This document shows positions 1 through 64,000 of a stretch of 64,000 nt of DNA, piece after piece. Made by a program: the position numbers and the translations under genes. Each line of letters starts with the position of its first letter. Position 1 is the stretch's first letter. The notes beneath the pieces are model-generated. The model made no database searches. It saw nothing but the letters and a program-made list of their open reading frames with translations, and was not told where the DNA came from. This DNA comes from Thermococcus pacificus. Lineage in GTDB: Archaea > Methanobacteriota_B > Thermococci > Thermococcales > Thermococcaceae. Location: contig NZ_CP015102.1 in assembly GCF_002214485.1 (NCBI RefSeq), positions 1,674,001 through 1,738,000 of the forward strand, written 5' to 3'.

Positions 1-41
1 ATCTTCCCCAAGCCCTTCTCTGGCCTGATGATGAGCTTCAT
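1..41 (-). CDS. start of an unidentified gene, cut by window edge
   Basis: Only the first 13 codons are visible: the protein begins MKLIIRPEKGLGK. The start is chosen because a GGAG/GTGA-like ribosome-binding site lies just upstream and because the preceding coiled-coil gene stops at 69, leaving a 27-nt gap on the same strand, as expected inside an operon. Too little is visible to name a function; it would be the last visible member of the operon running from 2168 down to the window edge. Confidence 0.45.
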   Translation of the reverse strand, partial: MKLIIRPEKGLGK

Positions 42-68
42 TTCGTTCACGCTCCATGAACGACTCGT

Positions 69-398
69 TCACGTTTTGTGAACCTTCTCCAGCCCACTTT
101 TCTTCTCCTCGAACTTCGCCCTCAGCTCAGCGTTTTCCTTTCTGAGCCTGTCGCGCTCCGCCATCATTAGCTCCTTATCCCTCAAGGCTTTCTCGTAGAA
201 CTCCCTGAGCTCTTCAATCTCGCTTTCCATCTCGCGGAGCTTTTCCTCGAGTTTTCCAATCTTCTCGCAGAGGAACTCCTCCCGGTCGGCCTTTAGTGTC
301 TCCTCCGCCTTCGGCAGGTTTTCTCTGAGGAGGGCGTTTATATCTTTGCCCTTGATGGCTTTGAACCTCTCACGAGGAATAATGAGTTCTATCTTCAT
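69..398 (-). CDS. small coiled-coil protein following a PIN toxin
   Basis: A charged 109-residue protein not matched to a named family. Residues 1-30 (MKIELIIPRERFKAIKG...) look like a small beta/alpha head; from about residue 35 to the end the sequence is a heptad-rich Glu/Lys/Leu coiled coil. The start at 398 is preferred over an upstream in-frame start because its ATG overlaps the stop of the PIN gene as ATGA, the usual sign of translational coupling in this genome. Position right after a VapBC-like pair suggests an accessory or unrelated passenger of the same operon; no function is inferred beyond likely oligomerisation through the coiled coil. Confidence 0.75.
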   Translation of the reverse strand: MKIELIIPRERFKAIKGKDINALLRENLPKAEETLKADREEFLCEKIGKLEEKLREMESEIEELREFYEKALRDKELMMAERDRLRKENAELRAKFEEKKSGLEKVHKT

Positions 399-850
399 AG
401 ACCTCCACTCGCCGCAATCCATTCAAGGAATTCTTCAGGGCTCAAGATCATTATCTGATTCTCCGCCTTCTTTCTAAAGTCTTCGTCTCGCGTTATCAGG
501 ACATCACACCCCGACGCCAGTGCGGATGCCAGCGCCACAGAATCGTAAGGGTCAGTGCCGAGTTTCAACTGAAAAGAGAACGCATCAATCAGAGTCAGTT
601 CGTTGGGAATGTAAACCTCAATACCAACGTCCTCAATCTCTTTGACCCTTTCGGGATTCAACTTGTTTCTTTTGAACACGTGGGCACTTTCCATCAGCGT
701 GAATATCGAAACGACACCTTCAATCTTTCCGTTTTCGATAAGTTTTAAAATCTGAAGGGAGGCTTCCCACAGCTTCTCTCCAGTTTTGGGGTTCTCCTCC
801 TTGAACCAGACGTTCAGGAGGACGTTTGTGTCGAGATAGACCCTAATCAT
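395..850 (-). CDS. vapC: PIN-domain ribonuclease, VapC-type toxin
   Basis: A 151-residue single-domain PIN protein. The N-terminal YLDTNVLLNVW carries the first acidic active-site residue, an acidic residue follows in LMESAHV near the middle, and the LGTDPYDSVALASALASG and LITRDEDF segments supply the remaining acidic residues of the metal site. PIN proteins of this size are usually VapC toxins that cut tRNA or rRNA. The gene overlaps the 55-residue gene upstream by 8 nt and the coiled-coil gene downstream by 4 nt, so all three are probably translated together. Its RNA target cannot be read from sequence. Confidence 0.85.
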   Translation of the reverse strand: MIRVYLDTNVLLNVWFKEENPKTGEKLWEASLQILKLIENGKIEGVVSIFTLMESAHVFKRNKLNPERVKEIEDVGIEVYIPNELTLIDAFSFQLKLGTDPYDSVALASALASGCDVLITRDEDFRKKAENQIMILSPEEFLEWIAASGGL

Positions 851-1010
851 ACTCCTCCTCCCGCATCCTTCTGAGAAGTTCTACGCTGGTCATTCCCTTG
901 GGGAGCTTTCCTTCCAGCATGCCGAGCATCCTCTCAGCGGACCCTTTTTTACCTCCCCTTTTGGACCTGATCTCCATCAGCGCGGAGAGGGTTTTCATAT
1001 CAATGAGCAT
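843..1010 (-). CDS. vapB: small VapB-like antitoxin, 55 aa
   Basis: A 55-residue gene preceded by a clear GGTGGTGA site and ending in ATGATTAG, where its TAG stop lies inside the start region of the PIN gene (8-nt overlap). The protein starts MLIDMKTLSALMEIRSKRGG, with a basic patch (residues 17-22) followed by a predicted helical segment and the acidic end RRMREEEYD. Size, basic/helical layout and overlap with a PIN toxin are what is expected of a VapB-type antitoxin, although no ribbon-helix-helix or AbrB motif is certain. It begins one base after the stop of the glycosylase gene, so it may depend on the upstream operon promoter. Confidence 0.7.
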   Translation of the reverse strand: MLIDMKTLSALMEIRSKRGGKKGSAERMLGMLEGKLPKGMTSVELLRRMREEEYD

Positions 1011-1011
1011 T

Positions 1012-1851
1012 TCACCACCCAGAATTTTTTCGTCGGTTTTGTATTTTAACTTTCCTCTCCAGCTCCGTCTTCCTGTCGTAGCAGGTTACATAAAAGGCCA
1101 GCAAACTCTTCCACTTCCCGTAGGGCTCGATTACTTCCCGCACGTCCCGCTCCTTCACTTCCTTCACTCTCTTCCCAAAAATCTTCGCCATTCCCCTTCT
1201 AAGTCCGAGGTCGCCAGCCGGATAGACGTTCTTCCTCAGGCCGTAGGCCAAAAAGAGCTCGGCCGTCCACTTTCCTATTCCTCTGAACTTCGTCAGGTAC
1301 TTTATGGCATCTTCCACACCCCAGCCCCACAGGTCGAGGCCGAGCTTCCCTTCGAGGTAGAGTGCCGTCAGGTTCTTTATGTATTGGGCGCGGTAGCCGA
1401 GCTTCGCCTCCCTGAGCTTTTCCTCACCCAGTTGGGCTATTTCTTCTGGCCTTGGAAAGGCGTAGACCTCTCCAACCCGCTTTCCAGCGAGCATCACGAG
1501 GTTTGCAATCGTCCTCTGGGCGAAGTCGAAGCTCACCTGCTGCTGCGCTATGGCCTCCATCAGCGCCTGGTACGGGCTTGGGGCGGCAGGGACAGTTAAA
1601 CCCCGGAACTCCTCGGCAAGGAATGCAAAGGGCGAATCGCTTATCTCTGCGTAGAAGGAGTCCAGGTCAGTGCCGAGGCCGAGGATGAAGAAGAGTCTTT
1701 CCTCGATGAGCCTTTTATCGCCATCATCGAGGTCCTCGGGGATTATGAAGTCCTCCCCATTGTAACCTGCCACAACCGCTTTTCCACCCGGAAGGCGGAG
1801 GGCCTGGTAAAATATCCCTCCTTCGAACTTCCAGGTGCCGTTGCGTATCAT
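1012..1851 (-). CDS. DNA glycosylase, AlkA/HhH-GPD family
   Basis: Predicted base-excision repair glycosylase removing alkylated or otherwise damaged bases. The N-terminal ~85 residues form an AlkA_N-like domain; the HhH-GPD core follows, with the helix-hairpin-helix FRGIGKWTAELFL and, 15 residues later, the catalytic Asp in PAGDLGLRRG. There is no C-terminal Fe-S cysteine cluster, which separates it from endonuclease III (present at 30378). The start at 1851 is chosen because it overlaps the preceding stop as ATGA; an in-frame ATG at 1887 would add 12 residues but has no better ribosome-binding site. Family assignment is firm, exact substrate is not. Confidence 0.85.
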   Translation of the reverse strand: MIRNGTWKFEGGIFYQALRLPGGKAVVAGYNGEDFIIPEDLDDGDKRLIEERLFFILGLGTDLDSFYAEISDSPFAFLAEEFRGLTVPAAPSPYQALMEAIAQQQVSFDFAQRTIANLVMLAGKRVGEVYAFPRPEEIAQLGEEKLREAKLGYRAQYIKNLTALYLEGKLGLDLWGWGVEDAIKYLTKFRGIGKWTAELFLAYGLRKNVYPAGDLGLRRGMAKIFGKRVKEVKERDVREVIEPYGKWKSLLAFYVTCYDRKTELERKVKIQNRRKNSGW

Positions 1852-2168
1852 CTCATGGGCCGTCTTCTGGATGTCAACCTCAACCATCGGTCGAGCCTAA
1901 CGGGGTTCTCCCTTATATCCTTTAGGGTTGAGACGTAGAGGCGCTTTCCGTCGATGGAGCGCTTGATTTGGAGTTCCCCCCTCCCCTCAAGGAACCTGAG
2001 GACGTCTTTTATCTCGTCCGCCCGGACTTCAAAGTTCTCCTTCAGGAACTCCCAGTAGGGCTCGTGGTTGGAGTACCTCGCGGCCTCGTGGACGAGCTTC
2101 CACGCTATTGCCACCTTCTCCTTCCCCTTCGCCACGCGGTAGAGCTTGACAAGGGTCTTCAAACTCAT
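1848..2168 (-). CDS. conserved hypothetical protein, 106 aa
   Basis: First gene of the operon that includes the glycosylase and the VapBC-like pair. The protein (MSLKTLVKLYRVAKGKEKVA...) is basic and helical with a strand-rich C-terminal half (LQIKRSIDGKRLYVSTL), compatible with a small winged-helix fold, but no family is recognised. A start at 2210 is possible in frame, yet a TATA box (GTATAAAT, 2190-2198) lies between 2210 and 2168; a transcript starting about 25 nt downstream of it would begin at or next to the ATG at 2168, so that start is preferred and the mRNA is likely nearly leaderless. Confidence 0.7.
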   Translation of the reverse strand: MSLKTLVKLYRVAKGKEKVAIAWKLVHEAARYSNHEPYWEFLKENFEVRADEIKDVLRFLEGRGELQIKRSIDGKRLYVSTLKDIRENPVRLDRWLRLTSRRRPMR

Positions 2169-2189
2169 GTTAGAGAGTTTGCTTCCGAT

Positions 2190-2198
2190 GTATAAATC
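2190..2198 (-). promoter_or_regulatory. TATA box of the glycosylase/VapBC operon
   Basis: The motif reads ATTTATAC on the minus strand and is placed about 22-30 bases upstream of the ATG at 2168. The divergent nfeD gene has its own AT-rich box (AAGATTTAAACC, near 2217-2228). Confidence 0.55.
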
Positions 2199-2256
2199 AC
2201 TTTTGGCCAACAGGCAAAAGATTTAAACCTTAAAGTGGTATCAATATCAGGCGGTA

Positions 2257-3597
2257 ATGATGAGGCTGAACGTTGCCCTGACAATCCTGGTTTTGCTCAT
2301 GGTGTTCCTTCCCGGCGTGAGCGCCCAGGGCGGCACCGTTTACGTTGCGAAGGTAGACGGGATGATAACCGGCTACACCGTCGACCAGTTCGACAGGTAC
2401 ATCACCATGGCCGAGGATGCGAACGCCGAGGCACTGATAATCGAGCTGAACACGCCAGGCGGCAGGGCCGACGCGATGCAGGCCATCGTTTCTAGAATAC
2501 AGAGCTCAAAGGTTCCAGTTATAATCTACGTCCACCCCTCCGGGGGAATGGCAGCCTCTGCCGGAACATACATAGCCCTCGGGTCCCACCTCATCGCAAT
2601 GACTCCCGGGACTGTCATAGGGGCCTGCCGGCCGATACTCGGCTACGGGCAGAACGGAAGCATCGTCGAGGCCCCCCCAAAGATAACCAACTTCTACGTC
2701 GCTTACATACGTGAGCTGGCCCAGATGAGCGGCAGGAACGAGACGCTGGCAGAGGAGTTCATAACCGAGGACAGGAGCGTGACGCCTGAGGAAGCGCTCA
2801 AATACGGCGTCATCGAGGTCATAGCCACCGACGTCGGTGACCTACTCCAGAAGGCGGACGGCATGGAGACGAAGCTCCCCGTTGACGGAAAGGGAAAAGT
2901 AACCCTCCGCCTCAGGGACGCCCGCCTCGTTTACATCGAGCCGTCGTTCAGGGACACGGTCGTAAAGTACATAACCGACCCAACCATCGCGTACCTGCTC
3001 ATCAACATAGGCATGATAGGGCTTATATTCGGCTTCCTGACCCCCGGCTGGCACGTCCCGGAGACCATCGGCGCCATAATGCTGGTTCTCGGTCTCGTCG
3101 GGCTTGGCTACTTCGGCTACGAGAGCGCGGGGCTGGTTCTTCTGATCCTCGCAATGATATTCTTCATCGCGGAGGCGCTGACGCCTACCTTCGGCCTCTT
3201 CACGGTCGCGGGCGTGATAACCTTCATCGTCGGGGGGATAATGCTCTTCAGCGGCAGCGGGGGTGAATACCTGGTGACTGGTGAAACATACTCGATACTC
3301 AGGATAGCAATAATAGTGACGGCCGTACTCCTTGGCCTGTTCTTCCTCTTCGGCGTCGCCGCCGTGGTGCGGGCCCACAAGAGGAAGCCCGAAGCCGGGA
3401 AGGAGGAACTGGTGGGAACCGTTGGGAAGGTCGTGGAAGACCTCGATCCCGAGGGAGTCGTCAAACTCCGCGGGGAGCTCTGGAAGGCGAGGAGCAGTGA
3501 TGGCAGCAGGATACCCGTGGGGGAGAAGGTGAGGGTGGTGAAGGTGGAAGGTCTCACTCTTATAGTCAAAAAAGTTGAAGGAAATGAGGAGGGATGA
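2257..3597 (+). CDS. nfeD: NfeD-type membrane serine protease
   Basis: A 446-residue membrane protease of the NfeD/ClpP-SDH family. Residues 1-24 are a signal peptide; a ClpP-like domain follows (about 27-220) with the nucleophile Ser101 in SGGMAASAGTYI and the general base Lys142 in APPKITNFYV. These correspond to the Ser-Lys dyad described for the Pyrococcus horikoshii homologue PH1510. Four or more TM segments fill about 240-360, and a beta-rich NfeD C-terminal (OB-like) domain ends the protein. It is followed 3 nt later by a stomatin gene, the known substrate partner of the family. Role inferred: membrane protein quality control. Confidence 0.95.
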   Translation: MMRLNVALTILVLLMVFLPGVSAQGGTVYVAKVDGMITGYTVDQFDRYITMAEDANAEALIIELNTPGGRADAMQAIVSRIQSSKVPVIIYVHPSGGMAASAGTYIALGSHLIAMTPGTVIGACRPILGYGQNGSIVEAPPKITNFYVAYIRELAQMSGRNETLAEEFITEDRSVTPEEALKYGVIEVIATDVGDLLQKADGMETKLPVDGKGKVTLRLRDARLVYIEPSFRDTVVKYITDPTIAYLLINIGMIGLIFGFLTPGWHVPETIGAIMLVLGLVGLGYFGYESAGLVLLILAMIFFIAEALTPTFGLFTVAGVITFIVGGIMLFSGSGGEYLVTGETYSILRIAIIVTAVLLGLFFLFGVAAVVRAHKRKPEAGKEELVGTVGKVVEDLDPEGVVKLRGELWKARSSDGSRIPVGEKVRVVKVEGLTLIVKKVEGNEEG

Positions 3598-3600
3598 GGT

Positions 3601-4440
3601 ATGGCACTTGCGAATGTCAGCAACGTGGTTCTTGCCATCGTTTTGTTGTTTGTGTTGATTATACTGGCGACGGCCATAAAGATAGTCAAGGAGTACGAGA
3701 GGGCGGTCATATTCCGCCTCGGTAGGGTCGTCGGTGCCAGAGGTCCGGGACTGTTCTTCATCATACCGATATTCGAGAAGGCAGTGATAGTCGACCTGCG
3801 TACCAGAGTTCTCGACGTCCCGGTCCAGGAGACCATAACTAAGGACAACGTGCCCGTCAGGGTCAACGCCGTCGTCTACTTCCGCGTCATAGATCCTGTC
3901 AAGGCGGTTACACAGGTCGCCAACTACATTATGGCCACCAGTCAGATAGCCCAGACGACGCTGAGGAGCGTCATCGGTCAGGCGCACCTCGATGAACTGC
4001 TGAGCGAGAGGGAGAAGCTCAACCTCCAGCTCCAGAAGATCATCGATGAGGCAACGGACCCATGGGGGATAAAGGTCTCAACAGTCGAGATAAAGGACGT
4101 CGAGCTTCCGAGTGGCATGCAGAGGGCAATGGCAAGGCAGGCTGAGGCCGAGAGGGAGAGGAGGGCCAGGATAACCCTTGCAGAGGCCGAGAGACAGGCG
4201 GCCGAGAAGCTCCGTGAGGCCGCGGAGATCATAAGCGAGCACCCGATGGCATTGCAGTTGAGAACTCTCCAGACCATAAGCGACGTCGCGAGCGACAAGA
4301 GCAACGTCATAATATTGCCGCTCCCGATGGAGATGCTCAAACTCTTCAGGAGCTTATCCGACAGTGCCGAGGCCGCTAAGCTATTCTTCAAGAACCGCGC
4401 TGCCAAAGATAGCGAAGAGAAGCATGATGCGGCCGAGTGA
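3601..4440 (+). CDS. stomatin/prohibitin (SPFH) family membrane protein
   Basis: A 279-residue SPFH protein: one N-terminal membrane segment (about residues 6-24), the SPFH domain beginning [16 protein letters not shown], and a C-terminal helical region rich in Ala/Glu/Arg ([19 protein letters not shown]) that would form the oligomerising coiled coil. The C-terminal hydrophobic stretch [13 protein letters not shown] resembles the site cut by the PH1510-type protease in the P. horikoshii stomatin, which fits the gene order nfeD-stomatin. The two genes are 3 nt apart and surely co-transcribed. Likely acts as a membrane scaffold. Confidence 0.95.
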
Positions 4441-4590
4441 CCTTTTCTCTTCATCCAGATTTTTTCATATCTCTTGAATCAACCGCAAAGAATAAAAGCA
4501 CATGCTTATATTTAATGATTGCAAAACAAAAGTAGACTACGCGGCATTAAATCTAGCATGCCTGTACCGCTTATTCCGGAGGTGTTGACT

Positions 4591-5370
4591 TTGGAGGGGC
4601 GTTCGATTGTTTTCGCATCGGGAAAAGGCGGAACCGGTAAAACAACGACGGTTGCGAACCTGGGTGTCGCTCTGGCCCAGTTCGGAAAGGAAGTGATACT
4701 GCTGGACGCGGACATAACCATGGCCAACCTCAGCCTCGTCCTTGGAATGGAGGACATTCCGATAACCCTGCACGACGTCTTAGCGGGAGAGGCTGACCTC
4801 AAGGACGCCATATACGAGGGTCCGGCGGGGGTTAAGGTCATCCCCGGTGGACTGAGCCTTGAGAAGGTAAAGAAGGCCAAGCCTGAGAAGCTCAGGCAGC
4901 TCATCAGGGAGATAGGCCAGATGGCTGACTTCGTCCTCATTGATGCCCCCGCTGGACTGGAGATGACCTCGGTTACGGCACTTCTCATCGGTAAGGAGCT
5001 TATAATTGTCACCAACCCCGAGATATCGGCCATCACAGACTCCCTCAAGACCAAACTCATCGCAGAGAAACTCGGAACACTCCCGCTCGGCGCGATCCTC
5101 AACAGGGTCACCAACGAGAAGACCGAGCTCACCCAGGAGGAGATCGAGGCGATCCTTGAGGTTCCAGTTCTGACAATGATTCCGGAGGATCCGGAGGTCA
5201 AGCGCGCCAGTGCCTACGGTGTTCCCCTCGTCATCAAGAACCCGACAAGCCCAGCCGCGATAGCCATCAAGCAGCTCGCGGCCAAGCTCGCGGGCATCAA
5301 GTGGCAGGCCCCGGAGCCGGAGAGCCCGATCAAGAGAGTCTTCAAAGCGATCTTTGGAGGGAAGCGCTGA
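4591..5370 (+). CDS. minD: MinD/ParA-type ATPase
   Basis: A 259-residue deviant Walker-A ATPase. The P-loop SGKGGTGKTT has the MinD/ParA signature lysine, followed by LLDADITMANLSLVLG (Walker A') and LIDAPAGLEM (Walker B). The C-terminus SPIKRVFKAIFGGKR is a short amphipathic, basic helix like the membrane-targeting tail of MinD. Start choice: an in-frame TTG at 4519 lies in the probable promoter (AT-rich box near 4507-4516), an ATG at 4558 has no ribosome-binding site, while the TTG at 4591 sits 6 nt after a perfect GGAGGTG (4578-4584). The gene's stop overlaps the ATG of a small membrane protein gene. Role in positioning or membrane-linked partitioning is inferred. Confidence 0.9.
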   Translation: MEGRSIVFASGKGGTGKTTTVANLGVALAQFGKEVILLDADITMANLSLVLGMEDIPITLHDVLAGEADLKDAIYEGPAGVKVIPGGLSLEKVKKAKPEKLRQLIREIGQMADFVLIDAPAGLEMTSVTALLIGKELIIVTNPEISAITDSLKTKLIAEKLGTLPLGAILNRVTNEKTELTQEEIEAILEVPVLTMIPEDPEVKRASAYGVPLVIKNPTSPAAIAIKQLAAKLAGIKWQAPEPESPIKRVFKAIFGGKR

Positions 5371-5618
5371 TGGCCAGCGCAATTATCTACGGGATTGTCA
5401 TAATCCTCATCCTCATCAACATCGTACTACTGATGCTCTACTACTCCGCCAAGAGCAATCCCTACTACGTCGTCTACGACGAGGAAACCAAGAGCGCGCT
5501 AAAGAGGCGTGTCAGCACCCTTAAGGAAGACCTTGAGAGCGAGCTCGTCGACTTCGACGTCGAGGAATGGGAGAGGACCCTCGAGGAGTCCATAGACGAA
5601 GAGGTCAGGAACCTCTGA
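5370..5618 (+). CDS. one-TM small protein coupled to MinD
   Basis: An 82-residue protein beginning MASAIIYGIVIILILINIVL: a single membrane helix (about residues 4-26), then a soluble acidic tail with a heptad-like pattern (RRVSTLKEDLESELVDF). The start ATG overlaps the TGA of the MinD gene by one base, so the two are translated as a pair. No family is recognised. A membrane anchor with a charged cytoplasmic tail next to a membrane-cycling ATPase suggests a partner or regulator, which is inference. A T-rich tract (CTTTTTTGTTCC) after the stop could terminate transcription. Confidence 0.8.
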   Translation: MASAIIYGIVIILILINIVLLMLYYSAKSNPYYVVYDEETKSALKRRVSTLKEDLESELVDFDVEEWERTLEESIDEEVRNL

Positions 5619-5708
5619 ACTTTTTTGTTCCCTTTGTTATTAAAGGTTTTTGTGGCGTTAAATTTTAAAAGAGTTCTTCTATAACCCTCAAACCGGGGGT
5701 GGGGCCCC

Positions 5709-5957
5709 ATGAAGGTCAGACTCGGCTATCCCGATAGGATAGTCGAGGTCGATGGTGAGGCCGTCTACGTCTTCAGGGGCAGACTCGTGAGTGCCCCCCT
5801 CAAGGAGGTTGTGAGATACTACCGCGGAGAGGACGCCCTACTTCCCCCCGCGATCAGAGAGATTTCGCGAGATGTTGTTGCCGCCATTCTCAGAACAAGT
5901 GCCCTCCAGAACGAACCCTCCGCAGCTCTCCAAGCCCTGCACAGCATAAGCGGCTGA
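5709..5957 (+). CDS. conserved hypothetical protein, 82 aa
   Basis: Small soluble protein (MKVRLGYPDRIVEVDGEAVY...) with a beta-rich first half and a helical second half ending SALQALHSISG. It has an upstream GGGGTGGGG site and is flanked by T-rich tracts on both sides, so it may be a single-gene transcript. I do not recognise the family. Codon use and spacing look like a real gene. Function unknown. Confidence 0.65.
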   Translation: MKVRLGYPDRIVEVDGEAVYVFRGRLVSAPLKEVVRYYRGEDALLPPAIREISRDVVAAILRTSALQNEPSAALQALHSISG

Positions 5958-6100
5958 TTTTTTACATCCTTCTGCAAAGATATCCTTTTTTGGAGAGCCC
6001 CTTTTCATGAGTATCGGTTAAAAAGGTTTAAGTATTCTTCTCACCATATAGATGGAACCACCCACTAAACGGATGGAACAAACCAAAGGGGGGAAAGAGA

Positions 6101-7612
6101 GTGAAGGCAAAGGTTAGGATACTGGACATCTACAGCGGCAGATACTCGGTATTTATAAATGAGAAGGAGGCTAGGGAAGCCAAGCTCCACCCTGATGACC
6201 TTGTGAGGCTTGAGGCCGGCAAGAAGACGGTCTACGGAAGCGTGGTTATAAGCAGTCTTATCGATGAGGGAGAGATAGGTATAAGCCGGGACATCCTCCA
6301 GCTCCACAACTTCTCAGAGGGAGAGGTCATCACCGTTCTCCCAAGCGGAACCCCTGAGAGCGTCCGCTACATAAAGAAGAAGATGAACGGCGAGAAGCTG
6401 AGAAAGGTCGAAATAGAGGCCATCGTGAGGGACATCGTCGACAGGAAGCTGAGGGACATCGAGATAAGCTCCTTTGTAACCGCACTCGAGATAAACGGCC
6501 TCGACATGGATGAGATAGCCGCTCTCACCATAGCGATGGCCGAAACCGGTGACATGCTCGACATCGACAGGAAGCCCATCATGGACGTCCACAGCATCGG
6601 CGGCGTCCCCGGAAACAAGACCAACATCCTCGTCGTGCCGATAGTTGCCGCCGCCGGACTGACCATACCCAAGACAAGCTCAAGGGCCATAACCAGCGCC
6701 GCCGGAACCGCTGATGTAGTTGAGGTCTTCGCCGACGTGAGCTTCTCCCTTGACGAGATAAAGCGTATAGTGGAGAAGGTCGGCGCGTGCCTCGTCTGGG
6801 GTGGCGCCCTGAATCTTGCCCCCGCGGACGACATAACGATAAAGGCCGAGCGCGCCCTCAGCATTGACCCGACGGGTCTGATGCTCGCGAGCATAATGTC
6901 AAAGAAATACGCCATGGGCAGCCAGTACGTCCTCATCGACATTCCGACCGGAAAGGGCGTCAAGGTTGAGTCAGTTGACCAAGCCAGGGCTCTTGCGAGG
7001 GACTTTATAGAGCTTGGAAAGAGACTCGGCCAGTACGTCGAGGTCGCTATAACCTACGGTGGCCAGCCGATAGGTCACACCGTCGGCCCGGCCCTTGAAG
7101 CGAGGGAGGCCCTCTCAGCACTCATGACGGGAACCGGCCCGGGAAGCCTCATAGAGAAGGCCACCGGACTCGCCGGCGTTCTCCTCGAGATGGGCGGCGT
7201 CGCCCCCACCGGAATGGGCAAGAAGATGGCCAAGGAGATCCTCGAGAGCGGAAAGGCCTGGGAGAAGATGAAGGAGATCATAGAGGAGCAGGGCGGAGAC
7301 CCGAACATCAAGCCAGATGATATTCCCGTCGGCGACAAGACCTACACTTTCACAGCATCAACGAGCGGCTACGTCACCTCCATCGACAACAGGGCCATAA
7401 CAGGGATCGCCAGGGCCGCTGGAGCGCCTGAAGACAAGGGGGCAGGAATAGAGCTCTACGTCAAGGTTGGCGAGAAGGTCAAGGAGGGTGATCCGCTCTT
7501 CACCATCCACGCGGAGAGCGAGGCCAGGCTCGATCAGGCCATAGTCTTCGCAAGGAGGACTGAGCCCATCAGAATAGAGGGCATGGTCCTCCAGAGGATT
7601 GGGAACATCTGA
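6101..7612 (+). CDS. deoA: AMP phosphorylase
   Basis: A 503-residue homologue of the archaeal AMP phosphorylase (thymidine/pyrimidine phosphorylase superfamily). It splits AMP (and CMP/UMP) with phosphate to base and ribose 1,5-bisphosphate, the entry step of the pathway that continues with ribose-1,5-bisphosphate isomerase and form III RuBisCO. The N-terminal ~84-residue extra domain typical of the archaeal enzyme is present, then the phosphorylase core with [29 protein letters not shown] and the C-terminal barrel-sandwich domain. Start is GTG with an AAAGGGGGG-type ribosome-binding site; the promoter is probably the AT-rich box near 6019-6034. Neither isomerase nor RuBisCO is in this window. 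Confidence 0.95.
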
Positions 7613-7661
7613 TGATCTCCCATCTTCTCTTCTATCGATTTTTCAGAAAAGCAAAAATCAA

Positions 7662-8057
7662 TCACTCGCGTTTTCTGTGTCTCTCGTACCAGCCCCACTC
7701 CTTCTTGGGCCCGAAGGCCCTGACTCCCTTCTCGACGAGGGTTATGCGCAGCTCCTTGGCCATCTCATGGGTTATCTCCCCTCTCTCCTCCATCCAGTTT
7801 ATTATCTCGAGGGCCTCCTCGTCGGTCTCGCATCTCCTCAAGAAATCGATGACGGTGGGGCTGTACCCTGAGAAGTCCATGATCTCGTCTTCTTCTTTCA
7901 GGATCTCGCCCTCTTCCTTGGCCCTGTAAGCATCCACGGGGATTCCTTCTCCCTTGAGCTCCCTCGCGAGGGCAGGAAATGTCTCCTCGAACTCTTGTCT
8001 ATCATATTCCTGCCAGGCGAAGTCATCGACGGGCCGCTTCTTTTTCTTCTCTTCCAT
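7662..8057 (-). CDS. conserved archaeal protein, probably DUF2095 family
   Basis: A 131-residue soluble acidic protein (MEEKKKKRPVDDFAWQEYDR...). A conserved-looking core, SPTVIDFLRRCETDEEALEI followed by an ERGEITHEMAKELR segment, suggests two helical hairpins; the C-terminus carries FGPKKEWGWYERH. I believe this is the DUF2095 family, from memory of its sequence. Start 8057 is preferred over a GTG at 8066 because the GGTG ribosome-binding site fits it better. It is divergent from the DUF123 gene and shares its short promoter region. Function unknown. Confidence 0.75.
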   Translation of the reverse strand: MEEKKKKRPVDDFAWQEYDRQEFEETFPALARELKGEGIPVDAYRAKEEGEILKEEDEIMDFSGYSPTVIDFLRRCETDEEALEIINWMEERGEITHEMAKELRITLVEKGVRAFGPKKEWGWYERHRKRE

Positions 8058-8086
8058 CCTCCACACCTAGTCTAGTTTGGACTCAA

Positions 8087-8099
8087 GGGTTTATAAATC
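8087..8099 (+). promoter_or_regulatory. TATA box of the DUF123/GGGP synthase operon
   Basis: GGGTTTATAAATC lies about 20-32 nt upstream of the ATG at 8119. It decides that start, because a TTG in the same frame at 8077 would lie upstream of the promoter. Confidence 0.6.
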
Positions 8100-8118
8100 A
8101 TGGGTAGAACTCTTTCCC

Positions 8119-8562
8119 ATGAAGGGCTCTTACTTCCTCGTCATACGGCTCGGTAGAGACCGAAACGTGAGGACCAGGGGACGAGAGTTTCGCCTGAAGG
8201 AGGGTTACTACGTCTATGTGGGCTCTGCCATGAACTCCCTTGAAAAGCGCGTCGCCAGGCATTTCTCGAAGGAAAAGAAGTTGCACTGGCACATAGACCA
8301 CCTGCTGAATGAGGCGGAGCTTTTGAGGGCATATCTGGTTCCGAGTGAGGAGAGACTTGAGGAGAGACTTTCACTGGAAGTAGCACGGTACGGAGAGCCG
8401 GTGAATGGCTTCGGTGCTGGAGACATCAAGCTCAACACGAACCTCTACCGCTTCGAAGAAGAGCCGGACGATGTCCTACGGGCTATCCTAGAGGGGCTCG
8501 GACTGAAGTGGAAAAGGGTTAAAAGCAGGGAAGAGGTTATAGAGTTCGGTGGGAGAAAATGA
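8119..8562 (+). CDS. DUF123 (GIY-YIG-like) protein
   Basis: A 147-residue protein of the DUF123 family, which is related to the GIY-YIG nuclease fold. Visible motifs are MKGSYFLVIRL at the start, the GYYVYVGSAMNSLEKRVARH segment that corresponds to the GIY-YIG core with its following Arg, and HWHIDHLL. Catalytic activity for DUF123 proteins has not been established as far as I know. The 3' end overlaps the GGGP synthase start by ATGA, so both are in one operon driven by the TATA box at 8087. The pairing with a lipid enzyme is probably not functional. Confidence 0.85.
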   Translation: MKGSYFLVIRLGRDRNVRTRGREFRLKEGYYVYVGSAMNSLEKRVARHFSKEKKLHWHIDHLLNEAELLRAYLVPSEERLEERLSLEVARYGEPVNGFGAGDIKLNTNLYRFEEEPDDVLRAILEGLGLKWKRVKSREEVIEFGGRK

Positions 8563-9320
8563 AGCCCAAGATCGGTAAGGTTGAATCCTACATTCACGAA
8601 AAGCTCGAAAGGGAAAAACTTCACTTCGTGCTCCTCGATCCGGATGACGTTGACCCCGAAACGGCTGGGAAGATAGCCGAGATGAGCGAAGAAATCGGCG
8701 TTGACGCAATAATGATAGGTGGTTCAACCGGAGCTGAGGGGGAAGTTCTGGACGGCGTCGTTAGGGCCATAAAGGAGTCCTCTTCGCTGCCGACGATACT
8801 CTTCCCGGGCTCCCACGGAGGGATAAGCAAATACGCAGACGCGATATTTTTCATGAGCCTCCTCAACTCGACGAACCCCTTCTTTATCACCGGCGCCCAG
8901 GCCCTGGGGGCGTTCCAAGTAAAGCGCTACGGCATAGAACCCATTCCAATGGCATATCTCATAGTCGAGCCCGGAGAAACCGTCGGCTGGGTCGGCGATG
9001 CGAAGCCGATACCGAGGCACAAGCCCAAGATAGCCGCTGCCTACGCCTTGGCCGGCCAGTATCTCGGTATGCGACTCGTCTACCTCGAGGCTGGAAGCGG
9101 TGCGCCACAGCCGGTGCCGCCCGAGATGATAGCGGTCGTCAAGAAAGTCATAGATGTTCCGCTGATAGTCGGCGGCGGTATACGAACCGGGGAACAGGCC
9201 AGGGCAGCCGTGAAAGCTGGGGCGGACATAATAGTAACGGGGACCGCCATAGAAAAGGCTGGCTCCATGGATAAGGCCGAGGAAAAGCTTGAGGAGCTGA
9301 ACAGGGGTATAAAGGGATGA
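8559..9320 (+). CDS. geranylgeranylglyceryl phosphate synthase
   Basis: A 253-residue TIM-barrel prenyltransferase that joins geranylgeranyl diphosphate to sn-glycerol-1-phosphate, the first committed step of archaeal ether lipids. Visible family motifs: FVLLDPDDVDP near the N-terminus (Mg/diphosphate), DAIMIGGSTGAEG, the YLEAGSGA loop binding the phosphate of glycerol-1-phosphate, and LIVGGGIRTGEQARAAVKAG near the C-terminus. Length is normal for the family. Translationally coupled to the DUF123 gene. Confidence 0.95.
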   Translation: MKPKIGKVESYIHEKLEREKLHFVLLDPDDVDPETAGKIAEMSEEIGVDAIMIGGSTGAEGEVLDGVVRAIKESSSLPTILFPGSHGGISKYADAIFFMSLLNSTNPFFITGAQALGAFQVKRYGIEPIPMAYLIVEPGETVGWVGDAKPIPRHKPKIAAAYALAGQYLGMRLVYLEAGSGAPQPVPPEMIAVVKKVIDVPLIVGGGIRTGEQARAAVKAGADIIVTGTAIEKAGSMDKAEEKLEELNRGIKG

Positions 9321-9323
9321 GGC

Positions 9324-9563
9324 TCAGGCCTCGGAGAGAACCTTAAAGGTTATCCTTCCGTTCTTGATTATCTTTTTGAGCTCCGAGAGGAGCTTTGGGG
9401 CGTCGTCCTCGACGATCTCCATCCTGATCTCGCTGATGCCATTAGAGGTGGGCGGGAGGAAGTGTATGTCCCTAATCTTGCCCCTAACCTTGGAATATAA
9501 ACGGCTTAGAATCTTTCCCCTCCCCTCGTAGGGCAATTTTATGTCGAGTTCAACAATTTGCAT
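9324..9563 (-). CDS. small conserved hypothetical protein, 79 aa
   Basis: A small protein beginning MQIVELDIKLPYEGRGKILS with alternating strands and helices and ending FKVLSEA, compatible with a ferredoxin-like/ACT-type fold (beta-alpha-beta-beta-alpha-beta), though no family is recognised. The ATG at 9563 is preferred to a GTG at 9572 because that GTG is part of the ribosome-binding site (GGTGAT). It converges on the GGGP synthase gene with 3 nt between stops. Confidence 0.65.
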   Translation of the reverse strand: MQIVELDIKLPYEGRGKILSRLYSKVRGKIRDIHFLPPTSNGISEIRMEIVEDDAPKLLSELKKIIKNGRITFKVLSEA

Positions 9564-9637
9564 GTCTATCACCGCATTATTCTATGAAAAAAGCCCCATA
9601 AAACCTTTTTCATGAACGGGAATTATTGGTTCCTTTA

Positions 9638-9649
9638 GAGAATATTCTC
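9638..9649. repeat. 12-bp perfect palindrome in a divergent promoter region
   Basis: GAGAATATTCTC lies between the divergent 79-aa gene and the M55 aminopeptidase gene, about 65 nt upstream of the latter. Such a perfect dyad could be an operator, but no regulator is identified. Confidence 0.4.
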
Positions 9650-9714
9650 CTAGGTTATACGAGGTTCCGAAAGATTTATCCCTTACCACTTCGATTTACA
9701 TCGTGGTGAAACTC

Positions 9715-10557
9715 ATGCGCGCATTTATCTCCCTCGACCTTGAGGGGTTGCCGTACATAGTCAGCAGGGAGCACCTCTTCGTCAAGGGAGCCCTGTACGC
9801 TGAGGCGAGGAGGATAGCGACTGAGATCGTAAAAACCCTTGCCAGAGCGCTCCACGAGAACGGTTTTGACGAAGTTGTAGTGGCCGACAGCCACGGGCCG
9901 ATGGTGAACGTCCTGCCGGAGGAGATGCCGGAGTATGTCGAGCTCGTCAGAGGCTTTCCGAGGCCGCTGAGCATGGTGGCCTTCGCGAAGGGGAGCGACG
10001 CGGCCCTCTTCCTGGGCTACCACGCCAAGGCTGGCACTGGCTACGCCACCTTCGACCACACATACAGTGGGGCGAGCGTGGACAGGCTCGAGATAAACGG
10101 CGTGGAGGTGAGCGAGTTCCTTCTGAACTCTTACCTCCTCGGGAGCTGGGGAATCCCCGTCATCCTCGTGGGGGGAGACAGGAGGCTCATAGAGACAGAC
10201 GTGAGGAACCACGCCCCGTGGGTCGTTGGAATTCCCTTCAAGGAAGCGTCCTCGCGCTACGCCGCCAAGAGCCCCAGCATGGCGAGGGTAAAGGGCATGC
10301 TCGAGGCAGGCGTGAGGGAGGCGGTTGAAAGGCTGAAAACTGGGAAAGCAAAGCCATTGGTAACCGAAGAACCTGTACACGTTATCCTGCGCTTCTTGAA
10401 CAGCGCCTTTGCCGACGCGGCCGAGCTCCTGCCGGCAGTGAAGCGCGTCGATGGAAAGACCGTGGAGTTCGAGGCGGAAAAGGTTGAAGACGCATACAGG
10501 ATATTCGAGCTCCTTACCCTGGCTGCCGCCGGCGTTAACGCAGTGGTCACGAGGTAA
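9715..10557 (+). CDS. M55 family D-aminopeptidase (DppA-like)
   Basis: A 280-residue zinc peptidase of the DppA family, which in Bacillus removes N-terminal D-amino acids from small peptides. The metal ligands can be followed: Asp8 and Glu10 in ISLDLEGLPYI, His60 in ADSHGPMVN, His103 in GYHAKAG; FDHTYSG follows. Start at 9715 is preferred over GTG codons at 9703-9706 because GGTGA sits there as a ribosome-binding site. Monocistronic, with an AT-rich box near 9673. Substrate in an archaeon lacking murein is probably free peptides, by inference. Confidence 0.9.
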   Translation: MRAFISLDLEGLPYIVSREHLFVKGALYAEARRIATEIVKTLARALHENGFDEVVVADSHGPMVNVLPEEMPEYVELVRGFPRPLSMVAFAKGSDAALFLGYHAKAGTGYATFDHTYSGASVDRLEINGVEVSEFLLNSYLLGSWGIPVILVGGDRRLIETDVRNHAPWVVGIPFKEASSRYAAKSPSMARVKGMLEAGVREAVERLKTGKAKPLVTEEPVHVILRFLNSAFADAAELLPAVKRVDGKTVEFEAEKVEDAYRIFELLTLAAAGVNAVVTR

Positions 10558-10588
10558 AGCTTAAGTTACGGAGGTGCAAAAGGGTAAC

Positions 10589-10657
10589 GCCCCCGGGAAA
10601 CCGCGGGGGATGAGCGCCTCGGCGAGCCGTGAGTCCCCTTCGCTCCCCGGGGGCACA
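10589..10657 (+). ncRNA. predicted H/ACA box guide RNA (single hairpin)
   Basis: All parts of an archaeal H/ACA guide can be traced. A perfect 9-bp lower stem (GCCCCCGGG 10589-10597 with CCCGGGGGC 10646-10654) is followed at once by ACA (10655-10657). Inside is an asymmetric pocket, AAACCGC (about 10598-10604) and TTCGCTC (10639-10645), then an upper stem (GGGGA 10606-10610 with TCCCC 10634-10638). Next comes a K-turn: TGA 10611-10613 faces TGA 10630-10632, able to form tandem G-A pairs. A CGC/GCG mini-hairpin closes the apex. The 16-nt distance from upper stem to ACA fits the 14-16 nt rule. It lies between two convergent genes. The RNA would direct pseudouridylation of a target resembling GAGCGAA-UN-GCGGUUU, which I could not locate without rRNA sequence. 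Confidence 0.8.
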
Positions 10658-10694
10658 GCTCACCTGAGTGCCCAATTAAGTCAAGTAGTGGGGC

Positions 10695-11990
10695 TCAGTA
10701 GCGGTAGTCCGAATAGCCGTCGAAGTAGTTTTTCCTTCCGCCCTTCTTGCTCCTTCCATTGTTTCTCTTTCCGCTGCCACTGCCGTAATTCCTGGAGCGG
10801 CTGGAGTTTCTGGAGTAGTTCCTTGAACCGGGATGTCCCTGGCTCCTCTCGTACCTCTCGCGGTACTCGCGCGGTATCTCCTCGCTCAACTCCGACTTCC
10901 TAATCTCGACGCCCGCCTGCTGGGCGATGTAGCGGAGCCTTCTGAACTCGCCGGGCATGATGAATGTTACAGCCCTTCCCTTTTTGCCCATCCTACCTGT
11001 CCTGCCTATCCTGTGGACGTAGTCTTCAGCCGTCATGGGCAGGGAGTAGTTGACGATGTGGCTGATGTCCTGCACGTCAAGGCCCCTCGCGGCGACGTCG
11101 GTAGCGACCAAAACTTTTGTCTTCTTGTTCTTGAAGCGCCAGAAGGTCCTCTCCCTGGCGGCTTGGCTCATGTCGCCGTTTAAAGCCTCGGCCCTGTAGC
11201 CGTTGCTCCTAAGCCTCTCGCTCAGCTCATGCGTTTCCCTCTTTGTGGCGCAGAAGACTATGCCGTAAAAGTCCTCGTTGCCGTCGAGTATCTTCTTCAG
11301 CACAGTGAACTTTCTGGCCGGGACTACCTCAAGGTACTCCTGGTCGACCATCTCGGGCACAAGCTCGTCGCTGCTGACGCTTATGACCTCATAATCACCC
11401 ATGTAGCGCCTGGCAAGCCTCTTGATCTCGGGCGGCATAGTTGCCGAGAACATGAGAACCCTCTTCTGCTCCGGCGTCTCCCTGAATATCGCCTCGATGT
11501 CGTCTATGAAGCCCATGTCGAGCATCCTGTCGGCCTCGTCGAGGATGAAGAACTTAACGCCGCTCAGATCAAGGGTGCCGCGCCTTATGTGGTCGAGAAC
11601 CCTTCCGGGGGTTCCAACAACAACGTGGGTGCCCCTCTCAAGGGCCCTTATCTGCGGGCCTATCGGCTGGCCGCCGTAGACCGCGTAGACGTAAACCCTC
11701 TTCCTCCCGCGGAGGCTCTTGATCTCGTCCGCCACCTGGAGGGCTAATTCCCTCGTCGGGGTAAGGATTATCGCCTGGACTCCCCTCTCCCTCGGGTCAA
11801 TCGCCTCGATTATCGGAAGCGCAAAAGCTGCTGTCTTTCCAGTTCCGGTCTGGGACTGGCCGATTATATCTGTCTCCCCGCTCAAAAGACGCGGTATGAC
11901 CTCCCTCTGGATGTCGGTTGGCTGTGAGAAGCCTTTTTGCCTTACCGCCACTAACGTGGCCTCAGATAAACCCAATTTTTCAAAACTCAT
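10695..11990 (-). CDS. DEAD-box RNA helicase with basic low-complexity tail
   Basis: A 431-residue DEAD-box helicase. The Q motif (KGFSQPTDIQ), Walker A (SQTGTGKT), DEAD motif (LDEADRML), SAT motif (MFSATMPPEI), and HRIGRTGRMG motif VI are all intact. Residues from about 385 on are an Arg/Ser/Asn/Gly-rich tail (for example NYSRNSSRSRNYGSGSG) ending YFDGYSDYRY, expected to bind RNA non-specifically. Likely functions in RNA or ribosome remodelling. It stands alone, upstream of which tRNA-Lys lies on the same strand. Confidence 0.95.
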   Translation of the reverse strand: MSFEKLGLSEATLVAVRQKGFSQPTDIQREVIPRLLSGETDIIGQSQTGTGKTAAFALPIIEAIDPRERGVQAIILTPTRELALQVADEIKSLRGRKRVYVYAVYGGQPIGPQIRALERGTHVVVGTPGRVLDHIRRGTLDLSGVKFFILDEADRMLDMGFIDDIEAIFRETPEQKRVLMFSATMPPEIKRLARRYMGDYEVISVSSDELVPEMVDQEYLEVVPARKFTVLKKILDGNEDFYGIVFCATKRETHELSERLRSNGYRAEALNGDMSQAARERTFWRFKNKKTKVLVATDVAARGLDVQDISHIVNYSLPMTAEDYVHRIGRTGRMGKKGRAVTFIMPGEFRRLRYIAQQAGVEIRKSELSEEIPREYRERYERSQGHPGSRNYSRNSSRSRNYGSGSGKRNNGRSKKGGRKNYFDGYSDYRY

Positions 11991-12059
11991 TTTCCTAACT
12001 CCTTACGTTGCTCAAACGCATTCCTTCTCAAACGGAACGCGCCGAGAAGAAACGCGATC

Positions 12060-12137
12060 TGGCGGGCCGGGGGGGATTCGAACCCCCGACCACGGGATTA
12101 AGAGTCCCGCGCTCTAACCATGCTGAGCTACCGGCCC
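12060..12137 (-). tRNA. tRNA-Lys (anticodon CTT)
   Basis: The minus strand gives GGGCCGG acceptor paired with CCGGCCC, discriminator G and an encoded CCA. The anticodon stem CGGGA/TCCCG encloses the loop CTCTTAA, hence anticodon CTT (lysine). The T-arm reads GGGGGTTCGAATCCCCC. No intron is present. It has its own TATA box (12167-12175). Confidence 0.97.
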
Positions 12138-12166
12138 TCAACCCGAAACCATAGACGGGAGGTGCA

Positions 12167-12175
12167 TTTATAAAT
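12167..12175 (-). promoter_or_regulatory. TATA box of tRNA-Lys
   Basis: ATTTATAAA on the minus strand, about 30 bases upstream of the tRNA 5' end. Confidence 0.65.
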
Positions 12176-12210
12176 TTTTCGGTCGGTTCCGGGCGCAGAG
12201 GCGACAGAAA

Positions 12211-12220
12211 AATTTATAAA
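12211..12220 (+). promoter_or_regulatory. TATA box of tRNA-Leu
   Basis: AATTTATAAA about 30 bases upstream of the mature tRNA 5' end at 12249; the element is back to back with the tRNA-Lys promoter. Confidence 0.65.
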
Positions 12221-12248
12221 GCCTCCATGAGCCTTATAGTTTGGCGAC

Positions 12249-12336
12249 GCGGGGGTTGCCAAGCCTGGTCAAAGGCGCGGGATTGAGGGTCCCGTCCCGT
12301 AGGGGTTCCGGGGTTCAAATCCCCGCCCCCGCACCA
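12249..12336 (+). tRNA. tRNA-Leu (anticodon GAG)
   Basis: Class II tRNA with a long variable arm. The acceptor GCGGGGG pairs with CCCCCGC, followed by A and encoded CCA. The anticodon stem CGGGA/TCCCG encloses TTGAGGG, anticodon GAG (leucine, CUC/CUU). T-arm CCGGGGTTCAAATCCCCG. No intron. Confidence 0.97.
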
Positions 12337-12789
12337 CAACAGCCCTTGCTTGCGCAAGCGCTGGCGGAAAATTATGTGCCTTCTCTACAATGTTCGGATT
12401 CTGAAAGGGTTTTTACTCGCTTGCTCCTTTGATGAGTGTTTCACTCCCTAAAGCGCGCCCTTAGGGCGCTGATTAAAGTTGAAACTGCTTAAAGAGTGTG
12501 GTTTAATGTTAAACCCCTTAAAACTTGCTCTTGGACAGGGCACGACTGGTCTTTTGCTCTTTTCTTCAGAAGGGCACTCTTTGATCAAACTTTACTCTGC
12601 AAAGTTTGTTTGCCGAGCAAAAGTTTCATCAAAGTTCATAGCTCCTTTGGAAAGCCATTCATGAAAGTTTTCTACTTGAAGCCCATTGTCTTGATTGTTT
12701 TGGGAGAGAACCCCCTTAGGAACTCATTTTAAAGAGGTTTACACCAAAAAGACGCCTGAGAGTGCCATAACAAAAGGAGAAGCATTCGT
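12337..12789. other. AT-rich, hairpin-rich spacer without a credible gene
   Basis: This 453-bp stretch after tRNA-Leu is poorer in GC than its surroundings and dense in dyads. GCTTGCGCAAGC (12348-12359) is a perfect palindrome, and GCGCCC-TTA-GGGCGC lies near 12455-12469. CTTTGATCAAACTTT (12579-12593) is repeated inverted, with one mismatch, at 12620-12634. CTTTTGCTC (12551-12559) pairs perfectly with GAGCAAAAG (12615-12623). Two overlapping frames of 61 and 78 codons exist but lack a ribosome-binding site and have repeat-driven composition. I take it as a non-coding or relic element; a structured RNA is possible. Confidence 0.6.
12579..12634. repeat. imperfect 15-bp inverted repeat
   Basis: CTTTGATCAAACTTT and AAAGTTTCATCAAAG are inverted copies with one mismatch, separated by 26 nt; a second pair, CTTTTGCTC/GAGCAAAAG, overlaps the right arm, so alternative foldings compete. 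Confidence 0.6.
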
Positions 12790-14721
12790 TCACTGTCCGT
12801 TCGTCCAGAACCTCCTCAGGTAGAGCCTCATCCGCCCGAGGTCAACGGGCCGCATAGTCTCGACCATCCAGTCCGGCAGGTCCTTCCTTATTCCGCGCCA
12901 GAGCAGGCGGTAGTCGAGGACGATTATGCTCCCCTTCTCCTCGGCCGAGCGGTGAACCCTTCCAGCTGCTTGAACCAGCTTTCTGTGGGCGGGAAGGAAA
13001 TAGCCGTAGTAGCGCCCTTTCTCCGGGAACTTCCTCTCGAAATAGCGTATCTGCGCCTGAACCCTCGGGGTCGGCCTCGCGTAGGGTATCCCAACTAAGA
13101 TAACCCCGTTCATCTCATCCCCGGAGTAATCCTGACCCTCGCTGTTTCTGCCCCCCATGACGCCGAGCAGAACCGCGCCGTTGCCCTTCGCGTGGGCCTT
13201 GAAAGCCCTCACGAGGGAGTCGTTCTCGGCGGATGAAACACCCTGCTTCTCAACGAACACTGCCTTCCCAGTTTCCTCAAGGCGAACCTGCAGGTTGGCC
13301 GAAAGAAGCCCTTGAAGAACCTCATACGATGCCGTAAAAACGCCGACGTTCTTGGGGATTATCTTCGCCGCCTCGACTATGTAGTCCACCATCTTCCTGT
13401 AAACCTGAAGCGACCGCTCCTCTCCGCGCGTCGAGACGTCCTTTGCAACCAACACCTGCGCGTTTTCGCTCTTTACCATGCGTGGGAACTTCTTAAGTCG
13501 GGCGTTCTCGATGCCCATAATATCCCTGAAGGCCTCAAGGGGTGTGAGTGTCCCGGACATGAAGATTGCACTCTGGACATCCCGGATGAAGCCGAGGGCC
13601 TTCGAGGGGTCGAGGGCAACGAGTTCAAGGCTCAGACCCCGGTCCCTGCTCAGAATGAAGAGGTAGTCCTCCCTCCCTATCAACGACAGCCACAGAAGGA
13701 GGAACTCACCAACGCGACCAATGTAGGAGCGCGGCGGCTTGCCCTTCTCTATCCTGTCTTCCCTTATCGAGTCCCCAACAGCAACCATGTCGTTGAGCGT
13801 CTTGACGAGCCAGCGCGTGTCGAAGTTGAGAACGCTGACGACGTGCTCGAAGACGAGTTCGGGCTGAATAGGCGTCTCCTGGACATCCTTGCTTCCAAGC
13901 TTCTCCTGGAAGAGAATCTCAAGTCCCCTGCCGAAGATGCTGAGGAAGTTTGCTATCTCGTGCTCGTTGTACTCGTCGGCCTCCTTTATGGCCCTGTTCA
14001 CAGTGTTTATGCTGATTTTGTCGCTCAAAGCCGAAATCGCCTGATCTGGAAGGTTATGGGCCTCGTCGAAAACCACTATGAGGTCGGAGTAATCCATATC
14101 GAGTGAGCTGATGAAGTTCTCCCTTATCGAGGGACTGAGGAGGTAGAGGTAGCTCGCCACTATCACATCGGCTTTCTCGGCCATACGCTTAGTCAAATCG
14201 TAGGGACAAAGTTCGAGTGTTTCGGCGTAGCTCAGAATCTCCGCTGGGTGGCTGGGGCTTTCAAGGAAGAAGCGCACAAGCTCATCAAATTCGGCCTTTT
14301 TCTTCTTCTCGTTCTCGTAGAAGGGGCACTTTCCGAGCTTCTTCAGGTTCTTGCACACAACCATGGCGGTGTAGGCATCGGTCGTGAACTGGGTGAGGTA
14401 ATTGTGGAGGCACAGCTCCTTCCTGCTCCTGAGCTCGACGCCAGAGACAGGGTTCTTCCCGCTTATGGCCTTGAGCTCCTCTACAACCCTGTCCATCTGC
14501 CTGTGGGTTCTCGCGAGGTAGAGTACCTTGTAGCCCTCTTCCTTGGCGTAGGGGAGTATCCCGGCCAAAACACTCACCGTCTTTCCGAAGCCTGTGGGAG
14601 CTTCTATTATCGCGTTCTCCCCGTTCCTAACCGCCTCTGACACCAGCTCTATGAACTCCCGCTGGTTTGGCCTCAGGCCCCTGTAGGGAAAGTACTCGAA
14701 TGCGTCGCTGGGTTCGCTCAT
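12790..14721 (-). CDS. XPD/Rad3-family DNA helicase
   Basis: A 643-residue superfamily 2 helicase of the XPD/DinG group. Walker A is IEAPTGFGKT, the DEAH box is FDEAHNLPD, and the C-terminal motifs include MSGTLTPLEAF, GGRNSEGQDY and QAAGRVHRS. Four cysteines between them (in KELCLHN, VVCKNLKKLGKCPF and LELCPYD) match the Fe-S cluster domain of XPD, so a 4Fe-4S-dependent 5'-3' helicase is expected. The start at 14721 is preferred to 14796, which would run into the divergent gene at 14771. Alone on its strand. Repair or replication-restart role is by family. Confidence 0.92.
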   Translation of the reverse strand: MSEPSDAFEYFPYRGLRPNQREFIELVSEAVRNGENAIIEAPTGFGKTVSVLAGILPYAKEEGYKVLYLARTHRQMDRVVEELKAISGKNPVSGVELRSRKELCLHNYLTQFTTDAYTAMVVCKNLKKLGKCPFYENEKKKKAEFDELVRFFLESPSHPAEILSYAETLELCPYDLTKRMAEKADVIVASYLYLLSPSIRENFISSLDMDYSDLIVVFDEAHNLPDQAISALSDKISINTVNRAIKEADEYNEHEIANFLSIFGRGLEILFQEKLGSKDVQETPIQPELVFEHVVSVLNFDTRWLVKTLNDMVAVGDSIREDRIEKGKPPRSYIGRVGEFLLLWLSLIGREDYLFILSRDRGLSLELVALDPSKALGFIRDVQSAIFMSGTLTPLEAFRDIMGIENARLKKFPRMVKSENAQVLVAKDVSTRGEERSLQVYRKMVDYIVEAAKIIPKNVGVFTASYEVLQGLLSANLQVRLEETGKAVFVEKQGVSSAENDSLVRAFKAHAKGNGAVLLGVMGGRNSEGQDYSGDEMNGVILVGIPYARPTPRVQAQIRYFERKFPEKGRYYGYFLPAHRKLVQAAGRVHRSAEEKGSIIVLDYRLLWRGIRKDLPDWMVETMRPVDLGRMRLYLRRFWTNGQ

Positions 14722-14770
14722 GGGAAAGAGTTTTAACGGCTCTCTTTTAACTTTTCCCCAGGTGGAAATA

Positions 14771-15037
14771 ATGGACGAGAGAACTAGCAGGCTCATTGAA
14801 TATACGGCTGAGGCTCTCCTAGTCTCTTGGCTGAGCTACCTGTTCTTCTACCAGAACTACCTCCTCTACAGATGGCACCGCGGGCTTCCGCTGCCCTCAA
14901 AGACCCCGTTCATTATCGCGGGGATAATCGTGGGAGCGTTGCTGTTCTTGTACGAATGGTTCAAGTTCGAGAGGGAACTTGAAAAAAAGCACCGCACTGC
15001 CTCGGAATCGGCCGCCCCGGACGTTTCAATGGATTAG
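14771..15037 (+). CDS. small two-TM membrane protein, 88 aa
   Basis: Not a named family. Residues 13-32 (ALLVSWLSYLFFYQNYLLY) and 48-62 (IIAGIIVGALLFLYEW) are two membrane segments joined by a short basic loop; the tail is charged (KFERELEKKHRT). The ATG at 14771 follows GGTGGAAATA and is used in place of an upstream frame start at 14720, which would overlap the helicase start. It shares a short divergent promoter with the helicase gene. Confidence 0.7.
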   Translation: MDERTSRLIEYTAEALLVSWLSYLFFYQNYLLYRWHRGLPLPSKTPFIIAGIIVGALLFLYEWFKFERELEKKHRTASESAAPDVSMD

Positions 15038-15107
15038 AGCTCAATCCCCACAAACAGCACTCCCGAGGAAAAGCCGGGGGAAAGGAGCACGGGGAGCAGC
15101 GGAGATA

Positions 15108-15490
15108 TCACTCGCTAACCTCCACCATGTAATCCCCCTTTGGGTTCATCCCCCAAACTCGTCCTCCCCAACTTCAAGAACGTTCTTATCGACCTCTGTT
15201 ATGAGGCTCTCAGACTCCGACTCGTACTCTACTCCCCTCACAATGTTGTTCTCAACGGCGACGATGAACCTGCTCCTGCCGTTTTTCCCGGTCAGCTTAA
15301 AGCTGGAGGCACCCAAGTTGAAGCGGACGTACCTGAGCGTGTGCGGGAGCAGGGACGGGCTGAAGTCCCGTATCACAAAGTTTCTCGGGGAACAACGGTC
15401 CTCGTGGCCACTATGTGGTAGCTCTCCGCCAGAAAAGCCAGCTTCCTGCCGAGTCCCCGCCGATTTTTAAAGTTGGCGGAGGGGAAGGAA
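15108..15490 (-). pseudogene. decayed gene with at least two frameshifts
   Basis: Three overlapping minus-strand frames carry protein-like sequence that joins end to end. First comes GRKLAFLAESYHIVATRTVV (stop near 15380), then in the next frame VIRDFSPSLLPHTLRYVRFN onward to LITEVDKNVLEVGEDEFGG, then in a third frame NPKGDYMVEVSE, which stops at 15108-15110. Each junction needs one frame change. No ATG with a ribosome-binding site is seen at the 5' end. The parent family is not recognised; the middle part (SSFKLTGKNGRSRFIVAVEN) is strand-rich. A sequencing error cannot be excluded for either junction, but two in one small gene argue for decay. The rest of the 15038-15507 interval shows nothing else convincing. 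Confidence 0.5.
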
Positions 15491-15507
15491 GAACAGAAGG
15501 GGAGAAA

Positions 15508-16698
<1,191 letters not shown>

Positions 16699-16771
16699 TC
16701 ACAGCGCACCTGTCGAGCCACCGTTTAGGAGTACCTTAAAGTTAAAAACGCCTTCCGGCCTAATACCGTCC

Positions 16772-17497
16772 ATGAGAAAGCCCGTACTGCTGGAGCTCAA
16801 CGTCGTCCCCTGCACTTTCATCGAGAGGCTCAACCGCTTCGTCGCTTTGGTTGATGTCAAAGGGGAAACCAGAAAAGCTCTTATCACAAACACCGGCCGC
16901 TTGGAAGAGTTCATGACCCCCGGTAGGAAGGCATTCTGCACCCCGAAGAGCGGGGGAAAGACGGACTTTGTCCTGGTGGCTTTTGAGGACCTGGGCGGAA
17001 GGGGTGCGGTGATAGACACTAGGACCCAGGCCAAAGCCTTCGAAAGGGCCCTTGAGCTAAACCTCGTCCCATGGCTCAAAGACTGCAGGATAAAGCGAAA
17101 GGAGGTACGGACTGGGAAGTCCCGCCTCGATTACCTCTTCGAGTGCCCCGACGGGGAGATCCACGCTGAAATGAAGAGCGCCGTGCTGAGGGGTGGAGAT
17201 AGGGGAGAGTACGCCATGTACCCGGACTGTCCCTCAACGCGGGGCCAGAAGCATATAAGGGAGCTTATAGGACTCTCAAAGGAAGGCAAGAGGACGATGA
17301 TATTCTTCATCGGGGCGATGCCGGGGGTGGAGAAGTTCACACCCTACGAAAAGGGAGACCCGGAGATAGCGCGCCTTCTGAAAGAGGCTAGGAAGGCCGG
17401 AGTTGAAATCCATGCCTTGAGCATCTCACTCCTCCCGGACGGCAGGGTAGTCCTTGAGAGACCGAGCCTTGAGGTCGAGCTGAGGGAGGATTTTTAA
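16772..17497 (+). CDS. sfsA: SfsA family protein (predicted nuclease)
   Basis: A 241-residue SfsA homologue: an N-terminal OB-like domain (FIERLNRFVALVDVKGETRK, ITNTGRLEEFMTPGRKAFC), then a restriction-endonuclease-like core with RLDYLFECPDGEIHAEMKSA, followed by PDCPSTRGQKHIREL, where the Glu/Asp-rich PD-(D/E)xK-like residues lie. SfsA was named from an E. coli sugar-fermentation phenotype and later annotated as a DNA/RNA nuclease; role in archaea is not established. Full length. Single gene with an AT-rich box (TTAAAGTTAAAAACG) upstream. Confidence 0.9.
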   Translation: MRKPVLLELNVVPCTFIERLNRFVALVDVKGETRKALITNTGRLEEFMTPGRKAFCTPKSGGKTDFVLVAFEDLGGRGAVIDTRTQAKAFERALELNLVPWLKDCRIKRKEVRTGKSRLDYLFECPDGEIHAEMKSAVLRGGDRGEYAMYPDCPSTRGQKHIRELIGLSKEGKRTMIFFIGAMPGVEKFTPYEKGDPEIARLLKEARKAGVEIHALSISLLPDGRVVLERPSLEVELREDF

Positions 17498-17546
17498 AGA
17501 TCACACCCCACTTTTCAAAGGGGAAAGGCCCCATGAGGTGATGGGA

Positions 17547-18458
17547 ATGACCATAGTCGATGTTAGAATTCTCGTTGAAGGCGCGAGCGACGTTGAGGTG
17601 GTAAGCAAAGCCCTCCAGGGGCTCGCACTCGGAAGCGAGTACAACATCACGATTTCCGCGATAATCCCAACGACCAACGTGGAGATAGCGAAGAGCGCGG
17701 CCGCTGGAGCCGACCTTCTCATAATAGCCACCGACGCCGACAGGGTTGGAAGGGATCTCGCGGAGAGGCTCTACAACGAACTTAACGAGATGGTCGGTCA
17801 CGTCGAGCGGATGAAGCTCCCCCTTGGCCACGATTTAGAACACGTCGATGTTGAACTCGTGAGGAAGGAGTTGAGGAACACGCTCGTGAGGGCCGGACTT
17901 AAGAGCCTTCAGGTTCTTCCCGGCTACATGGAAATAAGGAAGGAACTCCTTGACGTCAAGGGCAAGTACGACCAGCTGGCCAACGACTACGAGGCCCTCT
18001 ACAAAGAGCACGAGGAGCTCCAGAAGAAGTACGAGGAGCTTCACGCCGAATACACCCGGCTCAGGAGCGAAAACGAGGGGTTGAGAGAACTCCTCACCAA
18101 GAAGAGCAGACCTGTTAAGATAGAAGACGCGTGGAAGGGCCTCTTCCCGGCCGAGCCTGTGCCGGAGGAGAGAATACTCGCGCTGGCCGTTGAAAAGCTT
18201 GGTCTTGCCGGGAAGATAATCGTCGGGCAGGGTTACATCTTTGCCGAGGACGAATCGCTAATAGAGGAACTCCTCAAGACGGTTTATCTGAGCCTCGCCG
18301 TTAAGGAGGAGCTTGAGGAGAAGAAAGAGCCAAAGCCCCCCAAACCGCCGGAGGGGAAGCCGTCAGCCTCCAAGCCTGAGGAGACGAACATCGTTGAAAA
18401 CCCCGAAGTGAATCCCGACGACATAGAGCGCCTGCTGAAGGGCGTCGGCGATGAGTGA
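17547..18458 (+). CDS. Toprim-domain coiled-coil protein upstream of xerA
   Basis: A 303-residue protein with an N-terminal Toprim fold: [20 protein letters not shown] contains the conserved Glu and [17 protein letters not shown] the DxD metal motif. From about residue 140 to 190 it has a coiled coil ([20 protein letters not shown]). A C-terminal domain and a Pro/Lys-rich linker ([13 protein letters not shown]) precede the acidic end. The stop overlaps the xerA start by 8 nt, so the products are co-translated. Start 17547 suits GAGGTGAT. Toprim domains handle DNA/RNA phosphotransfer (topoisomerases, primases, OLD and RNase M5 nucleases). A DNA-end or junction role with XerA is inference. Confidence 0.85.
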
Positions 18459-19296
18459 AATCGCAGAGATCGTGGAGGAGTTCGGAACCTACCTCGACCT
18501 CGAGGGCAAGAGCCCCAACACGATTAGGATGTACTCCTATTACATAAGGAGATACCTCGAGTGGGGCGGAACGCTGAACGCGCGCTCCGCCCTCCGTTTT
18601 CTTGCAAGGCTCAGGAGAGAAGGCTACTCCAACAGGAGCTTAAACCTTGTTGTTCAAGCGTTGCGCGCCTACTTCCGCTTTGAGGGGGCAGATGATGAGG
18701 CGGAAAAGCTAAAGCCTCCCAAAGTCCCCAGAAGTCTGCCGAAGGCCCTGACGAGGGAGGAGGTAAAGAGGCTCCTCTCAGTTATCCCCCCGACAAAGAA
18801 GCGCGACAGGCTCATTGTTCTCCTCCTCTACGGGGCGGGCCTCCGCGTCAGCGAGCTGTGCAACCTCAAGAGGAGGGACATCGACCTTGAGAGGAACCTA
18901 ATAGTGGTACGTGGCGGTAAAGGAGCCAAGGACAGGGTCGTCCCGATTCCAGCTTTCCTGAGCGACGCTATCAGAGACTACCTCGAGAGCAGGGACGACG
19001 ACAGCGAATATCTAATCGTTGAAGAGGGAAGGAGAAAAAAGGACAGGCTCTCCACAAAGACGGTCTGGCACCTGCTCAAGAAGTACGGTGAGAGGGCCGG
19101 CGTTGAGGTCACCCCCCACAAGCTCCGCCACAGCTTCGCGACGCACATGCTTGAGAACGGCGTGGACATAAGGGCGATTCAGGAGCTTCTCGGCCACTCC
19201 AACCTCTCGACGACACAGATATACACGAAGGTCACGGTGGAGCACCTGCGGAAGGCCCAGGAGAAGGCGAGGCTGATAGAGGTGCTGATGGACTGA
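18451..19296 (+). CDS. xerA: XerA tyrosine recombinase
   Basis: A 281-residue tyrosine recombinase of the archaeal Xer type, which resolves chromosome dimers at dif. An N-terminal SAM-like core-binding domain (about 1-85) precedes the catalytic domain. The catalytic set is complete: Arg132 in GAGLRVSEL, Lys157 in RGGKGAKDR, His223 and Arg226 in [11 protein letters not shown], His249 in LLGHSNLS and nucleophile Tyr258 in TTQIYTKV. Length and lack of flanking repeats indicate the housekeeping enzyme and not a phage integrase. No dif site was recognised in the window. Confidence 0.95.
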
Positions 19297-19373
19297 GAGC
19301 CGGATTGGCCTAACAAATTAGACCATTATTTTTAAAGTACCGGTCCATCACACCAAACCAAAAATTGAAGGAA

Positions 19374-20759
19374 TCAAAGCGTGCCCTTCTTCTTCAGCAA
19401 TGCGAGGTAGCTCGTGAAGGCTCCAGCGGAGATCGTGTCGCCGAGGCCAACCGTTGAAACGGGGTTCTTCACTAGCCTCGTTGGAATTATCACGACCTTG
19501 TACTCCCGTGTCCTCAGCCTTCTCTTCGCCTCTTCAAAGCGGAGCTTGACGTATTCGCCGCGCTCGTTGTAGGGAACGTTTAAGCCAACCTTGAAGTCCT
19601 CAGGAGAGCGTATCTCTCCCAGAGAGGCCCTCGCCGCGGCAAGGGTCGTGGCAAGTTCAAGGCTGCTCCTCAGCTCGTCCTCGCTCAGCGGGTTGTCGGC
19701 GTGGGTGATGTACATTATGTAGTAAATCGTGTGGATCTGAAGAACTTCAAGGTTCATCTCGTCAAGGAGTATTTTTCCGCCCAGGACCGTATCTTCTATG
19801 CGGTTGTAGGTGAATATCCTGTCAGCCAGCTTTGAGTAGCCGAGAGCGTTGAGAACGTGGGCTATTTCCGCCTCGTCCATTCCAACGCTGTCGACGAGAG
19901 GGAAGAGGTTGTATATGACCTTCTTCCTCAGCTCGCGGTTCTGTATGGAGGCGAACTCGAGGTGAACTTTAACGTCCTTCTCGCGTTTGAGGAGGAGAAT
20001 GTCCTTCTTTGCCTCGCGCAGGTAGTGGTTTGCATCTTTCCCGTCGGAATAGCGGAGCTTTATCCCCTGGTAGCCGGAGAGAATAGCACCATCGCTCATC
20101 TCACCTATCTCTGGCAGGAACGGCTTAAGCTCGGGCTCGGTATAAATCCTTATGCTCTCAAACCTTGCCGAAACGATAAAGCGGCCCGAGAAGGGGACTG
20201 TCACCGTCTCGTTCCCGAGCTTAAAGGTTGTCCCCGCGCGGAACTCGAAGATGCGGTTGACCTTTATCGGATCGTTCTCGCGGTAGGCCTCGTGGGGGTG
20301 CTTGAGAACAAGCTTTCCCTTCTCAACGACTGGATAGAGGAGATTCGGCTTGTCCACAAACATCATGGCCTGCTTTTTGGCCAGGTGAGGAGTGTAGACC
20401 AGAACGCGGTTGAAGTCGAGGTTCGCTAAAAGGTTGGCTATTATTCCGGCCTGGCCTCCCATCCTCTCGACATCGTATTCGAAGTGGGAGTCGAACCAGG
20501 TGTGGAGTTCTTCGTTAACCAGAGGAACGGCCATCGGCTTACCAGTCTTTAGGGCGTGAACCAGTCTCGCCACGAAGTCAAGGGGCTCATTTATCTCCCT
20601 CGGATACTCGTCCATTCTCTTCTTCACGGCATCGGCGCCGAACTCATCTATTAGCCTCTGCACCATCTCCCCGTTCAGGTACACTATGGCATCAACGTTG
20701 GTATTGTAAGCGGTGTATATTGAAAGTTCCCTCGCCTTCTCAAGGAGCTCCCTGACCAT
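19374..20759 (-). CDS. pfkC: ADP-dependent phosphofructokinase
   Basis: A 461-residue enzyme of the archaeal ADP-dependent glucokinase/phosphofructokinase (ribokinase-like) family. It phosphorylates fructose-6-phosphate with ADP in the modified Embden-Meyerhof pathway. The sequence closely follows P. furiosus PfkC: YTAYNTNVDAIV, EPLDFVARLVHALKTGKPMA, RMGGQAGIIANL, and the catalytic loop VSTVGLGDTISAGAF with its Asp. Start 20759 is chosen over 20768 because GGGTGAT is correctly spaced. The leader contains a TGM operator (20763-20779), so sugar-responsive control by TGR is expected. Confidence 0.96.
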   Translation of the reverse strand: MVRELLEKARELSIYTAYNTNVDAIVYLNGEMVQRLIDEFGADAVKKRMDEYPREINEPLDFVARLVHALKTGKPMAVPLVNEELHTWFDSHFEYDVERMGGQAGIIANLLANLDFNRVLVYTPHLAKKQAMMFVDKPNLLYPVVEKGKLVLKHPHEAYRENDPIKVNRIFEFRAGTTFKLGNETVTVPFSGRFIVSARFESIRIYTEPELKPFLPEIGEMSDGAILSGYQGIKLRYSDGKDANHYLREAKKDILLLKREKDVKVHLEFASIQNRELRKKVIYNLFPLVDSVGMDEAEIAHVLNALGYSKLADRIFTYNRIEDTVLGGKILLDEMNLEVLQIHTIYYIMYITHADNPLSEDELRSSLELATTLAAARASLGEIRSPEDFKVGLNVPYNERGEYVKLRFEEAKRRLRTREYKVVIIPTRLVKNPVSTVGLGDTISAGAFTSYLALLKKKGTL

Positions 20760-20762
20760 GTG

Positions 20763-20779
20763 TATCACCCTTAGTGACT
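20763..20779 (-). promoter_or_regulatory. Thermococcales glycolytic motif (TGR operator)
   Basis: TATCAC-CCTTA-GTGACT matches the TGM consensus TATCAC-N5-GTGATA at all but the last two positions. It lies just downstream of the predicted transcription start of pfkC, the arrangement described for glycolytic genes repressed by TGR without sugar. It also overlaps the ribosome-binding site (GGGTGAT on the minus strand). Confidence 0.75.
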
Positions 20780-20802
20780 AACATCCGAGAAATGTAGCGC
20801 GG

Positions 20803-20813
20803 TTCTTAAAAGG
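20803..20813 (-). promoter_or_regulatory. TATA box of pfkC
   Basis: CTTTTAAGAAC on the minus strand, about 25 bases upstream of the predicted start near 20780, which would put the TGM directly at the start of the transcript. Confidence 0.55.
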
Positions 20814-20874
20814 GTTTCGTTCCTGCAGAGAACATCGCCAAAAAGGGGGAGGACTATAAAGTTAGTCGAACCCC

Positions 20875-21588
20875 TCAGTACTCCGTGAACAGCCTTCCGA
20901 GCTCCGGAATCTTCTCCATAACGTCCATTTCCCTCAAAGCCAGCCAGAAGGATGCCTGGTTGCTCGTAACGACGGGGACGCCGAGGTCTTCTTCCAAAGC
21001 CTCGATGATCTCAAACGTCCTCAGGTTGGTGCAGCTTATGAAGATTGCATCGGCTTCGTCTATGAAGCTGGCCTTCGCCAGGCGGTAGGCTTCATAAGGC
21101 TCAAGCTTTCCAATCTGGGCATTGTCCTCAATTCCAAGCCCCCTGATGTCGAGGACTTCGAACTCGTTGGCCTCAAGGAACTCCTTTTCCCGCCGGTTTA
21201 TCTCGTCGGTGTATGGGGTTATCACTAAAATCGACTGGGCGTCGAGTATCTTAAGCGCTTCAACCACGGCGGTGCTGGTGCTCACCACTGGAACGTTTGC
21301 CTCGCTCTCGATCCTCGCCTCAAGCTCCTTCTCGTAGTCCTTTCCACCTATGAAGGAACCGCTGGTACAGCCATAAAGGATTAACTCGACGCCCGCATCC
21401 CCGAGGAGCTTGGCTGCCTCAACGGCCAGGGAGTTCATCTTTATCAGCTCTTCCTCGTTGACGTTCCTGAGCGGAACCCTCGCGGTGTGGAGCGAAAGGC
21501 CCTCGGGGAGGTAATTGTGAAGCTCCATTTCCATGGTTGTGTTCGATGAGGGCACTATAAGGCCCAGCCTTCCTCTCCATCCGTACAT
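20875..21588 (-). CDS. maleate isomerase/Asp-Glu racemase superfamily protein
   Basis: A 237-residue protein of the maleate cis-trans isomerase/arylmalonate decarboxylase branch of the Asp/Glu racemase superfamily. It begins GRLGLIVPSSNTTMEMELH, and the two cysteines typical of the active site are in YGCTSGSF and FISCTNLRT. TPYTDEINRREKEFLEANEF is the family's central segment. Substrate cannot be predicted; in Thermococcales such genes are not in an obvious maleate pathway. It is upstream of and on the same strand as pfkC but pfkC has its own promoter. Confidence 0.85.
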   Translation of the reverse strand: MYGWRGRLGLIVPSSNTTMEMELHNYLPEGLSLHTARVPLRNVNEEELIKMNSLAVEAAKLLGDAGVELILYGCTSGSFIGGKDYEKELEARIESEANVPVVSTSTAVVEALKILDAQSILVITPYTDEINRREKEFLEANEFEVLDIRGLGIEDNAQIGKLEPYEAYRLAKASFIDEADAIFISCTNLRTFEIIEALEEDLGVPVVTSNQASFWLALREMDVMEKIPELGRLFTEY

Positions 21589-21704
21589 GCTCTTTCACCG
21601 AGGGGAGTTCTCATCCCTTCTATTAAACCTTTGGTTCTGGAAAAGACAGATTAAATAATGGAAAGATTGATTAAGCCCTGCGGCGATATCGGTCCGGTGA
21701 GAGC

Positions 21705-22313
21705 ATGGAGCTGGACGAAGCTATATTAAGGAGAACTTCGGTCAGGTACTTCTCGGATGAACCAGTAAGCGATGATGCCATCAGAGAGCTAGTAAAAGCC
21801 GCCATAAGGGCGCCGACGGCAAGCGGCCTGGAAAACTGGCTCTTTGTAGCGTTTCGGAGCGAAGAAGCCAGAAAGAGGGCCTTTGACCTGATAGCGGAGG
21901 GCATGGTGGAGTACTACCGGGCGGTGAACCTGCCCGAGGAGAAGATAGAGAAGCTCAAAAACCGGATATACGAGGAGGGCATGTACAGGGCGCCGGTCTA
22001 CATCGCGGTCTTCATCGACAGGCGTGTCCGCTTCCTCAAAGGGAAAGAGTTCGACGAGGTCGAGTTCATATGGAGCGTGGAGAGCGCGGCGATGGCGATT
22101 CAAAACCTCATGTTGAAAGCGGTAGAGCTCGGCCTCGGCACGGTGTACATCGGCGTGACGAACTTCCGGGGGATAGAGGAGAAAGTCCGGGAGCTAGCGG
22201 GCCTCGACGATAACTACTACCTCGTCGGCCTCATCCCGGTGGGCTATCCGAGGGAGGAAGTAAAGCCGCGGAAGAGGCGGAAAGGAATTGAAGAAGTCCT
22301 GAAGTTCCTATGA
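21705..22313 (+). CDS. nitroreductase-family flavoprotein
   Basis: A 202-residue FMN-dependent nitroreductase-like oxidoreductase. N-terminal ILRRTSVRYFSDEPVSDDAI carries the FMN-phosphate Arg-Arg-Ser/Thr motif, APTASGLENWLFVAF is the second FMN segment, and GLGTVYIGV with LIPVGYPREE completes the fold. Natural electron acceptors of archaeal members are unknown. The AT-rich box AGATTAAATAATG precedes it by about 50 nt. The divergent neighbour is the isomerase-like gene. Confidence 0.9.
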   Translation: MELDEAILRRTSVRYFSDEPVSDDAIRELVKAAIRAPTASGLENWLFVAFRSEEARKRAFDLIAEGMVEYYRAVNLPEEKIEKLKNRIYEEGMYRAPVYIAVFIDRRVRFLKGKEFDEVEFIWSVESAAMAIQNLMLKAVELGLGTVYIGVTNFRGIEEKVRELAGLDDNYYLVGLIPVGYPREEVKPRKRRKGIEEVLKFL

Positions 22314-22343
22314 GCCAAACGTTTTTATCCTTTCCTTTCAATT

Positions 22344-22357
22344 TCCCACCGGTGGGA
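22344..22357. repeat. 14-bp palindrome at a ribosome-binding site
   Basis: TCCCACCGGTGGGA directly precedes the ATG at 22360 and contains its GGTGGGAG ribosome-binding site. It may be chance, a DNA-binding site or a translation control element. Confidence 0.35.
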
Positions 22358-22359
22358 GA

Positions 22360-22686
22360 ATGATAGAGTTCGTCATACTGCTCGGGGTCATCGGCGGCTG
22401 GATAGTGGTGGCATCAACGCTGTTCCTGATGCTTGCCCTCGGCCAGACCTGGGGGCTCGTCGGCGTGCTGCTGCTTGTCGGATTCATACTGGTCAACCAG
22501 TCCCTGAAGGCTAAGTACATGAGGACAATAGTCGACGCCACCCCGAGGGCGAAGGCGATAGCCGCTCATATCTTTGAAATGAACGAACTCATCCTGCTGT
22601 CGTCGTACCTGGTCTCCCTGCTGCTCTACGAGGGAATCCAGAAGTACGTCGAGATAATAATCAAGTTCCCTGACTTGATGGGGTGA
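22360..22686 (+). CDS. membrane protein of unknown function, 108 aa
   Basis: Three hydrophobic segments are visible: about residues 3-27 (ILLGVIGGWIVVASTLFLML), 31-46 (WGLVGVLLLVGFILVN) and 77-92 (ELILLSSYLVSLLLYEG). No family is recognised. It is followed 4 nt later by thiI and is likely co-transcribed with it from the AT-rich box near 22320. A 14-bp palindrome overlaps its ribosome-binding site. Function unknown. Confidence 0.7.
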   Translation: MIEFVILLGVIGGWIVVASTLFLMLALGQTWGLVGVLLLVGFILVNQSLKAKYMRTIVDATPRAKAIAAHIFEMNELILLSSYLVSLLLYEGIQKYVEIIIKFPDLMG

Positions 22687-22690
22687 TGGC

Positions 22691-23836
22691 ATGTTCAACG
22701 TGGTGATTGTGAGATACGGTGAGATTGGAACGAAGTCGAGGCAGACGAGGAGATGGTTCGAGAACCTCCTCATGAACAACATCCGCGAGGCTCTGGTGAG
22801 TGAAGGGATTGACTTTAAGAAAGTCGAGGCCAAGCACGGCCGCGTTCTGGTGAAGACAAACAGGGCAAAAGAAGCAGTAGAAGTCCTCACCCGGGTTTTC
22901 GGCATCGTCTCGCTCTCCCCGGCGATGGAAGTTGACGCTGAGATGGAGAAGATCAACAAAACCGCGCTCAAGCTCTTCAGGAAGAAGAAGCGCGAGCTTG
23001 GGCTCGAGAAGCCCCGCTTCAGGGTCACCGCGAGGAGGATAACCAAGGAATTTCCCCTGAAAAGCCCAGAGATTCAGGCGAAAGTTGGGGAGTACATACT
23101 TGAAAACGAGGAGAGCGAGGTAAACCTTCACGACTACGATATAGAAGTCGGCGTTGAGCTGATGGAAGGCAAGGCATACGTCTTCGTTGACAAGGTGAGG
23201 GCATGGGGAGGTTTACCAATAGGGACGCAGGGCAAGGTCGTGGCCCTTCTCAGCGGAGGCATTGACTCGCCGGTTGCCGCTTTCCTCATGATGAAGCGCG
23301 GTGTGGAAGTCATTCCAGTTCACATCTACATGGGCGAGAAAACCCTCGAAAAGGTCAGGAAGATATGGAACCAGCTGAAGAAGTACCACTACGGCGGGAA
23401 GAGCGAGCTGATAGTGGTTAAACCCAAGGAGCGCGAGAAAATCATCCAGAAGCTCAAAGAGATGAAGAAGGACAAGTACACCTGTGTCTTCTGCAAGTTC
23501 ATGATGGTGAGGAACGCCGACAAGATTGCCAAAGAGTTCGGTGCAAAGGGCATAGTCATGGGAGATTCGCTAGGACAGGTGGCGAGTCAGACGCTCGAGA
23601 ACATGTACATCGTCAGCCAGGCGAGCGATCTGCCGATATACCGCCCGCTCATAGGCATGGACAAGGAGGAAATAGTCGAGATAGCCAAGAAAATAGGCAC
23701 CTTCGAGCTCTCCACGCTTCCTGAGGACGAGATACCATTTATACCAAAACACCCAGTCATAAGGGGCTCCTGGGAGGAATTCCGTAAACTCTACAAGGCA
23801 GTATTCGGAGAGGAGCCGAAGAAAAGGGAGTGCTGA
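22691..23836 (+). CDS. thiI: tRNA 4-thiouridine synthase ThiI
   Basis: A 381-residue ThiI: N-terminal ferredoxin-like domain plus THUMP (about 1-170) for tRNA binding, then the PP-loop adenylation domain with ALLSGGIDSPVAAFLMM and the Cys pair in YTCVFCKFMMVRNA. It adenylates U8 of tRNA and replaces oxygen with sulfur; it also serves thiazole synthesis in bacteria. There is no C-terminal rhodanese domain, usual for archaea; the CVFC motif may hold a cluster or sulfur. Followed by a DUF998 gene and then a stand-alone PP-loop copy (24440). Confidence 0.94.
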   Translation: MFNVVIVRYGEIGTKSRQTRRWFENLLMNNIREALVSEGIDFKKVEAKHGRVLVKTNRAKEAVEVLTRVFGIVSLSPAMEVDAEMEKINKTALKLFRKKKRELGLEKPRFRVTARRITKEFPLKSPEIQAKVGEYILENEESEVNLHDYDIEVGVELMEGKAYVFVDKVRAWGGLPIGTQGKVVALLSGGIDSPVAAFLMMKRGVEVIPVHIYMGEKTLEKVRKIWNQLKKYHYGGKSELIVVKPKEREKIIQKLKEMKKDKYTCVFCKFMMVRNADKIAKEFGAKGIVMGDSLGQVASQTLENMYIVSQASDLPIYRPLIGMDKEEIVEIAKKIGTFELSTLPEDEIPFIPKHPVIRGSWEEFRKLYKAVFGEEPKKREC

Positions 23837-23845
23837 GGTGGGACT

Positions 23846-24397
23846 ATGGAATTCGAAAAGCTGTCCGCATATATCTCGGTCTTTCTTCCCGTGATATTCC
23901 TTGCAGGCCTCACAATCGTGCTTAGCAAAAACCCGTGGTTCTCCTTTACCGACAACGCCCTCAGCGACATGGGTTCGCTCAAAAACCCTGAGAGGTGGTA
24001 CTTCAACGGCTTTCTGATGACCTTCGCAGTTATAACCTTCATCGCTGCCTTTGGAGCATTCAGAAGCGGCCTCAGCTACTTAATGATTTTTGCGTCGGTT
24101 TCACTCTTCCTCGTGGGGGTTTTCCCAGAGGAGCTGCCCTATCATTCCCCTTCGGCGGTTCTGTTCTACGTCCTCGCACTGGCAGATATAGCCCTCGTCG
24201 GGATTAAGCTCGGCCGCTCTGGGATTTCTTTTGGATACCTGTGGTCAGTTCTAGCACTTCTGACGTTCTTTCTGATGTTTTACCTAGTCAACGCCCGCGT
24301 CTTCAAGGGTTTGGCCATTCCGGAGATGATCGGCGCAATAACAATACTCACTTGGTTCGTTTACATCGGGCTGCTCCGGCTGTGTTCTCAACCATAA
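23846..24397 (+). CDS. DUF998 family membrane protein
   Basis: A 183-residue polytopic protein with about six membrane segments and the typical DUF998 stretch FTDNALSDMGSLKNPERWYF after the first helix, followed by a hydrophobic segment and VGVFPEELPYHSP in the middle. DUF998 proteins are widespread in Thermococcales and have no established function. It sits 9 nt after thiI in the same direction, probably in the same transcript, without an obvious functional link. Confidence 0.85.
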   Translation: MEFEKLSAYISVFLPVIFLAGLTIVLSKNPWFSFTDNALSDMGSLKNPERWYFNGFLMTFAVITFIAAFGAFRSGLSYLMIFASVSLFLVGVFPEELPYHSPSAVLFYVLALADIALVGIKLGRSGISFGYLWSVLALLTFFLMFYLVNARVFKGLAIPEMIGAITILTWFVYIGLLRLCSQP

Positions 24398-24439
24398 GTT
24401 GGGAAAAACTTCATATATCCTCCTTCCCCTTCCCGAAAC

Positions 24440-25030
24440 ATGAAGGCGGTTGCACTACTCAGCTCGGGCATCGACTCACCGGTCGCGATTTACCTAATGC
24501 TCCGAAAGGGACTGGAGATAACGCCCGTCCACTTCAGGCAGAGCCGCAGAAAGGAGTCCAAGGTGATGGAGCTATATGAGATCCTCAAGCGCTACGGAAA
24601 GCTCAACGAGCCCGTTGTCATAGACGCCTATGAGGAGCAGGCGCCGGTCTTTTCGAAGCTCGCCGAGCTCGGAAAGGCCAAGTGGACGTGCCTCTTCTGC
24701 AAGTGGACGATGGTGAGAAAGGCCTGCAGGATAGGGCATGAAATTGGGGCGAGGGCGATAGTGACCGGAGATTCCCTCGGTCAGGTCGCTTCCCAGACCC
24801 TCGACAACCTGGTGATAATAAGCTCCGCCAGCGACCTGCCTATACTGAGGCCGCTCATAGGGATGGACAAGGAGGAGATAGTCAGGATAGCCAGGGAGAT
24901 AGGGACGTTTGATGTTAGCATCGAGCCCGAAGAGCCGTGCCCCTTCGTGCCGAGGCACCCCGTCATAAGGGGCTCCTTTGGAGAGTTCCTTAGAATAAGG
25001 GAGAGGCTCATGAAGGAAGGCGTTCTCTGA
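24440..25030 (+). CDS. stand-alone ThiI-like PP-loop protein
   Basis: A 196-residue protein equal to the ThiI adenylation domain alone: VALLSSGIDSPVAIYLM (PP-loop; the first Gly of the usual SGG is Ser), WTCLFCKWTMVRKA with the same two cysteines, and GDSLGQVASQTLDNLV and LIGMDKEEIVRIAREIGTF nearly identical in pattern to ThiI 600 bases upstream. The THUMP and ferredoxin-like domains are missing, so it would need another tRNA-binding partner or modify a different substrate. Complete gene with its own promoter-like region; not a fragment, because it starts cleanly before the PP-loop. Confidence 0.85.
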   Translation: MKAVALLSSGIDSPVAIYLMLRKGLEITPVHFRQSRRKESKVMELYEILKRYGKLNEPVVIDAYEEQAPVFSKLAELGKAKWTCLFCKWTMVRKACRIGHEIGARAIVTGDSLGQVASQTLDNLVIISSASDLPILRPLIGMDKEEIVRIAREIGTFDVSIEPEEPCPFVPRHPVIRGSFGEFLRIRERLMKEGVL

Positions 25031-25108
25031 TTACCCATTTCTGTGTATAACTGTTCGTTTTAGGAAAGCTTTTAAAGGGTTCTCCGGAGTTCTTTCCGGT
25101 GATGGCAA

Positions 25109-26012
25109 ATGAACGTGTTTAACAGCACCATGGAGCTATACGAGAAGTACAAGCCCACCCCCCTTGTGCGGCTTTCCTTTGATAGGGGGGATGTCTTTTG
25201 CCAAGCTGGAGTTCTTTAACCCCTTCAGCAGGAGCATAAAGGACAGAACCGCTTTTAACATGCTTCTGCGCGCGATGGAGCGCGGGGACATCAACGGCAC
25301 GAGGAAGCTTTTTGAGGCGAGCTCCGGCAACACCAGCATCTCCCTTGCCGCTTTGAGCAATGTTTTTGGCATAAAGTTCCGGGCTTACCTCCCGAAGCCG
25401 ACTCCAAAGGCCACGCAGGTTCTCCTGAGGGTTCTCGGCGCTGAGGTCGTGGTCACGGACTCCGAGACCATCGACCAAGAGATGGTCGAGTTCGTTAAGG
25501 AAGAGGCGAGGAAGGAAGGAGCAGCCAACCTAAACCAGTTCGAGAACGACGACAATTTTGATGTCCATTACCGCGTTACGGCCAGGGAGATCGAGGAGCA
25601 GCTGCAAAGCATCGGGAAGGAACCCGACGTGTTGATAGCAGGAATCGGAACTTCGGGCCACATAGCGGGTATAGCCAAATACCTCAAGGAGCGCTACGAT
25701 ACCTATGTCGTCGGCGTCGTGCCAGCCAGGGGGGAGAAGATCCCGGGGATAAAGCGCCTTGAAACCGGCCAGAAGTGGTACCCCCTGGTGGAGATAGACC
25801 GCGTTGTCAAGGTAACGCGGAGAGAGGCCATAGAAGGGTCCATAGACGTCGCCAGAAGGGACGGCCTGCTGATAGGCCTTAGCTCCGGCGCTGTAGCGAA
25901 GGCCTACGAGAGGGTCTCGGAGGAGTTCGGCGAGGGCACCTACGTCCTCATCTTCCCCGACGATGGGTTTAAATACGTGGAGGTCTTTGAGAGCTATCTG
26001 GGGATGACATGA
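25109..26012 (+). pseudogene. cysteine synthase-like PLP enzyme gene, frameshifted
   Basis: A beta-family PLP enzyme (cysteine synthase/threonine synthase fold). The first 29 or so codons (MNVFNSTMELYEKYKPTPLV, then RLSFDRGDVF) run in one frame and the remainder (AKLEFFNPFSRSIKDRTAFN onward) in the next. The break is at the TTTT of 25196-25199, where removing one T restores the expected DVFAKLEFFNP. A G6 run at 25185-25190 is a second possible site. The PLP lysine (SIKDRTAF), the ASSGNTSISLAAL loop and the C-terminal GLLIGLSSGAVAKAY are intact. A shortened protein from ATG 25191 or TTG 25164 could be made. A true mutation, a sequencing slip or programmed shift are all possible. Confidence 0.75.
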
Positions 26013-26377
26013 AAAGACTGGGCCTCGCCACTCTCCTCCTTTCTATCAACGGTCTCCTTCTCCTCTACTACGCTTACGCTTGGAGCTCACTCGTATACCT
26101 TGCCTTTGCCCTCTTCAGCCTCCTCCTGGCTTACGGCGTCGGCAGGGAGAACAGAACCGCCGTTAAAGTGGCCCTTATCTACGCTGGAATGGCGTTCTTC
26201 TTCGGTCTGCTCTTCCTCATAGCGGGTAACCTCTACTCAGCCGTTGACGCGGCGATAAGCTTCTTCATAATGCACGATATCCTGGGCTACATCCAGGAGG
26301 TTTATAGAGAGGAGACGGCCAGAGAAAAGAAAACAAACGGGGAAGAAAAGATTGAGAAACCGCCTGAATCCCGCTGA
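26009..26377 (+). CDS. small membrane protein, 122 aa
   Basis: Translationally coupled (ATGA) to the PLP-enzyme gene. It has four hydrophobic segments in the first 90 residues (for example LGLATLLLSINGLLLLYYAY and LIYAGMAFFFGLLFLIAG), then a charged Lys/Glu tail. No family is recognised. A terminator-like hairpin follows at 26361-26397. Confidence 0.7.
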   Translation: MKRLGLATLLLSINGLLLLYYAYAWSSLVYLAFALFSLLLAYGVGRENRTAVKVALIYAGMAFFFGLLFLIAGNLYSAVDAAISFFIMHDILGYIQEVYREETAREKKTNGEEKIEKPPESR

Positions 26378-26397
26378 TCAGGCGCGCCTCCATTTTT
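26361..26397 (+). terminator. hairpin plus T tract
   Basis: CGCCTGA (26361-26367) pairs with TCAGGCG (26378-26384), followed by a T5 run at 26393-26397. It overlaps the last codons of the membrane protein and faces the converging acdB gene. Confidence 0.5.
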
Positions 26398-26409
26398 AGT
26401 CAGTGCTTA

Positions 26410-27138
26410 TCACTTTCTATTCTCCTTCGGCTCCTTGACGATGATCCTCGCGTCAACGACCACCGCACCCTTGCCCCTCTCGTAGACGAAGACCGGGTTG
26501 AGGTCCATCTCCTTAATGTAGTCCCTAAGGTCGTCAACGAGCTCGCTGACTTTGAGCAGGAGCTGGACGATGGCGTCTATGTCGGCCGGCTCCTCGCCGC
26601 GCGCTCCAGCCAAGATCGGGTAGCTCTTTATCTCCTGGATCATCTTCCTGGCGTCGCGCTCGGTTATCGGGATTATGCGGAAGGTCACGTCCTTCAGAAC
26701 CTCGACGAAGATTCCGCCGAGACCGAACATTATCGCGTGGCCGAACTGCGGATCCTCGGTAACGCCGATGATTATCTCCCTGCCGGGCCTGAGCATTGGG
26801 GCAATGAGAACGCCGAGGATCTCTGCATCCGGCCTGTATTTGCGCGCGTTCTCGTGGATGACCTCCCACTTCTCCTTAAGCTCTTCCGGCGTCTTTATGT
26901 TGAGGAGAACCACCTTGGCGTCGCTCTTGTGGAGAATCTGCGGTGACATGAGCTTCATGGCCACTGGGTAGCCTATTTCCTCGGCGTACTTCAAAGCTTC
27001 ATCGAGGGTCTTGGCAAGCTTCTCCTCCGGGACGGGGAGACCGTAGGCCTTGAGGACCTGCTTGGCCTCGTACTCGACGAGGGCAGTTCTGCCCTGAGCC
27101 AAAACGGACTCAATAACTTTGAGGGCTTCCTCCTTCAT
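26410..27138 (-). CDS. acdB: ADP-forming acyl-CoA synthetase, beta subunit
   Basis: A 242-residue ATP-grasp beta subunit of an acetyl-CoA synthetase (ADP-forming), which makes ATP from acyl-CoA at the end of sugar and peptide fermentation. Visible: EYEAKQVLKAYGLPVPEEK, the conserved phospho-acceptor-type His in PQILHKSDAKVV, GREIIIGVTEDPQFGHAIMF, the glycine-rich GLGGIFVEVLKDV and GARGEEPADI. Start 27138 suits the GGTGGTGGT site and overlaps the alpha gene's coding end by no bases. Paired with acdA immediately upstream. Confidence 0.93.
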   Translation of the reverse strand: MKEEALKVIESVLAQGRTALVEYEAKQVLKAYGLPVPEEKLAKTLDEALKYAEEIGYPVAMKLMSPQILHKSDAKVVLLNIKTPEELKEKWEVIHENARKYRPDAEILGVLIAPMLRPGREIIIGVTEDPQFGHAIMFGLGGIFVEVLKDVTFRIIPITERDARKMIQEIKSYPILAGARGEEPADIDAIVQLLLKVSELVDDLRDYIKEMDLNPVFVYERGKGAVVVDARIIVKEPKENRK

Positions 27139-27151
27139 AGTACCACCACCA

Positions 27152-28573
27152 TCACTCCTCAAGCCTCTTCAGGTATTCGGCATACTTAACGAGGCCCGCC
27201 ATAGCTCTAACTCCCCTCTCAGGCGTCGGATAAACGGGAACCCCCTTGTCCTCGAGTATCCTGGCGTAGTGGTCGGTCTTCTTACCGCCCATCGCCACTG
27301 CCACTATCGGCTTGTCGCTCTTCTTCTGGTACTCCGCGAGAATGTCGATTATCTTCTCCTCCTCGAGGAGCGGCACCTGGAAGAGGACAATGATAACTAT
27401 CGCGTCGACGTTCGGATCTTTGGTGAAGGCTTCGATAGCTACCCTGTAGCGCTCGGCGTCGGTGTCACCGACGACGTCGGTCGGGTTGCCTGGAACAGCG
27501 TGAGGCGGGAAGTTCTCCTTAAGGAACTTTATCGTCTCCTCGCTGAGGTCGGCCATCTTGAGGCCGAATTTAGCTACTGCATCGCTGGCCATGACTCCAG
27601 CTCCACCGCCATCGGTGATGATGCCTATCCTGTCGCCCTTCGGGAGCTTGTCCTTGAGTGCCGCGAAGGCCTTGGCCAGGTCGAACATGTGCTCAAAATC
27701 TTCTGCCCTGATTATGCCCGTCTGCTTGAAGACGGCGTCGTAAATCGTGTCCGCTCCGGCCAGAGAACCGGTGTGGCTTGATGCTGCTTTAGCACCGTAC
27801 TCGGTCCTTCCGCTCTTTAGAGCTATCACAGGCTTGACCTTGGTTATCCTCTTGGCGGCCTCCATGAACTTTCTTCCGTCCTTAACGCCCTCGATGTAGA
27901 AGGTGACGACGTTTATCTCGTCGTCGTGGATGAAGTAGTCCATTAGGTCGGCATCGTCAACGTCGAGCTTGTTGCCGTAGCTGACCATCTTGCCGATTCC
28001 TATTCCGGCCATCGCGGCCCAGTCGAGCATGGCAGCGGCAAAGGCACCGCTCTGGCTGACGAAGGCTATAGGCCCGCTCTTTGGCCTGTCCATCTTCTCC
28101 TCGGGCAGGAAGACGGTGTCAACGCCCGTGTCGGGCACGTAAACGCCAACACAGTTGGGCCCGATAACGCGTATTCCGTTGGCCTTTGCTATCTCATAGA
28201 TTTCGCGCTCGAGCTTCTTTCCTTCCTCGCCGAGCTCTCCGAAGCCACCCGTGATGATGATAACGGCCTTGATACCCTTCTCCGCGATGTCCCTCATCGT
28301 CTGGGGCACGAATGGGGCTGGAATCGAGATGACGGCCAGATCAGTGTCATCCGGGAGCTCTGCAACGCTCTTGTAGACTTTGTAGCCCTCAATCTCGTCG
28401 AGCTTGGGGTTCACGGGGTAGATGTTGCCCTTGAAGATTCCGCGCTCCTTGTTCATCCTGAAGTTCTCAAAAATGACGTTTCCAACCTTTCCCTTCTTGT
28501 TGGTTGCACCGATGATAGCGACCGCCTTCGGGTCGAAGAATGGCCTCATTTCTTCCACTATCCTTTCCGCCAT
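27152..28573 (-). CDS. acdA: ADP-forming acyl-CoA synthetase, alpha subunit
   Basis: A 473-residue alpha subunit: CoA-binding Rossmann domain (VAIIGATNKKGKVGNVIFEN), succinyl-CoA-ligase-like domain with GPNCVGVYVP and the phosphorylated His in KAASSHTGSLAGADTIYDAV. It forms the heterotetramer with the beta subunit downstream (14 nt away). It differs clearly from the second alpha gene of the window (51397), so the two should use different acyl-CoAs; the pairing with an adjacent beta resembles the T. kodakarensis isozymes, but substrate preference cannot be read from sequence. Start 28573 has a GGAGGGATACC site. Confidence 0.93.
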   Translation of the reverse strand: MAERIVEEMRPFFDPKAVAIIGATNKKGKVGNVIFENFRMNKERGIFKGNIYPVNPKLDEIEGYKVYKSVAELPDDTDLAVISIPAPFVPQTMRDIAEKGIKAVIIITGGFGELGEEGKKLEREIYEIAKANGIRVIGPNCVGVYVPDTGVDTVFLPEEKMDRPKSGPIAFVSQSGAFAAAMLDWAAMAGIGIGKMVSYGNKLDVDDADLMDYFIHDDEINVVTFYIEGVKDGRKFMEAAKRITKVKPVIALKSGRTEYGAKAASSHTGSLAGADTIYDAVFKQTGIIRAEDFEHMFDLAKAFAALKDKLPKGDRIGIITDGGGAGVMASDAVAKFGLKMADLSEETIKFLKENFPPHAVPGNPTDVVGDTDAERYRVAIEAFTKDPNVDAIVIIVLFQVPLLEEEKIIDILAEYQKKSDKPIVAVAMGGKKTDHYARILEDKGVPVYPTPERGVRAMAGLVKYAEYLKRLEE

Positions 28574-28676
28574 TGGTATCCCTCCGCCAGAAACTGCTTC
28601 TCGGGGAAAATTCATTCCAGATGTATAAAAGAGTTGCGTTTTGTAAAAACCGCACTCCAATGAACTGAAACGTCCA

Positions 28677-28961
28677 TCAATGTAGGCTTTTCAAAAATTC
28701 GAGACTTCTCCTGGCAGATTTAAGGTCGTTCACTTCCAGGGCCCTCGTCACAGGGGGCAGCTTTGGGAGAGCCTCTTTCCAGGGGACGGTTCCGTCACCG
28801 ACCGGGAGGTGCTCATCCCTGTTTCCAGAGTTGTCGTGGAGGTGGATGTGGACTATTCTCTTCCCAAAGAGCTCCAAAAAGCGGTCGAAGTTTCTCGTCG
28901 TCGTGTTGAGGTGGCCGACGTCGAAAGTGACTCCAATCTCATCAAAATTCTTACACAAAAC
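28677..28961 (-). pseudogene. truncated TIM-barrel sugar isomerase/AP endonuclease-like remnant
   Basis: Only the C-terminal third of a xylose isomerase-like/AP endonuclease 2 family protein is present. GVTFDVGHLNTTTRNFDRFL and the metal-binding IVHIHLHDNSGNRDEHLPVG segment, GDGTVPWKEAL, are typical of the end of such barrels, which are normally 250-280 residues. Upstream (28962-29130) no frame continues the domain beyond a few dozen codons without stops. A TTG in a GGTGTTTTGTG context could start a 93-residue fragment, but it would lack most of the barrel. Taken as a deletion remnant. Confidence 0.65.
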
Positions 28962-29201
28962 ACCCCCACCAACGAAATCAAGGGCTAAGCAGAGTAATAG
29001 GGCTGGAAACGTTATTAGGAAAGTCTGCTTCAGTCTCTCCCGTCATCCGCGGGTTCCAACGGTTACGTTCACAGGGAGCATCATCTTCCACCCCCATTCC
29101 CTCCACCTCCAGGCCATCTAGGGGAAACGGCCTTATAAGAGTTGCAAAAGGCGAAAAGTAAATAAACCTGCCCGGAGATTCAAAACAGGGGAGGGACTTC
29201 G

Positions 29202-29807
29202 ATGGAGGAATGGAATGAAGTTGAGGTTCCAAAGAACGTTAAGGACATCTTCATCGAGATGAAAAACACCGCGGAGCTTATGGTTGATCTTGCATATTCG
29301 GCTGCACTTTTTAAAGAGAAGGAGATGGCTGAAGAAGTTCTTGAGCTTGAAGAGTACCTGGACATCCTAAACTACCACCTGATGGTAAGGGCCGTTCTGG
29401 CGGCCAGAAACATGAAGGAAGCCGAACAGATAACTTCTATTCTCCAGATGGCCCGCTCAATAGACGACATATCAAACGCCGCCGCCGATCTGGCAAAAAT
29501 GGTTCTGGAAGAGAAGATTCACCCCCTAATAACGGAGGTCATCCTTGAAAGTGAAGAGACCATCGGGAAGATAGTCGTTTCGCCAAACTCAACTCTCGTT
29601 GGAAAAAGCCTCGAGGAGCTGGATCTCTCCACAAATACTGGCGTCTGGGTTATTGCCATAAGAAGGGGGAAGAGGTGGATATTCGACCCCGATGAGGACA
29701 CGAAGATAATGCCTGGAGACATAATCATCGGAAGGGGAACGAGAACAGCTCTGGACTATCTCAGGGAGATAGCCCGAGGAGTTATCAAGGTGATGTCCAA
29801 TGAGTGA
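29202..29807 (+). CDS. PhoU-like/TrkA_C domain regulatory protein (first of pair)
   Basis: A 201-residue cytoplasmic protein. The first ~115 residues are PhoU-like helices (FIEMKNTAELMVDLAYSAAL, RSIDDISNAAADLAKMVLE); the last ~75 are a TrkA_C/RCK_C ligand domain (VVSPNSTLVGKSLEELDL, IRRGKRWIFDPDEDTKIMPG). The architecture is that of proteins that gate cation transporters or channels. It overlaps the start of a paralogue by 8 nt. No transporter gene lies next to the pair. Ligand unknown. Confidence 0.85.
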   Translation: MEEWNEVEVPKNVKDIFIEMKNTAELMVDLAYSAALFKEKEMAEEVLELEEYLDILNYHLMVRAVLAARNMKEAEQITSILQMARSIDDISNAAADLAKMVLEEKIHPLITEVILESEETIGKIVVSPNSTLVGKSLEELDLSTNTGVWVIAIRRGKRWIFDPDEDTKIMPGDIIIGRGTRTALDYLREIARGVIKVMSNE

Positions 29808-30372
29808 ATTCGATGAGATAAGGAACTGCTTAGTTGAGATGAAAGATCTCTCCGCCCTGATGATAGATCTGGCCTTTTCATCTGTCATGTACAACAGCGA
29901 GGATATAGCCGAAGAGGTCTACCTACTCGAGGAAAAGATGGACGACCTTACATTAAAGGTTAAAAAGCTCGCCCTCAGGGCGGCCAAGCACGAGGAAGAC
30001 CCAGAGAGTCTCTTGAGTATAATCGACTTGGCCGATATAAACGAGCGCATCAGCGATGCCGCCTATGGAATAGCCGATATAATCCTCAGGGACATAGAGC
30101 CGCACCCCATTATCAGAAAGATAATGGAAGATACCGAGGAAGAGCTCGGAAGGGTAACGGTTAGAGCTGGCTCAATACTCATAGGTAAGAGCCTGAAACA
30201 GCTCAAGCTCCCGAGCAAGATTGGAACGAGGATACTGGCTATAAAGCGTGGGACACGCTACATTTACAACCCGGGCAAGGATGACGTGATCCTTGAGGGT
30301 GATACCCTAATAGCCGTCAGCTCTGACCTCGACAAGCTCAGGAAGCTCGCGGGAGAAGAGGAAGAGGAGTAG
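29800..30372 (+). CDS. PhoU-like/TrkA_C domain regulatory protein (second of pair)
   Basis: A 190-residue paralogue of the upstream gene with the same order: helical PhoU-like part (CLVEMKDLSALMIDLAFSSV, DINERISDAAYGIADIILRD) and TrkA_C part (VRAGSILIGKSLKQLKLPSK, IKRGTRYIYNPGKDDVILEG). Divergence between the two is moderate, so a heterodimer is plausible. Translational coupling by an 8-nt overlap (ATGAGTGA region) points to a fixed stoichiometry. The C-terminal run of Glu is unique to this copy. Confidence 0.85.
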   Translation: MSEFDEIRNCLVEMKDLSALMIDLAFSSVMYNSEDIAEEVYLLEEKMDDLTLKVKKLALRAAKHEEDPESLLSIIDLADINERISDAAYGIADIILRDIEPHPIIRKIMEDTEEELGRVTVRAGSILIGKSLKQLKLPSKIGTRILAIKRGTRYIYNPGKDDVILEGDTLIAVSSDLDKLRKLAGEEEEE

Positions 30373-30377
30373 CCCTT

Positions 30378-31091
30378 TTATTTTATGTCCTCGTCCCCCA
30401 CAAGGCCCCTAGCGTAGGGGCAGAGCTCCTTAAGTGGACATTCCCCGCACTTGGGCCTTATGGGCCTGCAGATGCTCCTCCCATGGTCAACCATCGCGTG
30501 GTTCACGTATATCCACTTGTCCCTTGGAATAAGCTCCGTTAGGTACTCCTCCACCTTTTCCGGTACCACCCTGGGCGGGGCCAGGCCGAGGCGCTTGCTT
30601 ATCCTGTTGACGTGCGTATCAACTGGAATAGCCTGCTTCCCAAAGCCGTAGGCCAAGACGATGTTTGCGCACTTCCTCCCGATGCCCGGCAGCTTCATCA
30701 GTTCGTTTATATCGTCCGGAACCTTCCCGCCGTACTTCTCCAGGATTATCCGGGATGCCTTAACAATCCACTCGCCCTTCGTCTTCCAGAGGCCGACGCC
30801 CTGCTTTCTCAAGAACCCCTGCATCTCCTCTACTGGCGTCGCCGCTATCGTCTCGATGTCCTTATAACGCTTGAAAAGCTCCTCCCAGACGCGGTAGGTT
30901 ACCTCATCGCGCATGCGCTGGGAGATTATGCAGTGGACGAGTGTTCGATAAGGGTCGCCTATGAGGAGCTTCTCCCTTGGATAAGTTTTCATGAGGATTT
31001 CAACGATTTTCTTGGCCCTTTCCTTCTTTTCCTCCCAGCTTTCCTCAAAGGTGAAGGCGCTAAGGTCTAATGATTTTGACGCCGTCACCAT
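30378..31091 (-). CDS. nth: endonuclease III
   Basis: A 237-residue bifunctional glycosylase/AP lyase for oxidised pyrimidines. The HhH motif LPGIGRKCANIVLAYG contains the catalytic Lys140, Asp158 follows in IPVDTHVNRIS, and the 4Fe-4S cysteines are Cys208, 215, 218 and 224 (C-x6-C-x2-C-x5-C). The start (ATG 31091) lies 32 nt inside the end of the upstream gene. It shares the operon with the protein of unknown function at 31060. Convergent with the TrkA_C pair. Confidence 0.95.
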   Translation of the reverse strand: MVTASKSLDLSAFTFEESWEEKKERAKKIVEILMKTYPREKLLIGDPYRTLVHCIISQRMRDEVTYRVWEELFKRYKDIETIAATPVEEMQGFLRKQGVGLWKTKGEWIVKASRIILEKYGGKVPDDINELMKLPGIGRKCANIVLAYGFGKQAIPVDTHVNRISKRLGLAPPRVVPEKVEEYLTELIPRDKWIYVNHAMVDHGRSICRPIRPKCGECPLKELCPYARGLVGDEDIK

Positions 31092-31488
31092 GTATCACCA
31101 CCACCGAATCTTCGGTTACCCTAATTCCTTTAAGTTCCTTGAACTCCTCACTATACAGCTTTTGCCCGTCCTTGGATAGCACGACTATCTCCCTACCGAG
31201 GATGACAACGAAGCCTCTGCCCGTTGGAATCACGTCATCGACAGGCTTCTCGAATTCAACGTTGACGACGTCGATGTCTCCGAACGAGAACTCTATTTTC
31301 GTGGTCTTATCAACCTTCATCGGGGACGGCTCCGCCAAGAGAACCTTGAAGTGGAGCGGCTCCCCGAGAAGGGTGATCTCTATCTTTTCTCCTGTCCTCA
31401 CTTCCCTTCCGATGAGTTTCGTCCTGACGATCTCCTCGAAACCGGCTGAAAGCTCGGAGTCAAAGAGGGGCTTGAGAATCAGCCTCAT
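31060..31488 (-). CDS. conserved hypothetical protein, 142 aa, beta-rich
   Basis: Soluble beta-rich protein of unknown function: MRLILKPLFDSELSAGFEEI, then a strand-turn-strand pattern (VRTGEKIEITLLGEPLHFKV) resembling the double-psi barrel of Cdc48-type N domains, which is an analogy only. I think it belongs to a Thermococcales-specific DUF. It overlaps the nth gene by 32 nt, so it belongs to the same transcript; a link with repair is not shown by anything but that overlap. Confidence 0.7.
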   Translation of the reverse strand: MRLILKPLFDSELSAGFEEIVRTKLIGREVRTGEKIEITLLGEPLHFKVLLAEPSPMKVDKTTKIEFSFGDIDVVNVEFEKPVDDVIPTGRGFVVILGREIVVLSKDGQKLYSEEFKELKGIRVTEDSVVVIHGDGVKIIRP

Positions 31489-31552
31489 GTTATCACCGGA
31501 TAAATAAGGGCATCACATCTATTAAAGGTTTAGAATTCGAAACCCAGAAATG

Positions 31553-32107
31553 TCAGAGAACCCTGAAGCCAAGCTCCCTCAGCTTCCACACTATCTCCAG
31601 CGGGAAGCCGACGACGTTGTAGTAGTCGCCCCTTATCCACTCCACGAAGAGGCCGCCCTTCCCCTGTATGCCGTAGGCGCCGGCCTTGTCCATCGGCTCA
31701 CCCGTGGCCACGTAAGCTCTGATGACCTCGTCATCCAGCTCGCGGAACTTAACGTCCGTAACCACGGCCCCGCAGTGCTCCTTCCCCCCATGGATTATGC
31801 AGTATCCCGTCGTGACCTGGTGAACCCTGCCGCTGAGGAGCCTGAGCATCCTGAAGGCGTGCCCCTCATCCTTGGGTTTGCCGAGGATCTGGCCGTTTAT
31901 GCTGACGACGGTGTCGGCGCCGATGACCGTCCCACCCACTCTGCTGTAGACGTCCCTGGCCTTCCTCCGCGCGAGCTCCAGGGCGTATTCCCTCGGATCG
32001 TCAAGGGAACAGTGCTCATCGACCTCGCTTGGAACGACCTCGAACTCCCGTATGAACCTCCCCAGTATCTCCCGTCTCCTCGGACTCGCGGATGCCAGCA
32101 CAAGCAT
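31553..32107 (-). CDS. maf: Maf-family nucleotide pyrophosphatase
   Basis: A 184-residue Maf/YhdE-type nucleoside triphosphate pyrophosphatase, thought to clean up non-canonical or excess NTPs. It begins LVLASASPRRREIL (the Ser-Arg-Arg signature), and has the family's EVDEHCSLDDP, TVIGADTVVSINGQILGKPK with catalytic Asp, and DKAGAYGIQGKGG segments. Full length. An AT-rich promoter box (ACCTTTTTTAACCCC on the minus strand) lies just upstream. Confidence 0.93.
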   Translation of the reverse strand: MLVLASASPRRREILGRFIREFEVVPSEVDEHCSLDDPREYALELARRKARDVYSRVGGTVIGADTVVSINGQILGKPKDEGHAFRMLRLLSGRVHQVTTGYCIIHGGKEHCGAVVTDVKFRELDDEVIRAYVATGEPMDKAGAYGIQGKGGLFVEWIRGDYYNVVGFPLEIVWKLRELGFRVL

Positions 32108-32181
32108 GGTTGTGGCTCTGGGAAGGGGTTAAAAAAGGTTGTGAGGGGAGCATGACGGTATTCAAACGGATGCCATATGAC

Positions 32182-32389
32182 TCACAGTTCACGCTCCCCA
32201 TTGCCCGCGAGGCGGTTCTCAAGTTCGCCGATCCTCTCCTGGAGCCGCTCCACCTCCGAGACAACGGCCAGTAGGAGGAAAACCAGTAAGGAGGATGCCG
32301 GTCTCCTTGTACTCAAACGTGCCAAAGGCCACCATCGCCATCGCGATGAGGACGGCAAAGAGAGCGGGGAGATCCCTGGCGAGCTTCAT
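32182..32389 (-). pseudogene. small TM/coiled-coil gene with a 1-nt frameshift (third of tandem)
   Basis: The start ATG at 32389 gives MKLARDLPALFAVLIAMAMV, continuing AFGTFEYKETGILL with one membrane helix. Then the frame must change by one base (around the CTCCTTA at about 32280-32290) to continue LLVFLLLAVVSEVERLQERI and GELENRLAGNGEREL. The join gives two TM segments and a short coiled coil, the same plan as the two genes upstream. The 208-nt length, one more than a multiple of three, agrees with a single insertion. Real mutation or sequence error cannot be distinguished here. Confidence 0.55.
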
Positions 32390-32612
32390 TTCCGCGCCCC
32401 CTCATAGTTTCCCTCATCTTCATGAGTTCGGAATGGAGGTCCTCCACCTCTCCCCTCAGGCTCTCGAGTTCGCCCCCTATTTTCATCATCGCAAAACCCG
32501 TGATGATGAAGAGGAAGGCAATGCCGACATACAAAACCCAGCCGAAGGGGTGGATGAGCAGCGGGATGGATGCAAGGACCATCAAAAAGCCCAGCGTGCT
32601 GATCCTAACCAT
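32313..32612 (-). CDS. small TM/coiled-coil protein (second of tandem)
   Basis: A 99-residue frame: two hydrophobic segments (ISTLGFLMVLASIPLLI and WVLYVGIAFLFIITGFAMM) followed by a heptad-rich stretch (LESLRGEVEDLHSELMKMRE). The last ~25 residues (ARQGSPRSLCRPHRDGDG...) look like read-through, because they overlap the start of the third gene by 77 nt; the natural end may be earlier and lost by mutation. The start at 32612 overlaps the stop of the first gene by 8 nt. Function unknown. Confidence 0.6.
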   Translation of the reverse strand: MVRISTLGFLMVLASIPLLIHPFGWVLYVGIAFLFIITGFAMMKIGGELESLRGEVEDLHSELMKMRETMRGRGNEARQGSPRSLCRPHRDGDGGLWHV

Positions 32613-32838
32613 TCTCAACACCGGAGATACTTTTTAGGAGTTCCAGCTCCTCCCTCAGGCGGGCGAGCTCACCCTTCAGCTCCCTCCGCATCTCCCCCAT
32701 CTTCCAGACGACTGTGCCAATGGTGATGGGGAGGAGACCAAGCCCCAGAGCGCGACCTTCAGTTATCAGGATAACCGCCAGCCCAAGGGCGCTCACAACA
32801 GCACCGAGCGTTTCAAGGGTGTCATAACTCTCCTCCAC
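32605..32838 (-). CDS. small TM/coiled-coil protein (first of tandem)
   Basis: A 77-residue protein: membrane segments LGAVVSALGLAVILITEG and LGLGLLPITIGTVVWKMG, then a charged coiled coil (RRELKGELARLREELELL). Same plan as the next two genes downstream, with which it overlaps or abuts. No family is recognised. Such small proteins could oligomerise in the membrane with their coils in the cytoplasm; that is inference. Confidence 0.65.
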   Translation of the reverse strand: MEESYDTLETLGAVVSALGLAVILITEGRALGLGLLPITIGTVVWKMGEMRRELKGELARLREELELLKSISGVENG

Positions 32839-32898
32839 TTATTACCACCAAGAAAAAGAATGAAGCAAACTATAAAAAGTTTGCGAATTTGGCAGGGC

Positions 32899-34707
32899 TC
32901 ATGTGGTTGCCCATATCGGTATGCCCGCGTCGATGAGCCTCTTGAGCTCCTTGCCTATTGGCGTGCTCTTGCTGACCTTTACGAGGCCCTTCTTGCTCGG
33001 CGTCGCCGTGAAGACGTACTGCTCACCGCCGTAGAACTTGAGCGGCTTCTTGGCATAGTCGGGTGAAACTCTGAGCACTATCGTTTTCTTCTTCTCCTCG
33101 ACTTCAACGGGTATCTTCTCCTTTGGCTTCTCTGCCTCGCGCTCGGTGAAGCTCTTGACGTCGATGCTTATGCCGATCTTCTTCTCCAGATCTGTGATCC
33201 TCTTGCCCTTCTTCCCAATTATCGCCGGGATGTCAAACTCGTCCGCATAGATAACAGCTTTGTGCGGGCTGACTATCTCCACCTCAGTATAGACGTCCGG
33301 GAGGAACTTCTTTATCTCCTGCTTGAGCCTCCTCTCGGCGAGCTTCAAAGCGGGGGCCTTCTCCTCCTTCTTTACCGGGACGACGCTTACCTCCTCACCG
33401 TAGGTGTAGATCTCGTACTCGAGCTCGCCGGTCTCAAAGTCCCTAACCTCAATGACTGGTCTAGCGAGGTCTTCCTCCTTCATGCCGCTCGGCACCTTGA
33501 CGAGGTACTCCAGCGTCAGAACCTTCTCAACGCGGCCGGCTTTGATGAATATCACGGTATCGACTATCTGCGGTATCATTCCGAGCTCGACTCTGCCGAT
33601 GAAGCGCTGAATCGCGTCTATGGGCTTTGTGGCGTGGACGACGCCTACCATTCCAACGCCGGCCAGTCTCAAATCGGCGTAGATCTTGAAGTCGCTCGTC
33701 TTCCTCATCTCGTCAAATATCGTGTAGTCCGGCCTGACGAGGAGGAGTATGTCTCCAGTCAGCTCCATCCTGCCGTTTAGGGCGGTGTACTGCGTTATCT
33801 CCTCGCTCACCTGGAGGTCGCGCGGCTTCTCCATGGTCTTGACGATTCTGCCCATGGAGGCATACCACTCCGCCAGAGCCTGGGCGAAGGTCGTTTTGCC
33901 CTCACCCGGGGCACCGGCGATCAAAATACCCTGGGCCCTGTCCTTTAACCGCTCCAAGAGCTTTTCGCTCAGCTCGTAGTCCTCTATGCTGAGCTTCTTA
34001 ACGGGTCTCACCGCGGTTATCTCTATCCTGTCGGCGAATGGCGGCTTCGCTATAACGATGCGGTAGTTCCTGAGCTGGACTACCGTTGCCCCCGGCTCGT
34101 CCATCTCGATGAAGCTCTCCGGATCGCGTCTGGCCCTCTCGACTATGTCATCGGCGATCTCATAGAGCTCTTCATCTGTCAGAACCTCATCCCTGACTGG
34201 AACTAACTTCCAGTCGCCGGGGCGGCCTTTCTTGGCAAAGGGCCTCAGGCCACCCTTGAGGTGGACGCTCATCGTCGTCTCATCGAAGAAGTCCTCAAGG
34301 CGGTGGCGAATCTCCTTTTTGGCGGTGAGGTAGATTACCTCTATCCCCTTCGCTATCGCCACATCCCTCTGCACCTGGTCGCAGGTTATGAGGATTGCAC
34401 CGAGTTCCCTCGCGGCCTCGCGCACCATGTGGTCTATCTCCCCGGCCTTGGCGCGCCTTATCTGCCAGAGCTCCGGCCTGTCGCCGTGAAACTCAAGGAG
34501 AATCCTGTCCTCGTCTGCCATTTTCCTGAGCTTCTTGAGCTCCTCCAGACCCACGTGGCCAATAGCTTTCCCCTCGTTGGCTTGGTGTTCAATCTCAGCT
34601 ACAACGGCCTCCGGAATGACCACCTTAACCTTTTCGTTGAGCGTTGAGAGGAACTGTGTCAGGCGACCGTCAACTATCACGCTCGTATCTGCAACAAACA
34701 CCTTCAT
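32899..34707 (-). CDS. PINA: PIN domain-VirB11-like ATPase-KH protein
   Basis: A 602-residue fusion. The N-terminal PIN domain (about 1-135) begins KVFVADTSVIVDGRL and has acidic residues in AVVAEIEHQ and LITCDQVQRDVA. A VirB11/GspE-like ATPase follows with Walker A IAGAPGEGKTTFAQAL, Walker B-like YTIFDEMRKT and VGMVGVVHATKP. The C-terminal KH domain contains IPAIIGKKGKRITDLEKKIG. The Sulfolobus homologue, PINA, is a hexameric ATPase reported to act on Holliday junctions with Hjc. Start 34707 fits the GAGGTGAG site better than the GTG at 34716. Confidence 0.93.
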   Translation of the reverse strand: MKVFVADTSVIVDGRLTQFLSTLNEKVKVVIPEAVVAEIEHQANEGKAIGHVGLEELKKLRKMADEDRILLEFHGDRPELWQIRRAKAGEIDHMVREAARELGAILITCDQVQRDVAIAKGIEVIYLTAKKEIRHRLEDFFDETTMSVHLKGGLRPFAKKGRPGDWKLVPVRDEVLTDEELYEIADDIVERARRDPESFIEMDEPGATVVQLRNYRIVIAKPPFADRIEITAVRPVKKLSIEDYELSEKLLERLKDRAQGILIAGAPGEGKTTFAQALAEWYASMGRIVKTMEKPRDLQVSEEITQYTALNGRMELTGDILLLVRPDYTIFDEMRKTSDFKIYADLRLAGVGMVGVVHATKPIDAIQRFIGRVELGMIPQIVDTVIFIKAGRVEKVLTLEYLVKVPSGMKEEDLARPVIEVRDFETGELEYEIYTYGEEVSVVPVKKEEKAPALKLAERRLKQEIKKFLPDVYTEVEIVSPHKAVIYADEFDIPAIIGKKGKRITDLEKKIGISIDVKSFTEREAEKPKEKIPVEVEEKKKTIVLRVSPDYAKKPLKFYGGEQYVFTATPSKKGLVKVSKSTPIGKELKRLIDAGIPIWATT

Positions 34708-34787
34708 TTCTCTCACCTCTTTTCCAAAGGGCTCTGCGGCTAAAGGTTCATAAAGGTTTATGCCGCAGAAGTTAGGGGGAGATACAA

Positions 34788-35525
34788 ATGGGCAGGCTCA
34801 TATCCGTGGCATCCGGCAAGGGCGGAACTGGAAAGACGACGACAACGGCAAACCTGGCGATAGCGCTCGGGAAGATGGGCTATAGGGTGTGCGCCGTCGA
34901 TGCCGATCTCACGATGGCAAATCTGAGCCTTGTCATGGGGATAGATGACGCTGACACGACGATACACGACGTCTTGGCAGGTATGGCTGATATAAACGAC
35001 GCGATATATGCCACGACCTATGAGAACGTCCACGTGATTCCGGCCGCGATAGACTGGGAGCACGTCATAAGGGCCGACCCGAGGAAGCTCCCGGACACCA
35101 TCAAGCCCCTCAAGGAGAAGTTCGACTTCGTGATAATAGACTCACCCGCAGGCCTGCAGATGGACGCGATGAACGCCATGATGAGCGGGGAGGAGGTTCT
35201 CCTCGTCACGAACCCCGAAATTTCCTGCCTGACCGACACGATGAAGGTTGGCATGGTTCTGAAGAGGGCCGGCCTGGCAGTCCTAGGCTTCGTCCTCAAC
35301 CGCTATGGGAGGAGCGAAAACGACATACCGCCGGACGCTGCAGAGGAGGTCATGGAGATACCTCTGCTGGAGGTCATCCCGGAGGATCCCAAGGTGAGGG
35401 AGGCGACGCTGGAGGGCGTTCCCGTCGTCGAGTACGCGCCTAACTCACCGGGTGCAAAGGCATTCATGGAGCTTGCTGAGACAATCGTGAGGATAGCCGG
35501 CCTCAAGGCAAGGGTGATGGGATGA
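34788..35525 (+). CDS. minD: MinD/ParA-type ATPase (second copy)
   Basis: A 245-residue deviant Walker-A ATPase: VASGKGGTGKTTTTANLAIA, VDADLTMANLSLVMG, IIDSPAGLQM. Compared with the copy at 4591 it lacks the basic amphipathic C-terminal helix (it ends GLKARVMG), so it may not bind membrane by itself. The stop overlaps the GPN GTPase start by ATGA, forming a MinD-GPN pair. It has a TATA-like element (GGTTCATAAAGG) upstream. Confidence 0.92.
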   Translation: MGRLISVASGKGGTGKTTTTANLAIALGKMGYRVCAVDADLTMANLSLVMGIDDADTTIHDVLAGMADINDAIYATTYENVHVIPAAIDWEHVIRADPRKLPDTIKPLKEKFDFVIIDSPAGLQMDAMNAMMSGEEVLLVTNPEISCLTDTMKVGMVLKRAGLAVLGFVLNRYGRSENDIPPDAAEEVMEIPLLEVIPEDPKVREATLEGVPVVEYAPNSPGAKAFMELAETIVRIAGLKARVMG

Positions 35526-36265
35526 TCCTGGTCTTCGTGGGGACCGCGGGAAGCGGAAAGACCACGATGAGCGGGGCTTTCGGGAGGTACTTAGAGGAAA
35601 ACAGCCACTCCGTCGGCTACGTCAACCTGGACACCGGGGTGAAGAATCTACCCTACCCCCCGGACGTTGATGTAAGGGAAGATATAACCGCGTGGGAGCT
35701 GATGGAGGAAGGCTACGGGCCCAACGGGGCAATAGTCGAGAGCTACGACAGGCTCCTGGCAAAGCTGGGGGACTACGCTTCCAGGATAGCCCGCCTCAAT
35801 GAGGAGAGGGACTACGTGATAATCGACACACCTGGCCAGATGGAGACCTTTCTCTTCCACGAATTCGGCGTCAGGCTGATGGAGAACCTCCCCGAGCCGC
35901 TGACGGTCTACCTCTTTGGTCCTGAGATACTGAGGAAGCCAGCCGACTTCTGCTTTGCCAGGTTCTTCAGCCTGATGATAGACCTCCGCCTGGGCACCAC
36001 GACCGTTCCAGCCCTCAGCAAGGTGGACACCGTGGAAAGCATAGAGGACTACAGGAAGTTCCTAGACGACATCGAGTACCTAACCGCGAGGCTGAAGCTT
36101 GACCCGTCAACGCAGGGTCTCCTCGCCTACAGGATGTGCTCCACACTTCCCGAGCTGGCCTCGCCGACGAGGCTGCTCTATCTGTCTGCAAAAACGGGGG
36201 AAGGCTTCGACGAGCTGGAAACCTTGGCCTATGAGCACTACTGCACCTGCGGCGACCTGACGTAG
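35522..36265 (+). CDS. GPN-loop GTPase
   Basis: A 247-residue GTPase of the GPN/XAB1 family, structurally known from Pyrococcus abyssi PAB0955. G1 is FVGTAGSGKTTMSG, the Gly-Pro-Asn insertion that inserts into the partner subunit's active site is in EGYGPNGAIVES, G3 is IIDTPGQMETF and G4 is ALSKVDTVE. Eukaryotic relatives assemble RNA polymerase II, so a role in polymerase or large-complex assembly is conceivable. Coupled with the MinD gene. Confidence 0.93.
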   Translation: MILVFVGTAGSGKTTMSGAFGRYLEENSHSVGYVNLDTGVKNLPYPPDVDVREDITAWELMEEGYGPNGAIVESYDRLLAKLGDYASRIARLNEERDYVIIDTPGQMETFLFHEFGVRLMENLPEPLTVYLFGPEILRKPADFCFARFFSLMIDLRLGTTTVPALSKVDTVESIEDYRKFLDDIEYLTARLKLDPSTQGLLAYRMCSTLPELASPTRLLYLSAKTGEGFDELETLAYEHYCTCGDLT

Positions 36266-36387
36266 TTCAATTTTTGGCCCCTCTCATGGACGGGCGTTCA
36301 GTACCGGCGCGGGTTCTTTATCACTATCTCACGTCGAAAGCGGGAAGCCTTTTCTTAAAGACGACCAACTCGGGGTGGTGGAAGAGC

Positions 36388-37830
36388 ATGTGCCTGGTGG
36401 CGGGTGGAATCGGTTCGAATCTCCGGGAAAAGTTCATCCTCATGATAAACGCCGGCAAGCACAGGGGAGAGGACAGCTTCGGCGTGTGGACTGACGCAGG
36501 GGTGCTGAAATCGGACGACTTCTCCAGGGTGGGGGAGATACCCGAAGGACGTATCGGGCTTATTCAGTGCAGGCTCGCCATGACCGGCTCAAAGACGTTC
36601 ATGCAGCCCTTCGTCAACGACTTCGCCCTCGTCCACAACGGCGAGATATACAACCACCGCGAGCTGAGGGCATGGCTCGAGGGGCGCGGCGTTTCCTTTG
36701 AGAGCGATGTGGACAGCGAGGTGATTCTGAGGCTCATCGAGTATCTCCTCGGGAGCGGGCTGAGCATCCACGATGCCGTCAGGAAGGCTATGACGATGCT
36801 CGAAGGGGACTACGCCGTGGCAATCTCAGACGGAAAAGTGATCCACCTCTTCCGCGATCCCGTTGGCATCAGGCCGCTCTACTACTCCCCGAGGGGCTTT
36901 TTTGCGAGCGAGAAGAAGGTGCTCTGGGCCATTGGGGAGGAGGCAATCCCCGTGAGGCCTGGGGAACTCGTCACAATTTCGGGAAGCGGAGCGGCCATGA
37001 GGAGGGTTTTCTCACTGGACGAGCTGAAGAGAAGTCCTCTCTCAGGGGAGCGTGCAGTGAACGCGGTCCTCAAAACCCTGGCATGCTCTGTGAGGCACCG
37101 GGTGGGGAAGAAAACGGGTGTCCTCTTCTCCGGCGGGCTGGACAGCTCACTGGTGACACTGCTCGCGTCGGAGTACTCTGACGTCGTCATCTACACAGCC
37201 GGGGCCGAGGGAAGCCCCGACCTCGAGTGGGCGAGAATGGCGGCGGATAAGCTCGGACTCCCGCTGAAGGAGTACGTCTTCGACGTAGAAGACGTAAGGG
37301 ATGCGGTTCCAAAGGTTGTCTTCGCGATAGAGGAGCCCAACCCCATGAACCTGGCCATCGGGATACCGCTCTACTTTGCCACGAGGCTGGCGCGCGAAGA
37401 CGGAACGAAGGTTCTGCTGAGCGGACAGGGAGCGGACGAGCTTTTCGGCGGCTACGCGAAGTACCTGGAGAGGCCGGAACTGATGGAGCTTGACCTCAGG
37501 GAGCTCTCCGAGAGGAACCTCGCCAGGGACGATAAGATAGCCATGCTCAACTCAGTGGAGGGGCGCTTCCCGTTCCTGAGCCTGCCGGTGATATCGGCCG
37601 CACTTAACACACCTCTGGAGGCAAAGATATCTGGCGGCGTTAGAAAAGCAGTCCTAAGGAGGGCGGCCATCAGGGCAGGGTTGCCGGAGGAAATTGCCAT
37701 GAGGGAGAAGAAGGCCGCGCAGTACGGCAGCCATGCACAGAAGCTCCTTGAGAAGGTCGCCAAGGGAGAAGGGCTCAGCCTTAGGGAATACGCCGAGAAA
37801 GCATTTAGGGAGATGTTTAAACGGGAATAA
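36388..37830 (+). CDS. asnB: asparagine synthase-like glutamine amidotransferase
   Basis: A 480-residue class II glutamine amidotransferase. Start 36388 is set by the requirement for Cys at position 2 (MCLVAGGIG), the Ntn nucleophile, and by the GGTGG site. The glutaminase domain contains HRGEDSFGVW, FALVHNGEIYNH and GDYAVAISDGKV; the synthetase domain has the PP-loop TGVLFSGGLDSSLV and LLSGQGADELFGGYAKYL. It is shorter than typical AsnB (about 550), as in other archaeal forms. A longer upstream frame from 36274 is ignored. Possible asparagine synthase, or another amide-forming enzyme. Confidence 0.88.
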   Translation: MCLVAGGIGSNLREKFILMINAGKHRGEDSFGVWTDAGVLKSDDFSRVGEIPEGRIGLIQCRLAMTGSKTFMQPFVNDFALVHNGEIYNHRELRAWLEGRGVSFESDVDSEVILRLIEYLLGSGLSIHDAVRKAMTMLEGDYAVAISDGKVIHLFRDPVGIRPLYYSPRGFFASEKKVLWAIGEEAIPVRPGELVTISGSGAAMRRVFSLDELKRSPLSGERAVNAVLKTLACSVRHRVGKKTGVLFSGGLDSSLVTLLASEYSDVVIYTAGAEGSPDLEWARMAADKLGLPLKEYVFDVEDVRDAVPKVVFAIEEPNPMNLAIGIPLYFATRLAREDGTKVLLSGQGADELFGGYAKYLERPELMELDLRELSERNLARDDKIAMLNSVEGRFPFLSLPVISAALNTPLEAKISGGVRKAVLRRAAIRAGLPEEIAMREKKAAQYGSHAQKLLEKVAKGEGLSLREYAEKAFREMFKRE

Positions 37831-37972
37831 ACGCTCCTGAACGTTCTTTAATGATCCGGCCCCGAAAGGCCCATCCATGCCTTTCTTCTTCCCCAGAGGA
37901 CTAACGAAAGCTAACGGTTTCGTGAAAAAGGCTTAAATAAAGCATTTTCTAAGGGGTAAATGGTGGGAGAAC

Positions 37973-39199
37973 GTGGAGTGGAGGAAACTGGGCGTCATGT
38001 TCATCGGCTTTATGTTCATCCTGGGGGTGATCCCGGATCATGTCGGCTACGTCTCGGCGGCCGATTCGAGCATCGCAATCCTGGTAACGGATAACGAGGC
38101 AGACCTGGCGATAGCGTACAGCGTCGCGGCCCTGCTCGATGCTAAGGTCATAGTGAGCCCGTGGGGAACCTACGACCCTGCCGTCAGTGCGGAGATACTG
38201 AGCGTGGAGCCCGGAAAGGTCATCATAATCGGCGGCCCTGTGGCCGTACCCGAGGACTACAACGGGGACCTGGACGACTTTGGAATCCCCTACGAGCGCT
38301 GGTACGGGGAGACGAGGTACGAAACCAACCTGGCCGTCATCGAGGGGCTCCTGGAGGAGTTTCCAGGGATTTACGAAGGGATAGATGCTGTCGTCGTGGC
38401 CAACGGGCGGGACGGGCTCGCGCTGAAGGAGTACCTTAAGAGGGTAAAGACCGGTTCAATGGGAGCCTACGGGAGTCCCCTGCTCATCCTGACGGACTCC
38501 GGAAAACTGAACGAGACCCTGGAGGCTCTGGGGAGGTTCAAGGGGCTTAAGAGCCTGGTCTACATGGGGACTTTCGAGGGAACGGCCCCGATTTTTCCGC
38601 TGAACAGTGAGTGGCTGACCGATTTCGCCAGGGGGCGCTTTGGAAGCGAACTGGGCGTCGAAGAAGTGGCCGCGTCCCTGGATCCCGTAACCACGGGGGA
38701 GGTTCTGAAGGACGTCCAGAACAAAACTGAGAGAGCAAAGGAGCTCCTCGACGGTCTCCAGATCCCCGCGGCCAGGAAGAGGCTGGAGATGGCAGAGAGT
38801 CTGATCGAGCAGGCCTGGAGCGAATACAATAGGGGGAATTACGCCGAGGCGTACCGGCTCGCCATGAAGGCCAGCGGCGACGCGGATTTCGTCATAGTGA
38901 TGGCATACAAGGAAGTTATGACGATATACCAGGGCTCCGCCCAGAAGAGGCTCGAGAGGAGGCTGCTTCAGTTTGAGGTCATGGTCAGGGTTCTCGAAAA
39001 GAAAGGTTACGACGTGAGCGACGTCGAGAGCCTGCTGCAGCAGGCCAGGGATGCACTCAAGAGGCACGACTACTCAACGGTGCTCAACGACCTGATACCG
39101 CAGATAAAAGCGAAGCTGGCCGAGAAGACCCTCAGAGGACACGGGGCGTCGGGAACCTGGCCGGGTCAGCACGGTGGAGGGGAAGGGAGGAGACCATAA
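37973..39199 (+). CDS. secreted CWB2-type cell wall-binding protein
   Basis: A 408-residue exported protein with GTG start after GGTGGGA. The signal peptide covers about 1-30 (KLGVMFIGFMFILGVIPDHV). A CWB2-like Rossmann repeat follows: ILVTDNEADLAIAYSVAALL, VIIIGGPVAVPEDY, RWYGETRYETNLAVIEGLL. Its C-terminal half (about 230-380) is helical, with TPR- or coiled-coil-like segments (ARKRLEMAESLIEQAWSEYN), ending in a Gly/His-rich tail. CWB2 modules are known from bacterial wall proteins; in Thermococcales they occur on cell-surface proteins. TATA-like AGGCTTAAATAAAGC lies upstream. Confidence 0.82.
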   Translation: MEWRKLGVMFIGFMFILGVIPDHVGYVSAADSSIAILVTDNEADLAIAYSVAALLDAKVIVSPWGTYDPAVSAEILSVEPGKVIIIGGPVAVPEDYNGDLDDFGIPYERWYGETRYETNLAVIEGLLEEFPGIYEGIDAVVVANGRDGLALKEYLKRVKTGSMGAYGSPLLILTDSGKLNETLEALGRFKGLKSLVYMGTFEGTAPIFPLNSEWLTDFARGRFGSELGVEEVAASLDPVTTGEVLKDVQNKTERAKELLDGLQIPAARKRLEMAESLIEQAWSEYNRGNYAEAYRLAMKASGDADFVIVMAYKEVMTIYQGSAQKRLERRLLQFEVMVRVLEKKGYDVSDVESLLQQARDALKRHDYSTVLNDLIPQIKAKLAEKTLRGHGASGTWPGQHGGGEGRRP

Positions 39200-39236
39200 C
39201 CCTTTTTAACGCCCTTCCCAATTTTCTCCGGTCAAA

Positions 39237-40268
39237 ATGAGGATTTTAATGGTCGGACACTACCCCCCGCACGGCGGAGGCGTTGCAAACCACCTGGACA
39301 GCCTTGTGGGAGAGCTCAGGAAACGCCACGAGGTTCACGTTCTGACCTACGGCCCCGTTGAGCCGAGGGGTTTTGAGAGAGAGTTCGTCCACCAGGTTCG
39401 CGTTCCACCTGTTTATGGGTTCAGGGGGACGAGCTTCGCTTTTCTGGGTTCGAGGGAGATAGTGAAGTTGCACAGGGAACTCGATTTTGACATTGTACAC
39501 GCCCACTTCGTCGGGACGACGAGCTTTGCCGGAGTCCTGGCGAAGGGAAAGACAGGCATTCCGCTCGTCGTGACCGCCCACGGAAGCGACCTCGAGCACA
39601 CCGCAAAGCTCGCCCTCGGGAGGTTCTACGTGAAGAAAACGCTGCTTGAAGCGGATGCGGTCATAACGGTGAGCCACTGGCTCGCGAAGAAGGCCCTTTC
39701 CCTGGGAGCGAGCTCGGTCAGGGTCATCCCCAACGGCGTTCGTGCCCTAACCCCTGGAAAGGAGGGCAAAAGGGAGTTTGTAACCTTCATTGGGGCGCTG
39801 AGGGAATACAAGAGCCCGGAGACCTTCATAGAGCTGGCCCGGCGCTTCCCGGAAAGGGAGTTTCTCGTTGTGGGAGACGGCCCCCTGAGGAAAACGCTCG
39901 AGGCAACCGCCCCGGAAAACGTCCACTTTCTAGGATACAGAAACGATATTGGGAACATACTCTCGAAAAGCGCTCTACTGGTTCTTCCATCGAAGAGAGA
40001 GGGCTTCGGGCTGGTGATCTTGGAGGCCAACTCCCTGGGCGTCCCGGCAGCTGGCAGGCGGGTCAGTGCGATTCCGGAGCTCATACGCGAGGGGAAGAAC
40101 GGACTGACGTTTGGGACGTTTGAGGAGCTTGTTGAGGCCGTCGGGCTGCTCCTTGAACCCAAGAGGAACAGAAAAACCGGCCTAATCGCGGGCAGGGTGG
40201 CCGCTCTCTACACATGGGAGGAAGTTGCGAGGGAAGTCGAGGGGGTCTACCGCTCGGTTCTGGGATAG
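39237..40268 (+). CDS. GT4-family glycosyltransferase
   Basis: A 343-residue GT-B fold glycosyltransferase of family 4 type: MVGHYPPHGGGVANHLDSLV at the N-terminus, VTAHGSDLEHTAKLALG, VIPNGVRALTPG between the domains, and the nucleotide-sugar-binding LLVLPSKREGFGLVILEANS with its conserved Glu residues. The usual invariant Pro after the GLP motif is followed by AAGRRVSAIPE. Probably adds a sugar to a lipid or glycoprotein on the cytoplasmic side; the adjacent surface-protein gene makes a cell-surface glycan plausible. Confidence 0.88.
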   Translation: MRILMVGHYPPHGGGVANHLDSLVGELRKRHEVHVLTYGPVEPRGFEREFVHQVRVPPVYGFRGTSFAFLGSREIVKLHRELDFDIVHAHFVGTTSFAGVLAKGKTGIPLVVTAHGSDLEHTAKLALGRFYVKKTLLEADAVITVSHWLAKKALSLGASSVRVIPNGVRALTPGKEGKREFVTFIGALREYKSPETFIELARRFPEREFLVVGDGPLRKTLEATAPENVHFLGYRNDIGNILSKSALLVLPSKREGFGLVILEANSLGVPAAGRRVSAIPELIREGKNGLTFGTFEELVEAVGLLLEPKRNRKTGLIAGRVAALYTWEEVAREVEGVYRSVLG

Positions 40269-40307
40269 CTTTTTTAACCGCTTTTCAGACCCCCCTCAGG
40301 TGAGAGC

Positions 40308-41327
40308 ATGACGGTAGTAATCAACATGCGAGAGGGCGTTGATGAGAGAAAGGTTAAGATAGCCGCGAGGTTCATACTTGAGGGTAAGCTGGTGGCGTTC
40401 CCGACCGAGACGGTCTACGGCCTTGGGGCGGACGCACTCAACGAAGAAGCAGCCAGGAGGATATTCCAGGCAAAGGGAAGACCCGCGGACAACCCGCTCA
40501 TCGTCCACATAGCTGAATTCGAGGACTTAAAAAGGCTCGCCAGAGAAATCCCCGACGAGGCTAGACTTCTGGCGGAGAGGTTCTGGCCGGGGCCGCTCAC
40601 GATGGTGCTCCCCCGGAGGGAGGAGGTGCCGGACGTAACCACAGGGGGACTGGACACCGTAGCCGTCAGGATGCCGGCCCACCCGATAGCACTCGCACTC
40701 ATAAAGGCCAGCACCCCGATAGCGGCTCCTTCAGCAAACATAAGCGGGAAGCCCAGCCCCACCCTCGCTGAACACGTGGTGGATGACTTCTACGGGAAGA
40801 TTGAGGCAATAATCGACGGCGGGGAGACGAACATAGGGGTGGAGTCAACCGTTATAGACCTCAGCTCGGAGAGGCCAACCCTCCTGAGGCCGGGGGGCCT
40901 GCCACTTGAGGAGATTGAGGCAGTTATCGGACCGGTTGAGATACACCCCGCTGTGAGGGGCAAACTCGTAGACGTCGCCCGCTCACCAGGCATGAAGTAC
41001 AAGCACTACTCGCCGAATGCGCAGGTTATAGTCGTAGAGGGGCCAAGGGAGAGGGTTAGGCAAAAGATAGCCGAGCTTGTCAAGGAATACCGCTCGAAGG
41101 GGCTCCGCGTTGGGGTCATGGCCACGGAGGAGTATGAGGCAGACGAGTTCTTCCATCTAGGGAGAACGGAGGAGGACGTGGCCAGAAACCTGTTTAGAGC
41201 CCTGAGGGAGCTTGATAAGCGCGGCGTGGACATAATAATTGCCGAAGGGATTGAGGAAAGGGGGCTCGGCTTTGCGGTGATGAACAGACTGAGAAAGGCG
41301 GCAGGGTACAGAATAGTATGGGCATAG
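40308..41327 (+). CDS. sua5: threonylcarbamoyl-AMP synthase (Sua5)
   Basis: A 339-residue Sua5-type enzyme: YrdC domain (about 12-200) with FPTETVYGLGADALNEEAA, KGRPADNPLIVHI, FWPGPLTMVLPR and the SAN motif in APSANISGKPSPT. The Sua5 extension after a linker contains PGMKYKHYSPNAQVIVVEG. It makes the threonylcarbamoyl-AMP used by the KEOPS complex for t6A37 of ANN-decoding tRNAs. Sits alone, with AGGTGAGAGC as ribosome-binding site. Confidence 0.95.
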   Translation: MTVVINMREGVDERKVKIAARFILEGKLVAFPTETVYGLGADALNEEAARRIFQAKGRPADNPLIVHIAEFEDLKRLAREIPDEARLLAERFWPGPLTMVLPRREEVPDVTTGGLDTVAVRMPAHPIALALIKASTPIAAPSANISGKPSPTLAEHVVDDFYGKIEAIIDGGETNIGVESTVIDLSSERPTLLRPGGLPLEEIEAVIGPVEIHPAVRGKLVDVARSPGMKYKHYSPNAQVIVVEGPRERVRQKIAELVKEYRSKGLRVGVMATEEYEADEFFHLGRTEEDVARNLFRALRELDKRGVDIIIAEGIEERGLGFAVMNRLRKAAGYRIVWA

Positions 41328-41392
41328 ACAACGCTTAAATATCTGTAGGGTAAAGAAGATTTAACCGTATGCCCAGGCTATAATCATGTGGG

Positions 41393-42577
41393 GTGAGTGT
41401 CTTGGTAGCTGGTGTGGGACCAGAGGGGCCGGAGGACTTTGAACAGCTCGCAATCAAGAGAATTAACGAGGGCAACCTCAAGGAAGGACTCAAGCTGATG
41501 CTTAGGGCCGCCAAGGGCTACGAGGATAGGAGGCAGAAGGCCGATGCCGCGAGGCTCTACAAGTATCTGGGTTATGTACTCCTTGAGAAGACGAAGTCCG
41601 TGGAGAAGTCCAAGCCGTCACTTCTGAAGAGCGCTTACCTGTACCTAGATTTAATTGACGAGGAGGTATCCCGACCCGAGGTGGACATTGACGCCCTAGA
41701 CAAATACTGTTTTAACGTCCTCGAAATATTTGCAACTCTTGATGACCATAAGAACCTCATGAAGTACGCGGAAGAGTTCGCGGCCATATATGAGGACCTC
41801 GGAAACTCGTATCAGGACAATGCAGACATAGAGATAGCTATAAGGGCCTACGAGTCGGCTTACAGGTACTATCGGCTCATAGAAAATATGGAGGCGTACA
41901 GGAGAATCGCCGAGATGATGATAACCCTCTACGGACAGGTGGCTGAGGAGAGGCTTGAGAAAGGTAACGTAAAGGACGCCGCCGAAGCATTTTACCGCCT
42001 CGCGTACTTTATACTGGCGATATTCGGCTACGACATCCACTTCATAGAGATGATGGACACCGCGGCGAAGAACTTCGAGAAGGCGAGCAAGGTTGCCTAC
42101 TCAAACGGGGACCTCGATGGGACGACGAGCTACCTCGTCAAGGCCCAGTACTCATATCTGATGGCCAGGAACTTTAACAGGGCCAAGCTCATAGGGCTCA
42201 ACACGGCAAGGATGCTCTACCAGGTGATAACATCCTACCGCTCCAATAGGGAGGAGGACAAGGCAGCTTCGAAGCTTGTCGAACTCAGTGAGGCGCTGAT
42301 TGGTATCGGGAAGATCAACGAGGCCATGGATGCATACAGGAGTGCCCTCGAGTCTAAGAGCAACCTGGCCTTCAGAATAAGGGTAAGACTGGCCGTCCTC
42401 AAGGGGCACGCTGCGTCCAAGGGTTCTGAGGTTATAGTCAACGAAATCGATACTATAGAGTATTACCTGAACAGGAAGAACCTTATGAAGGCCCTCGAAC
42501 TTGCCGAGAAGTCCATGAGGCGCGAGGAGCTAATGGAGACCCTCAAAAAGATTCACGCGGCAGAGGGAGTATACTAA
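41393..42577 (+). CDS. helical-repeat (TPR/SNAP-like) protein
   Basis: A 394-residue all-helical protein built of TPR/alpha-SNAP-like repeats: for example LAIKRINEGNLKEGLKLMLR, YAEEFAAIYEDLGNSYQDNA, AIRAYESAYRYYRLIENMEA, ELSEALIGIGKINEAMDAYR. The start is GTG at 41393 in an AATCATGTGGGGTGAGTG context; promoter CTTAAATATC near 41335. Conserved in Thermococcales as far as I recall, function unknown. A scaffolding role is the only safe inference. Confidence 0.8.
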   Translation: MSVLVAGVGPEGPEDFEQLAIKRINEGNLKEGLKLMLRAAKGYEDRRQKADAARLYKYLGYVLLEKTKSVEKSKPSLLKSAYLYLDLIDEEVSRPEVDIDALDKYCFNVLEIFATLDDHKNLMKYAEEFAAIYEDLGNSYQDNADIEIAIRAYESAYRYYRLIENMEAYRRIAEMMITLYGQVAEERLEKGNVKDAAEAFYRLAYFILAIFGYDIHFIEMMDTAAKNFEKASKVAYSNGDLDGTTSYLVKAQYSYLMARNFNRAKLIGLNTARMLYQVITSYRSNREEDKAASKLVELSEALIGIGKINEAMDAYRSALESKSNLAFRIRVRLAVLKGHAASKGSEVIVNEIDTIEYYLNRKNLMKALELAEKSMRREELMETLKKIHAAEGVY

Positions 42578-42590
42578 AGGAAAAAAGAGG

Positions 42591-43013
42591 TCACTGAGAC
42601 TTGACCTCAACCCTCGGGATCGGTATGTGGTATGGAAGGCGCATCTCCTTGGCGAGAAGCATCAACATCGGCGAGACTTCCTTGGTTATGAAGTTAACGA
42701 CCTCAGCGAACATAAAAGGATCGAGTCGCTTTTCCTTTTCCCATTGGTCCAAAATCTCGTCTAAGTTTTCCTTTTGAGGGGGCAAATACATTAACAGCCC
42801 TTCAATACTTCCCTCAGCAATAGCAGGAGTGTATTGAATGTTATACGAGAATAAAACCTCGATTCCATTGGTTTTCCCCGTAGGAAGTCTTATTTCACCA
42901 AGTCTTAGCTCCTTTATCTTTGGAGTAAGTTTCACCTCAATTTGGCCAGTAGGCGATACGGTAGAACTTTTATTTATTCTGACATCAGTTATATTAATCC
43001 CAAGCACTGGCAT
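42591..43013 (-). CDS. hypothetical protein, possible SecB-like fold
   Basis: A 140-residue soluble protein whose codons are visibly more AT-rich than the neighbours' (for example ATTATATTTATTCT-type stretches at the 5' end), which may hint at later acquisition. The pattern of four beta strands (INITDVRINKSSTVSP, IEVKLTPKIKELRLGE, NGIEVLFSYNIQYTPAIAE) followed by a helix and a C-terminal helical part resembles the SecB chaperone fold reported for some archaeal proteins. This is a weak structural analogy, not an assignment. Confidence 0.65.
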   Translation of the reverse strand: MPVLGINITDVRINKSSTVSPTGQIEVKLTPKIKELRLGEIRLPTGKTNGIEVLFSYNIQYTPAIAEGSIEGLLMYLPPQKENLDEILDQWEKEKRLDPFMFAEVVNFITKEVSPMLMLLAKEMRLPYHIPIPRVEVKSQ

Positions 43014-43092
43014 TCTTTACCACCCCTCTTATATGTTCTGATTTAAATAGCCAAGAACATCGTTTTTAAACATTCCGGTCAAATAATAACCA

Positions 43093-43791
43093 ATGCCGAG
43101 GGAAAAGGTTGTCCGTGTCTGGGACGAGAGGGAAGTCGTCTACACGCCGAAGCGCTGGCGCTACCTCCGGGAGAAAAGGGAGAAAGCCCTGGGGATAATG
43201 GAGCGCCTGGAGCAGTTCGACCCACAGCTCTACGGCAGTGTCGCGAGGGGCGACGTTAGGAGGGACAGCGACATAGACGTGTTCATTCCCTACAGGGTTC
43301 CGAGCTACCTCATCGAGCTAGCCCTGGAGGGGCTTGTGGGCAGAAGGAAAATCGTGATGGCGACCCCCTGGCACCTCATAAAGGGCGTCATCGAGATAGA
43401 CGAGGAGACGACGGTGACCTTTCCGCTGATAGACCCCACGGACAGGGAGCTGGAGTTCTACCGCTGGGGAGGTGCGATAGACCTGTGGGGAGTGAAAACC
43501 AACGAGCGCGTTCCAGGCGTGAATAAGAAGCTGATTCTGATCATTCCGACGGAGAGGGGGCACATCGAGCGCGAAGTCGTCGGGAGGGAGAGTGAGGTTG
43601 CAAAGCTCCTCGGGGTAAGCATTGACATAGTCACCGAACGCGTCCACGTCCTCACGAGGCGTGACAGAATAGGGAGAACCGGGATCTACATTGACGAGGA
43701 AGTGCCCGACTGGATGACCTTTGAGGAAGCCCTCAAGATGATAGCTGACCGCGACCCGAACGTTAGGAGGAAGATTAGGGAGAGGGGCTAG
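43093..43791 (+). CDS. nucleotidyltransferase-fold protein
   Basis: A 232-residue protein with a Pol-beta-type nucleotidyltransferase core: LYGSVARGDVRRDSDIDVFI contains the GS motif and the DxD metal pair. The remainder (WHLIKGVIEIDEETTVTFPL, LDLWGVKTNERV-like strands) forms a conserved archaeal extension, and the C-terminus GVSIDIVTERVHVLTRRDR looks helical and basic, perhaps for RNA or DNA. It is too long for a MNT antitoxin-type protein. Substrate unknown. The promoter is shared with the divergent 42591 gene. Confidence 0.82.
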   Translation: MPREKVVRVWDEREVVYTPKRWRYLREKREKALGIMERLEQFDPQLYGSVARGDVRRDSDIDVFIPYRVPSYLIELALEGLVGRRKIVMATPWHLIKGVIEIDEETTVTFPLIDPTDRELEFYRWGGAIDLWGVKTNERVPGVNKKLILIIPTERGHIEREVVGRESEVAKLLGVSIDIVTERVHVLTRRDRIGRTGIYIDEEVPDWMTFEEALKMIADRDPNVRRKIRERG

Positions 43792-43831
43792 TTTAGGGGG
43801 GACAACACAGAGTGAAGAAAGGAAGAAAAAA

Positions 43832-45199
43832 TCACTCCTGGCAGCACTTCTCCTTCATGCTCGCCGGCAGAATTTCCTTGAAGCCCGTGTACTTCCAGAG
43901 GGCCTTCGGGAGCTTCACGACGCCTTCCTCTGTCTGGTGGTTCTCGAGGATAGCGACGATGGCCCTTGAGGTGGCTATGGCAGTCGAGTTGAGCGTGTGG
44001 ACGAAGCGCGGCTTCTCGTGGGTCTTATCGCGGAAGCGGATGTTTAAGCGCCTCGCCTGCCACTCCGTACAGTTGCTCGCTGAAACAACTTCCCTGAACT
44101 TGCCCTGGCCGGCCATCCACGCCTCGATATCGTACTTTTTAGCCGCAACGTAGCCGAGGTCGCCAGTGCAGATGTTCACGACGCGGTAGGGTATCTCAAG
44201 CTCCTGGAATATTTCCTCTGCGTTGGTTATGAGCTTCTCGTGCCACTCCCAGCTCTCCTCCGGGCGGGAATAGACGAACTGCTCGACCTTGTGGAACTGG
44301 TGGACGCGGAAGATTCCCTTCGTGTCCTTTCCTGCCGTTCCCGCTTCCTTCCTGAAGCACGGCGAAACGCCGACGTAGAGGAGAGGTAAATCCTTACCCT
44401 CAATTATCTCGTTGGCGTGCATTCCAGCTAATGGGTGCTCAGCCGTCGGGATGAGGTAGAGGTCCTCCCCCTCGACCTTGTAGATGACGTCCTCGAAGTC
44501 GCCGAAGCTGGTGACGCCCTCTTCAACAAAGCGACGCACCATGTAGGGCGGTATCACCGGGACGAAGCCCTTCTCGATGAGCCTGTCAAGGGCAAAGCGA
44601 ATCAAAGCTAAATCTAGTATTACAAGCTCGTTCATGAGGTAGTAGAAGCGCGCGCCGCTCACCTTCGCGGCCCTTTCGAGGTCGGCGCCCCTCAAAAGCT
44701 CCAGCATGTCGACGTGGAGCCTCGGCTTCCAGCTCAGAACCTCGTACTCCATCTTTCCGAGGCTCTGCTCCTTGAACGTATCGAGGAAGCCCTCCCAGAC
44801 CTTAGCTTTACCCCAGAACCTTATCGGGACGTTCTCGGTGTCGTCCTTTCCAACGGGAACGCTCTCGTGGGTTATGTTCGGGAGGCGCCAGAGGTAGTAG
44901 TCTATCTTCTTCCGGAGTTCTTCTACCTCTTTCTCCAGGGCCTCGATCTGCTTCACTATCTCGTTGCTCTTCGCCAGGAGGTCGTCTATCGGTTCACCGG
45001 CCTTCTTGCGCTTGCCTATCTGGACCGCAAGCCGGTTGCGCTCCTTCCTGAGCTGGTTTATCTTCCTGAGGTTCTCGCGCCACTTGGCGTCGAGTTCGAG
45101 GATTTCATCTATCCACTTGAGCTTCTCAAGCTCGCCGCGCTTGATGAGGTCGCCCTTGACGAGGTCGGGGTTTTCACGGATGAGCTTTATGTCCAGCAT
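43832..45199 (-). CDS. serS: seryl-tRNA synthetase
   Basis: A 455-residue class II synthetase of the bacterial/common archaeal type: N-terminal tRNA-binding coiled coil (about 30-100, with LRKERNRLAVQIGKRKKAGE), then the catalytic core with motif 2 (CFRKEAGTAGKDTKGIFRVH) and motif 3 (HTLNSTAIATSRAIVAILEN). The start at 45199 is used because an upstream frame would overlap moeA; AGGTGA lies just before it and a TATA-like CTTTTTTAAAC is at about 45230. The C-terminal MKEKCCQE tail is normal for Thermococcales. Confidence 0.96.
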   Translation of the reverse strand: MLDIKLIRENPDLVKGDLIKRGELEKLKWIDEILELDAKWRENLRKINQLRKERNRLAVQIGKRKKAGEPIDDLLAKSNEIVKQIEALEKEVEELRKKIDYYLWRLPNITHESVPVGKDDTENVPIRFWGKAKVWEGFLDTFKEQSLGKMEYEVLSWKPRLHVDMLELLRGADLERAAKVSGARFYYLMNELVILDLALIRFALDRLIEKGFVPVIPPYMVRRFVEEGVTSFGDFEDVIYKVEGEDLYLIPTAEHPLAGMHANEIIEGKDLPLLYVGVSPCFRKEAGTAGKDTKGIFRVHQFHKVEQFVYSRPEESWEWHEKLITNAEEIFQELEIPYRVVNICTGDLGYVAAKKYDIEAWMAGQGKFREVVSASNCTEWQARRLNIRFRDKTHEKPRFVHTLNSTAIATSRAIVAILENHQTEEGVVKLPKALWKYTGFKEILPASMKEKCCQE

Positions 45200-45272
45200 A
45201 GTCTTCACCTGGGGATGGAACGGTAAGGAGTTTAAAAAAGGTTTTGATGAGGGGATTGGAGGAGCGACGAAA

Positions 45273-46475
45273 TCAGCCGAAGAACGTAACCTCGACCTCT
45301 TCCCCCGCCTCGAGTATCTCGACGTTCTCCGGAACCTCGATGAAGCCGTCGGCATCGACGAAGCTGGTAACAGCTCCGCTTCCCTTCAGTATCGGCACCG
45401 CTTTCTCGCCATCTATCTTCACGGGCAGGAACTGCCTCCTTCCTTTGACGGAGAAGACCTTGTGGGCGAGCCTCTTCTTAACTTTCCTGACCTCACCCTC
45501 CCTTCCGATGAGCTTCCTGAGAAGCGGCGCGACGAGTAGCGTAAAGTTCGTCAGGCAGCTGGTAGGATAACCGGGGAGACCGAAGACGGGCTTCCCATCG
45601 ATGAGGCCTATAACCGTCGGCTTGCCGGGCTGTATTGCTATGCCGTGTATCTTCACCTCGCCGAGCTCCTCAACGATGGAGTTCGTCAGATCCCTTATGC
45701 CGCCGCTTGCACCGCCGCTGAGCAGGACGACGTCGCAGCACTCCACACCCTTCTCAATGAGCGCTTTAAGGTTCTCGCGGTCGTCCCGCGCTATTCCAAG
45801 GAAGAACGCCTCGCCGCCGAGCTCCCTGACGGCATCGGTTATGGCCCTCCCGTTGATGTCGTAAATCTGGCCGTGCCTCAGTTCGCTCCCCGGGGGAACG
45901 ATTTCGTTGCCCGTGCTTATAACCGCAACCTTCGGCTTCCTGAAGACGGGGACTTCCGCAATACCGACTGCAGAGAGGAGGGCCGTGTCCTTGAAAGTCA
46001 GCCTCGTTCCCCTCTTTAAGAGAGGTTCCCCCTTCGGGATGTCTGCCCCAGCCTTCATGACGCCGAGCGATGGATAAGCGGGTTTGTATATGATGACCTC
46101 ATCCCCATCCCTGCTGACGTCCTCGAACTGGATAACCGCATCGGCCCCCTTCGGGAGCGGTGCGCCGGTGGATATGTAGACCGCCTCGCCGGGCTTCAGC
46201 TCGATGTTCGGGGTGTCCCCGGCGTTTATCTCGCCGACCACCTTCAGCCTGACCGGCTCGCTCTCGCTCGCCATGAAGGTGTCCTCTGCCCTGACCGCGT
46301 AGCCGTCAACCGTCGCCCTGTCAAAGGGTGGGACGTCTATCGGAGAGACAACGTCCTCAGCGAGAACCCTGCCGAGGGCCTCCTCCAGAGGCACCTTCTC
46401 GACCTTCGGCTCGAGCGGGAATGAGTTGATAACCTCGAGTGCCTTCTCCAGGGGAACGACCTTTAGGAACGCCAT
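45273..46475 (-). CDS. moeA: molybdopterin molybdenumtransferase MoeA
   Basis: A 400-residue MoeA. Domains in order: MoeA N (FPLEPKVEKVPLEEALGRVL, DVPPFDRATVDGYAVRAEDT), the central MoCF-binding domain (VAVISTGNEIVPPGSELRHG, VLLSGGASGGIRDLTN, FGLPGYPTSCLTNF), and the C-terminal beta domain (SGAVTSFVDADGFIEVPENV). It inserts Mo or W into the pterin; in Thermococcales, which rely on tungsten oxidoreductases, W is the likely metal. It carries a conspicuous structured region upstream (46559-46618). RBS GGGTGAT. Confidence 0.94.
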   Translation of the reverse strand: MAFLKVVPLEKALEVINSFPLEPKVEKVPLEEALGRVLAEDVVSPIDVPPFDRATVDGYAVRAEDTFMASESEPVRLKVVGEINAGDTPNIELKPGEAVYISTGAPLPKGADAVIQFEDVSRDGDEVIIYKPAYPSLGVMKAGADIPKGEPLLKRGTRLTFKDTALLSAVGIAEVPVFRKPKVAVISTGNEIVPPGSELRHGQIYDINGRAITDAVRELGGEAFFLGIARDDRENLKALIEKGVECCDVVLLSGGASGGIRDLTNSIVEELGEVKIHGIAIQPGKPTVIGLIDGKPVFGLPGYPTSCLTNFTLLVAPLLRKLIGREGEVRKVKKRLAHKVFSVKGRRQFLPVKIDGEKAVPILKGSGAVTSFVDADGFIEVPENVEILEAGEEVEVTFFG

Positions 46476-46558
46476 TCTATCACCCTGAGAAAAGAAGAAG
46501 GCTTTCTATAAATGGGTTGCGTAAGCGGAGGTGTTTACTTCCCGCGGCCAGAGTTTAT

Positions 46559-46618
46559 CCGGGCGAAGATTATCCTCGCGGGGATAATGTTGAAGGGCCT
46601 ATAAAGCCAGCCGCCCGG
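46559..46618. other. nested inverted repeats upstream of moeA
   Basis: CCGGGCG (46559-46565) pairs with CGCCCGG (46612-46618). Between them ATTATCC (46569-46575) pairs with GGATAAT (46582-46588) around TCGCGG, and GGC-CTATAAA-GCC makes a third hairpin. Together they can form a three-way junction. Alternatively TTTATAG inside the third hairpin is a TATA box for moeA. Location within the moeA leader suggests a regulatory RNA or operator; no known riboswitch class is recognised. Confidence 0.45.
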
Positions 46619-46646
46619 AACTGTGGAAAATCTTAAAGAACGGAGT

Positions 46647-46802
46647 TCACCACTCCTCGTCCTCTTCCCAGTCCTCTTCCTCCCACTCCTCTTCCCACTC
46701 TTCCTCGTCGAACTCGTCCTCCTCCAGCTCCCACTCTTCCTCTTCCTCGAAGAGCTCTTCTTCGAACTCCTCAACTTTCTTCTTTTTCTTAGGAGGCTGC
46801 AT
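46647..46802 (-). CDS. 51-residue highly acidic protein
   Basis: A small gene with a GGGGATCGGG site and a TATA box (GTTTATAAGCC on the minus strand, near 46834). The product starts MQPPKKKKKVEEF and then consists almost wholly of Glu, Asp and Trp (for example EEEWELEEDEFDEEEWEEEW). A basic head followed by a long acidic, Trp-spaced tail is unusual; it could mimic nucleic acid or bind basic proteins. No family is recognised. The regular GAG/GAA codon use and intact start and stop support a real gene. Confidence 0.7.
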   Translation of the reverse strand: MQPPKKKKKVEEFEEELFEEEEEWELEEDEFDEEEWEEEWEEEDWEEDEEW

Positions 46803-46932
46803 CCCGATCCCCGTTTCTACTTCCGGATTATGGCTTATAAACTTTTTTCCACCAATTTAAGCCCCTCTCAGGCCAAATTTCGTAATTCGGGCGGTTAGAA
46901 AGGTTTTTAATTGATGAAACCAAGTGATGACC

Positions 46933-47700
46933 ATGAGAGTGGCGATTGTAACCAGCGATCCCCGCATTTACTACGTATCCACGAAGGTGCTGAAGGAGTA
47001 CGGCATACCGTTCCGCAGCCTCAGGGTGGGGGAGAAAATCCCCTTCGACGTTGAGGTCGTGCTCACCTCGGAATCGGACTACGACCGCATAGACTTTCCA
47101 GTCAAGGTTGTCGTGAGGGACGAAGGGTTTATAGATGAGCTGCTATCGAAGCTTGAGGGACGGGAGAGGTTCCAGAGGATTTACATAGCCATAGACCCCG
47201 GTGAGAGGCCGGGCCTGAGCGTCGTCGCGGACAACCGCGTGATAGAGGTGCACCACCTGAAGAACCCAAGGGACGTTGGGATTATAATAGACCTGCTCGA
47301 GAAGTATCCGGGCGCTAAAATCAAGATTGGACACGGGGCAAAGAGACAGAGGGTGCTCATGCTTAAGGCCCTCGCCGATTTGCTGGGCTACGATTACCCG
47401 GTAATCATCGTGAACGAGTCGAGAACCACCCCGAAGGTTGGGGGGATGGAAGTATCGCAGGTTCAGGACATAGTGGCGGCGATAAACATAGGGCTCCGCG
47501 AGGGGAGAGAGGTCTCAATCGGCGAGATTCTCGAGGTCAAGGAGCCCACTAAGCGTGAGATAGAAGACATCAAAAGGCGAAGCCGCGAACTGAGCGGCAA
47601 CATCACGATATCCTCTAAGCTGGCCCGTGAGGTGGCGGTGGGCAATCTGACACTGGAGGAAGCGATAGAGAGGCAAAGGAAAAGGAGGAGGTCAAAATGA
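46933..47700 (+). CDS. predicted RNase H-fold protein coupled to cdc48
   Basis: A 255-residue protein. Residues 1-75 form an unassigned alpha/beta domain ([20 protein letters not shown]). From about 80 it looks like a RuvC/RNase H-like fold: [20 protein letters not shown] with Asp88, [10 protein letters not shown] with Glu162, and [16 protein letters not shown] with Asp179, the spacing of the three acidic catalytic residues of that fold. A basic helical tail follows (RQRKRRRSK). Its stop overlaps the cdc48 start by ATGA. The family is not named by me; nuclease activity is inference. Start 46933 is preferred over GTG 46924 because GTGATG serves as ribosome-binding site. Confidence 0.75.
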
Positions 47701-50210
47701 TCTTCGGTAAGGATGAGGAGAGGTATGAGAAAATCAAGCTCCGCGTTGCGGAGGCCCTCAAAAGGGACGTCGGCAGGGGGATAGTCAGGTTCGACAGGAG
47801 GTACCAGAAGCAGCTCGGCGTTGAGCCGGGGGACATAGTCGAGCTCATAGGCGAGCGTTCGACGGCGGCGATAGTCGCCAATCCGCACCCCGACGACCGC
47901 GGCCTTGACATCGTGAGGATGGACGGATACATAAGGAGGAACGCCGGCGTCAGCATAGGCGACTACGTAACGATCGCGAAGGCAGAGGTGCAGGAGGCCA
48001 AGAAGGTAACCCTCGCACCCGCCCAGAAGGGCGTCTTTATCCAGATCCCCGGCGAGATGGTGAAGGGGAACCTGCTCGGAAGGCCCGTCGTTAAAGGTGA
48101 CCTCGTCGTTGCCAGCAGCAGGAACGAGACGTACTACGGCGGTTCGCCCTTCGATGAACTGCTTAGGGGGCTCTTCGAGACAATGCCCCTGGGCTTCGGC
48201 GAGCTGAAGTTCGTCGTCGTCAACACGGTCCCGAAGGGAATCGTCCAGATAACCTACAACACCGAAGTCGAGGTTCTCCCGCAGGCCGTCGAGGTTCGCG
48301 AGGAGGCCATCCCCGAGGTGACCTACGAGGACATAGGCGGCCTGAGCGACGCAATTCAGAAGATACGCGAGATGGTCGAACTCCCGCTCAAGCACCCGGA
48401 GCTGTTCGAGAGGCTTGGAATAGAGCCTCCAAAGGGTGTGCTCCTCTACGGTCCGCCGGGAACAGGTAAGACTCTGTTGGCAAAGGCAGTCGCCAACGAG
48501 GCCAACGCCCACTTCATAGCCATCAACGGTCCAGAAATCATGAGTAAGTTCTACGGAGAGAGCGAGGAAAGGCTGAGGGAGATATTCAAGGAGGCCGAGG
48601 AGAACGCCCCGGCGATAATCTTCATCGACGAGATTGATGCAATAGCTCCTAAGAGGGAAGAGGTAGTTGGAGAGGTTGAGAAGAGAGTCGTTTCACAGCT
48701 GCTCACCCTGATGGACGGTCTGAAGGGGCGCGGGAAGGTCATAGTCATCGCCGCAACCAACAGGCCGGACGCCCTCGACCCCGCGCTGAGGAGGCCCGGA
48801 CGCTTCGACAGGGAGATAGAGGTCGGCGTTCCGGACAAAGCGGGGAGGAAGGAGATACTCCAGATACACACAAGGGGAATGCCCCTCGAGCCGGACTACG
48901 ATAAGGAGACCGTCCTGAGGGTTCTGCGGGGGCTCATGAAGAGGAAGACCTTCGATGAGGGCACTCTCAAGAGGGTCATTGAAAGGGTCGAGGATGCGAG
49001 GAGTGAGGACGAGGTCAAGGAAGCCCTCAAGAGCGAAAGTGAAGTCTATGCAGAGGTGAGAACACGCCTCATAGACAGGATGCTCGACGAGATAGCCGAC
49101 AAGACCCACGGCTTCGTCGGTGCTGATTTGGCCGCCCTCGCCAGGGAAGCTGCCATGGTTGTCCTCAGGAGGCTCATAAATGAGGGTAAAGTCAGTCCGG
49201 AGCAGGAGAGAATCCCACCGGAGGTTCTCCAGGAGCTCCGTGTGAGGAAGGCTGACTTCTACGAGGCCCTGAAGATGGTCGAGCCTTCCGCGCTCAGGGA
49301 AGTCCTGCTGGAGGTTCCCAATGTCCACTGGGACGACGTCGGCGGACTTGAAGAGGTGAAGCAGGAGCTCCGCGAAGCTGTAGAGTGGCCGCTCAAGTAC
49401 CCGAAGGCATTCCAGAGGCTCGGAATAGAACCGCCCCGGGGAATACTCCTCTACGGCCCGCCCGGAACAGGTAAGACGCTCCTCGCTAAGGCGGTGGCGA
49501 CGGAGAGTGAGGCCAACTTCATCGGAATCCGCGGGCCGGAGGTTCTCTCCAAGTGGGTCGGTGAGAGCGAGAAGCGCGTGAGGGAAATATTCAGGAAGGC
49601 CCGTCAGGCCGCTCCAACAGTGGTCTTCATAGACGAGATAGACGCCATAGCGCCTGCAAGGGGCATGGAGGGCGACCGCGTTACCGACAGGCTCATCAAC
49701 CAGCTCCTGACGGAGATGGACGGCATCGAGAGGAACAGCGGCGTAGTTGTTATAGCGGCAACCAACAGGCCGGACATTCTCGACCCCGCACTGCTCAGGC
49801 CGGGAAGGTTCGACAGGCTGATACTCGTTCCAGCTCCCGATGAGAAGGCCAGGCTGGAGATACTCAAAGTGCACACAAGGCGCGTCCCCCTCGCCGAGGA
49901 CGTTAACCTCAGGGAGCTTGCCAAGAGAACAGAGGGCTACAGCGGTGCCGACATTGAGGCCCTGGTGAGGGAGGCCGCACTCATAGCGATGCGCAGGATA
50001 ATGCGGGAGCTTCCAGAGGAGCTCGTCGAGGAAGAGAGCGAGGAGTTCCTTGAGAAGCTCAAGGTGTCCAGGAAGGACTTCGAGGAGGCGCTGAAGAAGG
50101 TCCGCCCGAGCATAACGCCCTATATGGTCGAGTACTACAAGAACTTCGAGGAGAACAGGAGGCGCAGTGGGGAGAAAGGGGCGAAGGGCCCCGACTACTA
50201 CACCTTCTGA
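47697..50210 (+). CDS. cdc48: Cdc48/VCP (p97) AAA ATPase
   Basis: An 837-residue double AAA+ unfoldase. The N domain (1-200) has the double-psi barrel ([20 protein letters not shown]). D1 and D2 each have Walker A GPPGTGKT (near residues 252 and 587), Walker [13 protein letters not shown] or [12 protein letters not shown], and ATNRPD sensor 1. The linker after D1 ([20 protein letters not shown]) is longer than usual. It extracts and unfolds proteins, delivering them to the proteasome. The C-terminus DYYTF resembles the HbYX-like end that docks on the 20S proteasome. Confidence 0.96.
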
Positions 50211-50230
50211 TCCCATTTCTTTTTGGAAAA

Positions 50231-50240
50231 AGTTTTATAC
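50231..50240 (+). promoter_or_regulatory. TATA box of the PRC-barrel gene
   Basis: AGTTTTATAC is about 50 bases upstream of the ATG at 50286 and excludes the in-frame start at 50223, which would precede it. Confidence 0.5.
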
Positions 50241-50285
50241 GTTGGTGCCCAAGAGCTTACACGATTAAACCGAGGGGTGGCGAAA

Positions 50286-50594
50286 ATGGTCAAGATAATG
50301 GCTTCCAAGCTTAGGGACGTTGAGCTTATAACCGACACCGGTGTAAGGCTCGGCTGGGTCTACGACCTTAGCTTCGATGAGGAAACCGGCGATATTCTTG
50401 TGATAGTTGCCGAGCCAGACGAAGACCTCGACACCAGCGAGTTCGTTACCGACCACGAGGGACTCCTCCTCGTCCCGGTCAGCGCGGTGAAGAGCATCGG
50501 AGAGGTCATAATCATAGACTCGACCAAGCTCGCGGTGAAGTCAAAGCTCAGGAGGCCGCCCACAGCCTCTGCCCTGACCGGAAAGGGCGAGTGA
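50286..50594 (+). CDS. PRC-barrel domain protein
   Basis: A 102-residue protein: PRC-barrel fold shown by DVELITDTGVRLGWVYDLSF, GDILVIVAEPDEDL and VPVSAVKSIGEVIIIDSTKL. Single PRC-barrel proteins of archaea are of unsettled function; in bacteria the fold appears in RimM and photosynthetic reaction centres and mediates protein-RNA or protein-protein contacts. Here it follows cdc48 after 75 nt with its own TATA element. Start 50286 by promoter position. Confidence 0.82.
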   Translation: MVKIMASKLRDVELITDTGVRLGWVYDLSFDEETGDILVIVAEPDEDLDTSEFVTDHEGLLLVPVSAVKSIGEVIIIDSTKLAVKSKLRRPPTASALTGKGE

Positions 50595-50595
50595 G

Positions 50596-51303
50596 TCAGT
50601 AGCCGTCGTAGAGTCTCTCCGCGAGGAACCGCGGGAGACCCGCTTCCAATATCTTTCTCGCGGCTTCTTCCACATCGTATTCCACCCGGTGGAACTCGAC
50701 GTTGTCCGGGGGTTCTTCTTCAGTGTCCATGATGGCATAGGCCGCTCTCCATTTCCCGTCACGGGGCTGGCCGACACTTCCAGGGTTTATTATCCTTCTC
50801 CCTCCAAGGAGCTTCAGCATCGGTACGTGGGTGTGCCCCACCAGCAGGTCGTCCTGCTTTATGTAGCTCAGAACGGCTTTGAACTCGCTATCGGGGAGCC
50901 AGGGGAAGAGATACTCATCGAGGGGTGCCCTCGGTGAACCGTGGATGAGCAAATAGCTCCTCCCTCTATCGTCGGTGAAGAGTTGCCTAACAGGGAGCCT
51001 TCTCAGAAATTCAAGGTTCTCGATACTCATGACCCGCTGGTGCCACCTCACAGCCTCCCTCGCGTAGGGGTTGAAGCCCCAGTCGAGGCCGAAAGCGACA
51101 GCGTTGTCGTGGTTTCCACGAACGCAGAGGAAAGTTCTCTTTTCCATCTGCTCTCGAACGAACTCAACGACCTCGTTTGGTGAAGCGCCGTAACCTACCA
51201 AATCTCCCATGCAGAGGATTGCATCCGCTTTCTTAATCTCTTTCCAGACGGCCTGGAGGGCTTCCCAGTTTGAGTGGATGTCTGAGATGAGGGCGATGAT
51301 CAT
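50596..51303 (-). CDS. metallophosphoesterase (YfcE/MJ0936-like)
   Basis: A 235-residue calcineurin-like phosphoesterase: metal motifs IALISDIHSNWEAL, LCMGDLVGYGA, RGNHDNAV, LIHGSPRAP and DDLLVGHTHVPML. These supply Asp, His, Asn and the terminal GHTH. Members of the MJ0936 group hydrolyse phosphodiesters in vitro; the natural substrate is unknown. Start 51303 (MIIALISDIHSN) fits. Convergent with the PRC-barrel gene with 1 nt between stops. Confidence 0.92.
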   Translation of the reverse strand: MIIALISDIHSNWEALQAVWKEIKKADAILCMGDLVGYGASPNEVVEFVREQMEKRTFLCVRGNHDNAVAFGLDWGFNPYAREAVRWHQRVMSIENLEFLRRLPVRQLFTDDRGRSYLLIHGSPRAPLDEYLFPWLPDSEFKAVLSYIKQDDLLVGHTHVPMLKLLGGRRIINPGSVGQPRDGKWRAAYAIMDTEEEPPDNVEFHRVEYDVEEAARKILEAGLPRFLAERLYDGY

Positions 51304-51396
51304 GGCACTTCCCAAAACCGTTTGAGAAGCTCACGTTAAAACACTTACCGGACGAGAACCAACGAATGAAAAGGGAATTGGAAGAAAGAGAAGGGC

Positions 51397-52794
51397 TCAC
51401 TCCTTCTTCTGCTTCTTCTTCCAGTTGCTCCACTTGTAGAGCGCCGCGAGGGACTTGATGGCCCTCTCCGGCTCCGGATAGGCTGGAATGCCCTCCTCGT
51501 TGAGCATGTCGATGGCTTCCTTGGCCTCTATTCCACCGACGATGGCAACGACGAGTGGCTTCTTCCTTCCGCTCTCGTTGTACTCGCGGATGACTATCTT
51601 CGCGAGGTCACGCGGGTCGAGCACAGCCGTCTGGCAGTAGAGAACGGCTATGCTGTGCATCTCGGGGTGGGCGAGCGCATCGCGAATGGCTCCCTCGTAG
51701 CTCTCCGCTCCCGCCATACCGGTGAGGTCGACCGGGTTCTTGTAGCTTCCGAAGGGCGGCATGTGGTTGGCGAAGACCTTAAGCTCCTCCAGGTTGTCGT
51801 AGAGGTGGAGTCCCTCTTCCTCGGCAGCGTCGGTGGCCATAACGCCTATTCCACCGCCGTTGGTGAGGATTACGACGTTCTCGCCCTCTGGCTCAGGCAG
51901 GTTGCTGAGCGTTCTCGCCCAGTCAAAGGCCTCTCCGATGGTCAGAGCGCGGAGAACGCCGCTCTGCTTGAAGGCGGCGGTGTAGATGCTGTCTGCTCCA
52001 GCAAGGCTTCCGGTGTGGCTTGCGGCGGCCTTGGCACCGCGCTCGCTCCTTCCAGCCTTTATGATGATGATCGGCTTCTTCATGCTGACCTTCTTTGCGG
52101 TCTCCATGAACTTCCTTCCGTCCTTCACGCCCTCCATGTAGATAAGTATGGCGCCGGTGTTCTCATCCTCCTCGAAGTATTCGAGCAGGTCAGCGTCGTC
52201 GATGTCGCTCTTGTTTCCAATGCTGACGACCGCTGAGAGGCCGACCTTCTCAAGTATCGTCCAGCCCATGAGGGCTATTCCGAGGGCACCGCTCTGACTG
52301 ATGAGGGCGAGCTTGCCCGGCATGACGTCGGTCGGGCCGAAGGTAGCGTTGAGCTTCTCCGGGGTGTAAACGACACCGAAGATGTTCGGACCGAGGATCC
52401 TCATGCCGTACTTGTGAGCGGTCTCGACGAGCTGCTGCTCGATCTTCTTGCCCTCCTCACCCAGCTCACCGAAGCCGGAGCTGATGATCGGGAGAACCTT
52501 GACACCCTTCTGTCCACACTCCTCGACGACCTGCGGGACGAACTTGGCCGGGACAACTATGACGGCCATGTCAACCTCGTCGGGAACATCGAGGATGCTC
52601 TTGTAGACCGGGAACTTCCTTCCGCTGATCTCTATCTCACCGCCCTTGACGTTGACGGCGTATATCTTGCCCTCGTAGCCGTACTCAACGAGGTTCTTCA
52701 TAATTGCGTACCCTATCTTCCCGGGCGTTCCTGAAGCGCCTATAACTGCGACGCTCTTGGGCTTGAAAAGTGCCTCAATCCTTGAATCAGCCAT
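51397..52794 (-). CDS. acdA: ADP-forming acetyl-CoA synthetase, alpha subunit (ACS I-like)
   Basis: A 465-residue alpha subunit with CoA-binding domain (VAVIGASGTPGKIGYAIMKN), the GPNIFGVVYTP segment and the phospho-His in AAASHTGSLAGADSIY. Its sequence is strongly reminiscent of the ACS I alpha subunit of P. furiosus (PF1540), which in that organism lies apart from its beta subunit. No beta gene is next to this one either, so it may share the beta subunit at 26410 or another one outside. Start 52794 after AGAGGTGATAAGA; long upstream frame ignored. Confidence 0.93.
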   Translation of the reverse strand: MADSRIEALFKPKSVAVIGASGTPGKIGYAIMKNLVEYGYEGKIYAVNVKGGEIEISGRKFPVYKSILDVPDEVDMAVIVVPAKFVPQVVEECGQKGVKVLPIISSGFGELGEEGKKIEQQLVETAHKYGMRILGPNIFGVVYTPEKLNATFGPTDVMPGKLALISQSGALGIALMGWTILEKVGLSAVVSIGNKSDIDDADLLEYFEEDENTGAILIYMEGVKDGRKFMETAKKVSMKKPIIIIKAGRSERGAKAAASHTGSLAGADSIYTAAFKQSGVLRALTIGEAFDWARTLSNLPEPEGENVVILTNGGGIGVMATDAAEEEGLHLYDNLEELKVFANHMPPFGSYKNPVDLTGMAGAESYEGAIRDALAHPEMHSIAVLYCQTAVLDPRDLAKIVIREYNESGRKKPLVVAIVGGIEAKEAIDMLNEEGIPAYPEPERAIKSLAALYKWSNWKKKQKKE

Positions 52795-52866
52795 TCTTAT
52801 CACCTCTAATGACATTCCAGTTTTACGTCTATAAAATGCAGTTAAAACCTTTCCCTTCTCTTTTTG

Positions 52867-52931
52867 CCGATGAGAAAATCGACAGATGTTAAAACCCTGA
52901 AAATAATAGGTGATGAGTTTTAGCTCACTGA
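52867..52931 (+). ncRNA. possible C/D box-like RNA
   Basis: In a 250-bp spacer between acdA and the PsiE-like gene, the order CTGA (52897-52900), a 9-nt spacer, GTGATGA (52910-52916), an 11-nt guide-length segment (52917-52927) and CTGA (52928-52931) matches the D'-C'-guide-D half of an archaeal C/D sRNA. The 5' half is weaker: a CGATGA (near 52868-52873) would serve as box C but leaves an overlong first guide. Could be a degenerate guide or chance. Confidence 0.3.
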
Positions 52932-53043
52932 AATCAGTTAGGCTGCCCGTAATAACCTTTATTTCCCGGAAATTCTTCATCAGGAGAACCAGGTGGGAGA
53001 AAATCTTTAAAAGCAAACCCACAACAAAAATTAGGGTGATCTA

Positions 53044-53505
53044 ATGGCAATAATACCCAAGCCCGAGAAAGAGCTAACGCCGCTCGAGAGCATAGTCCTT
53101 AAGTGGATGAACCTTTCCTTTGACTTCGTTGTGATAGTCTTGGCCCTTCTCACGATGGCGTATGTGATCTACGCGATATACGACCTAATCGGCATCTTGT
53201 TTCATGGTTTTGACGTGGAGGAGGCGCTTCACGAGTTCTTGCTCGTCATCATACTTTTGGAGCTGTTTGAGCTGCTCACCCTCTACATAAAGGAGCACCA
53301 CGTGAGCATGCGCCGTGTGGCCGAGCTCGGCGTTGTTGCTCTGGTGAGGAAGCTCGTAATAACCGTTGACTATAAATCCCTCGGCTGGGAAGTCATGCTC
53401 GGAATGGCCGCCCTGATATTCGTTCTTGGCTGGATATACGTCCAGGAAAGGTGGAGGGTTTCAGAAGAGGAGAAGTTCATCGTTGAGCACGGGCTAGACC
53501 GATGA
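53044..53505 (+). CDS. PsiE-like membrane protein
   Basis: A 153-residue protein with four membrane segments: about 27-48 (FVVIVLALLTMAYVIYAIYD), 68-84 (FLLVIILLELFELLTLYI), and two more near 90-110 and 117-135 (VMLGMAALIFVLGWIYVQ). LYIKEHHVSMRRVAELGVVA is the conserved loop of the phosphate-starvation-inducible PsiE family. The function of the family is unknown in archaea. The stop codon lies inside box C of the predicted sRNA that follows. Confidence 0.8.
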   Translation: MAIIPKPEKELTPLESIVLKWMNLSFDFVVIVLALLTMAYVIYAIYDLIGILFHGFDVEEALHEFLLVIILLELFELLTLYIKEHHVSMRRVAELGVVALVRKLVITVDYKSLGWEVMLGMAALIFVLGWIYVQERWRVSEEEKFIVEHGLDR

Positions 53506-53551
53506 TGACCCTTCCCCTCCCCGAGCGGTGAGGAGCAATCCGGTAGGCTGA
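53502..53551 (+). ncRNA. predicted C/D box sRNA overlapping the psiE stop
   Basis: Elements in order: box C ATGATGA (53502-53508), 12-nt guide (53509-53520), box D' CCGA (53521-53524, variant of CTGA), 3-nt spacer, box C' GTGAGGA (53528-53534), 13-nt guide (53535-53547), box D CTGA (53548-53551). Spacings match archaeal C/D guides for 2'-O-methylation. The guide next to box D would pair with CCTACCGGATTGC and direct methylation at the fifth position (C). The short terminal stem is weak. Boxes C and the psiE stop overlap, as is common for Thermococcales sRNAs. Confidence 0.6.
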
Positions 53552-53597
53552 GGCAAAGGCTAAATACCTCCCTTCCCTATCTTTTTCGGTGGTGAGC

Positions 53598-54623
53598 ATG
53601 GGAGTTCAGATCGGTGAGCTGGTACCAAGGAAGGAGATAGAGCTCCAGAACCTCTACGGGAAAAAGGTCGCTATCGATGCCTTCAACGCCATGTACCAGT
53701 TTCTCTCAACGATAAGGCAACGCGATGGAACTCCTCTAATGGACTCGAAGGGCAGGATAACCTCTCACCTCAGCGGCTTCTTCTACAGGACAATAAACCT
53801 GATGGAGGCCGGAATAAAGCCCGCCTACGTCTTCGACGGAAAGCCGCCAGAGTTCAAGAAGAAGGAGATAGAGAAGCGCCGCGAGGCCAGGGAAGAGGCT
53901 GAGGAGAAGTGGCATGAGGCCCTTGAAAAAGGTGACTTGGAGGAGGCGAAGAAGTACGCGATGAGGGCAACTCGCGTTAACGAGCAACTCATAAACGATG
54001 CCAAGAAGCTCCTCGAGCTAATGGGGATTCCCGTTGTTCAAGCCCCGAGCGAGGGTGAGGCCCAAGCAGCTTACATGGCCGCCAAGAAGAAAGTTTACGC
54101 CTCAGCGAGCCAGGACTACGACTCGCTCCTCTTCGGCGCGCCGAAACTCGTGAGAAACCTCACCATAACCGGCAGGAGGAAGCTCCCGGGAAAGAACGTC
54201 TACGTTGAAGTGAAGCCCGAACTAATCGTTCTGGAGGAGGTTCTCAAGGAGCTCGGCATAGACAGAGAAAAACTTATAGAGCTGGCGATTCTTGTTGGGA
54301 CGGACTACAATCCCAGCGGGATAAAGGGCATTGGCCCGAAGAAGGCTTTGACCATAGTCAAAAGAACCAAAGACCCGCTCAAGAAGTACCAGAAGGAGAG
54401 CGAGGTCGACCTCTACGCGATAAAGGAGTTCTTCCTGAACCCGCCAGTTACGGACGAGTACGAGCTGAGATGGCGCGAGCCCGACGAGGAGGGAATTCTA
54501 AAGTTCCTCTGCGATGAGCACGACTTCAGCGAGGAGAGGGTTAAGAGCGGCCTTGAAAGGCTGAAGAAAGCGGTGGAGAGTGGAAAGCAGAGGACGCTTG
54601 AGAGCTGGTTCGGGAAACCTTAA
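53598..54623 (+). CDS. fen: flap endonuclease 1
   Basis: A 341-residue FEN-1: N and I domains with the metal acidic residues in [42 protein letters not shown], and [20 protein letters not shown] (H3TH DNA-binding motif). The C-terminal QRTLESWF is a PCNA-interacting PIP box. It cuts 5' flaps in Okazaki fragment maturation and repair. Start 53598 ([13 protein letters not shown]) with GGTGGTGAGC; CTAAATACC upstream as TATA-like element. Confidence 0.96.
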
Positions 54624-54664
54624 ACCCGAAATCCAGAGGCTTCACATTTTTCCAGCGTCGATGC

Positions 54665-55564
54665 TCATACAGGTATTTTGAGGTTCAGCTTGTCAACGAG
54701 CTCCTTATAGCGGTTTCTGACGGTGACTTCGGTGACGCGGGCGACCTCAGCGACCTCTCTCTGGGTCCTCTTCTCATCCTCGATGAGGCTCGCTATGTAC
54801 AGCGCCGCTGCGACCAGTCCGGCAGGGCTTTTGCCGCTGGTGAGGCCCCTCTCGTAGGCCTCCTCGAGGATGGCTATCGCCCTCCTTCTGACCTTCTCAC
54901 TGAGGTTGAGCTCGTCAGCGAACTTATTCACGTAGTCCGTCGGCTTGACGAAGAGCTTCTTGGGAGTGAGGTTAAGGTTCCTGGCTATGAAGCGGAAGCT
55001 CCTACCAATCTCCTTCTTGTCAACACGGGAAATGTCCGCTATCTCGTCGAGCGTTCTCGGAACCTTCAAAAGCCTGCAGGCGGCGTAAACGCAGGCCGCT
55101 ATGACGCTCTCTATTGAGCGACCCCTTATGAGGCCTTTCCGCACAGCCTCACGGTAGAGTCTAGCCGCTTCCTCCTCGACGTGTCGCGGAAGACTGAGCT
55201 GAGAGGCAATCCTGTCAAGCTCGCTCAGGGCGAAGGCGAGGTTACGCTCTGCCGCGTCACTGACCCTGAGTCTGGACTGCCACTTCCTCAGCCGGTACAT
55301 CTTCTCGCGCATCAGTCCGGAGAGGTTCCTGTCAATGCCGATGTCGGTTGAGAGACCCTTATCATGGAGGAGAATGCTCTCAGGAGCACCGACGCGCGCC
55401 CTCTTCTCCCTCTGGCTCGCGTCGAAGGCGCGCCACTCCGGGCCCATATCAACTACGTTTTCCTCGATAACGTAACCGCAAACCTTACAGATTATCTCGC
55501 CCCTACCCGGGTCGTAAATGAACTCGGTCGAACCGCACACCGGGCAAACCCTGCGATTGCTCAC
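54665..55564 (-). CDS. tfb: transcription initiation factor B
   Basis: A 299-residue TFB with GTG start. The zinc ribbon uses Cys7, Cys10, Cys26 and Cys29 (CPVCGS, CKVCGY), followed by the B-finger/linker RAFDASQREKRARVGAPE and two cyclin folds (about 105-200 and 205-295). The C-terminal helix-turn-helix segment TQREVAEVARVTEVTVRNRY recognises BRE. It bridges TBP and RNA polymerase. Other TFB paralogues may exist elsewhere in the genome. Convergent with fen. Confidence 0.96.
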   Translation of the reverse strand: MSNRRVCPVCGSTEFIYDPGRGEIICKVCGYVIEENVVDMGPEWRAFDASQREKRARVGAPESILLHDKGLSTDIGIDRNLSGLMREKMYRLRKWQSRLRVSDAAERNLAFALSELDRIASQLSLPRHVEEEAARLYREAVRKGLIRGRSIESVIAACVYAACRLLKVPRTLDEIADISRVDKKEIGRSFRFIARNLNLTPKKLFVKPTDYVNKFADELNLSEKVRRRAIAILEEAYERGLTSGKSPAGLVAAALYIASLIEDEKRTQREVAEVARVTEVTVRNRYKELVDKLNLKIPV

Positions 55565-55602
55565 TCCAACACCCCCAACCGGCCGGCTATTTTATATAGC
55601 CC

Positions 55603-55881
55603 TTATAAACCTTCGCCTTTTTTAACTACATAGCGAAGTAACCAGGCGATGTCCTCACGCTTGAAGGTTATCCTCTCCAGAACACGAACGTCCCAGTCCT
55701 CCTCAACTATGTTAGCATAAATCCAGAGGAAGACGGGATCGTCATCGGTCCCGACGTGGAGGTTGCGGTAGAGCAGATCGGCCGTCCCGTCCTTGTTCTT
55801 CTTTACCGAGACGGCCTTCCAGGTGTCGAGACTGACCTCTCCCTTTTCGTCGAGAATCTCCACTATCTCCCTGGCGTCCAT
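55603..55881 (-). CDS. conserved hypothetical protein, 92 aa
   Basis: A 92-residue soluble protein (MDAREIVEILDEKGEVSLDT...) with a winged-helix-like start, then beta strands (WKAVSVKKNKDGTADLLYRN) and a C-terminal helix (FKREDIAWLLRYVVKKGEGL). It lies 15 nt downstream of the PDCD5-like gene on the same strand, in the conserved translation cluster of Thermococcales. Function unknown; not recognised. Confidence 0.7.
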   Translation of the reverse strand: MDAREIVEILDEKGEVSLDTWKAVSVKKNKDGTADLLYRNLHVGTDDDPVFLWIYANIVEEDWDVRVLERITFKREDIAWLLRYVVKKGEGL

Positions 55882-55896
55882 GGCTTCACCTTCTCG

Positions 55897-56235
55897 CTAC
55901 CACTTAATGTTGAAGTCTCTCCTCGTCCGCTCGTCGATCTGCGCCAGAATCCTCTTGAGCTTGGCGTCGTCGATGGGCTCGCGTATCTGGCCGGCCTGAT
56001 AGAGCTGGACCAGGACGAGCTGGACCTGTCTCGCGAGTTCGGGCTTAACGAGCTTCACCCTTCCGAGCCTCTCCCTGGCCTCCGGCGTGAGAATCCTCCT
56101 CATTATCGCGTCGAGCTGGGCCTCAAGCTCCATCTCCTGCCTCATGGCCTCTTCCTGAGCCTTCTGCTGCTCAAGATACCTCTTCTGGAGCTCCATGAGC
56201 TTCTTCTTCCTGATCTCCTCAATGTCCTCCGCCAT
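55897..56235 (-). CDS. PDCD5-family DNA-binding protein
   Basis: A 112-residue helical protein of the PDCD5/TFAR19 family: charged coiled helix KKLMELQKRYLEQQKAQEEA, then a three-helix core (LDAIMRRILTPEARERLGRV, LVKPELARQVQLVLVQLYQA) and KRILAQIDERTRRDFNIKW. Archaeal members are annotated DNA-binding, but the true role is unclear; they are regularly found next to ribosomal protein genes, as here. Start 56235 (MAEDIEEIRKK) follows GGTGAGGGCC. Confidence 0.9.
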   Translation of the reverse strand: MAEDIEEIRKKKLMELQKRYLEQQKAQEEAMRQEMELEAQLDAIMRRILTPEARERLGRVKLVKPELARQVQLVLVQLYQAGQIREPIDDAKLKRILAQIDERTRRDFNIKW

Positions 56236-56336
56236 GGCCCTCACCTCCTATGCTAAGGTTGGGGATTGGGTTAAAAATGTATTGCATCTGCGTTAGCCAT
56301 TTAAAGGAGGACGGAACTAAAAGGTTGGGAGGTAGT

Positions 56337-57098
56337 ATGGGAGTTCTCCTCAAGGGCATCATAAAGTTAATCATCGTGGTCCTCATAATCTCGGCCATCA
56401 TCTACGATCATCAGACGGGCGTAATCACCGTGAAGACTTCGGATCTCCTCCAGAAAGCGGGAATAAACACTATCGACCGCGATGCCTATCTCAAGAAATA
56501 CTCCGAGGCCTTCGACTGCTCAAAGCCCTACTGGAGGAATTGGGGGCCGGGAATAATCAAGTGCGACATCAACGAGAGTGAGATAAATGCGATAATGCCG
56601 GTTGCGGAGAAGGTAAAGGGCCGGGACATCCTCGAGACCGCATGGAACCTCCACAAATGGGAAGTCGAGAACACCGACTACGACTACGAGAAATTCATGG
56701 CGCTCGAAGGGGGCACCCTCCTTCCCCACGAGTTCCTTCAGAAAAAGAAAGGAGTATGCAGGGACTACGCGGTCTTCAACTATGCGGTTATGAAAGCCTT
56801 GGGTTACAGAGATATATACCTGGCCTATATCAGTATGTCAAGCTCTATTTGGGGCCATGCGGTTCTGGTCTTCAAATACAATGGAACCTACTACGCGCTC
56901 GACTGGTGGGGACCGCAGAAGATAGACGCACATTACGCCGAGAGATGGGAGGGGAGCCTTTCGATAGTCATCCTCAACGATAAGGGCGAGGTTGTTTCGT
57001 ACGTTGGGGTTACACCGTGGGAGGTAATCAACAGGCTGCCTCAGCTGACTGTGATGGTGATTGGCATATTGTTGATTGTCCTGGTGTTAAAATACTAA
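56337..57098 (+). CDS. membrane transglutaminase-like protein
   Basis: A 253-residue protein with N-terminal TM helix (LKGIIKLIIVVLIISAIIYD) and C-terminal TM helix (LTVMVIGILLIVLVLKY). The middle is a transglutaminase/cysteine-protease-like domain: Cys in QKKKGVCRDYAVFNYAVMKA, His in SSSIWGHAVLVFKYN and Asp in TYYALDWWGPQ, the expected Cys-His-Asp triad. Start 56337 after GGGAGGTAGT replaces an upstream frame start. It is inserted, on the opposite strand, between PDCD5 and S19e genes. It probably acts outside the membrane on surface proteins, by topology inference. Confidence 0.82.
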   Translation: MGVLLKGIIKLIIVVLIISAIIYDHQTGVITVKTSDLLQKAGINTIDRDAYLKKYSEAFDCSKPYWRNWGPGIIKCDINESEINAIMPVAEKVKGRDILETAWNLHKWEVENTDYDYEKFMALEGGTLLPHEFLQKKKGVCRDYAVFNYAVMKALGYRDIYLAYISMSSSIWGHAVLVFKYNGTYYALDWWGPQKIDAHYAERWEGSLSIVILNDKGEVVSYVGVTPWEVINRLPQLTVMVIGILLIVLVLKY

Positions 57099-57135
57099 AC
57101 CGAAAGTTACAAACAAGAAGCAAGAATAGAGGAGC

Positions 57136-57588
57136 TCAGTACTTCTTGAGCTCGGGGATCTGCTCCTCAAGCTCCTTCTTGAGCTCGGTGGCGATCTTGT
57201 CGAGGAAGCTTTGACCCTGCGGGGTTACGACCCTTCCCTCACCCGGAACCTTCTGGACGAAGCCAGCGGCCTCAAGCTGCTGGAGAGCCTTCCTTATGAT
57301 GCTACCGCTGGCCTTGTAGAAGTGCTCCGGGGCGTGGCCGCGGTTCTTTCTGCCGCCATACCAGGTCCTGAGCCTCTCGATGCCGACCGGCCCATCGACG
57401 TAGACCTTCCTGAAGACGCTGGCGACCCTGTAGTACCACCAGTCGTCCTGCTCTGGAAGCCTCTCCTTGTGCCTGCCGGTCTTGACGAACGGGGCCCACT
57501 CGGGCGGCTTTATAGCCTCTATCTCCTTGAGCTTCTGGGCAACCCTCTCAACGAGCAAATCACCGGGAACGTCGTAAACAGTCGCCAT
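57136..57588 (-). CDS. rps19e: 30S ribosomal protein S19e
   Basis: A 150-residue S19e: [40 protein letters not shown], the basic loop [20 protein letters not shown] and the C-terminal winged helix ([20 protein letters not shown]). Binds the head of the small subunit and assists 16S rRNA maturation. It lies 3 nt downstream of the CRM-domain gene, which supports an operon. Confidence 0.97.
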
Positions 57589-57591
57589 TCT

Positions 57592-58008
57592 TCAATCCCT
57601 CCCCTTCTTGAATTTCCTCCTGAATTGAGCGATGTCGAGCTTGACTTTCTTAACGGGCTTCTCCTCCCGCTTTTCCTTCGAAAGCTCCTTTCTCTGGAGC
57701 TTCCTTAAATACTTTTCCCAACCTTCCCTCGGTTTGAACAATATAAACCTTTTGCCGCGCACGTCTATGAGCTCGCTGTCGGTCATCTCCGCGACCTTTC
57801 TGGCAAGGGTTCCCCTGTCGAGGCCGGTGCTTATGAGCGCACCCTTCCTTATCTCGACCTTGAGGATTCCATCCTTCTCAAGCTGGGTGTTTATCTCCTC
57901 GATGACGCTCTCGTCCAGTCCCCTCTTCCCTATCCAGGCTCGCGGAGGGATATCGTAGTATCTCGCCCTTATGGCGCGTCTCACCTTTCCGGATAAGCGT
58001 TTCTCCAT
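57592..58008 (-). CDS. YhbY/CRM-domain RNA-binding protein
   Basis: A 138-residue protein with a CRM (YhbY) domain: KVRRAIRARYYDIPPRAWIG, GKRGLDESVIEEINTQLEKD, VEIRKGALISTGLDR and DVRGKRFILFKP, followed by a lysine-rich tail (KLQRKELSKEKREEKPVKKV). CRM proteins bind rRNA precursors or group II introns and assist ribosome assembly. Start 58008 (MEKRLSGKVRR) after GAGAGGT. Immediately upstream of S19e. Confidence 0.88.
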   Translation of the reverse strand: MEKRLSGKVRRAIRARYYDIPPRAWIGKRGLDESVIEEINTQLEKDGILKVEIRKGALISTGLDRGTLARKVAEMTDSELIDVRGKRFILFKPREGWEKYLRKLQRKELSKEKREEKPVKKVKLDIAQFRRKFKKGRD

Positions 58009-58103
58009 ACCTCTCACCTCTAAGCCTCTCGCGGTTTGCTGGAGGTCTTATAAAGGTTGGCCTTTTAAAGGTGTTGGGTGCAGAGGGGAAAGGGGGTCAA
58101 ACC

Positions 58104-58721
58104 ATGCTCGTCCATCATCTCTACTCAGGTGGGAAAGATTCAAGCCTGGCCGCGTGGATACTAACAAGACTCGGCTACAATGTCGAGCTGGTGACGGTGA
58201 GCTTTGGCCTTCTGGACAACTGGCGTTTCGCGAGGGAAACGGCTGAGAGGCTCGGCTTTGAGCACAGGGTTCTCTACCTCCCGAAGGAGACGCTGGAAAA
58301 AGCGGCGGAGATGGCAATCCGAGACGGCCACCCAAACAACGCCATACAGTTCATCCACGAGAAAGCTTTGGAGGCCCTCGCCTCGCTGCCGGAAGTTGAG
58401 AGAATAAGTGACGGCACCAGGAGGGACGACCGCGTTCCTCTCCTTGACCTGCCGAGGGCACGCTCGCTGGAAGACCGATTTGGCGTAGCCTACATAAGGC
58501 CCCTCCTCGGCCTCGGCTACAAGACGATCAGAGAACTCACGGAGAGGCTCTTCGTCGTTGAGATCAGGGAGAGCGAGGAGCTGGAGAAGGCTGACTATGA
58601 AGTAGAGCTGAGGCATCTGCTCCGCGAGAAAGGCATCGACCCGCTGGGGATATTCCCGAAGAGCCACTACCAGTCAAGGGTCATGGGGTGGAAAGAAGGT
58701 CGCAACAGGGAAATAGAATAA
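58104..58721 (+). CDS. PP-loop ATP pyrophosphatase family protein
   Basis: A 205-residue protein with an N-terminal PP-loop: MLVHHLYSGGKDSSLAAWIL. Further conserved segments are ERISDGTRRDDRVPLLDLPR and AYIRPLLGLGYKTIRELTER. The family is related to asparagine synthase/tRNA thiolation enzymes (COG/DUF-level annotation in archaea); the actual substrate is unknown. Start 58104 is selected over the GTG-type starts upstream. It is divergent from the CRM gene with back-to-back TATA elements (CCTTTTAAAGG and CTTATAAAGG). Confidence 0.85.
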   Translation: MLVHHLYSGGKDSSLAAWILTRLGYNVELVTVSFGLLDNWRFARETAERLGFEHRVLYLPKETLEKAAEMAIRDGHPNNAIQFIHEKALEALASLPEVERISDGTRRDDRVPLLDLPRARSLEDRFGVAYIRPLLGLGYKTIRELTERLFVVEIRESEELEKADYEVELRHLLREKGIDPLGIFPKSHYQSRVMGWKEGRNREIE

Positions 58722-58724
58722 GAA

Positions 58725-58955
58725 TCAGAGGCCGCTGAGCTTTCTGACGATCGGGTTCTCGGCCTCTTCAGGCTTTATCTCCTCAACGGCCTCGATCCAT
58801 ATCTTGTTCCTCGGAACGCGGTGCTTGCTACCGACCTCGGAGTAGAGGATCTCAACAACGTCCTCCTTCTTAAGCCCGCGGTACTCCCTGGTGAACCTCT
58901 CCTTCTTTCCGTTCCTCTCGAAGACGCCCTTAACGCGGAAGACCTTAACCTCCAT
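58725..58955 (-). CDS. rplX: 50S ribosomal protein LX (L18a/L20e)
   Basis: A 76-residue [62 protein letters not shown]. The archaeal LX corresponds to the first domain of eukaryotic L18a. Length and order (L39e-L31e-aIF6-LX) are normal for archaea. Confidence 0.96.
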
Positions 58956-58972
58956 TTCTCACACCTCCGTCA

Positions 58973-59659
58973 TCAGTCAAGGAAACCTAACGCTTCTTCA
59001 ATCTTAACTATCTCCGGTCCAGTGGTGAGGTGTCCAACGACGACACCGTGAGAGTTGGCCAGCATGCATGAGCCAACGAACGGGACACCCATGTTGGCGG
59101 TTCCGACGTAGACATCAACCTTGAAGAGGTCGCGGAGCCATTCCAGCTCCTCATCAGTGGCCTCGGGGTGAACCAAGCCGCCCCTGTTGGTGACCACACC
59201 GGCGCTTCCAACCGCGTGGTAGTCGCCTATCATGCCCCTCTCAACTTCGACGCCGAGTATATCTTCGAGCTTCTTCGCCTCCTCGCGGGTGAACTTGGCA
59301 CTTATAAGGGCTGCCTTATCGTTCGCTAAGATGAGGTTGCCAAAAGCCGTCAGCGTGCTCTGGAAGGGGACCACTTCCACGTCAATGCCGTACTCCTTGA
59401 GCTGATTGTTTATTGCATCAAGCTCGGCGTCCCAGATGTACCATGGGACCACTATCGCGTTGGAGTTGCCGGCTGCGAAAATGCCGACTATCCTGGACTT
59501 CATCACGCTCGTCTCGATGAGCGGAACCTTGAGGACCTCCCTGAGAACCGCGAGCTTCTTCTCTCCGAGGCCCTCCCTAACCAGGACTACCTTATCGGTC
59601 GCAAGGCCGTAAACTCCAAGATACGGTGAGTTCTCAAAATCAAGCCTCTCTATGTGCAT
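58973..59659 (-). CDS. eif6: translation initiation factor 6 (aIF6)
   Basis: A 228-residue aIF6, the anti-association factor of the large ribosomal subunit. The five-fold pseudosymmetric repeats can be seen: NSPYLGVYGLATDKVVLVRE, LIETSVMKSRIVGIFAAGNS, GNLILANDKAALISAKFTRE, VGSAGVVTNRGGLVHPEATD, VGSCMLANSHGVVVGHLTTG. Lies between L31e and LX in the same direction. Confidence 0.97.
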   Translation of the reverse strand: MHIERLDFENSPYLGVYGLATDKVVLVREGLGEKKLAVLREVLKVPLIETSVMKSRIVGIFAAGNSNAIVVPWYIWDAELDAINNQLKEYGIDVEVVPFQSTLTAFGNLILANDKAALISAKFTREEAKKLEDILGVEVERGMIGDYHAVGSAGVVTNRGGLVHPEATDEELEWLRDLFKVDVYVGTANMGVPFVGSCMLANSHGVVVGHLTTGPEIVKIEEALGFLD

Positions 59660-59686
59660 CGCTCAACCCCTCGCAAAAGGAAAGGA

Positions 59687-59959
59687 TCATGCGAGGGAGA
59701 CCTTGGCCACCCTCTTGCCTTCCTCCTCCTCGACAACAACCTTAACGCGGAGCTTGCTAGGGGGCTTCTCAGCGCCGCGCTCCCAGATCTTCTCGTTGAC
59801 GTCGGTGCCGATAATGACCTCATCGGCCTTGGCGTGCCTCGCTATCCACTCGCGGAGGAAGCGAGCTGCCCTCGGGGCCCTCTTCCAGCGCGGAACGCGC
59901 TTCTTTATCTTCTGAATCGGAACGACGAATATAACTTCCTCACCCGGCTTGATCGGCAT
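59687..59959 (-). CDS. rpl31e: 50S ribosomal protein L31e
   Basis: A 90-residue L31e: [60 protein letters not shown]. Lies at the ribosomal exit tunnel. Co-transcribed with L39e and aIF6. Confidence 0.97.
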
Positions 59960-59969
59960 TTAGATCACC

Positions 59970-60125
59970 TCACTCCTTAAGCTTGGTCCTTCTCCACATT
60001 CTCCTCTTGGGGTGGGTCATGACCTTCCTGTTGGTCTTAACGATGACCCAGACCGGAACGCGCCTGTTCTGCTTCGCGGCCTTGGCAAGTCTGAGCTTCT
60101 TCGCAAGCGGCTTGTTTCTCGCCAT
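59970..60125 (-). CDS. rpl39e: 50S ribosomal protein L39e
   Basis: A 51-residue basic protein: [40 protein letters not shown], ending [11 protein letters not shown]. This is the full L39e sequence pattern and length (about 51 residues). It lines the exit tunnel. First gene of the L39e-L31e-aIF6-LX operon, with GGGAGGTG as ribosome-binding site and an AAGCTTAAAAAAGG box near 60180 on the minus strand. Confidence 0.95.
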
Positions 60126-60246
60126 AACTACACCTCCCGGGATTATCATGAATGCCTGTTGTTGCTTTGGCTATCCTTTTTTAAGCTTTTTTGTGGGGTT
60201 TGGTGCCTCGGAAGGATAACGGAATAGAAAAAGGGATGGAATAAAA

Positions 60247-61935
60247 TCAGAATATCAGCGGCGCCCTGTACTCGCCCCAGACCTCCCTCAGGACGTCGGT
60301 GACCTCACCGAGGGTCGCGAGGTGCCTGTGGGCCTCGATGATGTAGGGCATAAGGTTCTCATCCTCGCTTTCTGCCGCCTTCCTGAGCCTGTCCAAAGCC
60401 TCCTCGACCTTCTTGCTGTCCCTCTCGGAGCGGAGCTTCTTGAGGCGCTCGATCTGCTTCTCCCTGATGCTCGGGTCGACCTTGAGGATCTCGACGTCGA
60501 GCGGTTCATCGACTATGAACTCGTTGACGCCGACGATGATGCGCTTCTTCTCCTCGACTTCTTTCTGGTACTTGTAGGCGCTCTCGGCTATCTCCTTCTG
60601 GATGTAGCCGCGCTCTATAGCCCTCATCATGCCGCCCATCTTCTGGATCTTCTCGATGTACTTCAAAGCCTCCTCGTAGATGTGGTCGGTGAGCCACTCG
60701 ATGTAGTAGCTTCCGCCGAGAGGATCGATGGTGTCGACGACGCCGCTCTCGTAGGCTATGATCTGCTGGGTCCTCAGAGCAATGCGAACGCTCTTCTCCG
60801 TCGGGAGCGAGAGGGCCTCGTCGTAGGAGTTGGTGTGCAGGCTCTGGGTTCCCCCGAGAACTGCCGCTAAGGCCTGGATCGCAACCCTAACGATGTTGTT
60901 CTCCGGCTGCTGGGCGGTGAGGGTTGAGCCGGCCGTCTGGGTGTGGAAGCGCAGGAGCATCGAGCGCGGGTTCTTGGCGTTGAACCACTCCTTCATGATG
61001 TAGGCCCAGAGCCTTCTCGCGGCCCTGAACTTGGCAATCTCCTCAAGGAAGTTGTTGTGGGCGTTGAAGAAGAAGCTCAGCCTTCCGGCGAACTTGTCGA
61101 CGTCCATACCCCTCTCGATGACGGCCTTAACATACTCTATACCGTCGGCAAGGGTGAAAGCAACCTCCTGAACGGCGTTGGCACCGGCCTCGCGGATGTG
61201 GTAGCCGCTTATGCTTATCGGGTTCCACTTGGGAACGTTCTCGGCGCAGTACATGATGATGTCTGTCGTGAGCCTCATGCTCGGCTGGGGCGGGAAGATG
61301 TAAGTGCCACGAGCTATGTACTCCTTGAGGATGTCGTTCTGGACCGTTCCGCGGAGCTGCTCTGGCTTAACGCCCTGCTCTTCAGCCACGAGGATGTACA
61401 TGGCGAGAAGGTTCGCCGCTGTGGAGTTGATGGTCATTGAAGTGGAAACCTTGTCGAGCGGGATTCCGTCGAAGAGAATTCTCATATCCCAGAGCGAATC
61501 TATCGCGACACCGACCTTACCGACCTCGCCCTCGGCCATCGGGTGGTCGGAGTCGTAGCCTATCTGGGTGGGTAAATCAAAGGCGACACTCAGACCGGTC
61601 TGCCCCTGCTCGAGGAGGTACTTGTAGCGCTTGTTGCTCTCCTCGGCGGTTCCAAAGCCGGCGTACTGCCTCATGGTCCAGAAGCGGCCGCGGTACATCG
61701 TCGCGTAAACGCCTCTCGTGAACGGGTACTCACCGGGGAAGCCGAGCTTCTCCATGTAGTCCCAATCTTCGCCAAGGTCGGCCGGAGTGTAAACGCGCTT
61801 TATCTCAAAACCGTCGTCCGTCATGAACTTCTCCTTTCTCTCCGGAGCCTTCTGGAGGAACTTCGCGACGGTAGTTTCCTCCCAGCGCTTCTCCTCCTCC
61901 CGGATTTTCGCGAGCTTCTCCTTATCGAAGGTCAT
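60247..61935 (-). CDS. methylmalonyl-CoA mutase, large (catalytic) subunit
   Basis: A 562-residue catalytic chain of B12-dependent methylmalonyl-CoA mutase: [40 protein letters not shown], the substrate-binding [40 protein letters not shown], and the C-terminal [20 protein letters not shown]. The B12-binding domain (DxHxxG) is absent and must come from a separate small subunit, as usual in archaea; no such gene, MeaB or epimerase is in the window. Start 61935 ([15 protein letters not shown]) after AGGTGGTAGGC. Confidence 0.95.
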
Positions 61936-62022
61936 GCCTACCACCTGCCCCTATTTGGGCGCCGGCCTATAAAAAGCTTTTACATAACTAAAGGTTGAGC
62001 TTGCCTTTGGATAAATTGTCCA

Positions 62023-64000
62023 TCAGCCGAGCCGCCTCTCCAAGTACACGAACAGGCCCAGAAGGACCAGCAGGCCGGCTATGAGCAGGTAGCCGGCGTA
62101 TTTGCCTAGCCCTCCAGCCTGAACGGGAACGCTCTCCGGCACCATTTCAATCGAGACGTTGCCTGCTCCGACTATGGAGACCGCAATGAAGTCCTCGTAG
62201 GGCCTGATGTTAACGCTCCCCTCGACCGAGGTCCCCCTGCCCCTGAAGACGCCCTTGAAGTCAGAGGACAACGGGTCAAAGTCCTTTCTCTCGTCGTTCA
62301 GGGTAAAGTAGTACGCCCTGATCTCAACAGGACTATCGGAGTGGACTTTGAGGTTGAGCCTCTTTCCCCTTATCCCCGTGGCGTTGATGATGAACGTCCG
62401 TATTCCAGTTCCGAACTCCTTCGGACTCACCTCAAAGCTGAGGTTTCCCGGCCCGTTCATGTAATCGGCCACGAGAAGGATTCCCCGGAACCTGTCCCCC
62501 TCGAGCATCAGCATGAAGTCCGTCTCGTTAAAGACCACGTAGTCGGCCATGCCCTTCCTCTGCTCCGATGAGTGGAGTATCCCGCCCGACTTCGAGAGGA
62601 CGTGAACCGTCAGGTCGGCCCCCTGCTGGACGTACTCCCCGTAGGCGATTGCTATCTTCTCCCCGGGCCACTCCTCGAAGGCGAGGGGCGGCGTCAGGTC
62701 GGCCCCCGCGAACCTGTAGGGTATCCCGACGAAGTGGGTCTCCGCGGTGTAGTTCATCTTCGCCAGCCAGTTGTCGCCGTAGACGGGCAACAGGCCGAGG
62801 CCGTAAACTTCGAGCTCAAGGGGGAGGACTCTAGTTCCGTCATCTGTGTAGACGGTTACGTTGAAGGTGATAGGCTCGCCCAGGGAAAAGCCGCTCGGCA
62901 GGTTCGGAACGGTGAGGACGAGTGAAACCTGGGCGGCCCCATCGACGTTGAGCTCCCGTATTTCACTCTCACCGGCGTAGAAGGAATAGTGCATCGATTC
63001 AGGCAGGCCCTCAATGCCCAGCCTGACCCTTCCAGAACCTTTTAACATGAGAATGTAAGCTCCCCTGCCACCTAAGGGCACCCTTATGCTCCCAGACTGG
63101 GCCTCGACTTGGATTCCCTCCGAGCCGAGCATGACTGGGAACGAGAAGCCCCCGATTTCAGAGGTGGCCGTCAGTGTGAGGTAGGATGCATCCGAGGGGA
63201 CTTCAAACTCAACCTCCACCAGCTCCCCAGGTTTTATCTCCACATCCCTGGAGAGCGGATTTCCAACAATGACTCCGTTCTGAAGGGCGCTCACCGTGCC
63301 TCTGAAAGTCACCTCTCCCGCGTTCCGGAGCCTGACAACCAGGACGCTTCTGTTTTTCTGCACGCCGTCGAGAACAAGCAAAGCGGGTTTAAGGTAGAAG
63401 CTCTCCTGGGCCAGGGCGCCGTAGTCAACCAGAACCATCCCCTGGGCCACGGGGGAGGAAAAGGCAACCGTGTTACTGCCCCTCCTGAGCTCCACCCTCT
63501 TGGTCTCAGCCGTCAGGCCGTTGTAGAGGAGCTTTACCGTCGCGTTCACAGGGTCGCCCCTGTTAAAGAGCTCAACGACGGGCGAACCGTTGCTCCATAT
63601 CCTCTCTATCGAGACCTGCTTATCGAACTTGGTAATGGATACCGTCTTGGAAATTCCCTGTTCTTCCATCACAAGCGTTAGGGGCGAGCTTGGTGGGCTG
63701 AGCTTAAGAAGGATGGATTCTCCGCAGTCCAGCTCAATCGGGACCTCCTTGAGAAGGATTCCGCCGGAGTAGACCTTAAGCGTTCCGTTCAGCGGGTAAA
63801 AACCATTGCTGGTCACGTTGAGCTTGACGTAGGTGTCAAAGGCCTCAATAACCTTCACATCGAAGTCGTGCTTCTTCATAACTCGTACAGAGGAGTAGTT
63901 CCCCGAAACGTGGAGCCGGAGCCTTAAGGTGGAGGGGTCAAAGCTCCCGACGGCGTAGGTTACCCCATCGACCGTGAGGTTTTCCCCGAACCTCAGAACG
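62023..64000 (-). CDS. large secreted/surface protein, 5' end beyond window
   Basis: The frame is open to the window edge (upstream codons read VLRFGENLTVDGVTYAVGSF and on), so the start is missing. At least 658 residues are beta-rich, Ig/S-layer-like repeats (VVELFNRGDPVNATVKLLYN, LTATSEIGGFSFPVMLGSEG, NLSFEVSPKEFGTGIRTFII) with Asn-Xaa-Ser/Thr sites. A C-terminal TM helix follows (GKYAGYLLIAGLLVLLGLFV) and a short basic tail YLERRLG. This is the topology of a membrane-anchored extracellular glycoprotein. No catalytic motif is seen. Confidence 0.85.
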   Translation of the reverse strand, partial: VLRFGENLTVDGVTYAVGSFDPSTLRLRLHVSGNYSSVRVMKKHDFDVKVIEAFDTYVKLNVTSNGFYPLNGTLKVYSGGILLKEVPIELDCGESILLKLSPPSSPLTLVMEEQGISKTVSITKFDKQVSIERIWSNGSPVVELFNRGDPVNATVKLLYNGLTAETKRVELRRGSNTVAFSSPVAQGMVLVDYGALAQESFYLKPALLVLDGVQKNRSVLVVRLRNAGEVTFRGTVSALQNGVIVGNPLSRDVEIKPGELVEVEFEVPSDASYLTLTATSEIGGFSFPVMLGSEGIQVEAQSGSIRVPLGGRGAYILMLKGSGRVRLGIEGLPESMHYSFYAGESEIRELNVDGAAQVSLVLTVPNLPSGFSLGEPITFNVTVYTDDGTRVLPLELEVYGLGLLPVYGDNWLAKMNYTAETHFVGIPYRFAGADLTPPLAFEEWPGEKIAIAYGEYVQQGADLTVHVLSKSGGILHSSEQRKGMADYVVFNETDFMLMLEGDRFRGILLVADYMNGPGNLSFEVSPKEFGTGIRTFIINATGIRGKRLNLKVHSDSPVEIRAYYFTLNDERKDFDPLSSDFKGVFRGRGTSVEGSVNIRPYEDFIAVSIVGAGNVSIEMVPESVPVQAGGLGKYAGYLLIAGLLVLLGLFVYLERRLG

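Follow-up and report, generated by a model that had tools for sequence, protein, structure and literature searches.

The plus strand of positions 10589–10657 of the window (the whole 64,000-nucleotide stretch of DNA that was analysed) encodes an archaeal H/ACA guide RNA with a single hairpin, the Thermococcus ortholog of Pab160 from Pyrococcus abyssi and Pf9 from Pyrococcus furiosus. We observed a full-length match of this segment to the Rfam Pab160 model, RF02796 (model positions 1–68 of 68, 93 bits, E = 2e-15), with a score about twice the gathering threshold of 47.4 bits. The RNA is already known, being catalogued as Pab160 in heat-loving archaea, and it is an ordinary housekeeping gene; Pab160 and its ortholog Pf9 have been described and probed in vitro (PMC3726423, PMC4652768). 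A sequence-only reading of this DNA had proposed an H/ACA guide RNA on the plus strand at 10585–10660. The Rfam match, together with covariation and a matching 16S target, confirms the identity and the strand, and brings the boundaries slightly inward. Judged from its sequence, the RNA almost certainly guides pseudouridylation of one small-subunit rRNA uridine. We put the probability of the full explanation, that a Pab160/Pf9 ortholog with its own promoter forms an H/ACA RNP in which Cbf5 isomerises 16S U899, at about 96%.

RNAfold returned the claimed hairpin for 10589–10657 (+), with a free energy of −44.8 kcal/mol and z = −3.5; 1 of 200 shuffled sequences was equally stable. The minus strand of the same segment also folds (z = −2.3), and at such GC content folding by itself is weak evidence; what decides the matter is the Rfam match and the covariation rather than the fold. 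All the architectural elements described from the letters were found: a 9-bp lower stem, an asymmetric pocket, an upper stem, a K-turn, and an ACA straight after the stem. In RNA letters the segment reads GCCCCCGGG-AAACCG-CGGGGGAUGA-(GCGCCUCGGCGAGCCGU)-GAGUCCCCUU-CGCUC-CCCGGGGGC-ACA. The lower stem pairs RNA positions 1–9 with 58–66 and is followed directly by the ACA at 67–69, which lies 14 nt from the upper end of the 3' guide. The upper (GA) stem has 10 layers (16–25 with 43–52), the first being a C-U mismatch, with layers counted from sequence by the rule of PMC4652768. The K-turn consists of a 3-nt bulge, CGU, at positions 40–42 (ending in U42), and sheared G24-A44 and A25-G43 pairs, and is a predicted L7Ae site. 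The overall geometry is 10/5/9, subfamily 65, with a 6-nt 5' guide and a 5-nt 3' guide.

Table. Coordinates, in window numbering, of the guide RNA, its parts and its neighbours.
Feature	Position	Strand	Basis or remark
M55 D-aminopeptidase gene	9703–10557	+	upstream neighbour
Promoter-like BRE/TATA element TAAAGCTTAAGT	10555–10566	+	position kept in 37/42 relatives, with differing neighbours
Pab160-family H/ACA guide RNA (whole)	10589–10657	+	Rfam RF02796, 93 bits
Lower stem, 5' strand, pairs with 10646–10654	10589–10597	+	fold; pair counts
5' guide AAACCG, complementary to CGGUUU 3' of target U-N	10598–10603	+	invariant; 16S match
Upper (GA) stem, 5' strand, ends in K-turn sheared GA	10604–10613	+	covariation; GA invariant
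K-turn bulge CGU and opposing GA (putative L7Ae site)	10628–10632	+	UGA invariant; Rfam structure line
Upper (GA) stem, 3' strand	10631–10640	+	alignment; covariation
3' guide CGCUC, complementary to GAGCG 5' of target U	10641–10645	+	invariant; 16S match
Lower stem, 3' strand	10646–10654	+	fold; pair counts
ACA box	10655–10657	+	invariant
DEAD-box helicase gene	10695–11990	−	convergent neighbour

We next consider the alignment of the window sequence with 28 same-genus homologs (29 sequences, nearly gap-free, with no named reference sequence among them). Standard pairs occupy 96.9% of the cells in proposed pairs, and changes on both sides occur in 6 pairs, compared with 3.2 expected; none of 500 shuffles scored as high. 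This signal vanished once the pairing was slid by 1–3 columns. In the lower stem, 99.5% of cells are paired and 2 pairs show double changes; 4 pairs covary in the upper stem. The guides AAACCG and CGCUC, the GA elements with the UGA, and the ACA are invariant across all 29 sequences. Conservation of the paired positions in other Thermococcus genomes had been named beforehand as a test of the claim, and these positions are both conserved and covarying in the relatives.

Comparison of the pocket with the 16S rRNA of the same genome, a search that the sequence-only reading had suggested, revealed a matching site, GAGCG-U899-G-CGGUUU, with 11 Watson-Crick pairs (5 on the 3' guide and 6 on the 5' guide). 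The target had been predicted as GAGCGAA-U-N-GCGGUUU; this was nearly right as to the site, but the actual 16S pairing is GAGCG-U-G-CGGUUU. The prediction was off because the guides as first drawn included UU (RNA positions 51–52) and C16, which are upper-stem residues under the geometry of productive guides; productive known guides need a 10-layer GA stem, a 9-bp lower stem and 14 nt to the ACA (PMC4652768). The 16S target stretch is identical in three relatives. By way of the universal h31 site 966 (PMC2584109), U899 would correspond approximately to E. coli position 950, the 16S alignment to the E. coli record being blurred by that record's Ns and missing bases.

Even if genuinely of the H/ACA type, the RNA could be directed mainly at a tRNA, an mRNA or a different rRNA position, with U899 either a lesser target or none at all. 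Multiple targets are common among archaeal H/ACA RNAs (PMC4652768), and our scan covered 16S, 23S and window DNA. Nonetheless, U899 scored 29, the best value among all U of 16S and 23S, as against 21 for the next rRNA site and 26 for the best control, taken from every U of either strand of the window (128 kb), and we consider a different main target very unlikely. Candidate second rRNA targets, at 21 or less, score below the control-DNA maxima, and hence we claim none.

The RNA lies, as claimed, between two convergent genes, for an M55 D-aminopeptidase and a DEAD-box helicase. It had also been described as antisense to the 3' flank of the helicase gene. It does lie in that flank; however, it ends 37 bp before the helicase stop codon, and so could be antisense at most to the 3' UTR. 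The importance this implied for the helicase is not borne out, since the helicase is adjacent in only ~7 of 31 loci. The aminopeptidase gene adjoins the RNA in about half of the 31 relatives' loci, in either arrangement. We also noted a tRNA gene (12063–12137, minus strand, 72.7 bits) just upstream of the helicase gene and on the same strand; in relatives L039–L042, apparently the same tRNA precedes the helicase.

The promoter-like element TAAAGCTTAAGT spans roughly −34 to −23 relative to the first base of the RNA, its start overlapping the last M55 codon. In 37 of 42 relatives, the highest-scoring promoter-like match in a 150-base range is a BRE/TATA-like element (AAAGCTTAAG and variants) at −35 to −31; in the window, a match at −110 scores slightly better than TAAAGCTTAAGT. 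The flanking genes vary among relatives, yet the TATA-like box ~33 bases ahead of the RNA is conserved; we therefore think it most likely that the RNA is served by its own promoter and that its antisense position is incidental. It is scarcely credible that the segment instead acts in cis on its neighbours, either terminating transcription in both directions or controlling the helicase mRNA as an antisense, and resembles H/ACA RNAs only secondarily: a very stable hairpin between convergent genes, foldable on the minus strand too, would suit such a role, but the neighbours vary and the helicase is not a conserved one, whereas the guides, K-turn and ACA are invariant, and a terminator predicts no complementarity to 16S.

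Within the phylum, we detected the Pab160 RNA in 85 of 115 genomes searched, all 85 belonging to the window's own family; the Methanocaldococcus jannaschii control genome also matched RF02796. In a scan of named genomes, every match came from a MAG, and some of these matches were chance hits in bacteria. One genome, G094 (estimated contamination 6%), contains two Pab160 matches, of 88.9 and 68.5 bits, perhaps reflecting contamination rather than duplication.

Two genomes of the same genus, G018 and G021 (both estimated to be 99% complete), had no Pab160 match in Rfam searches allowing E up to 1, and their 16S target stretch is identical over 64 bases. For these two genomes and for G025 and G032, Rfam searches at E up to 1 returned no remnant or replacement guide; a guide-pattern search gave no credible hit, the sole match, in G025, being without a matching stem beside the ACA; and a DNA profile applied to the helicase and M55 loci found no remnant in the stretches read. 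The M55 protein had no match in G018 and is split into two pieces in G021, indicating rearrangement or loss of the region around the site. That two near-complete relatives have the target without the RNA indicates that the RNA is not indispensable. The odds are about even that at least two Thermococcus lineages (G018 and G021) have lost the guide while keeping the target, and that the modification there is either unnecessary or supplied by a different guide or enzyme. If so, these losses represent a natural knock-out that could reveal the purpose of this pseudouridine.

The genes for Cbf5, Nop10 and Gar1 are all present in the genome, and an L7Ae gene is expected in every archaeon. We propose that the RNA is transcribed from its TATA-like promoter, that Cbf5 would bind the lower stem and ACA and L7Ae the K-turn, and that Nop10 and Gar1 would be bound as well. 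In the predicted complex, 16S positions 894–906 sit in the pocket: GAGCG would pair with the 3' guide and CGGUUU with the 5' guide, U899 and G900 would stay unpaired, and Cbf5 would isomerise U899 to pseudouridine. Mutants of T. kodakarensis in cbf5, nop10 and gar1 survive, but their growth at high temperature is poor and a guide-dependent 23S pseudouridine is missing from them (PMC6138745); RNA sequencing of this species verified seven H/ACA-box RNAs (PMC4247193). Elsewhere in the window, positions 53498–53554 (+) likely encode a C/D-box sRNA (RF00095 snoPyro_CD, E = 6e-4, below the gathering score); several related sR families match there also.

Little hangs on the RNA at 10589–10657, since it is a catalogued housekeeping RNA. 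It does show that the sequence-only reading recognised an H/ACA guide RNA from the letters alone, and the small additions made here are its likely 16S target, a promoter-like element kept although the neighbours change, and two lineages in which the RNA has apparently been lost in nature. Relative to RF02796, the stems, pocket, K-turn and ACA are alike over the 68 model positions, with the RNA described here carrying one additional nucleotide in the terminal loop and departing from the consensus at a few places in the stems. P. abyssi Pab160 has been assigned to subfamily 55 (PMC4652768), whereas the 6-nt 5' guide places the present RNA in subfamily 65. The relation to Pf9, from which a composite guide contained in PDB 2RFK is derived (PMC4652768), rests on the papers and the Rfam model rather than on an alignment with the Pf9 sequence; Pf9 is assigned by PMC4652768 to the same 10/5/9 subfamily 65 as the RNA described here.
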